From positions 1 to 64,000 of the forward strand of contig JABAQR010000047.1 of assembly GCA_019187485.1 (NCBI GenBank): a stretch of 64,000 nucleotides of DNA. Reading direction: 5' to 3'. Each line of letters starts with the position of its first letter. The stretch's first letter is position 1. The translations under genes and the position numbers were made by a program. This DNA is from Lysobacterales bacterium (GTDB lineage: Bacteria; Pseudomonadota; Gammaproteobacteria; Xanthomonadales; SZUA-5). Below are positions 1-64,000 of this stretch, piece by piece. The notes beneath the pieces are model-generated. The model made no database searches. It saw nothing but the letters and a program-made list of their open reading frames with translations, and was not told where the DNA came from.

Positions 1-141
1 GCAGCAGCGCAACAGCGCATCCTGCAGCCACCAGCCATCGGCCCGGTCGGCACCGCGTCCGCCGGGATCGCCGGCCCGCGCGCGCAGCGTCAGGCCGATG
101 CGCGGCGGCCGGCGCGGCGTCCTGCGCGCGCCATCGCTCAA
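1..141 (-). CDS. Partial hypothetical protein (5' end only)
   Basis: An open minus-strand frame of 47 codons runs off the left edge. Its possible TTG start overlaps the speD stop codon (TTGA), and its third codon positions are almost all G or C, as in the real genes here; the other two minus frames are less biased or hit a stop. The visible residues are Arg-rich and include [10 protein letters not shown] and [14 protein letters not shown] do not recognise the family. The close coupling suggests a gene cotranscribed with speD. The start codon and even the reality of the gene are uncertain. Confidence 0.35.
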
Positions 142-959
142 TCCAGGTTGCGGCCGTGGAACAGCTCGCCGATCTCGCGCCGCACCTGGGCCTCGATGCG
201 CGCGCGGTCCTTGAAGGACAGCTCGTTCTTGGTCGCCTCGAACAGGTAGGTGTCGAGGTCGAACTCCTTGATGTGCATCTTCGTGTGGAAGATGTTTTCC
301 TGGTACACGCAGACGTCGAACATCTCGTAGCGGTTCTTGATCGGGCGCGACAGAAAGTCCTGGATCGAGTTGATGCGGTGGTCAATGTAGTGCTTGCGCC
401 CGCGCACATCGCGGGTGGCACCGCGCACGCGGTAATCCATGATCACGATGTCCGACTCGAAGCTGTCGATCAGGTAGTTCAGCGCCTTCAGCGGCGAGAT
501 CACGCCACAGGTGGCGACATCGATGTCCGCGCGGAAGGTGCTGATGCCATTGAAGGGATGGCTTTCCGGGTAGGTGTGGACGGTGATGTGACTCTTGTCC
601 AGGTGCGCGACCACGCTCGCCTCGATCTCGTCGGATTCGAGCATCGCGTCCTTCAGCATCTCGCGACCAACGTCGGCGCGGTCGATCACCGGCTGCTCCG
701 AGATCAGGATGGTGACGCTGGCGCCCTGCGGGTCGTAGTCCTGGCGCGCCACGTTCAGTACATTGGCGCCGATGATGTCGGCCACCTCGGTCAGGATTTC
801 GGTCAGGCGCTCGGCGTTGTAGGCCTCGTCGATGTACTCGATGTAGCGCTGGCGCTGCTCTGCGGTGACCGCGTAGCAGACGTCGTAGATGTTGAAGGAC
901 AGCGCCTTCGTGAGATTGTTGAACCCCTGCAGCTTCAGGCGCGGAATCGGCTTGACCAT
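138..959 (-). CDS. speD: S-adenosylmethionine decarboxylase proenzyme
   Basis: Makes decarboxylated SAM, the aminopropyl donor for spermidine synthesis. The 273-residue product matches the enterobacterial type of SpeD (about 264 aa) over its whole length: [20 protein letters not shown] near the start, then [41 protein letters not shown] and [19 protein letters not shown]. The self-cleavage site is K122-S123 in AHLDKSHIT; Ser123 would become the pyruvoyl group. The ATG at 959 was chosen because homology begins a few residues after it; the frame stays open upstream to 1406 but that part lacks any family likeness. No speE lies in the window. The next gene on this strand may overlap its stop. Confidence 0.97.
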
Positions 960-1516
960 GCGGGTCTCCAGGGAGCACGAAGGGCGCGCCTGACCGGCAA
1001 GCGGCCGCGCGGGGCGCGGATTATGGAGCAAGATTTTCGAACGCAACATCGGGAGCAACGAGTGCCGAGTGGTACGCGCGGCTGCGCCGCGCCCGGTGGT
1101 GCGTGGCAATCGCCTCCGGACCCTCGACGGACCGATCCTGCCACCGAGAAGAAACGGATTGGCCTGGATGAGCCCACCCCGGACTCGCCAGCCCGCGCCA
1201 AGTCCGACGCATGTTCGGATTCGGCTTCGCCCAGTCGAGCGCTTGTGCGCTCTATTCAAGGCACTGTTCTGCAAGGCATTCATGGGTGGGCCGCGAAAAT
1301 GTGCCAAGACACGCGATCCACGGCGCGCCAGGCATCGCGAGACGCCGTCCTTGCGCTCGCGCCTGTGCCCGCCCGCGAGCGCCGACCGTTCCGTCGGACG
1401 ACACAACCGGCGACCTTGTCCCGTCGCCTCCGGTCACTGCGTTCTCCGCACTCGACCGTCGTCACGCCTACAATCGGCCGTCGCACGCCACCGCCCCGCT
1501 CCCAGGAGTCCCCACG
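960..1516. other. Intergenic region between divergent speD and lipoprotein gene
   Basis: No gene is seen in these 557 bases; frames that cross them have unbiased third positions. The stretch holds one copy of the multi-hairpin intergenic repeat (1181-1290). A TACAAT -10-like hexamer at 1469-1474 lies 43 bases before the lipoprotein start, without a convincing -35 element. Confidence 0.6.
1181..1290 (-). repeat. Multi-hairpin intergenic repeat, copy A
   Basis: Read on the minus strand, this segment has the same order of hairpins as copies near 58.7 kb and 63.3 kb. They are GAGCGC/GCGCTC (1237-1252), TCCGA/TCGGA with loop acatgcg (1203-1219), and GGGCT/AGTCC with loop ggcg (1181-1194). The core AACATGCGTCGGA and the following CTGGCGAGTCCGG are shared with copy C. 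The A-T pair at the top of the central stem is G-C in copy B, a compensatory change. Confidence 0.6.
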
Positions 1517-3196
1517 ATGCTTTCGCCTGCCCGCCGCACCCTGCTCGCAGCACTCGCCGCCATCACCCTGGCCGCCTGCAGCAAGGACCAGGCCCCCACC
1601 GACCCGCTCGCCTACGTGCCCGCAGACACTCCCTACCTGTTCGCCAATCGCACCCCGATGCCGCGAGAGGCGCTGGAGGCGTGGACCAAGATGTACGGCG
1701 TCCGCATCGAAGATCTGTACGCGGATCTGGCCAAGGACCCGGAACTGCTGAAGATCGAGGGCGAGTTCGGCGAATGGCTGCGCGCGGCGCTGCCGGAGGT
1801 CGGCAAGCTCGCCTCACCGGGCGGCATGGATGCGCTCGGCCTGAAGTCCGATGGTCGGATCGCGATCTATGGCTTCGGCCTGATGCCGGTGTATCGCATG
1901 CAGCTTGCGGACGCCGCGAAGTTTGCCGAAACGGTTGCTCGCATCGAGGGGCGCTCGGGCAGGAAACTCGCCACGCGCAAGTTCGGCGAGCACACGCTGT
2001 GGCAGTTCGCCAACGACAAGGCCCAGGTGGTGTTCGGTCCGATCGGCGATTTCCTGGTCGCCAGCGTCGCCCCGGCGAACGCCGACGAGGCGCGCCTGAG
2101 CGCGCAACTCGGCTTGAGCCTGCCCGAGAGGTCCATCGCCAGCAATGAGGCCCTCGCCGAGCTCGACCAGAAAAATGGATTCGACGGTCATTTCAGCGGC
2201 TATCTCGACGTGCGCAGCCTGGCGCAGCGTCTGACCGGCCGCAACCAGGACGATGCGGCGGTGATCGCGGCCTTCGGTGGCGAGGTGCCCAAGCTCTCCG
2301 ATGCCTGCACCAGCGAACTCGACGCGATGACCGCAAAGTTCCCTCGCGTGATCTTCGGCACCACCACTTTCGACGCCAAGCGCATGAACGTCGCCAGCAT
2401 CGTCGAGATGGAGCCCGGCCTCGCCGCCTCGCTGCAGAAGATCGCAGCACCGATTCCGGGCAGCGCGGCCGAGGACGCCGTGATGCTGCGCTTCGCCGCG
2501 GCGGTCGATCTGCCGGAGGCCATGCGTTTCCTCAACGGTGTAGCCGACGCGATCGGCGCGGCGCCCTACCAGTGCGAAGAACTCAAGGGGATCAACGACA
2601 GCGCCGCCGAACTCAAGCAGAACCTCGCGAACCCGGGTTTGGCGATGGCCGGCGCGATGAACGCGTTGCACTTCGGCCTCGAGGACGTGACCATCGACCG
2701 CGGCAGCGAGATGCCAAGCAAGCTCTCGGCCTACATGACCATCGGGTCCTCGTCGCCGTTGATGCTGTGGGGCTTTGCTCAGCAGGGCGTGCCGGCGCTG
2801 GCGCAACTGACGCTCAGTACCGACGGCAAGATCGTGTCGCTGCCGGCCGACGCCTTCCCGATGCCGATCCCGCTGGAGCTGAAGGCGGTGATGACCGCGA
2901 AGAGCCTGGGCGTGGCCACCCGCGACATCGCCGATGCCAGCTTCAGCGCCGCCGCCGACGTGCCCGCCAGCGGCGACGGCACGGTGCTGCGCTACGGCTT
3001 CTCCGGCCGCTTCTTCAAGCTGATGGCCGACAACATGCCGGCCGCCGACGCCGGCATGGAAGAGCAGGAACGCCGGGAAATGGAACGCGGCGTCGCCATC
3101 ATCCGCGCGATGGGCGACAGCGTGAAGATGATGGACGTGCGCATGCAACTGACCGCGCGCGGCATCGAGATGGTGCAGAGCAACGAACTGAACTGA
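1517..3196 (+). CDS. Putative outer-membrane lipoprotein, unknown function
   Basis: A 559-residue protein with a clear lipoprotein signal: a hydrophobic stretch ends in the lipobox L-A-A-C, with the lipidated Cys at 21. The residue after it is Ser, not Asp, so outer-membrane sorting is expected. The mature part starts with YVPADTPYLFANRTP, a kind of opening I associate with uncharacterised Xanthomonadales lipoproteins. There is no recognisable catalytic motif, and the body alternates charged and hydrophobic segments without membrane spans. The ATG at 1517 has an AGGAG ribosome site at 1504-1508. It stands alone, convergent with greA, and is followed by a strong hairpin. Function is unknown. 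Confidence 0.85.
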   Translation: MLSPARRTLLAALAAITLAACSKDQAPTDPLAYVPADTPYLFANRTPMPREALEAWTKMYGVRIEDLYADLAKDPELLKIEGEFGEWLRAALPEVGKLASPGGMDALGLKSDGRIAIYGFGLMPVYRMQLADAAKFAETVARIEGRSGRKLATRKFGEHTLWQFANDKAQVVFGPIGDFLVASVAPANADEARLSAQLGLSLPERSIASNEALAELDQKNGFDGHFSGYLDVRSLAQRLTGRNQDDAAVIAAFGGEVPKLSDACTSELDAMTAKFPRVIFGTTTFDAKRMNVASIVEMEPGLAASLQKIAAPIPGSAAEDAVMLRFAAAVDLPEAMRFLNGVADAIGAAPYQCEELKGINDSAAELKQNLANPGLAMAGAMNALHFGLEDVTIDRGSEMPSKLSAYMTIGSSSPLMLWGFAQQGVPALAQLTLSTDGKIVSLPADAFPMPIPLELKAVMTAKSLGVATRDIADASFSAAADVPASGDGTVLRYGFSGRFFKLMADNMPAADAGMEEQERREMERGVAIIRAMGDSVKMMDVRMQLTARGIEMVQSNELN

Positions 3197-3205
3197 GAGT
3201 CCGGC

Positions 3206-3229
3206 GGCCGGCGCCCCGCGGCGCCGGCC
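3206..3229. terminator. Perfect GC-rich hairpin between convergent genes
   Basis: GGCCGGCGCC, a 4-base loop, then GGCGCCGGCC form a perfect 10-bp stem ten bases after the lipoprotein stop. There is no T-run on either side, so whether it terminates intrinsically is uncertain; it may serve as an mRNA 3'-end stabiliser. Confidence 0.5.
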
Positions 3230-3237
3230 CGCCATCG

Positions 3238-3323
3238 CTCGCGGGTTGCGGGCAGCACCACAGCTCGTTCCGGATCCGCGTCTGGCGAGCCTTGGACGCC
3301 CGCCAGGCTCGCGCAACCCGCGC
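3238..3323. repeat. Nested inverted repeats
   Basis: An outer arm pair, CGCGGGTTGCG near 3240 and CGCAACCCGCG ending at 3323, encloses an inner pair, GCGAGCCT and AGGCTCGC. Together they could fold into one long interrupted stem between the convergent lipoprotein and greA genes. No coding function is seen. Confidence 0.45.
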
Positions 3324-3365
3324 ATGACCGCCGTTGCCGCCACGAGCGACCACCGGCTCGCGGCT

Positions 3366-3841
3366 TCACTCCTCGTAACGCACCTCGACCACCTCGAAAC
3401 TCTTGCGGCCTCCCGGGGTGTCGATGTGCACGGTGTCGCCTTCGCTCTTGCCGATCAGCGCGCGCGCGACCGGGGAGGACACCGAGATCATGCGCTGCTT
3501 GATGTCGGCCTCGAGGTCGCCGACGATCTGGTAGCGCACCGCCTCGTCGCTGTGCATGTCCTGCAGTTCGACGATCGCGCCGAAGACGATCCGCGAACCC
3601 GGCTTCAGCTTGCTGGTGTCGATGATCTCGGCGTTCGCCAGCGTGTTCTCGAGCTCGTTGATGCGGCCCTCGGTGAAGCTCTGCTGCTCGCGCGCCGCGT
3701 GGTACTCGGCGTTCTCGCGCAGGTCGCCGTGCGCGCGCGCCTCGGCGATCGCCTCGATGATCTGCGGGCGCTTGACCGATTTGAGGTGCTCCAGTTCGGC
3801 ACGCAGCCTGTTCGCGCCCTTCTGCGTCAATGGTGCTCTTT

Positions 3842-3845
<4 letters not shown>
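3366..3845 (-). CDS. greA: Transcript cleavage factor GreA
   Basis: Rescues backtracked RNA polymerase by stimulating RNA cleavage. The 159 residues match the family length. The N-terminal coiled coil carries the acidic tip [16 protein letters not shown], with the D and E residues that enter the polymerase secondary channel. The C-terminal FKBP-like domain includes [20 protein letters not shown] and ends [17 protein letters not shown]. Its ATG overlaps the carB stop (ATGA), so it is probably translationally coupled as the last gene of the car operon, an arrangement common in gammaproteobacteria. Confidence 0.97.
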
Positions 3846-7087
<3,242 letters not shown>

Positions 7088-7118
7088 GGGGCTTCTCGCA
7101 CGACAACGCTGAAATGGT

Positions 7119-7162
7119 GGACGCAAAGGACGCAAAGGGGCGCAAAGGACGCAAAGTGAAGC
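7119..7162 (+). repeat. Inverted repeat flanking the GxxExxY gene, carB side
   Basis: A 44-bp sequence built from GGACGCAAAG-type units. It matches the reverse complement of 7559-7603 except for one substitution and one small indel. It lies between the stop of the GxxExxY gene and the start of carB. Confidence 0.9.
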
Positions 7163-7168
7163 AACCAG

Positions 7169-7555
7169 CTAAATGGGGTCATCCTCTTTATGGCCCTGCA
7201 CCAACCGCGAGATTCCGAGGCGCGTCGGACCAAAGTTCAGAAGAAGACCTACGCGCAAGCCCGTTGCACGGAGGTAATTCAGTACCTGCGCCGAATGTTC
7301 TGGAGCGGTGCGCTCGATCGACTTGATCTCCACCAGCAATTTCTCTTCCACTATCAGGTCGGCAAAGTAATCGCCAACGATTGCGCCCCGATACTTGATT
7401 TGCAGAGGCTTCTGTTGTTCTGCGCGAATTCCACTCCGGACGAGTTCTACCAGCAACGCGTTTTCGTACACCTTCTCAAGAAACCCGAAGCCAAGTTCCT
7501 TACGCACGTCGATCGCGCACGCGATCAGCTTCTCGGAGAGAAGTCCCTGTCTCAT
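7169..7555 (-). CDS. GxxExxY protein, PD-(D/E)xK nuclease-like
   Basis: A 128-residue protein of the GxxExxY family, placed by Pfam in the PD-(D/E)xK nuclease superfamily. The naming motif is G24-F-L-E27-K-V-Y30. The likely active site is D66 in GDYFADLIV and E76-x-K78 in LLVEIKSI, the D...ExK pattern of such nucleases; the C-terminal helix VLNYLRATG and strand GLLLNFG also fit. Its biological role is not established. The ATG overlaps the carA stop codon (AATGA), so translation is likely coupled to carA. Near-perfect inverted repeats flank it. Its codon use is slightly less GC-rich than the neighbours, consistent with acquisition. Confidence 0.88.
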
Positions 7556-8721
7556 TTCGCTTCTACTTTGCGTCCTTCGCGCCCCTTTGCGTCCTTTGCG
7601 TCCTCCATCAAACGCACGAACTGGTCGAACAATCCCTCGACATCGCGCGGACCGGGACTTGCCTCGGGATGACCCTGGAAGGAAAAGGCCGGGGCGTTGG
7701 TCAACGCGATTCCCTGGTTCGAGCCGTCGAACAAGGACCGGTGAGTCACGCGAACGTGGTCGGGCAGCGAGCGCTCGTCGATCGCAAACCCATGGTTCTG
7801 GCTCGAAATCATCACGCGCCCGGTGGCGAGGTCGATGACCGGGTGGTTGGCGCCGTGGTGGCCGAACTTCATCTTGAGGGTTTTCGCGCCGGCGGCGAGG
7901 CCGAGCAACTGGTGGCCGAGGCAGATGCCGAAGGTCGGGATCTGCGCGGCGAGGAAACGGCGGATCGCCGCGATCGCGTAGTCGCAGGGTTCGGGGTCGC
8001 CGGGGCCGTTGGACAGGAAGATGCCGTCGGGGTGCATCGCCAGCACCTCGTCGGCCGGCGTCTGCGCGGGCACCACGGTGACGCGGCAGCCGCGGTCGAC
8101 CAGCAGGCGCAGGATGTTGCGCTTGACACCGAAGTCGTAGGCGACCACGTGGAAGCGGCCGGCGCCGCTCTTGAAACCGGGCTCGCCGAGGTCGTAGACG
8201 CCCTGGTCCCAGGCGTAGCGCGCCGGGGTCGAGACCACCTTCGCGAGGTCCATGCCCTTGAGGCCCGGGAAGGCCCGCGCGAGCGCCAGCGTGGCGTCCT
8301 CGCGGGCGTCGGCACCGGCGACGATCGCGCCATTCTGTGCGCCCCGCTCGCGCAGGATGCGGGTCAGCTTGCGAGTGTCGATGTCGGCGATCGCGACCAC
8401 CGCGCGCGCCTGCAGGTAGCTCGACAGGTCGGACTCGCTGCGCCAGTTGCTGGCCAGCAGCGGCAGGTCGCGGATGACGAGACCGGTCGCGTAGATCCCG
8501 CGCGACTCCTCGTCGGCGGCGTTGCAGCCGGTGTTGCCGATGTGCGGATAGGTCAGCGTGACGATCTGCTGCGCATACGAGGGATCGGTCAGGATCTCCT
8601 GATAGCCGGTCAGTGCGGTGTTGAACACCACCTCGCCGCTGCGGGCACCGTCGGCGCCGATGGAAACGCCACGGAAAACGCTGCCGTCCGCCAGGGCCAG
8701 GATCGCCGGAACACGCGCCAT
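7552..8721 (-). CDS. carA: Carbamoyl-phosphate synthase small (glutaminase) subunit
   Basis: Hydrolyses glutamine and channels ammonia to CarB. The 389 residues contain the N-terminal domain ([25 protein letters not shown]) and a class I glutamine amidotransferase domain with catalytic C267 in GICLGHQLL and H351/E353 in [11 protein letters not shown]. The ATG at 8721 follows a GGAGAG ribosome site. The family core ends at about LFDQFVRLM; the last part (about residues 373-388, [16 protein letters not shown]) is encoded inside the flanking inverted repeat, so this protein has a repeat-derived tail. Its stop overlaps the next gene's start. Confidence 0.97.
7559..7603 (-). repeat. Inverted repeat flanking the GxxExxY gene, carA side
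   Basis: A 45-bp partner of 7119-7162 in opposite orientation, lying wholly inside the 3' end of carA. Read on the minus strand it begins GGACGCAAAGGACGCAAAGG. In the carA frame it encodes Lys/Arg/Asp/Glu/Ala-rich residues. Confidence 0.9.
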
Positions 8722-8799
8722 GCATCTCTCCAGGTGCGACAAGGCCCACGGATGCACCTTCGCGGTGATCCGGCAGCCTGATCGTGTGGGACCGGCGGG

Positions 8800-8827
8800 A
8801 TCATAACCGTTGGGCGTGGTGCTGGTA
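8800..8827 (-). promoter_or_regulatory. Possible carA promoter
   Basis: On the minus strand a good -10 hexamer TATGAT (8800-8805) lies about 80 bases before the carA start. A TACCAG at 8822-8827, 16 bases upstream, is only a weak -35. No pyrimidine attenuator or arginine operator was recognised in the 242-base spacer. Confidence 0.3.
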
Positions 8828-8963
8828 CTCCGGCGGTGCGGGCCGGATCGGGTTCGGCTGGTTTGTGGCCGACGCCGCCGCCGTGTCACGCAGGCCGCTG
8901 CGTGGACCATGTGACCTGCATCGGCGTTTCGGGGGTCGTGTTGTCCGCAGGGCTACGCGACCA

Positions 8964-9563
8964 CTACTTCAGCAGATCCACAAAGCGCTTGCGGAATTTC
9001 GCCACCTTGGGCGCGATGACCAGGCTGCAGTAGGGCTGCTCGCCATTCAGCTCGAAGTACTCCTGGTGGTAATCCTCGGCCGGCCAGAAGGTCTCCAGCG
9101 GCTCGACCTGGGTGACGATGCTGCCGCGCCACTCGCCACTCTGTGCGGTGCGCGCGATCGCGGCCTCGATCGCGGCCTTCTCGGCATCGTTGCGGTAGAA
9201 GGCGATCGAGCGGTACTGCGGGCCGACGTCGTTGCCCTGGCGGTCGCGGGTGGTCGGGTCGTGGATCGTGAAGTAGACGTCGAGCAGGGTGTCGAGCGAG
9301 ACCTGCTGCGGGTCGTACTGGATCTCGACCACTTCGGCGTGCCCGGTGCGACCGCCGGTGACCTGCTTGTAGCTCGGGCTTGGCACGTGGCCGCCGGCGT
9401 AGCCGGACACCGCCGCGCTGACGCCGCGGACCTCTTCGTAGACCGCTTCGAGGCACCAGAAGCAGCCGCCGCCGAGGACAATGCTGGCTTGGTTGGGCGT
9501 GTCGGCGTGGGTGTCCATGGCAATGCTCGCGGTCAGTATGGGAATCAGGAAGCGCAGTTTCAT
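8964..9563 (-). CDS. msrA: Peptide-methionine (S)-S-oxide reductase, exported
   Basis: Reduces the S epimer of methionine sulfoxide in damaged proteins. The 199 residues contain the catalytic GGGCFWCLEA, with nucleophile C34 and C37, followed by GYAGGHVPSPSYKQVTGG, GHAEVVEIQYDP and YRSIAFY, all typical of MsrA. An N-terminal hydrophobic stretch (MKLRFLIPILTASIA) before the domain suggests a signal peptide and a periplasmic enzyme. No MsrB domain or neighbour is present, and there is no obvious C-terminal resolving Cys, so the resolving residue would be C37 or an external reductant. Divergent from the exported protein at 9710. Confidence 0.95.
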   Translation of the reverse strand: MKLRFLIPILTASIAMDTHADTPNQASIVLGGGCFWCLEAVYEEVRGVSAAVSGYAGGHVPSPSYKQVTGGRTGHAEVVEIQYDPQQVSLDTLLDVYFTIHDPTTRDRQGNDVGPQYRSIAFYRNDAEKAAIEAAIARTAQSGEWRGSIVTQVEPLETFWPAEDYHQEYFELNGEQPYCSLVIAPKVAKFRKRFVDLLK

Positions 9564-9709
9564 CGGGGTTTCCTTGGCGGAGACGCGGAACGGACCGAAG
9601 CGGGTCGCGCCGGCTTTCGCAAGTGTGCACCCGGTCGCGTGAAAGCGTTAACAAACGCGGCAGCAGCGGCGCGATCATGCTCTCACCGGAGCCCTCGGAG
9701 GCAGCGACC

Positions 9710-10792
9710 ATGCGATCGATGTGCGCGACTGTTTTCGCCCTGTTGCTCGCGGGCGGCGTGCTCGCCGCACCGCTGCCGCGCCTGCACCCGAACTCGGTGT
9801 GGTACCAGCGCATCGACCAGGCGCCGCTGCACGCCAACTCCGGCACCATGATCTCGACGCTGTCCGGTCTCGGCGGCTTCGGCAACGGGCGCATGCAGAT
9901 CGATTTCTCGATGTACGTGCTGTACGCGACCGCGGGCACGCCGACCCAGCCGCTGGTCGAGATTCCGAGCAGCGATCCCAACGACGACTACTACCTGCCC
10001 GATTGCGACCCGCTCGGCACGCCGATCCCGCTGCCCGTCGGTGGCGCGATCGAGGGCCAGCAGGGCTACTCCTGCGATGTCTTCGGCAACGACTGCCACT
10101 TGCTGGTGGTCACCGGCAACGAGATCTTCGAGGTCTACCGCGCCAACTCCGCCGGCGGCCAGGTGCAGGCGCAGTGCCTGGCGCGCTGGCGCATGGACGC
10201 GCTGTACCCGGCCACCCAGCGCGGCGAGCACTGCACCAGCGCGGATGCCGCCGGTTTCCCGATCGCACCGCTGCTGTTCAACGCCGACGAAGTCGCGGCG
10301 GTGGACGAGCTGCCGGACGGCGACCTCGGCCATGCGCTGCGCTTCATCCTGCCGAACAACCGCATGGCCAACGATGGCTCGCTCGGCGGCGTGCAGGGTC
10401 GGCTGTACGTGCGCCCAGGCACACATGCCGGCGGACCTTCGGGCCCTGTCGGATCGGTCCCCTACGGCGCCCGCCTGCGTCTGCGCGCTGACTTCCCGAT
10501 GACCGGCTACAACGCCGCCGCGCGCGTGATCCTGCGCACCATGCAGCGCTACGGCATCGTCCTCGCCGACGGCGGCAACATCGCGCTGACCGCCGAAAGC
10601 GACCGCTACACGACGAACACCTGGACCAGCCTCGGCATCGGCTCGCGCGTCTTCGACCAGACCGCCGGCGCGACCGACGTGTTCATCAGCGATTTCGCCG
10701 TGCTCGACACCGGCCCGCGCATCGCCGAGACCTACGACTGCGTGCGCAGCGAGCCGACGGTCGACGGCGTGTTCGCGAACGGCTTCGAGTGA
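9710..10792 (+). CDS. Exported protein with C-terminal GFE tail
   Basis: A 360-residue protein with a signal peptide (MRSMCATVFALLLAGGVLAA, cleavage near APLPR). I do not recognise the domain. The mature part is rich in Gly, Asp, Tyr and paired Cys (YLPDCDPLG, SCDVFGNDCH, GEHCTSAD) and includes RFILPNNRMANDGSLGGVQG, which hints at a beta-rich, possibly carbohydrate-related fold. It ends DGVFANGFE and stops, a tail also seen near the end of the protein at 37692 and, from general knowledge, in many exported proteins of Rhodanobacteraceae. The ATG at 9710 has a GGAG site 9 bases upstream; an upstream ATG at 9677 is possible. Confidence 0.8.
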   Translation: MRSMCATVFALLLAGGVLAAPLPRLHPNSVWYQRIDQAPLHANSGTMISTLSGLGGFGNGRMQIDFSMYVLYATAGTPTQPLVEIPSSDPNDDYYLPDCDPLGTPIPLPVGGAIEGQQGYSCDVFGNDCHLLVVTGNEIFEVYRANSAGGQVQAQCLARWRMDALYPATQRGEHCTSADAAGFPIAPLLFNADEVAAVDELPDGDLGHALRFILPNNRMANDGSLGGVQGRLYVRPGTHAGGPSGPVGSVPYGARLRLRADFPMTGYNAAARVILRTMQRYGIVLADGGNIALTAESDRYTTNTWTSLGIGSRVFDQTAGATDVFISDFAVLDTGPRIAETYDCVRSEPTVDGVFANGFE

Positions 10793-10898
10793 GGATGTTT
10801 GCCAGTCGGATCGAGCGCGCCCGATTCGCCGCCGACGGGCCCGGCCTGCACATGCTGCCCCGCACCGTCCCGGAACGCACAGCACCTGGTTGACCGCC

Positions 10899-11735
10899 TC
10901 AGAGCAGATCCGCCTCGTCAAAAGGCCGTGCCTTGACCGCGAGATCCAGCGCTTGCAGCGTTTCCAGCAACCCCGCCATGCGCGCCAGCGGCCAGGCGTT
11001 GGGGCCGTCGGAGAGCGCCTGGTCGGGGTCCGGGTGGGTTTCCATGAACAGGCCGCAAATGCCGACCGCGACCGCGGCGCGCGCCAGCGCGGGGATGAAT
11101 TCACGCTGGCCGCCGGAACTGCTGCCCTGCCCACCCGGCAACTGCACCGAATGGGTGGCGTCGAATACCACCGGCGCGTCGGTCGCGCGCATCACCACCA
11201 GCGCGCGCATGTCGGACACCAGGTTGTTGTAGCCGAAGCTGACGCCGCGCTCGCAGACCATGATCTGCTGGTTGCCGGCATCGCGCGCTTTCTGGACCAC
11301 GTTGCCCATGTCCCAGGGCGCGAGGAACTGACCCTTCTTGATGTTGACCGGCAGGCCGGCGCGGGCGACGTTCTGGATGAAGTCGGTCTGCCGGCACAGG
11401 AAAGCCGGAGTCTGCAGCACGTCGACCACGCTCGCGACCTCGGCCAGCGGCGTGTACTCGTGCACATCGGTCAGCACCGGCACCCCGAGCTGGCGTTTCA
11501 CCTCGGCCAGCACCTTCAGCCCCTCCTCCATTCCCGGCCCGCGGAAACTGCGGCCGGAAGAGCGGTTGGCCTTGTCGAAGGAGGACTTGAAGATGAACGG
11601 GATACCGAGCCGCCCGGTGATCTCCTGGAGCACGCCGGCGGTGTCGAGCTGCAGTTGCAGCGACTCGACCACGCAGGGCCCGGCGATCAGGAAGAAGGGC
11701 CGGTGGAGGCCGATGTCGAAGCCGCAGAGGTTCAT
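10899..11735 (-). CDS. kdsA: 3-deoxy-8-phosphooctulonate (KDO-8-P) synthase
   Basis: Condenses phosphoenolpyruvate with arabinose 5-phosphate, the first committed step to KDO for the lipopolysaccharide core. The 278 residues fit the family (about 280). Motifs: [71 protein letters not shown] and [11 protein letters not shown]. The ATG at 11735 was preferred over upstream in-frame codons because homology starts at once. It lies 106 bases after pyrG on the same strand, an order usual in gammaproteobacteria (pyrG-kdsA-eno), although eno is absent here. Confidence 0.97.
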
Positions 11736-11771
11736 GGCGTGAAAAGTGAGGCGATTGAACAGGCCGCGTCT

Positions 11772-11836
11772 GGTTGTCGGCAGCGAAGCTCGCAATCCGA
11801 TGATTCGCGGGCTGCCCGCTCTTGCAGCCGACAACC
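11772..11836. promoter_or_regulatory. Alternative stem-loops in the pyrG-kdsA spacer
   Basis: GGTTGTCGGC (11772-11781) pairs perfectly with GCCGACAACC (11827-11836). A shorter local stem, GGCTGC (11810-11815) with GCAGCC (11824-11829), overlaps the right arm, so the two folds exclude each other. No T-run follows. It could be a processing or attenuation site, or just a palindromic intergenic element. Confidence 0.35.
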
Positions 11837-11841
11837 GCGTT

Positions 11842-13641
<1,800 letters not shown>

Positions 13642-13729
13642 TTACGGCTTTCCCCGGCCGCCGAAAAGCGCCGCGATCCACGCAACTGCGGCAAACTGTG
13701 TCCAACAACGCCCGTACCCGAAGTCTGCC

Positions 13730-14668
13730 GTGTCCTGGTTCGCCCGCCTCAGACCCCACCCATTCACGGGGGAATCGCTGCCCTGCGCGCTATGCGGTGG
13801 TCGCGAAAGCATCGTCGTCGGCCGCCGCGACCGCTGGTTCGTGCCGCTGCGCAATGTGCTCTGTTGCGGTTGCGGCCTGGTATTCCTCGATCCGATGCCG
13901 CGCGCCGACGAGATCGCCAACTACTATCGCGACGAGTACTGCGCGCACTACCACGGCGACCCTCGGCCGCGACCGAAGGCGCTGTTGCGCGACGAGCGCG
14001 GCGCGCGCGAACGCATGGCGCTGCTGGCACCGCTGCTGCGCAAAGGCGATCGGGTGCTCGACATCGGTGCCGGCACCGGCGCCTTCGTCGCCGCGGCAAA
14101 CGCCGCGGGCTGGCTGGCCGAGGGCGTCGAACCCAATCGGGAATTCGCAGCTTTCGGGACACGACACTACCGGGTGCGTGTCCATTCGACGCTGTTCGAG
14201 GATGCGCCACTCGCTGCGGACAGTTTCGACCTGATCACCAGCTCGCACGTGTTCGAGCACCTGCGCCGCCCCAACGAGGCCTTCGCGCGCGTCCATCGGT
14301 TGTTGCGACCGGCCGGACACTTCCACATCCTGGTGCCCGACATTGCCGATCCGCTGCGCACCCCGAGCGCGCGCTGGCACTTCGGCCATGCCCACGGATT
14401 CACCCGACAAACCCTGGCGATGCTGGCCTGGAAAACCGGCTTCGAATTGCTGCCCGAGTCGCCGCCGACCGGCGCGCACCTGCTGCTGCGGCGACTGGAT
14501 GCGCCGCAGGTGGACTGGATGCGCTTTCCCGGGCACGCCCAGGAAATGCGCCGCCACTTCGCAGAGCACACGGCCTGGAGACATTTCGCCTCGGTCACGC
14601 CCTACCGGCGCTTCTTCGAGCGCATGGCGCGGTTTCGGCGGGAAAGACGCGCGCTGCGCGAACCCTGA
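13730..14668 (+). CDS. Zinc-finger class I SAM methyltransferase
   Basis: A 312-residue protein if the GTG at 13730 is the start. An N-terminal zinc-binding knuckle, C19-A-L-C22 and C45-C-G-C48 (LCCGCGLVFLDPMP), precedes a Rossmann methyltransferase domain with motif I VLDIGAGTGAF (109-119), an acidic motif in EGVEPN, and DLITSSHVFEHLRRPNEAF. This CxxC-plus-methyltransferase layout is typical of sugar or cell-surface polysaccharide methyltransferases, but the substrate is unknown. The frame is open back to an ATG at 13598, but that part has poor coding bias. No strong ribosome site decides the start. Confidence 0.8.
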   Translation: MSWFARLRPHPFTGESLPCALCGGRESIVVGRRDRWFVPLRNVLCCGCGLVFLDPMPRADEIANYYRDEYCAHYHGDPRPRPKALLRDERGARERMALLAPLLRKGDRVLDIGAGTGAFVAAANAAGWLAEGVEPNREFAAFGTRHYRVRVHSTLFEDAPLAADSFDLITSSHVFEHLRRPNEAFARVHRLLRPAGHFHILVPDIADPLRTPSARWHFGHAHGFTRQTLAMLAWKTGFELLPESPPTGAHLLLRRLDAPQVDWMRFPGHAQEMRRHFAEHTAWRHFASVTPYRRFFERMARFRRERRALREP

Positions 14669-14690
14669 TTGCGTCGGTCGTGCGCCCGAT

Positions 14691-14719
14691 CGCGCCCCGG
14701 GAAGCCTTCCCGGGCGCGC
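14691..14719. terminator. Bidirectional hairpin between convergent genes
   Basis: CGCGCCCCGGGAA and TTCCCGGGCGCG form a 12-bp stem with one bulged C and the loop gcc. It lies between the convergent methyltransferase and amidohydrolase genes and could end both transcripts, although T-runs are lacking. Confidence 0.5.
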
Positions 14720-14734
14720 CATCCGCCGTCCGCC

Positions 14735-17700
14735 TCAATGCCGGTGCTCGCCTTTGGGACAGTGGCAGGGGGCGGTGGGGCCGTACTCGATGCCGTAGCC
14801 GCCGCCGTCGCGGTGGCGCTGCCAGTAGAACTGCGGCGCCGGAGCGTGCTGGCCACCGAGTTCGGCCATGTCGGCCTTGAGATCGAACAATCGTCCGTCG
14901 ACCATCACCATCGCGGTGTTGTCGCTGTCGCGGATGTCGGACAAGGGGTTGCCGGTGAGCACCACCAGATCGGCCTGCTTGCCGACCTCGAGCGAGCCCA
15001 GATGGCGGCCGAGACCGATGTAGTCGGCGCCGTCGATGGTCGCCGCACGCAACGCCTGGAAATTGCTGAAGCCGCCCTGCACCAGCGACCAGATCTCCCA
15101 ATGCACGGACAGCCCCTGCATCTGACCGTGGCCGCCCGTCTGGATGCGCACGCCGAGATCGCGCAGGCGCTTGGCGGCCTTGGCTACCTCGATGTGGTAG
15201 TAGTCCCAGTCCGGCGCGGTTTCGCGGCGGATCGCCCGCGCCGCCAGAGTTTCCTTCGGGAAGTAGCGGTTCAGGCGCGGTTCCTCCCAGACCGGGTCGC
15301 GCGCGTACCACCAGTACTCACCGTTGAGGCCGCCGTAGGCCACCACCAGGGTCGGCGTGTTGCGCACGTCGGTGCGCGCCATCAGACCGAGCACGTCGTC
15401 ATACAGCGGCGCCACCGGCAGGTTGTGCTCGATGCCGGTCACCCCGTCCAGCACCATCGTCAGGTTGTGATAGAAGGTCGAGCCGCCCTCCTCCACGACG
15501 AGCATGCCGAGTTCGCGCGCCGCAGCGTTGATCTGCTGGCGCTGGTCGCGGCGGGGCTGGTTGTAGCTCTTGACGCTGAAGGCGCCGAGCGCCTGCATGC
15601 GCTTCAGGTGGAAACGTGCGTCGTCGAGCGAATCGACCACCGCCTTGAAGTCGCCATCGGCGCCATAGAGGATGGTGCCGGTGCTGAACACGCGCGGACC
15701 GACCATCTGTCCGGCCTTGACCAGCTCGGCCTGCGAATACACGAACTCGTTGGTCGCCGACGGATCGTGCAGGGTGGTCACCCCGAAGGCGAGGTTGGTG
15801 TAGTAGGCCCAGTTCTGCTGTGGCACCACGCCCTGGCCAAAGTGCGCTGCGTGCGCGTGCACGTCGACGATGCCCGGCATGATGGTCTTGCCGGACACGT
15901 CGATGACGCGCGCGCCGTCCGGCACCGGAAGTTCGCCGCGTTTGCCGATCGCCTGGATGCGGTCACCCTCGACCAGCAGCACGGCATCGGCGATCACCTC
16001 TTCGGTGCTGGCCGCGTCGCGCATCGTGATCACCTGGGCGCCGACGAAGGCGGTGACGCCGGTCGGCGTGTACACCGGCTGGCGCAGCCCGACCGCGAGC
16101 GAGGTGGTGGCCGCGCCCTTCGCCGCCGGTTTCGACGCGCCGGGCAGGAAGGAGAACACGTCCTTCAGAGGGCGTGAGACGTAGCGATCGCCGAGCATCC
16201 AGTGCAGCGACTGGGCGTCGCCGCCGCCCGACCAGTGCAGATAGGAGCCGGCGTTCTCGTCGATGCGCGCCACCGGGATCGCCTTGCTGTCCTTCGACAG
16301 TTCGATGCTGCCGCCGGTGAGCGGCAGCGGGGCAACATAGGCCCGGTAGAGTTCGGTGAAGGCGACGAAGCGCCGGTCCGGACTCAGCGCCAGGAAGTCG
16401 ACGTACTTGAGGTTGAAGACCTCGCGGACCTCCTGCCCTTGCAGTCCGGCGCTCATCAGCTTCTTGTTCAAGCCGGCGCCGGTGAAGTAGTAGATGCGAC
16501 TGCCGTCGGCCGAGAACTGCGGCGCCTGGCCGTCCTTCGCGACCCGGGTGGGTGTACCGCCGGCGGCCGGCAGCCAGAACACGCCACGTTCACGCGACCA
16601 CAGGCTGCCGGTCATGCCACCGCCGCCACTGCGCGCGTAGACGATGCGGCTGCCGTCCAGGGAATACTGTGGGCCGTAGTAAAAGCCGGGTGCGCTGCCG
16701 ATGCGCCGCTCGGCGCCGGTCTCCAGGTCGAATTCCATGATCGTACCGAGCGCGCTGTCCGACCAGGTCGTGTACAGCAGCCGACGACCGTCGGGACGGA
16801 AGCTCGGCTGATACTCGTACACGCCGGTGGCCGCGGTCAGTCGCTGCGGCTCGCCATCGGGCAGCGCTTTCCGCCACAGCTTGCCGACCGCGTGAAAGAC
16901 CAGCGTGCGACCATCCGGACTGGTGGCCACGTCGCGAATCATCCTGGGCGTGAAACTGCCTTCGTCCAGCTTCTGCTCGAAACGCAGCGGCGCCAGCACC
17001 TGCTGGTCGACTTGCGCGCGAAAAGGGATTTCGCTGGCCGTGCCGTCGGCGACCGCAACCCGCCAGATCTTCCCGCGCGCCCAGATCACGATCGCTTGCG
17101 AATCCGGTGTCCAGTCGAAGTTCGGGTACGGCCCGAAGATCGCCCAGGCTTCCTGCTGGTCCTGCGAGAGTCCGTCCCAGAGCGCGCGCACCTGCCCGGA
17201 TTCGAGGTCGTACAAGTGCAGCACGGTGCGCTCGCGCACGCGCTTGACGAAAGCCAGCGTGCGCCCATCCGGCGAGGGTTGCGGGCGCACCGCACCGCCG
17301 GGCGTTGCGATCAGGGTCTCAATCTCGCCGCTCTCGCGATCCAGCCGGCGGATGCCGTAGATCAGCCCATGCACATTCCTGTTGTAATCGAAGTTGGGGC
17401 CGGGACTGAGATCCTCGCTGAAATAGACGTAGCGCCCATCTGGGCTGAGCGCCGGTTCGCCGAGGTCCTGCTGGTCGTTCTTTTTCTTCGTCAGCTGCAG
17501 GCCCTCGCCGCCACCGATGTGGTACATCCACAGTTCGCCCGCGCCGAGCGAACGCTCCGAGCTGAAATGCTTGCGGCCGATCAGATACTGCCCGTCGGGC
17601 GTCCACGCCGGGTTGTTGAGCAGACGGAAGCTCTCCTGGCTGACCTGCACCGGCTTGCGGTCGGCGCGCATCATCCGCCACAGGTTGTTGCCGCCGCCGC

Positions 17701-18037
17701 GATCGGAGGTGTAGGCGATCTGGCTGCCGTCCGGCGAGTAGCGCGGCTGCACGTCGAAGGCCATGCCCTGCGTCAGCCGCGTCGCCACCCCACCGCCGAC
17801 CGCCACTTCGTAAAGATCACCGAGCAGGTCGAAGACGATGTGCTGACCGTCCGGACTCACGTCCAGGTTCATCCAGGTGCCCTGGTTGACCTCGAACTCG
17901 ATGCGCTTGCGCTCACCCGGCGGCTGGTCGACATCCCACTTCTTGGCGTCCTTGTCGTCCGCCTTCGCCATCGCCGCGGGAGCGCCCAGCAGCACGCACA
18001 GGGTCAGGAAAGCCACACGCACCATGCCAATGCTCAC
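14735..18037 (-). CDS. Exported TolB-like propeller plus amidohydrolase
   Basis: An 1100-residue exported enzyme. A signal peptide (VAFLTLCVLLGAPAAMA) is followed by about 600 residues of PD40/WD40-like repeats, each with the pattern S-P-D-G-x-x-[IVL]-[AV]-[FY] (LDVSPDGQHIVFD, PRYSPDGSQIAYT, PALSPDGRYVYFS, ATSPDGRTLVFH), a beta-propeller. The C-terminal third is an amidohydrolase: GKTIMPGIVDVHAHAAH (near residue 725) with the HxH metal site, a Lys in FSVKSYNQ, then GIEHNLP, IQTGGHGQMQG and GSLEVGKQADLVVLTGNP. Such fusions are known in proteobacteria as probable periplasmic hydrolases of peptides or cyclic amides; the substrate is unknown. MVRVA at 18025 is an alternative start. Monocistronic. 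Confidence 0.9.
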   Translation of the reverse strand: MSIGMVRVAFLTLCVLLGAPAAMAKADDKDAKKWDVDQPPGERKRIEFEVNQGTWMNLDVSPDGQHIVFDLLGDLYEVAVGGGVATRLTQGMAFDVQPRYSPDGSQIAYTSDRGGGNNLWRMMRADRKPVQVSQESFRLLNNPAWTPDGQYLIGRKHFSSERSLGAGELWMYHIGGGEGLQLTKKKNDQQDLGEPALSPDGRYVYFSEDLSPGPNFDYNRNVHGLIYGIRRLDRESGEIETLIATPGGAVRPQPSPDGRTLAFVKRVRERTVLHLYDLESGQVRALWDGLSQDQQEAWAIFGPYPNFDWTPDSQAIVIWARGKIWRVAVADGTASEIPFRAQVDQQVLAPLRFEQKLDEGSFTPRMIRDVATSPDGRTLVFHAVGKLWRKALPDGEPQRLTAATGVYEYQPSFRPDGRRLLYTTWSDSALGTIMEFDLETGAERRIGSAPGFYYGPQYSLDGSRIVYARSGGGGMTGSLWSRERGVFWLPAAGGTPTRVAKDGQAPQFSADGSRIYYFTGAGLNKKLMSAGLQGQEVREVFNLKYVDFLALSPDRRFVAFTELYRAYVAPLPLTGGSIELSKDSKAIPVARIDENAGSYLHWSGGGDAQSLHWMLGDRYVSRPLKDVFSFLPGASKPAAKGAATTSLAVGLRQPVYTPTGVTAFVGAQVITMRDAASTEEVIADAVLLVEGDRIQAIGKRGELPVPDGARVIDVSGKTIMPGIVDVHAHAAHFGQGVVPQQNWAYYTNLAFGVTTLHDPSATNEFVYSQAELVKAGQMVGPRVFSTGTILYGADGDFKAVVDSLDDARFHLKRMQALGAFSVKSYNQPRRDQRQQINAAARELGMLVVEEGGSTFYHNLTMVLDGVTGIEHNLPVAPLYDDVLGLMARTDVRNTPTLVVAYGGLNGEYWWYARDPVWEEPRLNRYFPKETLAARAIRRETAPDWDYYHIEVAKAAKRLRDLGVRIQTGGHGQMQGLSVHWEIWSLVQGGFSNFQALRAATIDGADYIGLGRHLGSLEVGKQADLVVLTGNPLSDIRDSDNTAMVMVDGRLFDLKADMAELGGQHAPAPQFYWQRHRDGGGYGIEYGPTAPCHCPKGEHRH

Positions 18038-18098
18038 TCAAGATGCCCTGGGGCCGGCGAACCTAGCCCGGACCCGCATCGATGGCAAGCGACAAAGC

Positions 18099-19091
18099 TC
18101 AGGGCGGGCAATGGCGATCCCGCTGTTCGGCCGGCGCGCGCAGACGCTGCGAAAAATAGGAGCCGAGCATCTCGCGCGCCCGCGGCTGGTCACTGGCCGC
18201 ATACAGATCGCCGGTGGCGGCGATCCATGCGTCCGCGCAGACCGATGCGGGCGCGCTGCCCGCCGCGCATCCGAGCAGGGCGTCGAAAGCCATGCGATAC
18301 CGGGTGTACTGGTGCCGCCCGAGCACCGCCCCGTGACCGGGCACCAGCCGCTCGAAGGGAAGATCCTCGAGCCCCGCGAGCGCCGCCGACCAGCGCACGG
18401 CACAGGCGGTATCGAAAAAGGGCACCGGAAGGGTCACCAGATCCCCTGCGGCGAGCACGCGGCTGCGGCGGTCGTAGATCCAGACATCGCCGCCGGTGAC
18501 GGCGTCCACTTCCAGACCGAAGCGCATGCGGAGCCCGGCAATCTGGCGGTCGCGGGTACCACCGATGCGCACATCCGGCCGCAACTGCGCCGCAGAGTCG
18601 ATCAGCGCGATCTCGCGACGCCAGGCCTGACGGTCGGCGGCGCGCGATTTCGGATCGTCGATCCGGCTCTGCAATCGGCTCCGGTAATCCTTGAGCCCGG
18701 TAGCGAAGGCCAGGTCGACCGCGGGGCTTGCGTAGATGCGGACGTCGGGCTGGTTGGCGCGAATGCGCGCATTGCCACCGATGTGATCCAGATGCCAGTG
18801 AGAGTTGACGATCGCATCGACGCGCGCGCCGCTGGCTCGGACGAAATCGAGGATGCGCTCGGAATGCTCGGGGTGGCGGCCGGTATCGAACACGATCCAG
18901 CCGGCGCCACCGGTAAACAGCACGGTGTTGCCGTCCGGCTGGCGACCGGACGTGTAGGCGCCACGCAGCAGGTAGACATGCTGCGCCACACGCTCGACGG
19001 GCACTGGCGTCGCCTCGGCATCGCCTGCGGCGCATACCGGTCCGCGGGCCGTGGCCAGCAGCAGGGCGCAGCAGCACAGGCGCAACGACAT
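18099..19091 (-). CDS. Exported metallo-beta-lactamase-fold hydrolase
   Basis: A 330-residue protein with an N-terminal signal (MSLRLCCCALLLATARG) and the metallo-beta-lactamase fold: the zinc motif is H98-W-H100-L-D102-H103 in VNSHWHLDHIGG, with a later Asp in VLAAGDLVTLP and a His in RLVPGHGAVLG. The dinuclear zinc site looks complete. The insertion RSRLQSRIDDPKSRAADRQAW and the overall layout fit general MBL-fold hydrolases of the quinoprotein-relay or glyoxalase-like kind rather than a proven beta-lactamase; the substrate is unknown. An ATG at 19133 could extend the N-terminus. It is on the same strand as the amidohydrolase, 61 bases upstream of it. Confidence 0.88.
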   Translation of the reverse strand: MSLRLCCCALLLATARGPVCAAGDAEATPVPVERVAQHVYLLRGAYTSGRQPDGNTVLFTGGAGWIVFDTGRHPEHSERILDFVRASGARVDAIVNSHWHLDHIGGNARIRANQPDVRIYASPAVDLAFATGLKDYRSRLQSRIDDPKSRAADRQAWRREIALIDSAAQLRPDVRIGGTRDRQIAGLRMRFGLEVDAVTGGDVWIYDRRSRVLAAGDLVTLPVPFFDTACAVRWSAALAGLEDLPFERLVPGHGAVLGRHQYTRYRMAFDALLGCAAGSAPASVCADAWIAATGDLYAASDQPRAREMLGSYFSQRLRAPAEQRDRHCPP

Positions 19092-19322
19092 GGCGAACCT
19101 CAGGCGGCGGGGTGCGCAGGATGCCGGAAACATCGCACCCTCGGTCAAGCTTCGCGCCCCCCGCCTGAACCGCAACCGCCCGATGCGCATCACCGCCTTC
19201 GGTGCGCATCGATCATGGCGGCGCCGCCGGCCCATGCGCGAACACCCCTCCGGCGCAGCCGCGCATGGACACAGCCGGAGCGCCGCCAAACGCGGATCCC
19301 GGGCCGGCTCCGCCGGCCCCGC

Positions 19323-21596
19323 TCAACGTGCGCCAGGCAATACCAGGCCGGCGGGCATCCGGTAGGAGCCGACGAAGGCGCGCAGTTTGTCGGCGTCGAG
19401 CGCGCGCGCGAGCCAGTAGCCCTGCACTTCGTCGCAGTTCTCGCCGCGCAGGAAGGTCAGTTGGCCTTCGGTCTCCACGCCCTCGGCGACCACCGACAGG
19501 CCCAGTGAATGCGCCATCAGCACGATCGTGCTGGTCAGCACCTCGTCGTCGACACTGTGCTCGATGCCGTCGACGAAACTCTTGTCGATCTTGACGGTGT
19601 CGATCGCCAGGCCGCGCAGATAGCTCAGCGAGGAATAGCCGGTGCCGAAATCGTCGATGGCGACGCGCACGCCAAGTTCGCGCAGCTCGGCGATGGTGCG
19701 ACCGCTGCGCTTGGGATCGGCCATCAGCGCGCTCTCGGTGAGTTCGATTTCGAGCCAGCTCGGCTTCAGGCCATGGCTGTCGAGCACCAGCTTGACCAGC
19801 TCGGCGAAACCGCCGCGCGTCAGTTGCACCGCCGAGACGTTGACCGCGATGCGCAGTTCCGGCAGGCCGGCGTCGGCCCAGGCGCGTGCCTGCGACAGCG
19901 CCTGGCGCAAGGCCCACTCGCCGAGTTGCAGGATCAGGCCGGTGTCCTCGGCGACCGGGATGAAGCGCGCGGGCGGCACGTGGCCGAGTTCGGCCGAGCG
20001 CCAGCGCAGCAACGCCTCGGCACCGGTGATGCGGCCGCTGCGCAGGCTCAGCTTGGGCTGGTAGACCAGGCGCAGCTCGTCGCGGTCGAGCGCCTTGCGC
20101 AACGCGGCTTCCAGGCGCGTGCGCTCGCCGGCGTCCTCGGCCATGCGCACGCTGTAGACGCGGTAGGTGTTGCGCCCGCGCGCCTTGGCCTCGTACATCG
20201 CGGCGTCGGCGTGGCGCAGCAGCTCGTCGAGATTGCGACCGTGGTCCGGATAGTAGGCGATGCCGATCGATGGCGAGATCGCGATCTCCTGGCCGGCCAC
20301 CAGCAGCGGTCCGGCGAAGGCGTCGAGGATCTCGCCGGCGAGGCGCTCGACGCCCTCGTTGCTGGTGTCGCCGGTCGCGATCACCGTGAACTCGTCGCCG
20401 CCGATGCGCGCCACGTTCTCGGATTCGCCGACGACGTGCGCGAGGCGCTTGGCGGCCTGCCGCAACAGCTCGTCGCCGGCGGCGTGGCCGAGCGAGTCGT
20501 TGACGTGCTTGAAGCGGTCCAGGTCCATGAACATCAGCGCAAAACGCCGGCTGCCGCCGGTGTCGATGCGCGTGCGCAGGCGCTGACGCAGGAAGGCGCG
20601 GTTCGGCAGCGAAGTCAGCGGATCGAAGTGGGCGAGATAGCGCAGCCGCTGCTCGGCGCGCTTGCGGTCGGTGACGTCGGCGAGCACCGCCACGTAATGG
20701 CTGCGCGCGCCTTCCGGCGAGCGCACTTCGGCGATCTGCAGCCAGGCCAGGAAATCGTCGCCGGAACGACGCCGCTGCCACATCTCGCCGGACCAACTGC
20801 CATGCGCGTGCAGACGCTGGCGCACTTCCTCGTAGAAGCTCGGCGGGTGCTGCGGCGAATCCAGCAGGCTCGCGGACTTGCCGGAGAGTTCCTCGGCCTC
20901 GTAACCGGTCAGGCGCAGGAAGGCGGGATTGGCGGACACGAAATGGAAATCGAGGTCGGTGACCGACACGCCCTCGAGCATGTGGCGGATGACCTCGGCG
21001 GCGATGCGGCGCTCGGAATCGCTGGCGCGCTCGGCCTCGATCGGGCGAAAAGTGCCCGCCACCAGGGTCGGCCTGCCGGCCTCGTCGCGGGCCACCACGC
21101 GACCACGCGCGCGCACCCAGTTCCATCGGCCCTGCGCGTCGCGCAGGCGGTACGTCACTTCGTACTGGTCGGCGCTGCCGTCCAGATGCGCTTTGATCGC
21201 GGCTTCCAGGCGCGCGCGATCCGCACGGTGCACCATCTGCGCGCGCCAGTCGGCACCTTTGATGGAGCTGTGCGCCCCGTAGCCCAGCATCGGGCGGGCG
21301 CTCGCCCAAGACAGCAGGTCGTCCGCGACTTCCCAGATCCAGAAGTTGTCGCCGCTGCCCCACAAGGCCCACATCAGGCGCTGGTCGGAGTCCATCGCCG
21401 CCGGCAGCAACTGGTTGGAACGCAGCGCGGCACGCCGGCCGACCAGCCAGCCGCCGCCGAGCGCGAGCAGCAGGAGCAGCAGGATCGCGAGCAGATCCGA
21501 GGCACCGAAGCCGCCGGCCGCCCAGGCGCACGCCGGCCAGCCGATCAGGACCGGCACCCATGCCCAAGCCTTCTTTCGCAACAGCGGCATCCACAT
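19323..21596 (-). CDS. Membrane-bound PAS-GGDEF-EAL cyclic-di-GMP protein
   Basis: A 757-residue signalling protein. One or two N-terminal membrane segments (about 11-27 and 34-52) are followed by two PAS-type sensor domains (about 75-190 and 200-310). A diguanylate cyclase domain carries an intact GGDEF at 399-403 (ARIGGDEFTV), and an EAL domain starts with EAL at 527-529 (GAEALLRW). The EAL domain keeps ELTESAL, DDFGTGYSS, KIDKSFV and VVAEGVETE, so the phosphodiesterase site also looks intact. The protein may therefore both make and degrade cyclic-di-GMP, with the balance set by the PAS domains. No inhibitory RxxD motif was found before GGDEF. It is monocistronic. Confidence 0.95.
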   Translation of the reverse strand: MWMPLLRKKAWAWVPVLIGWPACAWAAGGFGASDLLAILLLLLLALGGGWLVGRRAALRSNQLLPAAMDSDQRLMWALWGSGDNFWIWEVADDLLSWASARPMLGYGAHSSIKGADWRAQMVHRADRARLEAAIKAHLDGSADQYEVTYRLRDAQGRWNWVRARGRVVARDEAGRPTLVAGTFRPIEAERASDSERRIAAEVIRHMLEGVSVTDLDFHFVSANPAFLRLTGYEAEELSGKSASLLDSPQHPPSFYEEVRQRLHAHGSWSGEMWQRRRSGDDFLAWLQIAEVRSPEGARSHYVAVLADVTDRKRAEQRLRYLAHFDPLTSLPNRAFLRQRLRTRIDTGGSRRFALMFMDLDRFKHVNDSLGHAAGDELLRQAAKRLAHVVGESENVARIGGDEFTVIATGDTSNEGVERLAGEILDAFAGPLLVAGQEIAISPSIGIAYYPDHGRNLDELLRHADAAMYEAKARGRNTYRVYSVRMAEDAGERTRLEAALRKALDRDELRLVYQPKLSLRSGRITGAEALLRWRSAELGHVPPARFIPVAEDTGLILQLGEWALRQALSQARAWADAGLPELRIAVNVSAVQLTRGGFAELVKLVLDSHGLKPSWLEIELTESALMADPKRSGRTIAELRELGVRVAIDDFGTGYSSLSYLRGLAIDTVKIDKSFVDGIEHSVDDEVLTSTIVLMAHSLGLSVVAEGVETEGQLTFLRGENCDEVQGYWLARALDADKLRAFVGSYRMPAGLVLPGAR

Positions 21597-21705
21597 CCCC
21601 GATCATCCCAAGGGCATTCTAGTCCCGCTGCGATGCGCGCCCCGCCGACCGGCGCCGTGCGACTCGCTGCACTACAATCCACGCTCCGTCCGCAACCGCG
21701 CCCCG

Positions 21706-22248
21706 ATGGATCCGCACTCCCCACCCGATTTCGAGGAACTGGCGATGCTGCTGCGGACGGCGAACGCCGGCGTCGGCGCGGCCGATCTGCACGGCAGTCT
21801 GTGCGGCTTCCTCGCCGTCGGCGGCGGCGACCTTGCGCGCTTCCTGAACGCGCTCGATCTGCGCGAATTGCTTGCGACCGAGGCCGAACGGGAACGGCTG
21901 GCGCGGCTCTTCGACCGCAGCGCACGGGATCTCGATCACGAGGACTGCGGCTTCCAGCCCTTGCTGCCCGACGATGAGCGCCCGCTCGCCGAACGCACCC
22001 AGGCACTGCTCCAGTGGTGCCAGGGCTTCGTCGGCGGGCTTGGCCTGGGGGGGCTGCGCGATGAGCGCCAGTTGTCGGAGGATGGGCGCGAGCTGCTGCG
22101 CGATTTCGCCGAGATCGCCGGGAGCCGCGTCGGCCACGACGAGGACGAGGAGGTGGACGAGATCGCGCTCGCGGAACTGATCGAGTTTGCGCGCATGGGC
22201 GCCATCCTGCTGCACGGCGATCTGCATGGCACGGCGACCCGCGCATGA
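21706..22248 (+). CDS. ygfB: UPF0149 (YgfB-like) family protein
   Basis: A 180-residue protein of the UPF0149/YecA-like family: DLHGSLCGFLAVGG near the start, FQPLLPDDERPLAERTQALL, WCQGFVGGLGLGG, LRDFAEIAG and a C-terminal DEEVDEIALAELIEFARMG. The fold is all-helical; in Pseudomonas YgfB is reported to act on beta-lactamase regulation, but here the role is unknown. The ATG at 21706 follows a TACAAT -10-like hexamer (21673-21678). Its stop overlaps the pepP start (ATGA), the usual gammaproteobacterial gene order. Confidence 0.9.
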   Translation: MDPHSPPDFEELAMLLRTANAGVGAADLHGSLCGFLAVGGGDLARFLNALDLRELLATEAERERLARLFDRSARDLDHEDCGFQPLLPDDERPLAERTQALLQWCQGFVGGLGLGGLRDERQLSEDGRELLRDFAEIAGSRVGHDEDEEVDEIALAELIEFARMGAILLHGDLHGTATRA

Positions 22249-23612
22249 GCGTGGCCGCCAGCGAACACCGGCGCCGCCGGCGACAACTGATGGAGCTGGC
22301 CGGCCCGGGCTCGATCGTGATCGTTCCGGCTGCGCCCGAACGCATCCGCAACAACGACGCGCACTACCCGTACCGCCAGGACAGCGACCTCGTCTACCTG
22401 ACCGGCTTCGAAGAGCCGGAATCGGTGCTGGTGCTGGTACCGGGACGGCAGGCCGCCGAAACCATTCTGTTCTGTCGTGAGCGCGACCGCGCCCGCGAGC
22501 AGTGGGATGGCCCGCGTCTCGGCCCCGAGCGGGCACCGACGGCGCTGCTGGTCGACGACGCCTTCCCGATCACCGACATCGACGACATCTTGCCCGGGCT
22601 GATCGAGGGTCGCGAGCGCGTGCACTACCACTTCGGTCGCGATTCGGAGTTCGACCTGCGCGTGCTCGGCTGGATCAACCGCGTGCGCGCCGAGGTGCGC
22701 CGCGGTGCGCGCGCCCCGCACGAGATCATCGCGCTCGGTTTCCTGCTGCACGAGTTGCGGCTGTTCAAGAGCCGCGCCGAGGTCCAGCTGATGCGCCGCG
22801 CCGCGCGCATCGCCGCCGACGCGCACACGCGCGTACTCGAGCTCTGCCAGCCCGGCATGACCGAGTTCGAGATCGAGGCCGAGATCCTGCACACCTTCCG
22901 GCGCCAGCGCGCGGTGCCCGCCTACGAACCGATCGTCGCCGCCGGCGCCAATGCCTGTGTGCTGCACTACCGTACCAACCAGTCCGAGTTGCGCGACGGC
23001 GACCTGCTGCTGGTCGACGCCGGTGCGGAGTACGCCTGCTACGCTTCCGACATCACGCGCACGATCCCGATCAACGGCCGCTATTCGCCGGAGCAGCGCG
23101 CGATCTACCAGCTGGTGCTGGATGCGCAACGCGCGGCGATCGAGGAGGCGCGGCCCGGCCGTCACTGGAACGATGTGCACGACGCGGCGGTGCGCACCAT
23201 CACCGCCGGACTGATCCGCATCGGGCTGCTGCGCGGTTCGCTCGCAAAGAACCTGAAAGACGAGCGCTACCGCGATTTCTACATGCACAAGACCGGCCAC
23301 TGGATCGGTCTGGACGTGCACGACGTCGGCGACTACCGCATCGATGGCCAGCCGCGCCTGATCGAACCCGGCATGGTGATGACGGTCGAGCCCGGCATCT
23401 ACATCTCGACCGACCTCAAGGAAGTCCCGGCGCGCTGGCGCGGCATCGGCGTGCGCATCGAGGACGATGTGCTGGTGACCAAGGACGGCCCCGAGGTACT
23501 GACCGGCGACGTGGTCAAGGAGATCGACGAAATCGAGGCGGCGATGGCGCAGGCCGCCGCCGCGCGCCCGCCGCGGGTGGGGCGTCGTCGAGCGGGCCGT
23601 CGCGCCGCGTGA
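22245..23612 (+). CDS. pepP: Xaa-Pro aminopeptidase P
   Basis: Removes an N-terminal residue next to proline. The 455 residues contain the N-terminal creatinase-like domain (RIRNNDAHYPYRQDSDLVYL, TGFEEPES) and a pita-bread metallopeptidase domain. The two-manganese site is visible as D and D in LLVDAGAEYACYASDITRT, H in KTGHWIGLDVHDVG, E in MTVEPGIYIS and E in GIGVRIEDDV. The C-terminus carries an Arg-rich extension (RVGRRRAGRRAA). Translation overlaps with ygfB upstream and with the next gene (GTGA). In many gammaproteobacteria ubiH follows; here a DUF2784 gene does. Confidence 0.96.
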   Translation: MSVAASEHRRRRRQLMELAGPGSIVIVPAAPERIRNNDAHYPYRQDSDLVYLTGFEEPESVLVLVPGRQAAETILFCRERDRAREQWDGPRLGPERAPTALLVDDAFPITDIDDILPGLIEGRERVHYHFGRDSEFDLRVLGWINRVRAEVRRGARAPHEIIALGFLLHELRLFKSRAEVQLMRRAARIAADAHTRVLELCQPGMTEFEIEAEILHTFRRQRAVPAYEPIVAAGANACVLHYRTNQSELRDGDLLLVDAGAEYACYASDITRTIPINGRYSPEQRAIYQLVLDAQRAAIEEARPGRHWNDVHDAAVRTITAGLIRIGLLRGSLAKNLKDERYRDFYMHKTGHWIGLDVHDVGDYRIDGQPRLIEPGMVMTVEPGIYISTDLKEVPARWRGIGVRIEDDVLVTKDGPEVLTGDVVKEIDEIEAAMAQAAAARPPRVGRRRAGRRAA

Positions 23613-23995
23613 ACCCGGCGCTGCTCGCGGACCTGGTCCTGGTCTGCCACGCGCTCATCATCGCTTTCATCGTGTTCGCACTGCCGCTGACCTGGCTCGG
23701 CGCCTGGCGTCGCTGGCGCTTCGTGCACAGCCCATGGTTCCGCCTGCCCCACCTCGGGCTGATCGTGTTCGTGGTCGTGCAGACCTGGCGGGATGACCTC
23801 TGTCCGCGGACGGTCTGGGAGGCCGAACTGCGGCGAGCCGCCGGCCAGGACGGACATGGCCCACAGTTCATCCAGTACTGGCTCGGCGAGCTGATCTTCG
23901 TCCACGCCCCGCTGGCCGTGCTCGCCTGGATCTACAGCCTGTTCGGCCTCGCCGTCGTGCTGACGCCGTGGTGGGTGCCGGTGCGCCGGCGCTGA
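23609..23995 (+). CDS. DUF2784 family membrane protein
   Basis: A 128-residue protein with three or four membrane segments (ADLVLVCHALIIAFIVFALP, HLGLIVFVVVQTW, LIFVHAPLAVLAWIYSL, LFGLAVVLTPWW). The internal LCPRTVWEAELRRAAGQDGHG segment with Cys and a Trp/Glu/Leu pattern fits DUF2784. The GTG start overlaps the pepP stop (GTGA), so it is probably translated as the third gene of the ygfB-pepP operon. No function is known for the family; inner membrane location is inferred. Confidence 0.75.
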   Translation: MNPALLADLVLVCHALIIAFIVFALPLTWLGAWRRWRFVHSPWFRLPHLGLIVFVVVQTWRDDLCPRTVWEAELRRAAGQDGHGPQFIQYWLGELIFVHAPLAVLAWIYSLFGLAVVLTPWWVPVRRR

Positions 23996-24082
23996 GGCGG
24001 GGCGTGGGGCGCGGGAGGACCACCTGGAGGCTCCCGACCCGCGGGGTGGATCGTGCGCTCCATTCCCGAGTGGAAAAGCGTT

Positions 24083-24178
24083 GGACGCAAAGGGCGCGAA
24101 GGGGAAAAGAAAGGACGCAAAAGAGCGCAGACGCGGAGTCTTTCCGGCTTGCTTGCACTTCCTTGCGTCCTTTGCCTG
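24083..24178. repeat. Degenerate, gene-less GGACGCAAAGG inverted repeat
   Basis: The 352-base spacer after the DUF2784 gene holds GGACGCAAAGGGCGCGAAGGGG (22 bases from 24083, shown here only as a pattern start GGACGCAAAGGGCGCGAAGG), another GGACGCAAA near 24113, and an inverted CCTTGCGTCCTTTGCC at 24161-24176. These are the same units as the repeats around the GxxExxY gene, but they enclose only about 30 bases and no gene. It looks like a decayed or miniature relative. The rest of the spacer up to 24280 shows nothing recognisable. Confidence 0.65.
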
Positions 24179-24289
24179 AAGAACATGGCGCCACAAAAAA
24201 GGGGCCAGTCCGTCGGCTGAGCCGGTTTCGTCCCGGGTGGCGAAAGGACGCACGGCGTGCCCCGTGCCCGTCCCACGTCTTCCGGCCTA

Positions 24290-24317
24290 TTGCACGATGA
24301 TATCTTTGTGATATCGT
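24290..24317 (+). promoter_or_regulatory. Promoter with tandem TGATATC operator, SPFH operon
   Basis: TTGCAC (24290-24295), 16 bases, then TATCGT (24312-24317) make a plausible sigma-70 promoter. Two copies of TGATATC (24298-24304 and 24309-24315), centred 11 bp apart, fill the spacer and overlap the -10. Each contains the palindrome GATATC, and the spacing of one helical turn puts them on the same DNA face. That suits a ribbon-helix-helix dimer, and such a protein (Arc-type) is encoded as the third gene of this operon. Confidence 0.55.
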
Positions 24318-24347
24318 ATGCACACCACATCACTGAGACGCGCCACC

Positions 24348-24524
24348 ATGAACTTCCCTTCCGAATCCCACCCCCGTTCCATCAGCTCCCACGCCCCCAG
24401 CGTGCTGCTCGGTCTCGGCCTGGCCCTGCTGGCTGGCGTCGCGGGAGCCGGCGCCGCCGTTCCGGTGGTGCTGATCGCGCTGATCGCGAGCATGCAGACC
24501 CGCGGCCACCGCCGGACGGCCTGA
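24348..24524 (+). CDS. Small membrane protein, first gene of SPFH operon
   Basis: A 58-residue protein with a hydrophilic Ser/His/Pro-rich N-terminus and two short hydrophobic stretches that together could form a hairpin or one long span ([18 protein letters not shown] and [15 protein letters not shown]), ending in basic residues TRGHRRTA. I do not recognise a family. It starts 31 bases after the promoter and ends 38 bases before the SPFH gene. The coding call rests on position, codon bias and hydrophobicity. Confidence 0.6.
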
Positions 24525-24562
24525 GTTCGAGTTCCGGACCACCCATGACGAGGAGAGAGACC

Positions 24563-25432
24563 ATGACCCGCGAAATCCCGCGTTCCACCCTGCCCGGCAT
24601 CCCGATGTTGCTCGCACTGTTGCTGGCCATGCTGCTGACCTTTGCCGCGCTGCTCGCCGCGGCCGCCGCCAGTGCAGTCGGCGCGGTCGTTCTGCTCGCG
24701 CTGCTCGGCTTCGTCGAGTTCTTCCTGCTGTTCGGCCTGTTCATGGTGCAACCGAACAATGCGGTCGTGTTGCAGCTCTTCGGCCGCTACGTCGGCACCA
24801 CCCGCGACGAAGGCCTGCGCTGGGCCAACCCCTTCTTCTCGAAGCGTCCGGTCTCGCTGCGCGTGCGCAATTTCGAATCGAACAAGCTCAAGGTCAACGA
24901 ACTCGAAGGTTCGCCGATCGAGATCGCCTCCGTGGTGGTCTGGCAGGTGGTCGATTCGGCCGAAGCGCTGTTCCAGGTCGACGACTACGAAAACTTCGTG
25001 CACGTGCAGTCCGAATCGGCGCTGCGCCAGATGGCGACCACCTACCCCTACGATCTGCACGACGAGGTCAAGATCGCGCTGCGCAGCCATTCCAAGGAGA
25101 TCTCCGAGCATCTCCAGAAGGAGATCCAGGAGCGCCTCGCCCAGGCTGGCGTGAAGGTGGTCGAGGCGCGCATCAGCCACCTCGCCTACGCGCCGGAGAT
25201 CGCCAACGCGATGCTGCGCCGGCAGCAGGCGAATGCGGTGATCGCGGCCCGCACGCGGATCGTCGAAGGCGCGGTCAGCATGGTCGAACTGGCGCTCGCC
25301 CAGCTCAGCCAGCGCGGCGTGATCGATCTCGACGAGGAACGCAAGGCGGCCATGGTCAGCAACCTGCTGGTGGTGCTGTGCTCCGACAACGACGCGCAGC
25401 CGGTGGTCAACACGGGCTCGCTGTACGGTTGA
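24563..25432 (+). CDS. SPFH/Band 7 domain membrane protein
   Basis: A 289-residue protein with two strong N-terminal membrane segments (about 15-60) followed by an SPFH (stomatin/prohibitin/flotillin) domain: [67 protein letters not shown] and the later [21 protein letters not shown] helical C-terminal segment ([20 protein letters not shown]) fits oligomerisation. The ATG at 24563 follows GGAGAGAGA; an ATG at 24545 is also in frame. SPFH proteins scaffold membrane microdomains. Here it sits in an operon with a small membrane protein, an Arc-type regulator and an exported hydrolase. The specific role is unknown. Confidence 0.93.
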
Positions 25433-25438
25433 GCCGCG

Positions 25439-25630
25439 ATGGCCGCCGAGCGCAAGGCCTACCCGCTGCGCATCAGCGCCGAGGTGCTGGACGCGATGCA
25501 GCGCTGGGCGGACGACGAACTGCGATCGCTGAATGCGCAGATCGAGTACGTGCTGCGCGATGCGCTGCGAAAGGCGGGCCGCCTGAAAGCGGCGCCCGCC
25601 GCCAACGACCTTCCGGGAGATGCCCCATGA
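25439..25630 (+). CDS. Arc-type ribbon-helix-helix DNA-binding protein
   Basis: A 63-residue protein of the Arc family. The beta strand KAYPLRIS is followed by helices [19 protein letters not shown] and [16 protein letters not shown]; residues [12 protein letters not shown] are a hallmark of this bacterial group. It would bind DNA as a dimer or tetramer through the strand. It begins 6 bases after the SPFH stop and its stop overlaps the hydrolase start (ATGA). The tandem TGATATC sites over the operon promoter are the obvious candidate target, making it a probable autoregulator; this is inference. Confidence 0.88.
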
Positions 25631-26937
25631 GGACACGGATCACGATCGGCGCGCTGCTGCTGCCGATCCTGGCGAGTGCGGCCGCGGACTGCCCGACGCG
25701 GGCCACCGCGGTGCTGCAGGCACTGGACGCGGGCGACTGGGAACGCGCCGGCAGCGGTTTCGACGGCCGCATGCGCGAGGCGCTGCCCGCGGACAAGCTG
25801 CAGGCGGTGTGGGAATCGCTGCCGGCGCAGGTCGGCAAGCGCCTGGCCCAGGGCGAGCCGCGGGTCGCGCCGGCCGGTGGCGGCGAGCGCGTGACGATCC
25901 CGCTGCAGCACGAGAAAGCCTGGCTGGACTTGCTGATTTCCTGCGCCGCCGACGGCCAGGTGCAGGGTCTGTTCGTGCGTCCCGGCAAGGCGCCTGCAGA
26001 GCCGCCGGCCGCGCCGCCCGCCGACGCGCCCTGGCGCGAGCGCGAACTGCGCGTCGCCAGCGCCGGCCTCGAACTGCCGGCGACGCTCAGCGTGCCGCGC
26101 GGGCAGGTCCACGCCGGCGTCGTCCTCGTGCATGGATCCGGCGCACACGACCGCGACGAGACGATCGGCCCGAACAAGCCCTTCCGCGACCTCGCGCATG
26201 GCCTCGCCAGCCACGGGATCGCCGCCCTGCGCTACGAGAAGCGCAGCCACGCGCATCCGCAGAGCTTTGTCGGCAAGGCCTACACGGTCAAGGAGGAAGT
26301 GGTCGACGACGCGGTCGCGGCGATCGCGCTGCTGCGCACGCAGCCGGAACTGGCGGGCAAGCCGGTGTTCGTGATCGGTCACAGCCTCGGCGCGATGCTG
26401 GCACCGCGGATCGCGACCGAAGCAAAGGCCGACGGCATGGTGCTGATGGCGGCGCCGGCGCGCTCGCTGACCGAGATGATCCCGCAGCAGGTGCGCTACA
26501 TCGTCGGCCTCGATGGGCAGATCGATGCCGCCGAGCAGGCGCATCTGGACCAGATCCTCGCCGGAATCGCGAAGGTGCAGGCCGCGCTCGCCGCCCCGGC
26601 CAGCGAGGACAGCACACCGATCCTCGGCGCACCCGCCTCCTACTGGCGCGATCTGCATCACGCGCAGCCCTTCCTGGTCGCGCGCGCCGCGCCGATGCCG
26701 ATGCTGGTGCTGCAGGGAGAGCGCGACTACCAGGTCACGATGAAGGAGGACTTCCAGGCCTGGCACATGCGCATGCGCGGTCGCGAGGGCTACAGCGAGC
26801 GCAGTTTCGCGACGCTCGGCCATTTGTTCACGCCCGCGAGCGAGAAGCCCGGCCCGGCCGACTACGAAGTCGCGGCGACCATGGACGCCGAAGTGATCGC
26901 GACCATCGTCGACTGGATGATCGGGCGCGTGCAGTAA
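25627..26937 (+). CDS. Exported DUF3887 plus alpha/beta-hydrolase protein
   Basis: A 436-residue protein with a signal peptide (cleavage near ASAAA-DCP). Residues about 22-118 look like a DUF3887 domain ([28 protein letters not shown]), and the rest is an alpha/beta hydrolase. The catalytic triad is visible: S253 in [10 protein letters not shown]367 in LQGERDYQV and H399 in [29 protein letters not shown] supplies the oxyanion region. It resembles the dienelactone hydrolase or dipeptidyl-peptidase-like esterases; the substrate is unknown. It is the last gene of the SPFH operon and translation overlaps that of the Arc gene. Confidence 0.9.
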
Positions 26938-27038
26938 GTCGGGCCGACGCTCCGTTGCCGCCCTTTTGTCCGACAACCCAAGGTCGGGTGGAACGCTCGG
27001 ACCGCTGCCTTCGCACAACGCTTCCCGTGGCGACCAGA

Positions 27039-28250
27039 TCAATCGCAACGGCGCGCCAGCACCCGATGCATCGCCAGCAGCAAGGGCCACAGCAACAGCA
27101 GCCACTCGAGATTGCCTTGATCGAAGCCGCGGAAGGCCTTCAGGAAGGCGGCCAGGGCGACACCAGCCAGCGCCGACCAGCCCGCCAGCACAGCCAGCCG
27201 CGCGACCCGTCCGTTCACGCGCTCGTGCCTGGCCAGCAAGGCCCAGGCCGGCAGGCTGAGCCACCACAGCGGCAAAGCCAGCAACAAGTTCTGGTTGCGC
27301 CAGGCGGCGTAGTGATCCGTGCCGAACCAGAGCCCGATCAGCAGCAGGCCGGCCGCACCGAGCAGCAGCGCCGCAGCGCCACCGAACAGTGCCAACGGCC
27401 AGCGCCAGGCGCCACCGCGTTCGGCCAGGCGCGCCAGCAACAAGACGAATCCGGCGAGTGCGATGCCCGCCACCGCGAAGGCGGCGCGCCAGTCGGGCGG
27501 CTGCGGCGTGGTGTACTCGGGGTCTGCGCCGGCCGGCAGCACCGTGGTCGACACCACCAGCGGCTGGCCGTCGGCGAGCTTCAGCTCGGCCACCTGGCGC
27601 ATCAGTTCGGCCGGAATGAAAGCCTCCTCGCGGATTGTCAGCGGCTGGTCCACCGGCTGTCCGAGCGCGAAGTCGGTGCCGAGGTAGAGCCACCACTCGC
27701 CCTGCGCGTGCGCTCGTGTCATCCGCCGCCAGGTCTGGCCGTGTGAGCGGTGCTCGGTGGCCCGTTCGAGCGCGCCGCCGAGCGCGGCGTCGAGCGCATC
27801 GCGCACCTTGGTCGAGCAGTTGATCGTGTAGTAGTCGTAACGGTAATCGCGGTTCTCCGGCTGCACGTGCGCGTGCAAGGCCTGCGCGAGCGCGAGTGCG
27901 CTCGCGTCCGGCAGGCGCAGTTGCTGCACCCAGACGCGCCGGCCGGCGGCGACGTAGCCGGCGAGATCGTCATCGCCATCGAGCGCGACCGCCTGGTAGA
28001 GCATGTGCCCGGTCAGGAAACGCAGCAGGAAATCCTGCTGGGCGAAGTCGAAATAGCCGAAGTTGTAGCTGAGCGCGCGCCCGGTCGCGCGATCACGCAG
28101 CAGGATCGCGTTGTGACCGAAGCGCTGCCAGTAGACCTGGCCGGGCTCGACCGTGACCAGGCTGACGTCGAAGGGCACTTCGGCGCGCAGCGGTGCGGCC
28201 CACGCGGCCAGCAGCAGGGCCAGCCAGAGCGCCGCGCTGCGCAGGCTCAT
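27039..28250 (-). CDS. Lnb-like (DUF4105) protein with C-terminal membrane domain
   Basis: A 403-residue protein. A signal peptide (ALWLALLLAAWAAPLRA) precedes a periplasmic DUF4105/Lnb N-terminal domain: YWQRFGHNAILLRD with H46, SYNFGYFDFAQQDFLLRFL, and YTINCSTKVRDAL with C145, the likely Cys-His pair of this NlpC-like fold. Five predicted membrane segments follow from about residue 262. DUF4105 proteins include the Bacteroides lipoprotein N-acyltransferase Lnb. The start overlaps the corC stop (ATGA), so it occupies the place where lnt usually follows corC. A role in lipoprotein N-acylation is therefore possible but unproven. Confidence 0.85.
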   Translation of the reverse strand: MSLRSAALWLALLLAAWAAPLRAEVPFDVSLVTVEPGQVYWQRFGHNAILLRDRATGRALSYNFGYFDFAQQDFLLRFLTGHMLYQAVALDGDDDLAGYVAAGRRVWVQQLRLPDASALALAQALHAHVQPENRDYRYDYYTINCSTKVRDALDAALGGALERATEHRSHGQTWRRMTRAHAQGEWWLYLGTDFALGQPVDQPLTIREEAFIPAELMRQVAELKLADGQPLVVSTTVLPAGADPEYTTPQPPDWRAAFAVAGIALAGFVLLLARLAERGGAWRWPLALFGGAAALLLGAAGLLLIGLWFGTDHYAAWRNQNLLLALPLWWLSLPAWALLARHERVNGRVARLAVLAGWSALAGVALAAFLKAFRGFDQGNLEWLLLLWPLLLAMHRVLARRCD

Positions 28251-29101
28251 GCGCCGCCCGGCGGGCGCACGCGCAGCAGGTGCACGCGACGGGCGTCCGC
28301 CTTGGCCACCTCGAACAGGAAACCACCGAGTTCGATCGATTCGCCGCGCTCGGGCAGGTGCCCGAAAGCCTGGGTCACGAGGCCGCCGACGGTATCCGCC
28401 GCGTCGATGTCGAGTCCGACGTGGAAATGCGCATTGAAATCTTCCACCGGGGTCAGCGCCTGCACCGTCCAGGCGCCGTCCGGCTGCGCGGTGATGTGCA
28501 CCTCCGGCTTGTCCTCGGCGTCGTGTTCGTCGTCGATCTCGCCGACGATCTCCTCGAGCACGTCCTCGATGGTGATCAGGCCGGCGACGCCGCCGTACTC
28601 GTCCACCACCACCGCCATGTGCGTGCGGTTGAGACGAAAATCCTTGAGCAGCACATTGAGCTTCTTCGACTCCGGGATCAGCGTCATCGGCCGCAGGATC
28701 CGGCGCAGCTCGAACTCGCTCTCGCCGCTCGCGAAATGGCGCAGCAGATCCTTGGCGAGCAGCAGACCGAGCACCTCGTCCTTGTCCTCGCCGTGGACCG
28801 GGTAACGCGAATGCCCGGATTCGGTGACGATCCGCAGGATGTCCTTGAGTGAGGCGTCGATCGGCACCCACACCATCTGCGCGCGCGGCACCATGACATC
28901 GACGACCTGCTCGTCGGACACGCCCATGGCGCCTTCCAGCATCGCCAAGGTATCGCCATCGAGGAGCCCGTTCTGGCGCGCGTGGCGCAATTCCTCGATC
29001 AGTTCCTCGCGGTTCCGCGGCTCTCCGGAGAAGGCCTGGCCCAGTCGCTCCAGCCAGGATCGCGGCGCGGAACCGCTGCTACTCGGTGAATCTTCGTTCA
29101 T
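28247..29101 (-). CDS. corC: CorC/YbeX-type CBS-domain protein
   Basis: A 284-residue cytoplasmic protein with two CBS domains (about 70-195; QVVDVMVPRAQMVWV opens the first, THMAVVVDEYGGVAGLITIE closes the second) and a C-terminal CorC_HlyC transporter-associated domain (ALTPVEDFNAHFHVGL, ADTVGGLVTQAFGHLPERGE). It lacks the DUF21 membrane domain, so it is of the CorC/YbeX kind, linked to magnesium or cobalt efflux and to ribosome biology. The usual upstream ybeZ-ybeY genes are absent; the next gene upstream is unrelated. Confidence 0.95.
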   Translation of the reverse strand: MNEDSPSSSGSAPRSWLERLGQAFSGEPRNREELIEELRHARQNGLLDGDTLAMLEGAMGVSDEQVVDVMVPRAQMVWVPIDASLKDILRIVTESGHSRYPVHGEDKDEVLGLLLAKDLLRHFASGESEFELRRILRPMTLIPESKKLNVLLKDFRLNRTHMAVVVDEYGGVAGLITIEDVLEEIVGEIDDEHDAEDKPEVHITAQPDGAWTVQALTPVEDFNAHFHVGLDIDAADTVGGLVTQAFGHLPERGESIELGGFLFEVAKADARRVHLLRVRPPGGA

Positions 29102-29264
29102 TACTACGGCAAGCGCGCCCCGTGCGGGCGGAGACCCGAGTTTAACGGATGAGAGACGTCGGGGCGATCACCGGCACGGTGCCGGCTGCGGGTGGCCGGT
29201 GTTTGTCGAGAGCGCCGCGGACCACAGACTTCCTCCAGAAAGTGACCACCGGCGATCGGCTCGT

Positions 29265-30758
29265 TCACTGCCCGTAATCCACCCCGTTCACCCGCGCCCG
29301 CAGCAAGTCGATGCGGGTCTCGCCGCTGCTGGCCGAGGTGCGCGAACGCGAGCGGATGGTGCCCACCTGCGGAGCGGTCCACAGGTCCATCGAAACCGAG
29401 GCGCTGACGCCGAAGGTGGTGGTTTGGATGTCGCGTTTGAACTTGCAGGCATTGAAGCTGCCGGCCGGAACGTCTTCCGGATCGTCGGCCTCGCGACGGA
29501 TGGTCTCGCTGTACTGGGTGGTGTAGCTCAACTGGCCGGTGGTGTTGCCGACGTAGCTGTGGGTGTAACTCTCACCGACCGCCGGTGCGCGGATGAACTT
29601 CGCCGGCGGGTTGTACACGGTGGTCAGTGCGAGCACGCCGTTCTGGTAACCCTCGGTGCCGAGGGTGCGGATCTCGGTCGGCGTCACCTGCATGTAGCTC
29701 TTGCCGGTCAGCACGTTCTGCGCGTCGAACTGTTCCAGTACCAGCACGCTCTGGCCCTGGAAGGTGGCAGGCCCGGTGACGCGTTCGGTGACATCGCCAC
29801 CGCCGTTGTCCGGGCGGTTGACGCGAAAATCGCCGACGTTGAGCCCGGGGTCGCAGGCACTCAGCGCGCCACTGCCACCGCCGCCACCGGCGGCGTGACT
29901 GCACAGGGTCTTCGGCACGTCCGGGCCGGTGTAGACCAGGCGGGTGATGTCCTTGCTCTGGGCGACACCGTCCAGCGTGTACGCAAACGTTCCGGTCTCA
30001 CCGTCGGCGAAAGTCAGCGAGAAGCTCCCGACCACCGGCACCGGGAAAGTGGTGGCATTGCCATCGATCAGGTTGAATGGGATGCCGCTCACCGGGCGGT
30101 TGAGCTCGCCGCTGTAGCTGCCGTTGGCCTGCCGCGTGGCGAGGCCGGTGACCCACATCGGCTTGCCGTCGCCGGCGTAGGTGTACCAGGCGACGAAGAT
30201 CAGGTCGCCCTGGTGGACGATGGAAATACCCCAGCCGGATTCGCTCGGACGCCACCAGACGTCGGTGTAGTTGCTGGCTCCGGCGCGCGATGCCGTGGTG
30301 AAGGTGCAGGTCGGCGGATTGGCGATGAACGCCGCCTTCTCGAGTCGGCGCGTCTGCGCGATCCCGTCCACGGTGTAACCGAAGTCGAGCTTGCCATCGG
30401 CGGTGAGCGTCAGGCGAGCCTCGCCGCGCGGATTGGTCTGGAGGTTCGACTGAGCATTGTTGATCTGGTGGAAGGGTACGCCGGTGAAGCTGTTCAGCGG
30501 ACCGACGTAGCGACCGTCCGCCTGGCGCGTCGCGGCGGCAACCAGCCACAGAACCTTGCCGTCGCTGCCGTAGACGTACCACGCGATGAACACGATGCTG
30601 CCCTGGTGCACCACATTGACGCCGTGACCCGCCTGGGACTGGTCGTACCAGAGCGCGGTCAGGTTGACCGGGTCCGGGGTCACCTGCGCCTGCGTCGCAC
30701 CCGCCCACCACAGCATCGCGCCCGCCAGCACCGCCCGCACCGCTGCCCGCATCGCCAT
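29265..30758 (-). CDS. Exported protein with two WW-x(n)-SESGWG-type modules
   Basis: A 497-residue exported protein (signal peptide RAAVRAVLAGAMLWWAGATQA). Two tandem modules of about 110 residues share the pattern L/V-W-[YW]-x-x-x-x-[AS]-G-[HW]-G-[VI]-x-[IV]-V-H-Q-G-x-[IL]-[VI]-F-[IV]-A-W-Y (ALWYDQSQAGHGVNVVHQGS; DVWWRPSESGWGISIVHQGD), each with G-x-LNxx-(T/S)G-(V/I)-P-F and a final (V/L)DG-[IV]-A-Q. A Gly-rich linker ([10 protein letters not shown]) leads to a third, unrelated beta-rich domain of about 180 residues. The modules are known in exported proteins of Xanthomonadales and Burkholderiales without assigned function. The ATG at 30758 gives the best signal peptide. It is divergent from the crotonase gene. 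Confidence 0.85.
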   Translation of the reverse strand: MAMRAAVRAVLAGAMLWWAGATQAQVTPDPVNLTALWYDQSQAGHGVNVVHQGSIVFIAWYVYGSDGKVLWLVAAATRQADGRYVGPLNSFTGVPFHQINNAQSNLQTNPRGEARLTLTADGKLDFGYTVDGIAQTRRLEKAAFIANPPTCTFTTASRAGASNYTDVWWRPSESGWGISIVHQGDLIFVAWYTYAGDGKPMWVTGLATRQANGSYSGELNRPVSGIPFNLIDGNATTFPVPVVGSFSLTFADGETGTFAYTLDGVAQSKDITRLVYTGPDVPKTLCSHAAGGGGGSGALSACDPGLNVGDFRVNRPDNGGGDVTERVTGPATFQGQSVLVLEQFDAQNVLTGKSYMQVTPTEIRTLGTEGYQNGVLALTTVYNPPAKFIRAPAVGESYTHSYVGNTTGQLSYTTQYSETIRREADDPEDVPAGSFNACKFKRDIQTTTFGVSASVSMDLWTAPQVGTIRSRSRTSASSGETRIDLLRARVNGVDYGQ

Positions 30759-30792
30759 CCCCCATTCGCCCGAGTATGACCCGACCATACCG

Positions 30793-30828
30793 TTCGTCGG
30801 TACGAAGCTCTACGTACTTTGGGCGTAG
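30793..30828. promoter_or_regulatory. Overlapping inverted repeats between divergent genes
   Basis: TTCGT/ACGAA (30793-30806), GTACG/CGTAC (30800-30817) and CTACG/CGTAG (30810-30828) overlap just upstream of a TAGAAT -10 hexamer (30838-30843) that would serve the crotonase gene. The position suits a regulator site, but I know no regulator with this motif. Confidence 0.35.
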
Positions 30829-30875
30829 GCACATGACTAGAATCCAATGCTTTGCACTCCGCCGAGGTCCTCCCG

Positions 30876-31658
30876 ATGAGCTACGCCCACCTGCTGGTGT
30901 CCGACCAGGACGCGGTGCGCACGATCACCGTCCACCGCCCGGACAAGCTGAACGCGCTGAACCACGCGACCATCGGCGAACTGCACCACGCCTTCGCGGC
31001 AGCGCGCGCGGACGCAGCGGTACGGGTGCTGGTGCTGACCGGCGCCGGGCCGAAGGCCTTCGTCGCCGGTGCCGACATCAGCGAGTTTGCCAGTGCCACG
31101 CCGGTACAGGCGCGCGCCTTCTCGGAAGCCGGCCAGCAGATGATGCGCAGCGTCGAAACCCTCGGCAAACCGGTGATCGCGCGGATCAACGGCTTCGCGC
31201 TCGGCGGCGGCATGGAACTGGCGATGTGCTGCCATTTGCGCATCGCTGCGGAGAGCGCGAAGCTCGGCACCCCCGAGATCAACCTCGGCATCCTGCCGGG
31301 CTTCGGTGCCACCCAGCGACTGACCCGCCTGTGCGGCCGCGCGGCGGCGCTGGAACTGTGCCTGCTCGGCGCGCCGATCACGGCGCAGCGGGCGCTGGAA
31401 CTCGGCATCGTCAACCGCGTGGTGCCGGCGGCCGAGCTCGACGCCGAGGTCATGAAGGTCGCCGCACAACTGGCGCGATCGGCGCCGCACGCGCTGCGCG
31501 CGATCCTGGATGCGGTGATCCTCGGCGGCGACATGGCGCTGGACCAGGGCTTGTCCTATGAGACCCATCTGTTCGCCGTGACCGCATCGACCGCGGACAT
31601 GCGCGAAGGCACCGCGGCCTTCCTCGAGAAACGACCGGCGCAGTTCCGCGGCACCTGA
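30876..31658 (+). CDS. Enoyl-CoA hydratase/isomerase (crotonase family)
   Basis: A 260-residue crotonase. HRPDKLNALN and FVAGADISEF form the CoA and oxyanion region. Both hydratase glutamates are present: E114 in GGGMELAMCC and E134 in GTPEINLGILPG, aligned with the rat enzyme pair E144/E164. That supports hydration of trans-2-enoyl-CoA in fatty-acid breakdown rather than an isomerase or decarboxylase. GFGATQRLTRLCGR is also conserved. The ATG at 30876 has a GAGG site. Three bases separate its stop from the following ABC ATPase gene, so the two are probably cotranscribed, although a functional tie is unclear. Confidence 0.92.
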   Translation: MSYAHLLVSDQDAVRTITVHRPDKLNALNHATIGELHHAFAAARADAAVRVLVLTGAGPKAFVAGADISEFASATPVQARAFSEAGQQMMRSVETLGKPVIARINGFALGGGMELAMCCHLRIAAESAKLGTPEINLGILPGFGATQRLTRLCGRAAALELCLLGAPITAQRALELGIVNRVVPAAELDAEVMKVAAQLARSAPHALRAILDAVILGGDMALDQGLSYETHLFAVTASTADMREGTAAFLEKRPAQFRGT

Positions 31659-31661
31659 GCA

Positions 31662-32585
31662 ATGGCCGCCCCGCTGGTCCGCACCGAGGCGCTGACGCGT
31701 CGCTTCGACGACCGCCTCGCCGTCGATGCGCTGAGCTTCGAACTCGCCAAGGGCCGCGTACTGGCGCTGCTCGGACCGAATGGCGCCGGCAAGACCACCA
31801 CCATGCGGATGCTCTCGGGGCTGCTGGCGCCGAGCAGCGGCAGCGCGACCGTCTGCGGCCATCCGCTCGGCCAGCGCGATGCCGACAACGACGCGATCCG
31901 CGCGTGCTGCGGCGTCGTGCCGGAGGCGCCCGGTTTCTACGAGCGCCTGAGCGCACGCCAGAACCTGCGCTTCTTCGGCGGCCTGCAGGGCCTCGACGAC
32001 GCCGAGGTGATCGCGCGCAGCGAGGCCGAGCTCGCACGCTTCCGGCTCGCCGAGCGCGGCGACGAGCGCGTCGGCACCTATTCCAAAGGCATGAAACAGC
32101 GCCTTGCGCTGGCGCGCGCACTGCTGCACCGCCCGGCCCTGCTGTTCCTCGACGAGCCCACCGCCGGGCTCGATCCCAAGGCCACCCAGGAGTTGCACGC
32201 GCTGATCCGCGCGCTGCGCGATGGCGGTGTCGGCATCGTGCTCAGCACGCACACGCTGGAAGAGGCCGAGGCGCTCGCCGACGAGGTGCTGGTGCTCGAC
32301 ACCCGCGCGGTCTTCCACGGCCCGCCACAGCGCCTCGGCGCCGACGCCGCCCCGGAACTCATGCTGCGCACGCGCATGCCCCTGCCCGACGACCTGGCGC
32401 TGCCGGCCGGTTGCAGCGTGCTGGCGCGCGAAGACCGGCAGGCGCGCATCGGGATCGGCGATGCCGAAGGCGACACCCCGGCGCTGGTCGCGACGCTGGT
32501 CGCTGCCGGTGTGCATATCCTCGAAGTGCGACCCGTGTCGCGGAGTCTGCGCGACCGTTATCTCGACTTGTTGGCGCGCCGATGA
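31662..32585 (+). CDS. ABC transporter ATP-binding protein
   Basis: A 307-residue ABC ATPase of the drug/lipid exporter (CcmA/NatA-like) type. Walker A is GPNGAGKTT (38-46), the signature is YSKGMKQRLALARALL, Walker B is LLFLDEPTAGLD, and the H-loop is STHTLEEAEALAD. The Q-loop reads VVPEAPGFYERLSA, with E where Q is more usual. A C-terminal regulatory segment of about 80 residues follows. Its stop overlaps the permease start (ATGA). Confidence 0.93.
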   Translation: MAAPLVRTEALTRRFDDRLAVDALSFELAKGRVLALLGPNGAGKTTTMRMLSGLLAPSSGSATVCGHPLGQRDADNDAIRACCGVVPEAPGFYERLSARQNLRFFGGLQGLDDAEVIARSEAELARFRLAERGDERVGTYSKGMKQRLALARALLHRPALLFLDEPTAGLDPKATQELHALIRALRDGGVGIVLSTHTLEEAEALADEVLVLDTRAVFHGPPQRLGADAAPELMLRTRMPLPDDLALPAGCSVLAREDRQARIGIGDAEGDTPALVATLVAAGVHILEVRPVSRSLRDRYLDLLARR

Positions 32586-33397
32586 AGACCCTGTCCCCGT
32601 TGCGCTGGATGCTTTGGCGCGAGTACCTCGACCAGCGTCAGAACCGGATGCTGTGGCCGGTGTACCTGATCATGCCGCTGGTGGGCGCGGCGCTGCCGGC
32701 GATCATCGCGCTCGCCACCGCGGCTGCGCTCGCCGGCAAGGCGCCGATCGAGCCGGAGATGCAGTCGATGCTGAACGCGGCGCAGTTGCTCGCGAGCACG
32801 CAGGGCATCGACGTGACCAGGGCTGCGGCGATGTTCTCGCTGCGGATGGCCGCAGGCTATTTCCTGTTGATGCCGCTGGCGATCGTCTCGATCGCCGGCG
32901 CCTACGCGATCGTCGGCGAGAAGCAGCAGCGCACGCTGGAACCGGTGCTGGCGACGCCGATGTCGACCCCGCAGTTCCTGCTGGCCAAGCTGCTCGCGGT
33001 CAGCCTGCCGGCGGTGATCGCCTCGTGGATCGCCGCGCTGCTTGGCGCGCTCGCGTCGGTGGCGAGCTTCTGGTGGGCGCACGGCCTGATCGTCTGGCCG
33101 GACGAGTTCTACTGGGTCGCGGTGTTCGTACTGGCGCCGCAGATCGGCGCGATGACCGCGCTGGTCTGCCTGCGAGTCTCGGCGCGCATGCAGGATCCGC
33201 AGGCCGCCAACCAGGTCACCGCGCTGATCCTGATTCCCCTGCTGCTGATCGTGTTCTCGCTGATCGGCCCGGCGCTGGTGTTGCACTTCGGCGCGCTGCT
33301 CGGCGCCTGCGCGGCCTTCCTCGCCATCGACCTCGCGCTGTTCGCCTGGGTCCGGCGCGGCTTCAACCGCGAGGAAATCCTGTGCCGCTGGCGCTGA
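32582..33397 (+). CDS. ABC transporter permease
   Basis: A 271-residue membrane protein with about six spans (LWPVYLIMPLVGAALPAIIAL, AGYFLLMPLAIVSIAGAYAI, LPAVIASWIAALLGALASVA, FYWVAVFVLAPQIGAMTALV, VTALILIPLLLIVFSLIG, FGALLGACAAFLAIDLALF). The cytoplasmic segment GEKQQRTLEPVLATPMSTPQFLLAK is typical of ABC-2 type permeases paired with NatA-like ATPases. It forms the export channel with the ATPase before it; the substrate is unknown. The two genes overlap by 4 bases. Confidence 0.9.
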   Translation: MKTLSPLRWMLWREYLDQRQNRMLWPVYLIMPLVGAALPAIIALATAAALAGKAPIEPEMQSMLNAAQLLASTQGIDVTRAAAMFSLRMAAGYFLLMPLAIVSIAGAYAIVGEKQQRTLEPVLATPMSTPQFLLAKLLAVSLPAVIASWIAALLGALASVASFWWAHGLIVWPDEFYWVAVFVLAPQIGAMTALVCLRVSARMQDPQAANQVTALILIPLLLIVFSLIGPALVLHFGALLGACAAFLAIDLALFAWVRRGFNREEILCRWR

Positions 33398-33422
33398 AAG
33401 GGCGGTCCTTGCAGTACGCGAA

Positions 33423-33459
33423 TTGACTGTGCATACTGTGCATATACGACATGCACAGT
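33423..33459 (+). promoter_or_regulatory. Operator of the YtrA-type repressor operon
   Basis: ACTGTGCAT occurs twice in direct order (33426-33434 and 33435-33443) and once inverted as ATGCACAGT (33451-33459). The second and third copies form a perfect 9-bp inverted repeat with a 7-base spacer. A TTGACT at 33423-33428 is a good -35 hexamer and overlaps the first copy; the -10 is less clear. The site lies directly before the GntR gene, as expected for YtrA-type autorepression. Confidence 0.75.
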
Positions 33460-33467
33460 AACGATTC

Positions 33468-33881
33468 TTGAGCGCGCACCTCCTCCTGTCGGCCAGCGAC
33501 CCGCGGCCGATGTACCAGCAGATCGTCGACCAGATCACCGCGCGGGTGATGGCGGGCGACTGGCTGCCGGGACAGGCGCTGCCTTCGATCCGCGAACTCG
33601 CTGCCGACAGCGGCGTCAGCGTGATCACGGTCAAGCGCGCCTACGAGGAGCTCGAACGCGCCGGGCTGATCGCGACCCGCCAGGGCAAAGGCTCGGTGGT
33701 CGCCGAGCAGCCCGAGCAGGCGCGCGCACTGCTCGTCGATGCGCTCACGCAGAGCCTTGCGGCGGCGGTCGCCCATGCGACCCGGCTGGGTCTGACGCGC
33801 CCGGCGCTGCACGCGCGCCTGGAACAAGTCCTCGACGCCTCTGAAACCCCCGCAACCCACCACGAAGGACCCAAGTCATGA
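33468..33881 (+). CDS. GntR-family regulator, YtrA type
   Basis: A 137-residue regulator. The winged-helix GntR domain spans residues 10-78 (PMYQQIVDQITARVMAGDWL, LPSIRELAADSGVSVITVKR, AYEELERAGLIATRQGKGS). The C-terminal part is only about 55 residues and helical, the mark of the YtrA subfamily, which lacks a large effector domain. The start is a TTG at 33468, only 8 bases after the operator and without a ribosome site, so the mRNA may be nearly leaderless. Its stop overlaps the start of the next ATPase gene (ATGA). It probably represses its own ABC operon. Confidence 0.88.
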   Translation: MSAHLLLSASDPRPMYQQIVDQITARVMAGDWLPGQALPSIRELAADSGVSVITVKRAYEELERAGLIATRQGKGSVVAEQPEQARALLVDALTQSLAAAVAHATRLGLTRPALHARLEQVLDASETPATHHEGPKS

Positions 33882-34762
33882 TGGCCGCATTCGCGGTTTC
33901 CGGCCTGTGCAAGCGCTATCCGCATTTCGCGCTGCAAGAGGTCACGCTGAGCCTGACGGAAGGCGAGGTCATGGGTCTGGTCGGCGTCAACGGCGCCGGC
34001 AAGACCACTTTGCTGCGCCTGTTGACCGGCATCGCCGCTGCGGACGCCGGCAGCGTCGAAGTGCTCGGACACCGCCTGCCACAGGCGCAGGTGACGGCCA
34101 AACGCGAGATCGGCTTCGCCTCCGAGGACATGCGCCTGTATCGCAGCCAAAGCCTGGACTGGCACATCGCCATGATGCGTCGCATCTACCCCGGCTGGGA
34201 TGACGCCTATGCCGCGAGCCTGGTGCATCGCTTCGACCTGCGCCCGCAGCAGACGCTCGGCGGTTATTCGCACGGTCAGCGGGTCAAGGCGCTGCTGCTG
34301 CTGTGCCTCGCGCGCCGGCCGCGTCTGCTGCTGCTCGACGAACCCACCACCGGCCTCGATCCGGTGGCGCGCGCCGAGGTGCTGGAGGCACTCGCGGATG
34401 TGCTGCGCGACGAGCGCCGCAGCGTGCTGTTTTCCTCGCACAACTCCCACGATGTCGAGCAACTGGCGGATCGCATTGCCTTCCTGCACGGCGGCCGGCT
34501 GATCGCCCACGCCGACAAGGAGCGCTTTCTCGACGACTGGCGGCGGCTGCTGTGTCTGGGCTCGGTGCCGCCGGCGCTGTCGAGCTGGCCGGAACTGGCG
34601 CAGGTGCGCCATGCCGGCAGCCAGGTTGAAGTCAAGGTGCGCCGCTGGAGCGAGGACCTGCCGGCGCGTTTGAGCGCGGCAGGCCTGAGCGTGCAGCGGG
34701 TGGACCCGATGTCGCTGGAAGACATTTTCGTGACCAGCGTGCGTGCCGGAGGTGTCGCGTGA
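33878..34762 (+). CDS. ABC transporter ATP-binding protein (YtrB-like)
   Basis: A 294-residue ABC ATPase. Walker A is GVNGAGKTT (36-44), the signature is LGGYSHGQRVKALLLLCLA, Walker B is LLLLDEPTTGLDP, and the H-loop is FSSHNSHDVEQLAD. The Q-loop position reads GFASEDMRLYRSQS, as in the YtrB branch. DWHIAMMRRIYPGWD is also characteristic of that branch. It is translated from an ATG that overlaps the regulator's stop; a second ATG follows at once. It is linked by a 4-base overlap to its permease, giving the standard YtrA-YtrB-permease module. The substrate is unknown. Confidence 0.92.
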   Translation: MMAAFAVSGLCKRYPHFALQEVTLSLTEGEVMGLVGVNGAGKTTLLRLLTGIAAADAGSVEVLGHRLPQAQVTAKREIGFASEDMRLYRSQSLDWHIAMMRRIYPGWDDAYAASLVHRFDLRPQQTLGGYSHGQRVKALLLLCLARRPRLLLLDEPTTGLDPVARAEVLEALADVLRDERRSVLFSSHNSHDVEQLADRIAFLHGGRLIAHADKERFLDDWRRLLCLGSVPPALSSWPELAQVRHAGSQVEVKVRRWSEDLPARLSAAGLSVQRVDPMSLEDIFVTSVRAGGVA

Positions 34763-35442
34763 AGCTTGCAATGAATATCCCGCTGATCCGCCTGCTGGTC
34801 ATCAAGGACTGGCAGTTGTTCCAGAAACCGCTGGCGGCCCATGTACTCGCCGGTCTGTTCGCGCTCGGTCTGCTCGGGCTGGCCCGGCCGTGGGCCTTCT
34901 ACCTGGGCTCGCTGCTGCTGATCGTCGTGCTGGTCGCCGGATCCTGCTTTGCGGTCTCGACCTCGCTGCTCGAGGAACGCAAGCAGCAGACCCTGGCCTT
35001 CGTCATGAGCCTGCCGGTGTCGCCGCTGGACTTCACCGTCGCCAAGCTGGCCGGGGGCCTGCTGACCTTCGGCGTGCCCTTCATGGTGCTGCTGCTCGGA
35101 ACGGTCGTCGTGATCCTGTCGACGCCGCTGCCGGACGGACTACTCGTGTACTCGCTGCTGATCTACGGCCACGTGCTGCTCGCCTACTGCATCTCGCTGG
35201 CGGTCGCGATGCAGGTGCAGTCGGAGGGCTGGAACATCTTCGCGATGATCGCCAGCAACCTGCTGGTCAACCCGCTGATCATGCTGCTCGGGCAGATCGA
35301 CGCGATTTCGGTGCCGGCGCGCGGCGAGGACATCGTCTGGAGCCTGCCGGCGGTGGCGATCCTGTCCGCGCAGCTGCTGCTGAGCCTCTGCACCCTCGCG
35401 TTCACCGCGTGGTGGCACGGGCGCAAGGCCGCCTTCTACTGA
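34759..35442 (+). CDS. ABC transporter permease (YtrA-regulated module)
   Basis: A 227-residue inner membrane protein with about six spans (HVLAGLFALGLLGLARP, FYLGSLLLIVVLVAGSCFAV, LTFGVPFMVLLLGTVVVILS, LVYSLLIYGHVLLAYCISLA, MIASNLLVNPLIMLLGQ, LPAVAILSAQLLLSLCTLAF). The loop LLEERKQQTLAFVMSLPVSPLDF matches ABC-2 permeases. The GTG start overlaps the stop of its ATPase gene. A ten-base gap separates it from the acyltransferase gene, which may be cotranscribed. Confidence 0.88.
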   Translation: MKLAMNIPLIRLLVIKDWQLFQKPLAAHVLAGLFALGLLGLARPWAFYLGSLLLIVVLVAGSCFAVSTSLLEERKQQTLAFVMSLPVSPLDFTVAKLAGGLLTFGVPFMVLLLGTVVVILSTPLPDGLLVYSLLIYGHVLLAYCISLAVAMQVQSEGWNIFAMIASNLLVNPLIMLLGQIDAISVPARGEDIVWSLPAVAILSAQLLLSLCTLAFTAWWHGRKAAFY

Positions 35443-35452
35443 GCCGAACGCG

Positions 35453-36592
35453 ATGAACGACATCCAATCCGGCGCGCCGGCAGGCGCGCCGCCGGACGCC
35501 CGCGTCCACGCTTTCGACCATCTGCGCGCGCTCGCGATGCTGGCCGGCGTGCTGTTCCACGCAGGCCTGGCCTACAGCCCGCTGCTGCATCCGTGGTGGC
35601 CGACCGCGGACCGCCAGCACGCGCCAGTGGTCGACACGCTGCTGTGGCTGTCGCACCTCGTGCGCATGCCGCTGTTCTTCCTGGTCGCCGGCTACTTCGC
35701 CGCGCTGGTGCAGCAGCGTCGCGGCATCGGCGGACTCGCGCGCCAGCGCGTCCGGCGCATCCTGCTGCCCCTGCTGGTCGCGTGGCCGCTGGTGCACTGG
35801 GGCACGGGCGCCGCAACCACGTGGGCCGCGGGCGCCGTCGAACATCCGGCGCCGATGCTGCGCATGATCGCCGAGTGGATGGCGATGCCCGATGCGCCCT
35901 CGCTGCCGCCGACCACCGGCCACCTGTGGTTTCTTTACTACCTGCTGCTGTTCGGCGTGCTGCACTGGGCCGGCCGTGCGCTCGAACTCGGCGGGCTGCT
36001 GCGTCGGTGGCTCGATCGCGGCATGCTGGCGGTCGCGCTGTGCCTGCCAGGGCTGCTGTGGCCGGGCTTCGCGCTGGCACCGGCGCCGCATCCGGCGCCG
36101 GAAAGCCTGCTGCCGCAGTTCTGGGCGATCGGCGTCTACGGGCCCTTCTACGCGCTCGGCGTGGCGCTGCACGGCCGCCTCGACGCGCTCGCCACACTGC
36201 GCCGCTGGCTGCCGGCGGGGGCACTGCTGTGCTTGCTGGCCTACGCGATCTTCCTGCTCCAGCTCGAGGCCGGACTCACGCTCGCGAATGCCGCGTGGAG
36301 CACGGCACTGCTCGAAGCCATGGTCGCCGGCTGGGGCACCCTCGGATGCCTGGCCTGCGGGCTGCGCTGGCTCGCGCAACCGCGCGCCTGGCTCGGCTAC
36401 CTCGCCCGCAGCGCCTACTGGAGCTACATCGTGCACCTGCCGCTGCTGTTTGCGATCCAGTACGCGCTGATGGACCTCGAATGGCCCTGGGCCGCCAAGT
36501 TCGCGACCGCCGTGGTCACGACGCTGGCGCTGTGCCTGCTGAGCTACGAAGCGCTGGTGCGGCGCACGCCACTGCGCCGCTGGGTGGGCTGA
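35453..36592 (+). CDS. Acyltransferase family 3 membrane protein
   Basis: A 379-residue inner membrane protein with about ten spans. The N-terminus RVHAFDHLRALAMLAGVLFH and the VRMPLFFLVAGYFAALV segment are typical of acyltransferase family 3 (OpgC/MdoC-like), which acylate glucans, polysaccharides or peptidoglycan. GHLWFLYYLLLFGVLHW and LARSAYWSYIVHLPLLF, with the conserved His, also fit. The acceptor is unknown. It follows the ABC module after ten bases, so a joint role in envelope modification is possible but speculative. A hairpin lies just after the stop. Confidence 0.9.
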   Translation: MNDIQSGAPAGAPPDARVHAFDHLRALAMLAGVLFHAGLAYSPLLHPWWPTADRQHAPVVDTLLWLSHLVRMPLFFLVAGYFAALVQQRRGIGGLARQRVRRILLPLLVAWPLVHWGTGAATTWAAGAVEHPAPMLRMIAEWMAMPDAPSLPPTTGHLWFLYYLLLFGVLHWAGRALELGGLLRRWLDRGMLAVALCLPGLLWPGFALAPAPHPAPESLLPQFWAIGVYGPFYALGVALHGRLDALATLRRWLPAGALLCLLAYAIFLLQLEAGLTLANAAWSTALLEAMVAGWGTLGCLACGLRWLAQPRAWLGYLARSAYWSYIVHLPLLFAIQYALMDLEWPWAAKFATAVVTTLALCLLSYEALVRRTPLRRWVG

Positions 36593-36593
36593 A

Positions 36594-36615
36594 TCGCGGC
36601 GCGGGAGCGCCGCGA
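36594..36615 (+). terminator. Hairpin after acyltransferase gene
   Basis: TCGCGGCGC, loop GGGA, then GCGCCGCGA form a perfect 9-bp stem that starts just after the acyltransferase stop. There is no T-run, so it may be a weak or Rho-assisted terminator or an RNA stabiliser. Confidence 0.5.
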
Positions 36616-36667
36616 CTCGGAGGGCCACCGTCCTCGGCGGCCGTTCTGGTGCGCATGGGACTCCCGC

Positions 36668-36903
36668 TACAGCATCAGCACGCCGATGGTTGCTGTGTCC
36701 CTCGTCCTCGCGGAAACCGGCGACCCGCAGGATCCGCTGGCCGGGTTCGGCAAGACCGAGTTCGCGCACGCGCCGACGCGCCAGCGTGTCGGGCTGTTGC
36801 AGGTCCTCGGGCAGGGCGAGGGCCGGCACCACGCCCCCGGCAGGCACCTGCGACAGGTTCAGGCGGAACACATCGACGCCGGCTCGGATCAGTGCCCGCT
36901 ACC
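36668..36903 (-). pseudogene. Decayed remnant, possibly of pyruvate kinase
   Basis: In the 419-base gap before 37012, the minus strand reads ALIRAGVDVFRLNLSQ, much like the early pyruvate kinase motif RAG-x-x-x-F-R-[IL]-N-[FL]-S-H, preceded by an in-frame stop (TAG). After only about 30 residues it continues LARRRVRELGLAEPGQRIL and RVAGF, like the last domain of that enzyme. A single-base frameshift would then give TATIGVLML and a stop. This suggests a gene with most of its middle deleted. The match is by eye and modest; a chance open frame cannot be excluded. The rest of the gap shows nothing. Confidence 0.35.
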
Positions 36904-37011
36904 ACTCGCAACCATGAGCGAATTGATCTCCGTCAATGCCGTTCGTCTGCTTCCTCGTAGTGTCGGGCGCGCGCTGTGCGTCATTTCGACGCCTTCGGAA
37001 CCGGAGTTCCC

Positions 37012-37665
37012 ATGTTCACCGATTCGACGCAAGTCCCTGGATCGAGGCTACTGAGTAGCCTGGCGCTCGCACTGCTGCTCGGAAGTTTCCCGGCAGCAGC
37101 GATCGGGCCGACCGAATCCGGCACGCCATCGACGCCGGGCGTGCCCGACGGCGGCTACACCGGGGTTTGGGAGGGACTCGGCCTGGCGCCACCGATGCCG
37201 GACGACAACCCGCCGGCAGGCGCGAAAGCGCGCGCGCCGAACCTGACCTTCAGCTACTACACCGTCAGTGGCGCAACCCTGCGTGGACGTTCGACTTCGG
37301 CCGGCTACAGCTACGCCGGGTTGGGATGCACCTACACCCTCGACGCCGACCGAATACTCAACACCGAACTGCCGATTCCGGATGGCGCCACGATCAAATA
37401 CCTGCGCGTCTATTACAGAGACACCAATGCGAGTGCGAATGTCGCGGGCTTCATCACCCGTTATGAGCCTGGCCAGGACTTCGCCGATCTCGTCTCAACC
37501 AGTTCGACCGCTGCCTTCGCCGGCGGCTACGGATTCACGGTCAGCGCCGAGATCAACGAGGTGGTCAACAACGCCACCTACGCCTACACACTGCTCGGCG
37601 TGCCCAGCCTGTCGAGCAACACGGTCCAGATCTGTGGACTGCGCGTGGCCTACTACGCGCCATGA
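37012..37665 (+). CDS. Exported protein, first of a tandem paralogous pair
   Basis: A 217-residue protein with a signal peptide (LLSSLALALLLGSFPAAA). After a Pro/Gly-rich linker comes a single domain of about 150 residues: FSYYTVSGATLRGRSTSAGY, GLGCTYTLDADRILNTELP, IPDGATIKYLRVYYRDTNAS, ITRYEPGQDFADLVS and a final QICGLRVAYYAP. Two Cys may form a disulfide. The next gene encodes a close paralogue over the whole domain. I do not recognise the family; the fold is probably a beta sandwich. The ATG at 37012 has a GGAG site. Unlike its paralogue it lacks a GFE tail. Confidence 0.85.
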   Translation: MFTDSTQVPGSRLLSSLALALLLGSFPAAAIGPTESGTPSTPGVPDGGYTGVWEGLGLAPPMPDDNPPAGAKARAPNLTFSYYTVSGATLRGRSTSAGYSYAGLGCTYTLDADRILNTELPIPDGATIKYLRVYYRDTNASANVAGFITRYEPGQDFADLVSTSSTAAFAGGYGFTVSAEINEVVNNATYAYTLLGVPSLSSNTVQICGLRVAYYAP

Positions 37666-37691
37666 ACACCTGCCCGAGTGAGGATCCTGCG

Positions 37692-38348
37692 ATGAGGGCA
37701 TTCCGAATTCTGCCGGGCGCGCGTGGGCTGTCGCTCGCGGCGCTGTGCCTGCACCTGGGTGCGCCGGCAGCACCGCCTTCCCTCACCGAGCCCCTGGCAC
37801 AGCCCGCCGCGATGGAATCCACCCCGGCAGCGCTTGCGCCCAAGGCCTTCGAGACGGCCGACGAGAACCGGCCGGATGCGGTGAACCAGTCGTTCAGCTA
37901 CTACACCGTTTCCGGCGCGACCCTGCGTGGTCGCTCTTCCAGCGTTGGCGTCGCCTACGCCAGCCTTGGCTGCAGCTACGTCAACGCCGGCACCGATCGC
38001 ATCCTCAACACCGAGGCGCCGCTGCCGGATGGCGCCCGCATCAAGTACCTGCGCATCTATTACCACGACACCAATCCCGCCGACGGCGTGCGCGCCTTCC
38101 TGACCCGGTACGAGCCGGGCGCGGCCGCCAGCGACCTGACCTCCGCCGGGTCGACGGCGGCGTTCGTCGGCGGATACGGCACCTCGCTGAGTCCCGAGAT
38201 CGACGAGATCGTCGACGGAGACCGCTACGCGTACACGCTGATCGGCTGGCCGGACGCGCTGGGTAGCGCCAACCGGATCTGCGGAATGCGCATCGCCTAC
38301 TACGGGCCGCAGTTCTTCGCGGATGGCTTCGAGACGCCTGCGCCGTGA
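37692..38348 (+). CDS. Exported protein, second paralogue, with GFE tail
   Basis: A 218-residue paralogue of the preceding protein, with a signal peptide (GLSLAALCLHLGAPAA). The same domain is present: FSYYTVSGATLRGRSSSVG, LGCSYVNAGTDRILNTEAP, PDGARIKYLRIYYHDTNP, LTRYEPGAAASDLTSAGST and RICGMRIAYYGP. It then ends QFFADGFETPAP, a near-terminal F-x-x-G-F-E like that of the protein at 9710. The ATG at 37692 has a GAGG site; an earlier ATG at 37662 overlaps the previous stop. Divergence between the copies is mostly in the N-terminal linker. Followed by a clear terminator hairpin. Confidence 0.85.
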   Translation: MRAFRILPGARGLSLAALCLHLGAPAAPPSLTEPLAQPAAMESTPAALAPKAFETADENRPDAVNQSFSYYTVSGATLRGRSSSVGVAYASLGCSYVNAGTDRILNTEAPLPDGARIKYLRIYYHDTNPADGVRAFLTRYEPGAAASDLTSAGSTAAFVGGYGTSLSPEIDEIVDGDRYAYTLIGWPDALGSANRICGMRIAYYGPQFFADGFETPAP

Positions 38349-38366
38349 ATCGCGGGGGAGCAGCGG

Positions 38367-38388
38367 AACCCCGGCCGGACCGGGGTTT
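38367..38388 (+). terminator. Intrinsic terminator of the tandem pair
   Basis: AACCCCGG, loop ccgga, CCGGGGTT is a perfect 8-bp stem followed by TTTC, 19 bases after the stop codon. Confidence 0.65.
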
Positions 38389-38678
38389 CGCAAGCCTTGG
38401 CCCATCTTCGCCAGTGTTGTCGATCCGCGAGCGCAGACGCTCATTGTCGAGCACCTTCAACAGCCATTCGATCGTCTCTGCCACGACCGACCGGGCCCGC
38501 CTCGCCCGCACTGCCCTGCGCCGCTCCGTTGCGGCCTGGAGAGGCGCGAGCATCGGCGCCAGGTCGAAGTCCGCGGCAGCCTGCCGGTGGCGATGTTCCA
38601 CGTGGGCCGCACCGCCAACGCGAGAAGTTGGCGGTTTTTCCCGTCGCGACGAGGAAACCGAATCGTTTCCTCGCGACT
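38389..38678. other. Intergenic region between convergent genes
   Basis: No supported gene. A minus-strand frame (about 38350-38560) reads plausibly (SVVAETIEWLLKVLDNERL) but runs on without stop into antisense of the preceding gene and is not recognised. A second hairpin, GTCGCGA(CG)AGGAAAC with GTTTCCTCGCGAC, lies just before the mtnA stop at about 38648-38682. Confidence 0.45.
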
Positions 38679-39749
38679 TCACGAAACATCCGGGCCAGAT
38701 CGAGCGGCCAGCAGGGTGCGCATGCGCCTGCCATCGGGCCGTTCGACCACGCCTTTCTCGGTCACGATCACGTCGATCAGTTCTGCCGGGGTGACGTCGA
38801 AGACCGGGTTCCAGGCCCGCACGCCGGGTGCGGCGACGCGCAGGCCGGCGTACTCGCACAGTTCGCGTGGATCGCGTTCCTCGATGTGGATGTCCGCGCC
38901 GCTGGCGGTGCCGAAATCGACCGTCGAGGTCGGTGCCACCACCATCACGCGGGCGCCGAACTGCTTCGCCGCGACCGCCAGCGAGAGGGTACCGATCTTG
39001 TTCGCGGCATCGCCGTTCGCACAGATGCGGTCGGCGCCGACGATCACCCAGTGCGTGCCTCGCTGCGCCAGCAGCCAGGCGCCGGCGCCGTCGGCGATCA
39101 AGCGCGCCGGGATGCCGTCTTCGAGCAGTTCGTAAGCGGTTAGGCGCGCGCCCTGCAACCACGGCCGGGTCTCGCTCGCATGCACCTGCGCGAGCTTGCC
39201 CTGCGCCCAGGCCGCGCGGATCACGCCGAGCGCGGTGCCGAGGCCGGCGGTGGCCAGCGATCCGGTATTGCAGTGGGTGAGCACGCCGCTGCCGGGCTCG
39301 ATGAACGCGGCCCCGGCAAGTGCCATGCGGTAGTTCGCGGCGAGGTCCTCGGCCTCGATGGCGCGCGCCTCCGCGAGCGCGCGATCCGGCTGCGGATCGC
39401 TGCCGCAACGGTCCAGCATGCGATCGACCGCCCACATCAGATTGACCGCGGTCGGACGCGCCGCGCGCAGCCGCGCCGCAACCGCCGCGTAACCATCGAC
39501 GCGCGCCTGCGCGCCGCTGGCCGTGAGCCGACGCGCCGCCAGCACCAGCGCGTAGGCGGCTGCGATACCGATCGCCGGCGCACCGCGTACGATGAGCGCG
39601 CGGATGGCCTCGACGACGGCGTCGGCGTCGGCCATCGCCAGCCACTCGCTGCGCTGCGGCAAAGCGCGCTGGTCGAGCAGCCAGAAACCGCGCTCGTCGA
39701 AACGCAACGCACGCACGCGATCGTAAGGAGCGAGCAATTCGGCGGTCAT
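38679..39749 (-). CDS. mtnA: Methylthioribose-1-phosphate isomerase
   Basis: Converts methylthioribose 1-phosphate to methylthioribulose 1-phosphate in methionine salvage, which recycles the methylthioadenosine left from polyamine synthesis. The 356 residues include [16 protein letters not shown], the catalytic C160 in [15 protein letters not shown] and D240 in [18 protein letters not shown], the same numbering as the B. subtilis enzyme. [22 protein letters not shown] and [14 protein letters not shown] also fit. The ATG at 39749 aligns with the family; the upstream extension does not. It links logically to speD, although the genes are far apart. Convergent with the tandem exported pair. Confidence 0.96.
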
Positions 39750-39922
39750 TCCCGTGGTGCATTCCGTGGCGAAGACCGAATCATGCCGCTCGCGACCGCA
39801 CAGGGACAGCCACGGGCCGGGGACCGTTGACGATCCGGCACGCACTTGGCACGCAGCGCCAACCGCAGGCAGCGGCGATTGCGCTACGATCCATTCCACT
39901 CCCGGCTTGCGAGCGACCCCGC

Positions 39923-40705
39923 ATGCGCCTGTTCAACGCCGAGGATCGCGCCAGACTGCGTCCGGACCAACCGACGCCGCTGTACCACCAGTTGTACGTG
40001 GTGGTGAAGCGCAAGATCGAGGGCGGCGAGCTGCGCCAGGGCGCGTTGCTGCCGGCCGAGAAGGAGATCGCGGCCTGGTTCGGGATTTCGCGAATCACGG
40101 TCAAGCGCGCGCTCGACGATCTCGAAGCCGAGGGCTTCGTCTCGCGCCACCGCGGGCGCGGCACCCATGTGACCTGGAAGTATGAACCGAAGGTGCTGCG
40201 CGCACCGCTCGACAGCATGCTCGAGAGCCTGGCGACGATGGGGCGCGAGACCCAGGTGCGTCTGATCGAATTCGCACGCGTGATCCCGCCGCCGCAGGTC
40301 GCCGATGCGCTGCGCGTGCCACCGGACTGCCAGGTCGAACGCGCCGTGCGCCTGCGCCTGGCCGAGGCCCTTCCCTTCGCGCACTACGTCAGTTGGACCC
40401 GGCAGATTGGCCACGGCCTGGACCCGGAACTGCTGAAATCCTCGACCAGCCGCCTGGACCTGTTCCGCCGTCTCGGCGTCCATCTGAAGGAAGTCGACCA
40501 GGTGATCACCGCGGTCGCCGCCGACACTACCCTGGCGCAACGCCTGGTGGTGCGTGTTGGCGAACCACTGTTGCAGGTGATCCGCATCGCCAGCGATCAG
40601 CATGGCCAGCCGATCGACTACCTCGTCGCCTGCTACCGCCCCGATCGCTTCCAGTACCACCTGAAGATGTCCGCGGAGGACGTGATGGTGCGCGGGCGGC
40701 GCTGA
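39923..40705 (+). CDS. GntR-family regulator with UTRA domain
   Basis: A 260-residue transcription factor of the HutC/FarR type. The winged-helix domain (about 15-85) shows [40 protein letters not shown] and [19 protein letters not shown]. The UTRA effector domain follows ([78 protein letters not shown]). UTRA domains bind small ligands such as sugars, amino-acid derivatives or fatty acids. The ligand and targets are unknown, and no matching operator was found. It is divergent from mtnA, 173 bases away, so mtnA regulation is possible. Confidence 0.92.
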
Positions 40706-40906
40706 GGCGAGAGGAGCGAGCACCGGGACTGGATCGGGACCGGTACGCTTGCGCCGGCCCCATGTGGTCGCACGACTCCGCTCCCGGACCTCGCCCAGCC
40801 CATGAACCGCTTCGCCGCCTGAATGCGTGCCCACCGGCGCGCGGGCGGACACGTCGCGGCGGCGCGCGCTGGTGCATGCTGCGCGCACCATCATCGGAGC
40901 GCAGGC

Positions 40907-41224
40907 ATGCACGCCAGACGCCGTTGGCTCGAATCCGCCGGACTTGCCTTGCTGATGCTGCTCACGCAGGGCAACGCCCACGCGGACAAGCCCGATCTGT
41001 CGCGCCTCTACGGCAAGATCAAGGTGGTCGACAGCTTCCCCGACTACAAGGTCAAGGTGGTCGAGTCCTTCGCCGACCTGCATGTGCAGCTGGTCGACAG
41101 TTTTCCGGACGGACCTGGCAAGTGGCAGATGGTCGAGAGCTCCCCCGACTTCAAGATCCAGTTCGTCGAGTCCTTTCCGGACTTCACGATCCGATACGTG
41201 GAGAGTTTCCCGGGCGTGCAATGA
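40907..41224 (+). CDS. Exported S-F-P-D tandem-repeat protein
   Basis: A 105-residue protein. A signal peptide (AGLALLMLLTQGNAHA) is followed by six repeats of 11-13 residues with the pattern [KHT]-[VIW]-x-[VLMFY]-V-[DE]-S-[FS]-[PA]-[DG]: KIKVVDSFPDY, KVKVVESFADL, HVQLVDSFPDGPG, KWQMVESSPDF, KIQFVESFPDF, TIRYVESFPGVQ. Each unit looks like one beta strand plus a turn. It may belong to the family NCBI names 7(1) septoil knot, but I could not check that. The ATG at 40907 follows GGAGCGCAGG. It stands alone, with no partner genes. Function unknown; periplasmic location is inferred. Confidence 0.82.
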   Translation: MHARRRWLESAGLALLMLLTQGNAHADKPDLSRLYGKIKVVDSFPDYKVKVVESFADLHVQLVDSFPDGPGKWQMVESSPDFKIQFVESFPDFTIRYVESFPGVQ

Positions 41225-41319
41225 AGTCCCGCGATGCCCGTGACCGGGCTCCATCGCAGGTCGACGGAGTCCGGCCCCTGGCGGGCGCTTTTTCAGGGGG
41301 CGGCCTGCGCGACGCCGCC

Positions 41320-41889
41320 TCAGGTCTTCGGCAGCGTCACCCCCAATTGCCCCTGATACTTGCCGCCGCGGTCGCGGTAGCTGGTGGCGCAGACTTCGTC
41401 GGACTCGAAGAACAGCATCTGCGCCACGCCTTCATTGGCGTAGATCTTGGCCGGCAGCGGGGTGGTGTTGCTGAACTCCAGGGTCACATGACCTTCCCAC
41501 TCGGGTTCCAGCGGGGTCACGTTGACGATGATCCCGCAGCGCGCGTAGGTGCTCTTGCCGAGGCACACCGTGAGCACGCTGCGCGGGATGCGGAAGTACT
41601 CGACGGTGCGCGCCAGGCAGAAGGAGTTCGGCGGGATGATGCACACCGGGCCCTTGAAGTCGACGAAGCTGCGCTCGTCGAAGTTCTTCGGATCGACGAT
41701 GGTCGAGTTGATGTTGGTGAAGATCTTGAACTCGTCGGCGCAGCGCACGTCGTAGCCGTAGCTGGACGTGCCGTAGCTGACCAGGCGCTGGCCGGCCTCG
41801 CCGTAGCGCACCTGCTCGGCCGCGTAGGGCTCGATCATCCCCTGCTCCGCCGCCATGCGGCGGATCCAGTGGTCGCTCTTGATGCTCAT
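41320..41889 (-). CDS. dcd: dCTP deaminase
   Basis: Deaminates dCTP to dUTP, the main source of dTMP precursors in gammaproteobacteria. The 189 residues (E. coli 193) show [90 protein letters not shown] and [13 protein letters not shown], including the catalytic Glu of the [10 protein letters not shown] region. It ends [14 protein letters not shown]. The ATG at 41889 aligns with the family. It follows the peptidyl-prolyl isomerase gene after 7 bases and is probably cotranscribed with it. Confidence 0.97.
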
Positions 41890-41896
41890 CGGGCGA

Positions 41897-42409
<513 letters not shown>

Positions 42410-42431
42410 GGGAACCTCCGATGGTCAGGGA

Positions 42432-42710
42432 TCAGACAAATTGCGCGCCGGCGTTCAAGATGCCGGCGCAGAGGGAGATGGTGGCTGCCCACAGCGCCAC
42501 GGAGATGCGGTCCTGCAGGATCGCTGCGTGCGAGCGCAAGCGGTGCGCGCAGCCGAGCATCGCGCCGGCCGGCATCAGCGCCGCGCTGGGCGCCAGCTCG
42601 TCGTGCGGCGTGACCCAGGTGTACAGCGCCCAGAAAGCCGCCAGCAGCAACAGCCCCGCGGCGTACAGCAGGGCGAATTGCGGCAGCGTGGCGAGGTAGT
42701 TGGAGTACAT
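42432..42710 (-). CDS. Small DUF350-like membrane protein
   Basis: A 92-residue protein with two clear spans (FALLYAAGLLLLAAFWALYTW; and ISVALWAATISLCAGIL) and a weaker hydrophobic middle (LMPAGAMLGCAHRL). The TWVTPHDELAPSAALMPAG segment after the first span resembles the T-x-(Y/H)-x-EL turn of DUF350 (YjfL) proteins. A single DUF350 unit is half the usual E. coli length. Role unknown. It precedes the isomerase gene by 22 bases and is probably in the same operon. Confidence 0.65.
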   Translation of the reverse strand: MYSNYLATLPQFALLYAAGLLLLAAFWALYTWVTPHDELAPSAALMPAGAMLGCAHRLRSHAAILQDRISVALWAATISLCAGILNAGAQFV

Positions 42711-42890
42711 CGGCCTGCGGTCCGGCGGGTGCGCGGAGCATAGCGGTGCGCACCACCGCACGCATCGCGCCTCGGGATCGCCCGGCGCTCGCCGCGTGCG
42801 GGCGCTCACAAAAGAGCACGAAACGGATCCAGGGAAACTGCGTGGCAGGACATTCGATCACACGGTGGATTCGTCGCCGTCCCTTCGCGT

Positions 42891-44264
42891 TCAACCGGCC
42901 TCGCGAATGCGCGCTCCCTGCTTGCACACGATCAGCATCGCCAATTCGATCGCCTGCTCGTAGTTGAGACGCGGATCGACGCTCGAGCGGTAGGCGCGTT
43001 CGAGGTCGCCTTCCGTCAGGTCACGCGCGCCACCCAGGCACTCGGTGACGTTCTCTCCGGTCAGTTCCAGGTGCGCGCCGCCCAGGCGCGAACCGCAGGC
43101 AGCGTGGATGTCGAAGGCCTGCTCCAGCTCCGAACGGATGTTCTCGAAACGGCGCGTTTTGAAGCCGTTCGCGGTCGCTTCGGTGTTGCCATGCATCGGA
43201 TCGCAACACCACAGCACCCGGCGGCCCTCGCGACGAACGACTTCCAACAGGCGCGGCAGGTGATCGCCGATCTTGCCGGCGCCGAGGCGATGGATCAGCG
43301 TCAGCCGACCGGCCTCGTTCTCCGGGTTCAGAATGTCGATCAGCCGCAGCAGATGATCGGCGTTCACCGCCGGCCCGATCTTGACCCCGATCGGGTTGCG
43401 GATGCCGCGGAAATACTCGACGTGCGCACCCTCCAGCGCGGCCGTGCGCATACCGATCCACGGATAATGCGTGGACAGGTTGAACCAGCCCCACTGGCGC
43501 GGCACCTGGCGCGTCAGCGCCTCCTCGTAGTGCAGCAGCAGGGCTTCGTGCGAGGTGTAGAAATCGACCCGGCGCAAACTGCCGATCGGCGCCCCGCCCA
43601 CGCTCTCCATGAAGCGCACGGCATCGCCGATCGAGCGCACCATCTCACGGTACTCGCGTTCGAAGGGCGAGTGCCGGACCCAGTCCAGGTCCCAGTATTC
43701 GGGGTGATGCAGGTCGGCGAATCCGCCGTCGATCAACGCGCGCACGAAATTCATCGTCAACGCCGAGCGCGAGTGTCCTTCGATCAACCGGCGCGGGTCG
43801 GGCCGACGAGCCTGCTCGCTGAACTCCGGTGCATTGACGATATCGCCCCGATAGCTCGGCAGCGTCACACCATCGCGGGTCTCGGTATCCACCGAACGTG
43901 GTTTGGCGTACTGACCGGCGAAGCGCCCGACGCGCACAATCGGTTGCTTCAGTCCGTGCGCCAGCACCAGCGACATCTGCAGCAGCACCTTCAACCGATT
44001 GGCGATGTGAGGGCTGCGGCAGTCGGCAAAGTTCTCGGCGCAGTCCCCCCCCTGCAACAGGAAGCGCCGACCCTCGGCGGCGTCGGCCAGTTCCTGTTTG
44101 AGCTGAAGGATCTCCCAGGAAGTGACCAACGGCGGCATCTCCCGCAGCTCGGACAGGTGTACGGCCAAGGCATCGGCGTCCGGGTACTGCGGCATTTGCA
44201 GTGCAGTGCGCTCCTGCCACGAGGATGGCGTCCAGCCTTCGACTTCGCGGATTGCGCTCAGCAT
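42891..44264 (-). CDS. 3-deoxy-7-phosphoheptulonate synthase, class II
   Basis: First enzyme of the shikimate pathway: condenses phosphoenolpyruvate and erythrose 4-phosphate. The 457 residues match the class II (plant/AroF-II) type rather than the AroFGH type: PPLVTSWEILQLKQELADAA, RFLLQGGDCAENFADC, RVGRFAGQYAKPRS, PSYRGDIVNAPEFSE, DFYTSHEALLLHYEEALTR, RGIRNPIGVKIGPAVN, HRLGAGKIGDHLP, WCCDPMHGNTEA and CGSRLGGAHLELTGENVTEC. The ATG at 44264 follows GAGGAAAG; a GTG at 44282 is an alternative. It stands 37 bases downstream of dsbB on the same strand. Confidence 0.95.
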   Translation of the reverse strand: MLSAIREVEGWTPSSWQERTALQMPQYPDADALAVHLSELREMPPLVTSWEILQLKQELADAAEGRRFLLQGGDCAENFADCRSPHIANRLKVLLQMSLVLAHGLKQPIVRVGRFAGQYAKPRSVDTETRDGVTLPSYRGDIVNAPEFSEQARRPDPRRLIEGHSRSALTMNFVRALIDGGFADLHHPEYWDLDWVRHSPFEREYREMVRSIGDAVRFMESVGGAPIGSLRRVDFYTSHEALLLHYEEALTRQVPRQWGWFNLSTHYPWIGMRTAALEGAHVEYFRGIRNPIGVKIGPAVNADHLLRLIDILNPENEAGRLTLIHRLGAGKIGDHLPRLLEVVRREGRRVLWCCDPMHGNTEATANGFKTRRFENIRSELEQAFDIHAACGSRLGGAHLELTGENVTECLGGARDLTEGDLERAYRSSVDPRLNYEQAIELAMLIVCKQGARIREAG

Positions 44265-44301
44265 TCTTTCTTTCCTCAACACATTCGTACTCCACGAAAT
44301 C

Positions 44302-44820
44302 TCATGGCGTCGGGATCCGGCCCGGTGGAAACAGGGCGAGCAAGGCCATCGCCAACGCCATCAGCACGAAGCAAGCGAAGGTCCACGCCGGCATGCTGAA
44401 GCCGAGAAACTGCCAGTCCACATTTGCGCATTCGCCGGAGGTCATCAGGACCGTCTTCAGCAGGTTGCCGAGCGGGAAGTTGTCCCACATGTAGTCAAGC
44501 GGCGGCGCACAGGAAGGCACCTGATCCTTGGGCAGCGACTGCAACCAGACGTGGCGGCCCGCGATCGCGGCGCCAAGGCCAGCCATCAGCAATGCACAAA
44601 CCGCGTACACGCGCACGCCCCAGCCCTTCGGGCCGTGCAGCAGCCCCGCCAGGCATACCGCGCCGAAAGCGAGCACCGCCGCTCGCTGAAACATGCACAA
44701 AGGACAGGGCACCAATCCCTGCATCTTCTCGACGTAGATCGCGTAGCCGAGCATGCCGATGCACAGCAGGACGAATCCGCCGTAGATCTGCCGCACCGAC
44801 AGTTTTTCAATACCCAGCAT
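44302..44820 (-). CDS. dsbB: Disulfide bond formation protein B
   Basis: Inner-membrane quinone reductase that reoxidises DsbA. The 172 residues have four spans. The first periplasmic loop has the redox pair C39-P-L-C42 (LVPCPLCMFQRAAV), the second has C104 and C131 (VPSCAPPLDYMW, TSGECANVDWQFLG), all four essential Cys being present. The conserved Arg after the first motif is there for quinone reduction. The ATG at 44820 gives a standard N-terminus; an ATG 12 bases upstream is possible. dsbA is not in the window. Confidence 0.95.
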   Translation of the reverse strand: MLGIEKLSVRQIYGGFVLLCIGMLGYAIYVEKMQGLVPCPLCMFQRAAVLAFGAVCLAGLLHGPKGWGVRVYAVCALLMAGLGAAIAGRHVWLQSLPKDQVPSCAPPLDYMWDNFPLGNLLKTVLMTSGECANVDWQFLGFSMPAWTFACFVLMALAMALLALFPPGRIPTP

Positions 44821-44937
44821 GCCAACCCCCATCGAACACCAGACCGGGCTCCGACAGCGCGGACCGGCCCCGGTTCCGCGCGTCGTACTGCGGGCGAACT
44901 TCGAGTGTAACCCGAAAGTCTTTGAATGCTGCAACGC

Positions 44938-44963
44938 AAAAAAGGCCGCTCGGAGGCGGCCTT
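44938..44963 (-). terminator. Intrinsic terminator of the ribosomal block
   Basis: On the minus strand AAGGCCGC, a 6-base loop and GCGGCCTT are followed by TTTT, 30 bases after the rplQ stop. It is the only classic stem-plus-T-run terminator for the long ribosomal run. Confidence 0.85.
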
Positions 44964-44992
44964 ATCGCTGGGTCGTCGGATCGATGCGTCGA

Positions 44993-45385
44993 TCAGGTTT
45001 CGGCGACCGCATCGGTCATCGTCTTCTGCGGACGATCGACCAGTTCGACGTAGGCCATCGGCGCGTTGTCGCCGGCGCGGAAGCCACACTTCAGGATGCG
45101 CAGGTAGCCGCCGGGACGCATGCGGTAACGCGGGCCGAGCTCGACGAAGAGCTTGCCGACCACCGCCTTGTCGCGCAGCCGGCTGAAGGCGAGACGGCGG
45201 TTGCCGACGCCATCGATCTTGCCGAGGGTCAGCAGCGGCTCGGCGAACTTGCGCAGTTCCTTCGCCTTCGGCAACGTGGTCTTGATCAACTCGTGCTGGA
45301 ACAGCGCGTTGGTCATGTTGCGGAACATGGCCTGGCGGTGGGCACTGTTGCGCGCAAACGCGCGGCCGGAATTACGATGACGCAT
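44993..45385 (-). CDS. rplQ: 50S ribosomal protein bL17
   Basis: A 130-residue bL17. It shows [40 protein letters not shown] and [16 protein letters not shown], then [20 protein letters not shown] and [12 protein letters not shown]. It binds 23S rRNA near the exit tunnel. Last gene of the alpha operon, 16 bases after rpoA, and followed by the intrinsic terminator. Confidence 0.98.
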
Positions 45386-45401
45386 GGAAATTTCTCCTTG
45401 A

Positions 45402-46397
45402 TCAACCGCCGAAGCCGCTGGTGGCCAGGCCCGGCGGTGGCCAGTTTTCGAGCTTCATGCCGAGCGACAGGCCGCGCGCGGCGAGCACATCCTTGATTTC
45501 GGTGAGCGACTTCTTGCCGAGGTTCGGCGTTTTCAGCAGTTCCACTTCGGTGCGCTGGATCAGATCACCGATGTAATAGATGCTCTCCGCCTTCAGGCAG
45601 TTGGCCGAGCGCACGGTCAGCTCCAGATCGTCGATCGGACGCAGCAGGATCGGATCGACCTCCGTGCGACCAGCAACCGGCCGTTCTTCGGAACGGCGCG
45701 ACACGTCGACAAAGGCGCCGAGCTGGTCGACCAAGATGCCGGCGGCCTGCTTGACGGCGTCGACCGCGTCGACCGTGCCATCGGTCTCGACATCCAGCAC
45801 CAGCTTGTCGAGGTCGGTGCGCTGCTCGACTCGGGCGCTCTCGACCGTGTAGGCGACGCGGCGGATCGGCGAGTAAGTGGCGTCGATCTGCAAGCGTCCG
45901 ATCGGGCGCGCCTCATCTTCCGGCATGCGCCGACTGCTGGCCGCCTCGTAGCCGACGCCGCGCGCGATCTTCAGGCGCATGGACAACGACACGTCCTTGG
46001 TCAGCGTGCAGATCGGCAACTCGGGGTTGACGATCTCGACGTTGTGGTCGGCGGTGATGTCGCCGGCAGTCACCGGCCCACGGCCCTTGCGGGACAGGTG
46101 CACGGTGGTCTGCTCGACGTTGTGCAGGCGCACCGCCACGTCCTTCAGGTTCAGCAGGATCTCGACGACATCCTCCTGGACGCCCTCGATGGTGCTGTAT
46201 TCGTGCAACACGCCATCGATCTCGACTTCGGTGATGGCGGCACCCGGAATCGAGGACAGCAGCACACGACGCAGCGCGTTGCCCAGGGTGTGGCCGAAAC
46301 CCCGCTCCAGTGGCTCGAGCACGACACGCGCGCGCCGATCACCGGCATTCTCGACCACCAGATTGTGGGGACGCAGCAAGCTCGTTGCAGACGTCAT
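45402..46397 (-). CDS. rpoA: RNA polymerase alpha subunit
   Basis: A 331-residue alpha subunit. The N-terminal assembly domain (about 1-235) shows [20 protein letters not shown] and [20 protein letters not shown]. The C-terminal domain (about 250-331) contacts UP elements and activators: [40 protein letters not shown] and AARGLSLGM. The two are joined by an acidic/Arg linker ([20 protein letters not shown]). It lies 16 bases from rpsD and 16 from rplQ, the standard alpha operon layout. Confidence 0.99.
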
Positions 46398-46413
46398 GTG
46401 AAACCTCGCGGGA

Positions 46414-47040
46414 TTACTTGGAATAGAGCTCGACGATCAAGTTTTCATTGATGTCGGCAGACAGATCACTGCGGTCGGGAAGCTGCTTGAACACGCCCTG
46501 CGACTTGGCAGAGTCCAACTCCAGCCAGCCCGGCGCCAGGTCCATCTCCTGGCTCAGCGTCAGCGCTTCCTTGACCCGCAACTGGTCCTTGGCACGGTCG
46601 GCCAGCGCCACCACGTCGCCCACCTTGACCTGGTAGGACGGCAGGTTGACGATGCGGCCGTTGACCTTGACCGCGCGGTGCGCCACCAACTGGCGACCCT
46701 GGGCGCGGGTGACCGCGAAGCCCATGCGGTAGACGATGTTGTCGAGGCGCGACTCGAGGATCTGCAGCAGGTTTTCGCCGGTGGCTCCGCGACGGCGGCT
46801 GGCCTCGGCGTAATAGCGCCGGAACTGGCGCTCGAGCACGCCATACATGCGCTTGACCTTCTGCTTCTCGCGCAACTGCAGCGAGTAATCGGAGTTCTTT
46901 GCCTTCTTTGCGGCGCCGTGCTGACCGGGCTTCTGCTCGATCTTGCACTTCTTGTCGATCGGGCGCGCGGGGCTCTTCAGGAACAGGTCCGTGCCCTCGC
47001 GGCGCGCGAGCTTGCAGGTGGGGCCAATGTAGCGTGCCAT
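46414..47040 (-). CDS. rpsD: 30S ribosomal protein uS4
   Basis: A 208-residue uS4: [40 protein letters not shown] and the S4 RNA-binding domain ([40 protein letters not shown] type). It lacks N-terminal zinc cysteines beyond C9. It nucleates 30S assembly and, in E. coli, represses the alpha operon by binding the rpsM leader. A comparable pseudoknot could not be verified here. Confidence 0.98.
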
Positions 47041-47058
47041 GACGTCGATCCTCCTTGA

Positions 47059-47457
47059 TTACACGCGACGGCGCTTCGGCGGACGGCAGCCGTTATGCGG
47101 GATCGGCGTCACATCCAGAATGTTGGTGACCTTCAGGCCGAGCGCATTCAACGCGCGTACCGCGGACTCGCGGCCCGGACCCGGGCCCTTGATGCGCACT
47201 TCCAGCGCCTTGACGCCGTACTCGAGCGCGACGCGGCCCGCCTTTTCGGCAGCCACCTGCGCGGCGAAGGGCGTGGACTTGCGCGAACCGCGGAAACCGG
47301 CACCGCCCGAGGTCGCCCAGGACAGGGCATTGCCCTGGCGATCGGTGATCGTGATCACTGTGTTGTTGAAAGAAGCCTGCACATGCGCGATGCCGTCGGA
47401 GACGGAGCGCTTGATCTTCTTCTTGGCCTTGCCGGCGGCGGCTGCTGCCTTGCTCAT
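47059..47457 (-). CDS. rpsK: 30S ribosomal protein uS11
   Basis: A 132-residue uS11. A Lys/Ala-rich N-terminus precedes [60 protein letters not shown] and [20 protein letters not shown]-type sequence, ending [14 protein letters not shown]. It is part of the 30S platform and lines the mRNA exit channel. It lies 24 bases after rpsM and 18 before rpsD. Confidence 0.98.
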
Positions 47458-47481
47458 TTTTCGATTCCGGAATGAATGTGC

Positions 47482-47838
47482 TTACTTCTTGATCTGCTTG
47501 CGCGGGCCCTTGCGGGTACGTGCGTTGGTGCGCGTGCGCTGGCCGCGCATCGGCAAGCCCTTGCGGTGACGCAGGCCGCGATAGCAGCCGAGATCGATCA
47601 GGCGCTTCACACTCATCGCGACTTCGCGACGAAGATCGCCTTCGACGGTGAACTTGCCGACTTCAGCGCGCAGGCGCTCGACTTCGGCTTCGGTCAAACT
47701 CTTGACCTTGGTCGACGGCACCACGCCGGCGGCCCTGCAGATCTTGTGGGCGCTGCTGCGACCGACACCGTAAATGCTGGTCAGGCCAATCCAGGCGTGC
47801 TTGTTGACCGGGATGTTGACGCCGGCGATTCGTGCCAT
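47482..47838 (-). CDS. rpsM: 30S ribosomal protein uS13
   Basis: A 118-residue uS13: [59 protein letters not shown] and the basic tail [18 protein letters not shown] that reaches the P-site tRNA. The ATG at 47838 aligns with the family; six extra codons upstream are not homologous. The 103-base gap to secY holds no rpmJ but includes the perfect palindrome GTCTTGCGCAAGAC, a possible alpha operon leader element. Confidence 0.98.
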
Positions 47839-47941
47839 GAGTACTCTCCACTCCAAGAGCGCGACCGGTGGAACCGCCTATGGTAGCAGCTTCCAACGGG
47901 TCTTGCGCAAGACATTACGTTTTCCGCGCGCGCGGACGGCT

Positions 47942-49285
47942 TTACTTCAGCAAGCCACCGCGCCCGACATTTTTCAGGTTGGCCTTCTTCAACAGACTGT
48001 CGTACTGGTGCGACATCAGATGCGCCTGAATCTGCGCCATGAAGTCCATCACGACCACCACCACGATCAGCAGCGAGGTGCCACCAAAATAGAAAGGCAC
48101 CGAGAAATAGATGCGCATGATCTCAGGCAGCAGGCAGACCGCCACCAGATAGAGGGCACCGACCGCGGTCAGGCGCGTCAACACGCCATCGATGTACTCG
48201 GCGGTAGCCTTGCCCGGACGGATGCCGGGGATCAGCGCACCCGACTTCTTCAGGTTGTCCGCGGTCTCCTGCGCGTTGAACACGAGCGCGGTGTAGAAGA
48301 AGGCAAAGAAGGCGATGAGTCCAGAATAGATCAGCATGTGCAGCGGCTGTTCCGGACCGAGCATCGCCGCCAGTCGCTGCAACCACATGGTGCCCTCGCC
48401 TTGCGCGAACCAGGTCGCGGCGGTGGCCGGAAACAGGATCAGGCTGGAGGCGAAGATCGGCGGGATCACGCCGGACATGTTGAGCTTCAATGGCAGGTGT
48501 GAAGACTGATTCTGGTAGGCCTGACGTCCGGACATGCGGCGCGCGTAGTTGACCGTGATGCGCCGTTGTGCGCGCTCCATGAACACCACAAAGGCGGTCA
48601 CCACGACTACGATCGCGAGCACCAGGATGATCGCGAGGAACTGCAACTGGCCGGTACTGGCGAGTTCGAGGGTGGAGGCGATCGCCCCCGGGAATCCGGC
48701 CACGATGCCAGCGAAGATCAGGATCGAAATGCCATTGCCGATGCCGCGTTCGGTGACCTGCTCGCCGAGCCACATGAGATACATGGTGCCGGCAGTCAGA
48801 CTGATCACAGCCGTGACCAGAAAGCCGACGCCAGGTTCCGGAACCACACCGGCCTGGGCCTGCAGCGCGTAGGCCACGCCGAAACCCTGGAAGATCGACA
48901 GGCCCAACGTGCCCCAGCGGGTGTATTTGGTCAGTGTGCGACGGCCCGCCTCGCCTTCCTTCTTGAGCGCCTGCAGCGAGGGCAACGCGGTGCTCAGGAT
49001 CTGTACCACGATGGATGCCGAGATGTACGGCATCACACCGAGGGCGAGGATCGAAAAGCGTTCCAGCGCACCTCCCGAGAACATGTTGAACACGTCGATG
49101 ATGGTGCCGCGCTGAGACTGCATCAGCTCCAGCATCGCTTCCGGGTTGACGCCGGGCACCGGGATGAAGCTGCCGGCACGGAACACGATCAGCGCACCCA
49201 GAACAAACAGCAGGCGCGTGCGCAACTCGGTCAGACGACCGAGTCCGCCGAGCGCGTTACCCGCACTGTTCGACGCGTTGGCCAA
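47942..49285 (-). CDS. secY: Protein translocase subunit SecY
   Basis: The 447-residue channel of the Sec translocon, with ten membrane spans. Recognisable parts: [20 protein letters not shown] (TM1), [20 protein letters not shown] type plug region, [40 protein letters not shown] in the cytoplasmic loop, [20 protein letters not shown] and the C-terminal [20 protein letters not shown]. It partners SecE and SecG, which are elsewhere. It sits 6 bases after rplO, the spc operon end. Confidence 0.98.
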
Positions 49286-49291
49286 GGGGCT

Positions 49292-49726
49292 TTACTCCAC
49301 CGATCCGCCGGCCGCGAGGATCGCAGCCCTGGCGCCTTCGGTGCAGGCAACGCCGCGTACGGTCATTGCGCGCGCGATTTCGCCCTGCTTGACGAGCTTG
49401 ACGCGGCTGATGCCGGTGGCGATCAGGCCGGCAGCACGCAAGGCGTCGATGTCGACGACATCGCCTTTGAGCTGTGCCAGCTGGTACAGAAACACTTCTC
49501 CGGCAGAAGCGGCTGTTCTGGAGCGAAAGCCCACCTTCGGCAGGCGCCGCTGCAGCGGCATCTGGCCGCCCTCGAAGCCGGCCTTCACCTTGCCCTTGCC
49601 GGTGCGCGCGTATTGGCCCTTGTGGCCACGTCCACAGGTCTTGCCCAAGGTCGAGCCGATGCCGCGTCCTACCCGGCGCGCGTCCTTCTTGCTGCCCTCG
49701 GCGGGCTTGATCGTATTCAATCGCAC
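49292..49726 (-). CDS. rplO: 50S ribosomal protein uL15
   Basis: A 144-residue uL15 starting with GTG: (M)[59 protein letters not shown] and [11 protein letters not shown]. The GTG at 49726 was chosen because uL15 begins MRLNTI/MQLNTI, and a GGAG site lies 11 bases before it; the upstream codons are not homologous. It binds 23S rRNA late in 50S assembly. Confidence 0.97.
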
Positions 49727-49754
49727 GACTGCATCTCCACTCGGTCGACGGGCT

Positions 49755-49943
49755 TCAGCCCTCGACACGGACCAGGTAATTGACCTTCTCGATCAGGCCG
49801 CGCACGCTCGGGCTGTCCTTCAGCTCGACGATCTGATGCATGCGCTTGAGGCCGAGCGCCTTGACGCACAGTCGGTGCCTGGCCGGCGTGCTGTTCGGGC
49901 TGCGCACCAGCTTGACGCGCACGGTGGCGCTTTCACTGCTCAT
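49755..49943 (-). CDS. rpmD: 50S ribosomal protein uL30
   Basis: A 62-residue uL30: [40 protein letters not shown] and [15 protein letters not shown]. The short ferredoxin-like fold matches the bacterial type. Its start overlaps the 3' end of rpsE by 11 bases, so translation is likely coupled. Confidence 0.97.
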
Positions 49944-50448
49944 GGGTCTTCCCCGTCAGTTCTTCAAGTCGCTTGCCACGCTTGGCGGCGTAGTCGCCCG
50001 GCGAGGCCATGCGCGCGAGGCCCTTGACGGTCGCGCGCACCAGGTTGATCGGGTTGCGCGAACCGAAGGCCTTCGCGAGCACGTTCTGCACGCCGACCAC
50101 TTCGAAGACGGCGCGCATGGCACCGCCGGCAATCACGCCGGTACCTTCCGAGGCCGGCTGCATGTGCACCTTGGCGGCGCCGTGCGAGCCCTGGGTCGGA
50201 TACCACAAGGTGCCGCCGTTGAGGCTGACCTTGACCATGTTGCGACGAGCGCGATCCATCGCCTTGGAGATCGCGGCCGGCACCTCGCGGGCCTTGCCGT
50301 AACCGATGCCGACACGGCCATTGCCGTCGCCGACCACGGTCAGTGCGGTAAACCCGAACTGGCGGCCACCCTTGACCACCTTGGCCACGCGGTTGACGGC
50401 GACCAGCTTTTCCAGCAGGCCGTCGCTGTTCTCGTTATCAGTCGTCAT
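49933..50448 (-). CDS. rpsE: 30S ribosomal protein uS5
   Basis: A 171-residue uS5. It shows [40 protein letters not shown] and [19 protein letters not shown], then [20 protein letters not shown] and [20 protein letters not shown]. It guards decoding accuracy and mRNA helicase activity. The ATG at 50448 has an AGGTGA site; a GTG three codons upstream is less likely. It overlaps rpmD. Confidence 0.98.
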
Positions 50449-50490
50449 GCTACTCACCTGAATTGGATCGAGAGTGCGGCAACGCCGTCC

Positions 50491-50853
50491 TCAGAACTGG
50501 AGACCACCCTCGCGGGCTGCGTCGGCAAGCGCCTTGATGCGCCCGTGATACTTGAATCCGGAGCGGTCGAAAGCGACGCTGTCGACGCCGGCGGCGAGCG
50601 CCGCCTTCGCGATCGCGCGTCCGACGGCGGCTGCGGCTTCCTTGTTCTTGGTGCCCTTCAGGCCCTCGCTGACGCCCTTCTGGGTCGTGGACGCGGAGGC
50701 CACCACGGTGTTGCCGCCAGCCGCAAAGACCTGGGCATAGATGTGCTGCCCGGTGCGGTTGACGGTCAGCCGCGGAACACCAAGTTCCCGAATCCGATGC
50801 CGTGTCGATTGCGCACGACGCAACCGAGCTTCCTTCTTGTCCACTTTCGCCAT
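50491..50853 (-). CDS. rplR: 50S ribosomal protein uL18
   Basis: A 120-residue uL18: [80 protein letters not shown] and [20 protein letters not shown]. It binds 5S rRNA in the central protuberance. It lies 42 bases before rpsE and 40 after rplF. Confidence 0.98.
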
Positions 50854-50893
50854 GACTTTCGTGTCCTTGCTTGTTGATGGAGCGCGAAGGCGG

Positions 50894-51421
50894 TCAGGCC
50901 TTCTTCGCTTCCTTCAGCGTGATCTTCTCGCCGCTGTAGCGCACGCCCTTGCCCTTGTAGGGTTCGGGCGGCCGGAACGCGCGAATCTTCGCGGCCACCT
51001 GGCCGACCGCCTGCTTGTCGGCGCCCTTGATGAGGATTTCCGTCTGCGTCGGGGTCTGCACAGTCACGCCCGCCGGCACCTTGAACAGCACTGGGTGCGA
51101 GAAGCCCAGGGTCAAGTTGAGGTCGCTGCCCTGCATCGAAGCGCGATAGCCGACACCGACCAGCTCGAGCTTGCGCTCGTAGCCATTGGCGACACCGTTG
51201 ACGCAGTTGGCGAGTAACGCGCGCACAGTTCCGGCGATCACATCCTGCGCAAGACTTGTCGGGGCGATTCTGACCTCGGCGCCCTCGACGGTGACGGTCA
51301 CACCGGCCGGTTGCGCCAGCGACAGGGTGCCCTTCGGGCCCTTGACCGAAATCGTGCCGTCCTTGGCAGACATCTCCACGCCCTTCGGCAGCGAGATCGG
51401 CTTTTTGGCAACTCGGGACAT
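50894..51421 (-). CDS. rplF: 50S ribosomal protein uL6
   Basis: A 175-residue uL6 with two duplicated domains: [20 protein letters not shown] and [20 protein letters not shown] in the first, [40 protein letters not shown] and [20 protein letters not shown] in the second. It sits near the GTPase-associated region of the 50S. Standard spc operon position. Confidence 0.98.
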
Positions 51422-51436
51422 GCTGAACTCCTTCTC

Positions 51437-51835
51437 TCAGGCCACGAGGCAGACGACTTCGCCGCCGAGACCTTCGGCGCGCGCCCTGGTGTCCGTCATC
51501 AGGCCCTTGGACGTCGAAACGATCGCGACGCCGAGACCACCGAGCACGCTCGGAAGGGCATCCTTGCCGCGGTACTTGCGCAGACCGGGACGCGACACCC
51601 GCTCCAGCTTCTCGATCACCGGTTTGCCCTGGAAATACTTGAGCTTGAGGTTCAGCACTTTCTTGCCCGGGCCAGTCTCGGCGGTGGCGACGTCGGCGAC
51701 GTAGCCTTCGGACTTCAGCAGTTCGGCGATCGCCAGCTTGACACGCGAGGCGGGCATCTGCACTTCGGGCTTGCCCATGGCCTGCGCATTGCGGATGCGC
51801 GTCAACATGTCGGCAATTGGATCGGTCATGCTCAT
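51437..51835 (-). CDS. rpsH: 30S ribosomal protein uS8
   Basis: A 132-residue uS8: [60 protein letters not shown] and [20 protein letters not shown], ending [20 protein letters not shown] and VVCLVA. It binds the 16S central domain and, in E. coli, represses the spc operon through rplE. The start may be the ATG two codons downstream (51829). Confidence 0.98.
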
Positions 51836-51861
51836 GGCGATTCCCTGATTCTTGAGTTTGC

Positions 51862-52167
51862 TTACCAGCTGGCCTTGCGCAGGCCGGGGACGTCGCCACG
51901 CATGGTCGCTTCACGCAGCTTGTTGCGGCCGAGCCCGAACTTGCGGTAGACGCCGCGCGGACGCCCGGTCAGCGCGCAGCGGTTGCGCTGGCGGCTCGGG
52001 CTGGAATCGCGCGGCAGCTTCTGCAGCTTCGCCTGCGCTTCCATCTTCTCGTCGTAGGACGCGGTCGCGCTGACGATCACCGCCTTCAGTTCCTTGCGCT
52101 TCGCGCCGTAGCGCTTGGCCAGCTTCTCGCGCTTGATCTCGCGATTCACCATCGAAGTCTTCGCCAT
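51862..52167 (-). CDS. rpsN: 30S ribosomal protein uS14, zinc-independent form
   Basis: A 101-residue uS14 of the long, zinc-independent type: [60 protein letters not shown] and [20 protein letters not shown]. The CxxC pairs of the short zinc form are absent. It lies in the 30S head. Standard spc position. Confidence 0.98.
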
Positions 52168-52190
52168 CGGAATCTCTCCTGGGGTCGCGA

Positions 52191-52733
52191 TCAGTTGCGG
52201 AAGGGGAAGCCGAAGGCTTCGAGCAGGGCCTTGGCCTCCGCGTCGGTCTTCGCTGTGGTGGTGATGCAGATGTCCATGCCGCGGAGCGCGTCGACCTGGT
52301 CGAAATCGATCTCGGGGAAGATGATCTGTTCCTTGACGCCGAAGTTGTAGTTGCCGCGGCCGTCGAAGGCGCGGCCGGACAGGCCGCGGAAATCGCGTAC
52401 GCGCGGCAGCGCGACATTGATCAGGCGATCGAAGAACTCGAACATCTGCTTGCGGCGCAGCGTGACCTTGCAGCCGATCGGCCAGCCGTCGCGGATCTTG
52501 AAGGTCGCGATCGACTTCTTGGCGAGCGTCGTCACCGGCTTCTGGCCGGCGATCTTGGTCATGTCGTCGACCGCGTTCTCCAGGATCTTCTTGTTGCCCA
52601 CGGCCTCGCCCACGCCCATGTTGAGCGTGATCTTGGTCAGGCGCGGAACCATCATCGGGTTGGCGTAGCTGAACTTTTGGGTCAGCGCCGGCACGACGGA
52701 TTCGCGGTAGTACGTATCGAGTCTCGCGGTCAC
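52191..52733 (-). CDS. rplE: 50S ribosomal protein uL5
   Basis: A 180-residue uL5 with a GTG start: (M)[79 protein letters not shown] and [20 protein letters not shown]. The GTG at 52733 was chosen because a GAGGT site lies just upstream and the family begins at this point; the TTG five codons earlier overlaps that site. It binds 5S rRNA. Confidence 0.98.
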
Positions 52734-52744
52734 GGGTCTATACC

Positions 52745-53077
52745 TCAAACAATGTCGATGACTTCGCCCGTGGAGCGGTACACGCGGACCTTGTGCTCCA
52801 CACCGGCGTCGTTCTTGATGGTCTTGAACCCGACCTTGTCGCCCTTCTGGGTCTTCGGATTCAGCAGCATCACGTTGGAAGCGTCGATGGCCGCCTCGCG
52901 CTCGACGATGCCACCCGGCTGATTGGCCTGCGGATTCGCCTTGGTGTGGCGCTTGACCACATTGACGTTCTCGACGTACACGCGGCCATCGGCGGTGACA
53001 CGCGTCACCGTGCCCTTGCGACCCTTGCTCTTGCCAGCGATCACGATCACCTGATCGCCCTTGCGGATGCGCTTCAT
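52745..53077 (-). CDS. rplX: 50S ribosomal protein uL24
   Basis: A 110-residue uL24: [20 protein letters not shown] and [20 protein letters not shown] form the KOW motif, followed by [20 protein letters not shown] and [20 protein letters not shown]. It initiates 50S assembly near the tunnel exit. The ATG at 53077 aligns with the family; the long frame upstream overlaps rplN and is a shadow. Confidence 0.98.
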
Positions 53078-53088
53078 ACCTTGACCCC

Positions 53089-53457
53089 TCAAAGCACTTC
53101 GGGAGCCAGCGACACGATCTTCATGAACCGTTCGGAGCGCAGTTCGCGCGTCACCGGTCCAAAGATGCGGGTGCCAATCGGCTCGAGTTTGTTGTTCAAC
53201 AGCACCGCGGCATTGCCGTCGAATCGGACCAGCGAGCCGTCGGCACGGCGCACGCCCTTGCGGGTGCGCACCACCACGGCGTCGTAGACCTCGCCCTTCT
53301 TGACTTTGCCGCGCGGAATCGCGTCGCGCACGGAAACCTTGATGACGTCGCCGATGTGCGCGTAGCGGCGCTTGGAGCCACCGAGCACCTTGATGCACAT
53401 CAGTTCCTTGGCGCCGCTGTTGTCGGCCGCGGCGAGCGTGCTCTGCATCTGGATCAT
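53089..53457 (-). CDS. rplN: 50S ribosomal protein uL14
   Basis: A 122-residue uL14: [80 protein letters not shown] and [20 protein letters not shown]. It lies at the subunit interface and is the target of RsfS. First gene of the spc group, only 12 bases after rpsQ, so no separate promoter is apparent. Confidence 0.98.
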
Positions 53458-53469
53458 GGCGCTCTCCCC

Positions 53470-53742
53470 TTACTCGCCGGCGCGGCGCACGATCTCGGTG
53501 ACCATGTAGCTCTTGGTCTTCGAGATTGGACGGCAGGACGTGATCGTCACCGTGTCGCCCGCGCGCGCGCCGAGTTCGTCGTGCGCGTGGAACTTGGTGG
53601 AACGACGGATGTACTTGCCGTAGACGCCGTGACGGATCTGGCGCTCGACCAGCACGGTCACGGTCTTCTGCATCTTGTCGCTGACCACGACGCCGACCAG
53701 CGGCCGGGCCTTCTTCGTGGATTCGGTCTGTTGCTCGCTCAT
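53470..53742 (-). CDS. rpsQ: 30S ribosomal protein uS17
   Basis: A 90-residue uS17: a hydrophilic N-terminus ([20 protein letters not shown]), then [40 protein letters not shown] and [20 protein letters not shown]. It is an OB-fold protein binding the 5' domain of 16S rRNA. Three bases separate it from rpmC. Confidence 0.98.
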
Positions 53743-53745
53743 GGC

Positions 53746-53940
53746 TTAGCCCTTGCGCTCGATCTGCGCGATGACGGTCTTCACGCGTGCGACATCGCGG
53801 CGTACACGCTTGATCTGGTGCAACTGGGTCTGCTGGCCCTGGCTGCGCTGCATGCGCAGGTTGAACTGCTCCTGGCGCAGGCCGAGCAGCTGTTCCTTCA
53901 GCTCGGAGATCGACTTGCTTCGAAGTTCACTGGCATTCAT
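53746..53940 (-). CDS. rpmC: 50S ribosomal protein uL29
   Basis: A 64-residue uL29: [40 protein letters not shown] and [21 protein letters not shown] long helical hairpin at the tunnel exit near the SRP and trigger factor site. Its ATG shares one base with the rplP stop (TGATG), so translation is coupled. Confidence 0.98.
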
Positions 53941-54353
53941 CACAGCACCGAGCGGGTCACGAACATGGTTTTCACGGAGAGCTTGGCGGCGGCCAGGGCC
54001 ATCGCCTCGCGGGCCTGGGCCTCGGAGACGCCCTCCATCTCGTAGATCATCCGGCCGGGCTGGATCTGGGCGACGTAGTACTCGACGTTGCCCTTGCCGT
54101 TGCCCATGCGGACCTCGATCGGCTTCTTGCTGATCGGCTTGTCCGGATAGACCCGGATCCACAGCTTGCCGCCGCGCTTGACGTAGCGCGAGATCGTGCG
54201 GCGGGCCGCCTCGATCTGGCGCGCAGTCAACTGGCCGTGCTCGACGGCCTTGAGGCCGTACTCGCCGAAACTGACCTTGTTGGCGACGAATGCCAGGCCG
54301 TTGTTGCGGCCCTTGTGCGCCTTGCGGTACTTGGTGCGTGCAGGTTGCAGCAT
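53940..54353 (-). CDS. rplP: 50S ribosomal protein uL16
   Basis: A 137-residue uL16: [80 protein letters not shown] and [20 protein letters not shown]. It touches the A-site tRNA. The Arg in [12 protein letters not shown] follows the region that YcfD-type oxygenases modify in some species. Overlaps rpmC by one base. Confidence 0.98.
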
Positions 54354-54366
54354 GGCTTCCTACTCC

Positions 54367-55044
54367 TTACTTGGCCTGCGCGCGCTCGGCCTTGGCGTCG
54401 GCCTGGGGCGCATGAAGATCGAAGATGTCGCCGCGGTAGATCCACACCTTGACGCCGATGACGCCGTAGGTGGTCTTCGCCTCGGCGAATCCGTAGTCGA
54501 TGTCGGCGCGCAGGGTGTGCAGCGGCACGCGACCCTCGCGGTACCACTCCGTGCGCGCGATCTCGGCGCCGTTGAGGCGGCCGGCGACGTTCACCTTGAC
54601 GCCGAGGGCGCCCAGGCGCAGCGCATTCTGCACGGCGCGCTTCATCGCACGGCGGAACATGATGCGTCGCTCGAGCTGCTGGGTGATCGACTCGGCAACC
54701 AGTTGCGCGTCGAGCTCGGGCTTGCGGATCTCGGCCACGTTGACGTGCGTCGGCACGCCCATGATGTCCGAGACTTCCTTGCGCAGCTTCTCGATGTCCT
54801 CGCCCTTCTTGCCGATGACGACACCCGGGCGCGCGGTGTAGATCGTCAAGCGCGCGGTCTTGGCCGGGCGCTCGATCTGGATCTTGCTGATGCCGGCCTG
54901 GTTCAGGCGGCTCTTCAGGTACTCGCGAACCTTGAGGTCGGCCTCCAGATAGCTCGCGAAGTCCTTGCGTCCAGCGAACCACTTCGAGTTCCAGTCGCGC
55001 GAGATGCCGAGACGGATGCCAACGGGATTGACTTTGTGACCCAT
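54367..55044 (-). CDS. rpsC: 30S ribosomal protein uS3
   Basis: A 225-residue uS3: [20 protein letters not shown] and an N-terminal type II KH domain ([40 protein letters not shown] with the GxxG motif). The C-terminal domain shows [40 protein letters not shown] and [20 protein letters not shown]. It forms part of the mRNA entry helicase. It lies 10 bases after rplV. Confidence 0.98.
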
Positions 55045-55054
55045 GTTCTAGTCC

Positions 55055-55396
55055 TCAGTCCGCGCGGCCGTCGCCGACGATCACGGTGATGTGGGCGGTG
55101 CGCTTGATGACGCGGTTGCCGCGGCCCTTGGCGCGTGCGTGCATGCGCTTGAGCTGCGGACCTTCGTCGACGCAGATGGTGGCGACCTTGAGCTCGTCGA
55201 CGTCGGCACCGAGGTTGTTCTCGGCATTCGACACCGCCGACAGCAGCACCTTGCGGATCAGGCCGGCGGCCTTTTTCGGGCTGAAGGTCAGCAGCTGGTC
55301 GGCGCGGCCAACCGGCATGCCACGGACCTGGTCGGCGACCAGCCGGGCCTTCTGCGGCGAGATCCTCGCCGTACGCAGGATTGCGCGAGCTTGCAT
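55055..55396 (-). CDS. rplV: 50S ribosomal protein uL22
   Basis: A 113-residue uL22: [80 protein letters not shown] and [20 protein letters not shown]. The last segment is the hairpin that lines the exit tunnel and is a macrolide resistance site; it looks wild type. Two bases separate it from rpsS. Confidence 0.98.
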
Positions 55397-55398
55397 GA

Positions 55399-55674
55399 TT
55401 ACTTCCCTGCCTTCTTGTCGCCGGAGTGGCCCTTGAAGGTGCGCGTCGGCGCGAACTCTCCAAGCTTGTGGCCCACCATGTTCTCGTTGACGATCACCGG
55501 CACATGCAGGCGACCGTTGTGGACCGCGATCGTCAGACCCACCATTTCGGGCAGGATCATCGAGCGGCGCGACCAGGTCTTGATCGGCTTCTTGCTGGAA
55601 CCGGCCGATGCGACCTCGACCTTCTTCAGCAGGTGCAGGTCGGCGAAGGGACCTTTCTTCAGTGAACGTGCCAT
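55399..55674 (-). CDS. rpsS: 30S ribosomal protein uS19
   Basis: A 91-residue uS19: [60 protein letters not shown] and [20 protein letters not shown]. It forms the 30S head with uS13. It lies 18 bases after rplB and 2 before rplV in the S10 group. Confidence 0.98.
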
Positions 55675-55692
55675 GATCTATTCAGTCCCTTG

Positions 55693-56520
55693 TCAACCGT
55701 TGCGACGGCGCACGATGAAGGCGTTGGTGCGCTTGTTCTTGCGCGTCTTGTAACCCTTGGCCGGCGTGCCCCACGGCGAGACCGGGTGCGGATTGCCCTG
55801 ACCGGAGCGGCCTTCACCACCACCGTGCGGGTGATCCACCGGGTTCATCGCGGCGCCGCGGACGGTCGGCTTGACGCCGCGCCAGCGCTTGGCGCCGGCC
55901 TTGCCCAGCTGCTCCAGGTTGTGCTCGGAGTTCGACACTTCGCCGACGCAGGCGCGGCAGTCGGCCGGCACCTTGCGCATCTCGCCCGAACGCAGACGCA
56001 GCGTGGCGTAGCCCTGCTCGCGCGCCACCAGCTGCGCCGAGGCACCGGCCGAGCGCGCCAACTGCGCGCCCTTGCCAGGCTTCATCTCGATGCAGTGCAC
56101 GGTCGAGCCGATCGGCATGTTGCGCAGCGGCAGACAATTGCCGGTCTTGATCGGCGCATCGCGCCCGGACAGCAGCGTGTCGCCCACCTTGGCACCCTTC
56201 GGCGCGATGATGTAGCGGCGCTCGCCATCGGTGAACAACAGCAGCGCGATGTGCGCGGTGCGGTTCGGGTCGTACTCCAGGCGCTCGATCCGGGCGGCGA
56301 TACCGTCCTTGTTGCGCTTGAAGTCGATCAAACGATAGTGCTGACGTGAACCGCCGCCGCGATGGCGCGTGGTGATGCGGCCATGATGGTTGCGACCACC
56401 GGTCTTGTCCTGCGGCTCGGTGAGTGGCTTGTAGGGACCGCCCTTGTGCAGATCCGGCGTGACCACCTTGACGACGCCACGGCGACCCGCAGAGGTTGGG
56501 TTGACTTTGATCAGAGGCAT
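55693..56520 (-). CDS. rplB: 50S ribosomal protein uL2
   Basis: A 275-residue uL2: [80 protein letters not shown] and, near the end, [20 protein letters not shown] with the conserved His near the peptidyl-transferase centre, [20 protein letters not shown] and [11 protein letters not shown]. It joins the subunits and is needed for peptidyl transfer. Confidence 0.99.
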
Positions 56521-56530
56521 GGTTGGTCCC

Positions 56531-56827
56531 TCAGCCCTGCGCGCCGAATTCGATGGACTGGCCGTCGGCCAGCGTCACATAGGCCTTGCGCCAGTCCGCA
56601 CGCTTTCCCGCGCGGCCGCGGAAGCCCTTGGATTTGCCCTTGACGTTCAGCACCTGCACGCCATCGACCTTGACCTTGAACAGGCCCTCGACCGCGGCCT
56701 TGACGTCCTGCTTGGTCGCTGTGGTGGCGACCTCGAACACATACTGGTTATGGTCGGCCTGGATGCGCGCGGTCTTCTCGGAGATGCGCGGCTTGATCAG
56801 CACCGACAACAGACGCTCGTTGCTCAC
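56531..56827 (-). CDS. rplW: 50S ribosomal protein uL23
   Basis: A 98-residue uL23 with GTG start: (M)[59 protein letters not shown] and [20 protein letters not shown]. It is the docking site for trigger factor and SRP. The GTG at 56827 overlaps the rplD stop (GTGA) and has a GAGGAG site at the right distance; the GTG three codons upstream falls inside that site. Confidence 0.97.
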
Positions 56828-57423
56828 GACAGCCACTCCTCGATCTTCTTCACCGCATCGACGGTCAGCACCAGGTTGTCGGTACCGACCAGCGCCGCCG
56901 GATTCAGGGCGTGCACATCGACGACGTAGACGTGCGGGATGTTGCGTGCCGCGAGGTAGGCGGCTTCACTGACCTCGCTGGAGACGAACACCGCGCGCCG
57001 CAGACCGAGTTCGGCCATCTTGGCCGCGAAGACCTTGGTCTTCGGCTGGGCGATGTCGAGGCCGCTGATGACCTTGATGCGGTCCTGGCGGACCAATTCG
57101 GAGAGGATCGCCTGCATCGCGCCGCGGTACATCTTGCGATTGACCTTCTGCGCGAAGCTTCGCGGGCTCGCGGCGAAAGCGCGGCCACCGCCGACGAAGA
57201 TCGGGGCGCGATAGTCGCCGTGACGCGCCCCACCGCCCTTCTGCTTCTTGAACTTCTTGGTGGTGCCGGACATCTGCGAGCGCGTCTTCTGCGCCTTGGT
57301 GCCGGCGCGGCCCGCATTGCGGTACGCGGTGACGATCTGGTGCACCAGCGCCTCGGAATAGGGACGGTTGAAGACCGTCTCCGAGACCTGGATCGGGCTT
57401 CCGCCCACGACATTGAGTTCCAT
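56824..57423 (-). CDS. rplD: 50S ribosomal protein uL4
   Basis: A 199-residue uL4: [60 protein letters not shown] and [20 protein letters not shown] in the tunnel loop, then [20 protein letters not shown]. In E. coli uL4 represses the S10 operon via its leader; the leader here is about 110 bases and no match to the E. coli structure was established. The ATG at 57423 was preferred over 57429 for ribosome-site spacing. Confidence 0.98.
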
Positions 57424-57432
57424 GGTCATTCC

Positions 57433-58074
57433 TCAGCGTCCCTTGGAAGCCGGCCGCACGATCACGTCGCCGCCCGGCGCACCGGGAATGGCGCCGCGAA
57501 TGAGCAGCAGGTTGCGCTCGACGTCGACACGCACGACTTTCAGGTTCTGGGTGGTCTCGTTGGCAGCGCCCATGTGGCCCGCCATCTTTTTGCCCTTGAA
57601 CACACGACCCGGGGTCTGGCGCTGGCCGATGGAACCCGGAGCGCGGTGGCTCAACGAGTTGCCATGGGTGGCATCGCCCATCGTGAAGTTCCAGCGCTTG
57701 ATGGTGCCGGCGAAGCCCTTGCCGCGGGTCACCCCGGAGACGTCCACGATCTGGCCTTCGCTGAACACGTCCGCCTTGAGTTCGGCGCCGACGTCGTACT
57801 TGCCGACATCGCCCGCGCCGAGGCGGAATTCCCAGAGGCCGCGACCAGCGCCGGTCTTTGCCTTGGCGAAGTGGCCCGCCTGCGGCTTGCTGACCAGCGC
57901 GGCGCGCTTGCTGCCCGTGGTGACCTGAATGGCGTCGTAGCCATCGTGGTCCTGGGTCTTGACCTGGGTGACGCGATTCGGCTCGACCTCGATGACCGAC
58001 ACCGGCACCGACTCACCGCTCTCGGTGAATACCCGCGACATGCCGCACTTGCGGCCTACCAATCCGATTGCCAT
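57433..58074 (-). CDS. rplC: 50S ribosomal protein uL3
   Basis: A 213-residue uL3: [80 protein letters not shown] and [20 protein letters not shown]. The last contains the Gln that PrmB methylates in other species. Early assembly protein near the peptidyl-transferase centre. It lies 16 bases after rpsJ. Confidence 0.98.
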
Positions 58075-58090
58075 GGCTATCGTCCCCGAC

Positions 58091-58405
58091 TCAGTAGAGC
58101 TTGATCTGCACGTCGACGCCGGCCGCGAGATCGAGCTTCATCAGCGCGTCCACGGTCTTGTCGTTGGGATCGACGATATCCATCACACGCTTGTGCGTGC
58201 GCGTCTCGTACTGGTCGCGCGCATCCTTGTCGACGTGCGGAGACACGAGCACCGTGTAGCGCTCGATCTTGGTCGGCAGGGGAATGGGACCGCGGACCTG
58301 GGCGCCGGTGCGCTTGGCGGTCTCGACAATCTCGCTGGCGGACCGGTCGATCAGACGATGATCGAAGGCCTTCAGCCGAATACGAATTCGCTGTTGCTGT
58401 GCCAT
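58091..58405 (-). CDS. rpsJ: 30S ribosomal protein uS10
   Basis: A 104-residue uS10 (NusE): [80 protein letters not shown] and [20 protein letters not shown]. Also an antitermination factor with NusB. The ATG at 58405 aligns with the family; the frame upstream is not homologous. It is the first gene of the S10 group, about 113 bases from the predicted transcription start. Confidence 0.98.
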
Positions 58406-58524
58406 GTCTCTCTCCGTAGCGGTGTTCGCGCCGCGCATTTCGCGCGTTCGCCACATCCTTGAGCCTGCGCCCCACCGCCGATGTATTTGTTTCCTGCCTG
58501 CCTGAGCGGGCAAGAGGGCCGCGG

Positions 58525-58553
58525 ACTATACTCCGCGGCTTCCGAAAATCCAA
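58525..58553 (-). promoter_or_regulatory. S10 operon promoter
   Basis: On the minus strand TTGGAT (58548-58553), a 17-base spacer and TATAGT (58525-58530) make a near-consensus sigma-70 promoter. The -10 is framed by a hyphenated inverted repeat (CCGCGGA at 58519-58525, TCCGCGG at 58532-58538). The next gene downstream is rpsJ, after a leader of about 110 bases. Confidence 0.75.
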
Positions 58554-58657
58554 CACTTGTTTGTTGCTGTTTACCACCCGTTCAAACTGCGCATCGACCT
58601 AGCCTCCTGGCAGGGACCGATGCGTGCTCCGATGTGTGTCCGGAGCGGCTGCAACCT

Positions 58658-58765
58658 GGGCCATGGACGGCCCAACCGTGAACCGGACGCCAGCGCCTGG
58701 TTCAGGGAGTCGAGTCCGGACATGCGCCGGACCCGGTGTGCTCGGGTGAGTCCTCGAAGGACTCA
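58658..58765 (+). repeat. Multi-hairpin intergenic repeat, copy B
   Basis: The 373-base gap between rpsJ and tuf holds the S10 promoter and this element, with four hairpins in order: GGGCC/GGCCC (58658-58673), GAACC/GGTTC (58679-58703), TCCGG/CCGGA with loop acatgcg (58715-58731), and TGAGTCCT/AGGACTCA (58747-58765). The third is nearly identical to copies A and C. The fourth is just after the tuf stop and might also act in 3'-end formation. Confidence 0.6.
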
Positions 58766-58778
58766 TTCCGAACTTTGT

Positions 58779-59969
<1,191 letters not shown>

Positions 59970-59999
59970 GGCCTATCGATCCTTGATGGGGTTGGAGTC

Positions 60000-62090
60000 T
60001 CAGGACTTCTTCATGACCGCCTCGGCGATGTTCGCCGGGGCTTCCGCGTAGTGGTCGAATTCCATCGTGAAGGTGGCGCGACCCTGGGTCATCGAACGCA
60101 ACGACGTGGCGTAGCCGAACATCTCGCCGAGCGGTACATTGCAGTTGATGAGCTTTCCGGACGGACTGTCGTCGCTGCCCTGGAGCACGCCGCGACGACG
60201 CGACACGTCGCCCATGACATCGCCCATGTAGTCCTCGGGCGTGACGATCTCGACCTTCATGATCGGCTCCAGCAGCACCGGAGCGGCCTTCATGAAGCCC
60301 TCCTTGAAGCCCATCGAACCCGCGATCTTGAACGCCATCTCGTTCGAGTCGACTTCGTGGTAGGAGCCGTCGATGATGCGGACCTTGACGTCGACGATCG
60401 GGAAGCCGGCCATGACACCCGCAGCCACAGCTTCCTGGATGCCCTTGTCGACCGCCGGAATGTATTCCTTCGGCACCACGCCACCGACGATCGCGTTCTC
60501 GAACAGATAGCCCTCGCCGCGCTCGCGCGGCTCGATCTCGAGCACGACATGGCCGTACTGGCCGCGACCACCCGACTGGCGCACGAACTTGCCTTCCTGC
60601 TTGACCGCGCGACGGATGGTCTCGCGATAGGCCACCTGCGGCTTGCCGACATTCGCCTCGACGCTGAACTCGCGCTTCATGCGGTCGACGATGATCTCGA
60701 GGTGCAACTCGCCCATGCCGGAAATGATGGTCTGGCCGGATTCCTCGTCGGTGCGCACGCGGAAGCTCGGATCTTCCTGGGCGAGGCGCGACAGCGCGAT
60801 GCCCATCTTTTCCTGGTCCGCCTTGGTCTTCGGCTCGATCGCCATCGCGATCACCGGCTCCGGGAACACCATGCGCTCGAGCGTGATGACGTGATCCATC
60901 GCGCACAGGGTGTCGCCGGTGGTGACATCCTTCAGGCCCACCGCCGCGGCGATGTCGCCGGCGCGCACTTCCTTGATTTCGTCGCGCTGGTTCGCATGCA
61001 TCTGCAGCATGCGGCCGACACGTTCCTTGCGGCTCTTGACCGGGTTGTAGACGGTGTCGCCGGAGTTCAGCGTGCCCGAGTAGACGCGGAAGAAGGTTAG
61101 CGTGCCGACATAGGGGTCGGTCGCGATCTTGAAGGCGAGCGCGGAGAATGGCTCGGTGTCGAGCGCCTTGCGCGAGGACTCCTGGTCCTTCTCGTCGGTA
61201 CCCTTGACCGCCGGACGGTCGTTCGGCGACGGCAACAGTTCGATGACCGCGTCCAGCATCGCCTGCACGCCCTTGTTCTTGAAGGCGGTGCCGCAGAAAA
61301 CCGGAATGAGCGCGGTGGAAATCGTGCCCGCACGCAGGCCGCCGATGATCTCGGCCTCGGAGAGTTCTTCACCCTCGAGGTACTTGTTCATCAGGTCTTC
61401 GGAGGTCTCGGCCGCGGCCTCGACCATGTACTCGCGCGCCTTCTTGCACTTCTCGACGAGGTTCGCCGGAATGTCGCGGTATTCGAAGCTCATGCCCTGC
61501 GAGGCGGCATCCCAGTGGATGGCCTTCATCTTCAGCAGGTCGACGACGCCCTCGAAGTTGTCTTCGGCACCGATCGGCACCTGCATCGGCACCGGGTTCG
61601 CGCCCAGGCGCGACTTCAGCTGGCCGACCACCTTGTCGAAATCGGCGCCGGCGCGGTCCATCTTGTTGACGAAGGCCAAGCGCGGCACACCGTACTTGTT
61701 GGCCTGACGCCAGACAGTTTCCGACTGCGGCTGCACGCCGCCGACCGCGCACAGCACGAACACCGCGCCGTCGAGCACGCGCAGCGAACGCTCGACTTCG
61801 ATGGTGAAGTCGACGTGGCCCGGGGTGTCGATGATGTTGAAGCGGTGCTGCGGGAACTTCCGGTCCATACCGGTCCAGAAGCAGGTGGTGGCCGCGGAGG
61901 TGATCGTGATGCCACGCTCCTGCTCCTGCTCCATCCAGTCCATCGTGGCAGCGCCTTCGTGGACTTCGCCAATCTTGTGATTGACACCGGTGTAGTACAG
62001 GATGCGTTCGGTCGTCGTCGTCTTGCCGGCATCGATGTGGGCCATGATGCCGAAATTGCGATAACGCTCGATGGGAGTCTCTCTGGCCAC
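60000..62090 (-). CDS. fusA: Elongation factor G
   Basis: The translocation GTPase, 696 residues in five domains. G1 is [19 protein letters not shown] (near residue 18), G3 [20 protein letters not shown]4 [12 protein letters not shown]. Domain IV ([39 protein letters not shown]) and domain V ([40 protein letters not shown]) are complete. It is the third gene of the str operon; 33 bases separate it from rpsG. Confidence 0.99.
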
Positions 62091-62123
62091 GGCAAAGAAT
62101 CCTTTCTTGTCGGGGTGCTGGGC

Positions 62124-62591
62124 TTACCAGCGATAGTGCGAGAAGGCCTTGTTGGCCTCCGCCATGCGGTGCGTCTCTTCGCGCTTCTTGACCGCCGAAC
62201 CGCGATTCTCGGAAGCGTCCATCAGCTCGCCGGCGAGGCGCCGCGGCATCGAGGTCTCGCCGCGCTTGCGCGCGGCATCGATCAACCAGCGCATGGCGAG
62301 CGCGGAACGGCGCGCCGGGCGCACTTCGACCGGCACCTGGTAGGTGGCGCCACCGACGCGACGAGACTTCACCTCGACCACCGGAGCGACGTTGCCGAGC
62401 GCCTTCTCGATCAGGCCGACGGCATCGGCGTTCTTGTTCTTGATCTCGTCGATCGCGCCGTACAGGATCTGCTCGGCGACGGCCTTCTTGCCGTGGCGCA
62501 TGATCATGTTGACGAAACGGGCGATCACCACGTTCCCGAACTTCGGGTCGGGCAGGATCTCGCGGGACGGGTGCGAACCTTTGCGGGACAT
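62124..62591 (-). CDS. rpsG: 30S ribosomal protein uS7
   Basis: A 155-residue uS7: [80 protein letters not shown] and [19 protein letters not shown]. It organises the 3' domain of 16S rRNA and represses the str operon in E. coli by binding the rpsL-rpsG spacer. Here that spacer is 138 bases and includes a GTGGAAGT/ACTTCCAC inverted repeat (about 62610-62642) that could belong to such a site. Confidence 0.98.
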
Positions 62592-62729
62592 GGGCGGATC
62601 TCTATTCGATTACGTGGAAGTCTGCGACTTCGGTACTTCCACCCTCGCCGATGCTGGGAGAGGGCCGGAAAGGGGCTGGACAGGAACGTTGTGCAAGGCG
62701 GACGCGACGAGCCTGCACACCGACCGCTC

Positions 62730-63101
62730 TTATTTCGGGCGCTTGGCGCCGTACTTAGACCGGCTCTGCTTGCGCTTGGCGACGCCGGAAGCGTCCAGCG
62801 AACCGCGCACCGTGTGGTAGCGCACGCCCGGCAGGTCCTTGACTCGACCGCCGCGGATCAGAACCACCGAGTGCTCCTGCAGGTTGTGACCCTCGCCGCC
62901 GATGTAGCTGATCACCTCGAAGCCATTGGTCAGGCGCACCTTCGCAACCTTGCGCAGCGCGGAGTTCGGCTTCTTCGGCGTGGTGGTGTAGACGCGGGTG
63001 CAGACGCCACGACGCTGCGGGCAGTTCTCGAGCGCCGGAGAGGCGGTCTTGAAGGTCTTCGGAGACCGTGGCTTGCGCACCAACTGATTGACTGTCGCCA
63101 T
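62730..63101 (-). CDS. rpsL: 30S ribosomal protein uS12
   Basis: A 123-residue uS12: [60 protein letters not shown] and [20 protein letters not shown]. The lysines K43/K44 in TPKKPNS and the Lys of GRVKDLPG, which mutate in streptomycin-resistant strains, are wild type. Asp in KDLPG is the usual methylthiolation site (RimO). First gene of the str operon. Confidence 0.98.
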
Positions 63102-63124
63102 TACAGGATCCCTAAGAAACGAAA

Positions 63125-63150
63125 CGACAGGTGCTGAATGCGACCTGTCG
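63125..63150 (-). promoter_or_regulatory. Stem-loop at the 5' end of the rpsL mRNA
   Basis: CGACAGGT, ten bases, ACCTGTCG form a perfect 8-bp stem. With transcription predicted to start near 63153, the hairpin would occupy the first bases of the mRNA, ending 23 bases before the rpsL ATG. It could protect the 5' end or regulate translation. Confidence 0.5.
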
Positions 63151-63159
63151 AGAAGCGGG

Positions 63160-63189
63160 AGTTTAAGCGGTGGTTAAAAACGCTGTCAA
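63160..63189 (-). promoter_or_regulatory. str operon promoter
   Basis: On the minus strand a consensus -35 TTGACA (63184-63189) is followed after 18 bases by TAAACT (63160-63165), or after 17 by TTAAAC. This lies about 60 bases before the rpsL start, in an AT-rich patch unusual for this DNA. Confidence 0.75.
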
Positions 63190-63250
63190 CTCACCGGATG
63201 AATGGTTGCTGGCTGGCGCCTCCGTCGAGCGGCGGCACGGCCGGTGAACG

Positions 63251-63344
63251 CGGGCCATGGGTGGCCCGCCCGCGAACCGGGCTCGCCCGGTTCGGCGTAG
63301 CCGGGCCCGGACATGTGCCGGACCCGGCGTGGACTGGCGAGTCC
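63251..63344 (+). repeat. Multi-hairpin intergenic repeat, copy C
   Basis: Between rpsL and rpoC four hairpins follow each other: CGGGCCA/TGGCCCG (63251-63268), GAACCGGG/CCCGGTTC (63274-63293), an outer GCCGGG/CCCGGC with inner CCGG/CCGG and loop acatgtg (63300-63328), and GGACT/AGTCC with loop ggcg (63331-63344). The third is preceded by GTAG-like bases, as in REP elements. Copies A and B share the order and the core. The remaining spacer to 63372 shows nothing else. Confidence 0.65.
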
Positions 63345-63372
63345 GGGACGGACCCGTCCAGGCCATCGAGGG

Positions 63373-64000
<628 letters not shown>

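Follow-up and report, generated by a model that had tools for sequence, protein, structure and literature searches.

In E. coli, corC (ybeX) lies in an operon with the order miaB-phoH-ybeY-corC-lnt, the last gene of which encodes Lnt, the N-acylation enzyme known in Proteobacteria, by which lipoproteins would receive their third fatty acid. N-acylation of lipoproteins influences immune recognition and is also a target for drugs. The window analysed here, a stretch of 64,000 nucleotides from a Lysobacterales bacterium, carries after corC a gene for a DUF4105 protein of 403 aa, which a sequence-only reading had proposed either as a non-orthologous substitute for Lnt or as an additional enzyme. 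We asked which of these it is, for the host genome and for the order, meaning here the one that holds Xanthomonas, Stenotrophomonas and Lysobacter. The features of the locus are as follows.

27039..28250, minus strand: Lnb-type (DUF4105) gene in the lnt slot, encoding a putative lipoprotein N-acyltransferase (403 aa plus stop)
28247..29101, minus strand: corC (ybeX), upstream partner of the Lnb-type gene, with CBS and CorC_HlyC domains
28182..28250, minus strand: hydrophobic segment at the N terminus, either a signal or an anchor (about residues 1-23), from hydropathy; helix 3-17 in the model
27525..28172, minus strand: periplasmic catalytic domain, residues 27-242, predicted permuted NlpC/P60 fold (YiiX/TseH/LRAT-like), from VIA-align
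28113..28115, minus strand: codon of the proposed catalytic His46 (RFGH), invariant in 46 homologues and aligned with Bacteroides FGH
27816..27818, minus strand: codon of the proposed catalytic Cys145 (NC[ST]), invariant in 46 homologues and aligned with Bacteroides NCAT
27045..27488, minus strand: five-helix membrane domain, residues 255-402, from hydropathy, conservation and AlphaFold2

The start of the Lnb-type gene shared 4 bases (ATGA) with the corC stop, in agreement with the overlap described earlier from the sequence. The best NCBIfam match of the corC product was NF011675 (CorC), at 298 bits and below that model's cutoff of 379. In Pfam, the 403-aa protein passed the cutoff for Lnb_N (PF13387, formerly DUF4105; 63.9 bits, E = 1.7e-17, cutoff 22.2) and gave a partial match to 5TMH_Lnb slightly under the cutoff (PF25221; 21.8 bits, E = 2e-4, cutoff 25.2), which was passed by the Xanthomonas orthologue (30.8 bits). 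It was the only PF13387 protein in the host genome. The NCBIfam Lnb model, NF051878, matched residues 21-343 (E = 5.6e-46), but the score of 157 bits lay far below the equivalog cutoff of 550 bits, and the protein was therefore classed as a member of the Lnb family and not as an Lnb equivalog; Bacteroides finegoldii Lnb passed that cutoff with 667 bits. Alignment with B. finegoldii Lnb gave 29% identity across 313 aa; it paired the catalytic-type His and Cys of the two proteins and reached through the membrane domain to H313. These matches indicate that the 403-aa protein belongs to the Lnb/DUF4105 family, which is already known and of which it is a newly recognised member.

The residues put forward as a catalytic pair, H46 in RFGH and C145 in NC, were found at those positions and were invariant in both homologue sets (n = 30 and n = 46). 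Among the 46 homologues, H313, N319, N321 and Q378 of the membrane part were also invariant, and H313 aligned with the membrane-domain His of Bacteroides. Five hydrophobic spans followed the catalytic domain, as had been predicted (residues 253-278, 284-312, 321-340, 349-373 and 381-399), and the AlphaFold2 model (pLDDT 93.8, pTM 0.88) agreed, showing a helix at the N terminus followed by a mixed domain (27-242) and then by five membrane helices. The protein thus resembles Bacteroides Lnb (NF051878, PF13387 plus PF25221) in its size of about 400 aa, in the order of an NlpC/P60-like periplasmic domain and five helices, in the catalytic-type His and Cys, and in the conserved His of the membrane domain. 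It differs in genomic context: lnb of Bacteroides and Parabacteroides precedes an alkaline-phosphatase family gene and secA, whereas the window gene follows corC.

A profile of the family, run against PDB sequences, returned no relative, and folds were therefore compared. Foldseek alone recovered only TseH, weakly (E = 7.6e-3), and the fold was settled by VIA-align, for which the best matches of the catalytic domain were YiiX (2if6, Z 11.4) and TseH (6v98, Z 11.1), with a B. cereus cysteine peptidase at Z 9.3 (3kw0). These matches to the model suggest that the catalytic domain adopts the permuted NlpC/P60 superfamily fold. TseH and YiiX would share this fold, but to our knowledge neither they nor Tox-Act1 has a five-helix membrane domain; the genomic contexts of all three differ from that of the Lnb-type gene, and Tox-Act1 and TseH are antibacterial effectors. 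DUF4105 is placed in the permuted NlpC/P60 superfamily by PMC12994826, which reports Tox-Act1 as its sister clade.

Comparison of corC neighbourhoods across the order supported the view that the DUF4105 gene occupies the lnt slot. In a second set of loci, corC was directly upstream of lnb on the same strand at all 102 that held both genes, with gaps of less than 450 bases in 97, gaps of 500-945 bases in four and an overlap of a few bases in one. The two genes likewise adjoined each other in the relatives of the first locus set, so that the pairing is not due to chance. Loci at which lnb had no corC nearby were a contig beginning at lnb, a Gemmatimonadetes record, and a second, diverged Lnb-type copy in genome G003 (L205), which is 30-36% identical to the 403-aa protein. 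The Xanthomonas run, miaB-phoH-(orf)-ybeY-(orf)-corC-lnb-corA, follows the gene order of the E. coli operon, with lnb in place of lnt. In both genomes of family f7, lnt stood directly after a corC whose product is 59% identical to that of the window. Upstream of corC in the window lies a reading frame at 29265-30788 (minus strand) for a protein of 507 aa, which has a weak DUF3108-like match and is not ybeY; as this protein stands there instead, corC-lnb is uncoupled from ybeY in the host genome.

To establish how widely the two genes occur, genomes of the order were surveyed. In a first survey of 101 genomes, including the host, 97 had a DUF4105 protein and 18 had lnt above the cutoff. In the larger survey, 288 of 299 genomes had the DUF4105 protein, and lnt exceeded the cutoff in 34, in 31 of them alongside Lnb. 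Among the 244 well-assembled genomes (completeness of 90% or more, contamination of 5% or less), the protein was present in 241. The three without it (G014, G024 and G026) were the only ones with lnt of canonical strength (about 300 bits), and the remaining eight Lnb-less genomes were 65-88% complete. Canonical lnt was not found in the complete chromosomes of Xanthomonas hortorum, Xanthomonas sp. LMG 31884 and Stenotrophomonas maltophilia SJTL3, which gave fragmentary matches of 23-37 bits, the level of other carbon-nitrogen hydrolases. In a class-wide sample of 369 genomes, 364 lay outside the order, and 332 of these had lnt over the cutoff; full-length Lnb matches occurred only in the 5 order members. 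Across genomes, the Lnb-type gene and canonical lnt exclude one another, as would be expected of non-orthologous displacement.

Two sets of candidates were set aside. G026, filed in the order, might have been counted as a third genome with corC followed by lnt. Its run (L204) is miaB-phoH-ybeY-corC-lnt-metK-trmB, an arrangement typical of Alphaproteobacteria, and its CorC is only 26-39% identical; its place in the order is therefore doubtful, and the record looks misplaced or chimeric. The longer DUF4105 proteins of other Gammaproteobacteria (L151-L175, open frames of more than 600 aa) were rejected as parallel cases, as they matched only weakly, formed a separate branch (100/100) and coexisted with lnt.

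One relative belonged to a record labelled Gemmatimonadetes (L107). Of 200 Gemmatimonadota genomes, 132 had Lnb (E < 1e-35) and 68 did not; lnt was above the cutoff in 63 of these 68, five had neither gene, and 36 of the 200 had both. The exclusion was pronounced (Fisher p = 4e-20, shared ancestry ignored) and is an independent replicate of the pattern in the order. In nine of the 36 genomes with both genes, lnb stood ahead of lnt in a same-strand tandem (L297-L305), so the two share a context in this phylum too; the Lnt of these nine keeps Glu389. In a tree of 49 proteins, those of the order formed one group (99/99), the second copy of G003 included, nested in a wider group that also held Gemmatimonadota (100/99), and the Bacteroidota and longer gammaproteobacterial DUF4105 proteins lay apart. 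The tree covers few phyla and does not fix the donor or the direction of transfer; its topology would fit one lateral gain by the order, and the position of the order's proteins, as a single clade among the Lnb proteins of Gemmatimonadota, points to one transfer.

Of the two roles first proposed, replacement is favoured by the presence of the gene across the order, by its place in the lnt slot and by the way it and canonical lnt exclude each other both in the order and in Gemmatimonadota. We consider it highly probable that the 403-aa protein is a gammaproteobacterial Lnb-family lipoprotein N-acyltransferase that replaces canonical Lnt after corC, and that the replacement probably took place once, early in the order. 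The operon slot is that of Lnt (TIGR00546), and so is the predicted reaction, but the fold is unrelated, that of Lnt being nitrilase-like with an E-K-C triad.

A search of the host genome for lnt gave a divided result, in that a TIGR00546 match above the cutoff exists but belongs to a separate lineage with an altered active site. This one Lnt homologue is on contig C8 (L001) and has 863 aa, scoring 191 bits against a cutoff of 132.9. In alignment it keeps the E267-K335-C387 triad and has Leu-Asp where E. coli Lnt has Tyr388-Glu389. All 20 of the long Lnt-like proteins had Cys-Leu/Arg-Asp at 387-389, compared with Cys-Tyr/Phe-Glu in canonical Lnt of the class and in the f7 Lnt. Both Tyr388 and Glu389 of E. 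coli Lnt have been reported as essential (PMC5500888). In a maximum-likelihood tree, the long proteins formed one branch (100/99) apart from canonical Lnt, with which the f7 proteins grouped. Most relatives were without even a homologue of the C8 type.

A three-gene cassette was conserved at the C8 locus (L186, 5618-10280), at L213 and L214, and elsewhere. It consists of an exported GDSL-like protein, a small protein with one hydrophobic segment, and the Lnt-like protein of about 800-860 aa with a C-terminal extension, in which the active site reads Cys-Leu-Asp and not Cys-Tyr-Glu. As the other long-Lnt loci examined (L213, L214 and others) hold the same GDSL-like and small neighbours, the cassette is possibly a dedicated acylation system, comparable in its logic to that of AatD (PMC7478709). 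A second diverged Lnt-like lineage, of about 470-480 aa and with Cys-Lys-Asp at the active site, was seen in family f12 and in Luteibacter genomes (L054-L057, L183, L184), where it coexists with Lnb.

The two enzymes may both act, with Lnb as the housekeeping enzyme and the Lnt-like protein acylating a dedicated exported partner. Such a division of labour would complement replacement and not compete with it. It would suit the near-universal occurrence of Lnb beside a patchy cassette with fixed neighbours, and the Gemmatimonadota genomes that hold both genes (36 of 200, nine in tandem), but the choice of the GDSL-like protein as the acylated partner is a guess, and we regard this arrangement as a real, if tentative, possibility.

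The 403-aa protein could instead be a lipid hydrolase or an acyltransferase for another substrate, with the lipoproteins of the order remaining diacylated. The YiiX/TseH/LRAT fold family does include hydrolases and other transferases, and for X. campestris B100, in which no Lnt was recognised, diacyl anchors were assumed and modelled (PMC10368991, 2023). Lipoprotein transport is also relevant here: proteins of the LolC/E family above the cutoff numbered one per genome in the host (L250, contig C18), Xanthomonas, Stenotrophomonas and f7, which points to transport of the LolF type. Tolerance of lnt loss has been linked to this type (PMC11784454). An N-acylating enzyme may therefore be non-essential in these bacteria, and presence of the gene is thus no proof that it has the same role. 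A different substrate would, however, leave unexplained the lnt slot, the near-universality of the gene and its absence from genomes with canonical lnt in two phyla, and the closest characterised family is Lnb itself. We judge this alternative unlikely.

That the C8 protein is the working Lnt of the host and the DUF4105 protein a second, specialised enzyme is very improbable: although the former scores above the TIGR00546 cutoff (191 bits, cutoff 132.9) and retains its E-K-C triad, lnt over the cutoff is patchy (34 of 299 genomes, 31 alongside Lnb), the long proteins form a separate, well-supported clade (100/99) with Tyr388-Glu389 replaced by Leu/Arg-Asp in all 20, and the shared GDSL-like and small neighbours suggest a dedicated system, as for AatD. 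On the tree, the active site and the neighbourhood, the C8 protein was accordingly rejected as a refutation of replacement.

Under replacement of Lnt by the Lnb-type protein, Lgt and LspA would act first on the lipoprotein. The periplasmic permuted-NlpC/P60 domain would be held on the membrane by the five helices, and Cys145, activated by His46, would accept an acyl chain, donated by a phospholipid, in thioester linkage. The chain would then be passed to the alpha-amine of the N-terminal diacylglyceryl cysteine, giving a triacylated lipoprotein. For the 403-aa protein, catalysis, acyl donor, substrate and thioester step are inferred by homology to Bacteroides Lnb, which was identified by experiment, and to NlpC/P60 acyltransferases.

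In Bacteroides, Lnb was recognised in 2024 as the enzyme of lipoprotein N-acylation (Armbruster et al. 2024, as cited in PMC12994826). The citing paper, of 2026, describes DUF4105 and Lnt as displacing each other, with Lnt having repeatedly taken over from DUF4105 proteins in three genomic contexts. Our literature search found no paper connecting Lnb to Xanthomonas or its order. Another non-Lnt route to N-acylated lipoproteins is LnsA/LnsB of Staphylococcus (PMC13251419, PMC12345273), which differs in using two proteins and not one.

For the order, the N-acylation step that was thought to be absent is probably present by a different route. It is likely that the whole order lost Lnt and makes triacylated lipoproteins by means of a laterally acquired Lnb in the operon place of lnt. 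The interest of the locus lies in this order-wide swap and in its bearing on X. campestris, for which the gene predicts triacyl lipoproteins, against the diacyl assumption (PMC10368991). Inhibitors targeted at Lnt would be expected to miss the order. A specific gene can now be named as the candidate for this step in major genera of plant associates and opportunists, and the matter is open to direct experiment.
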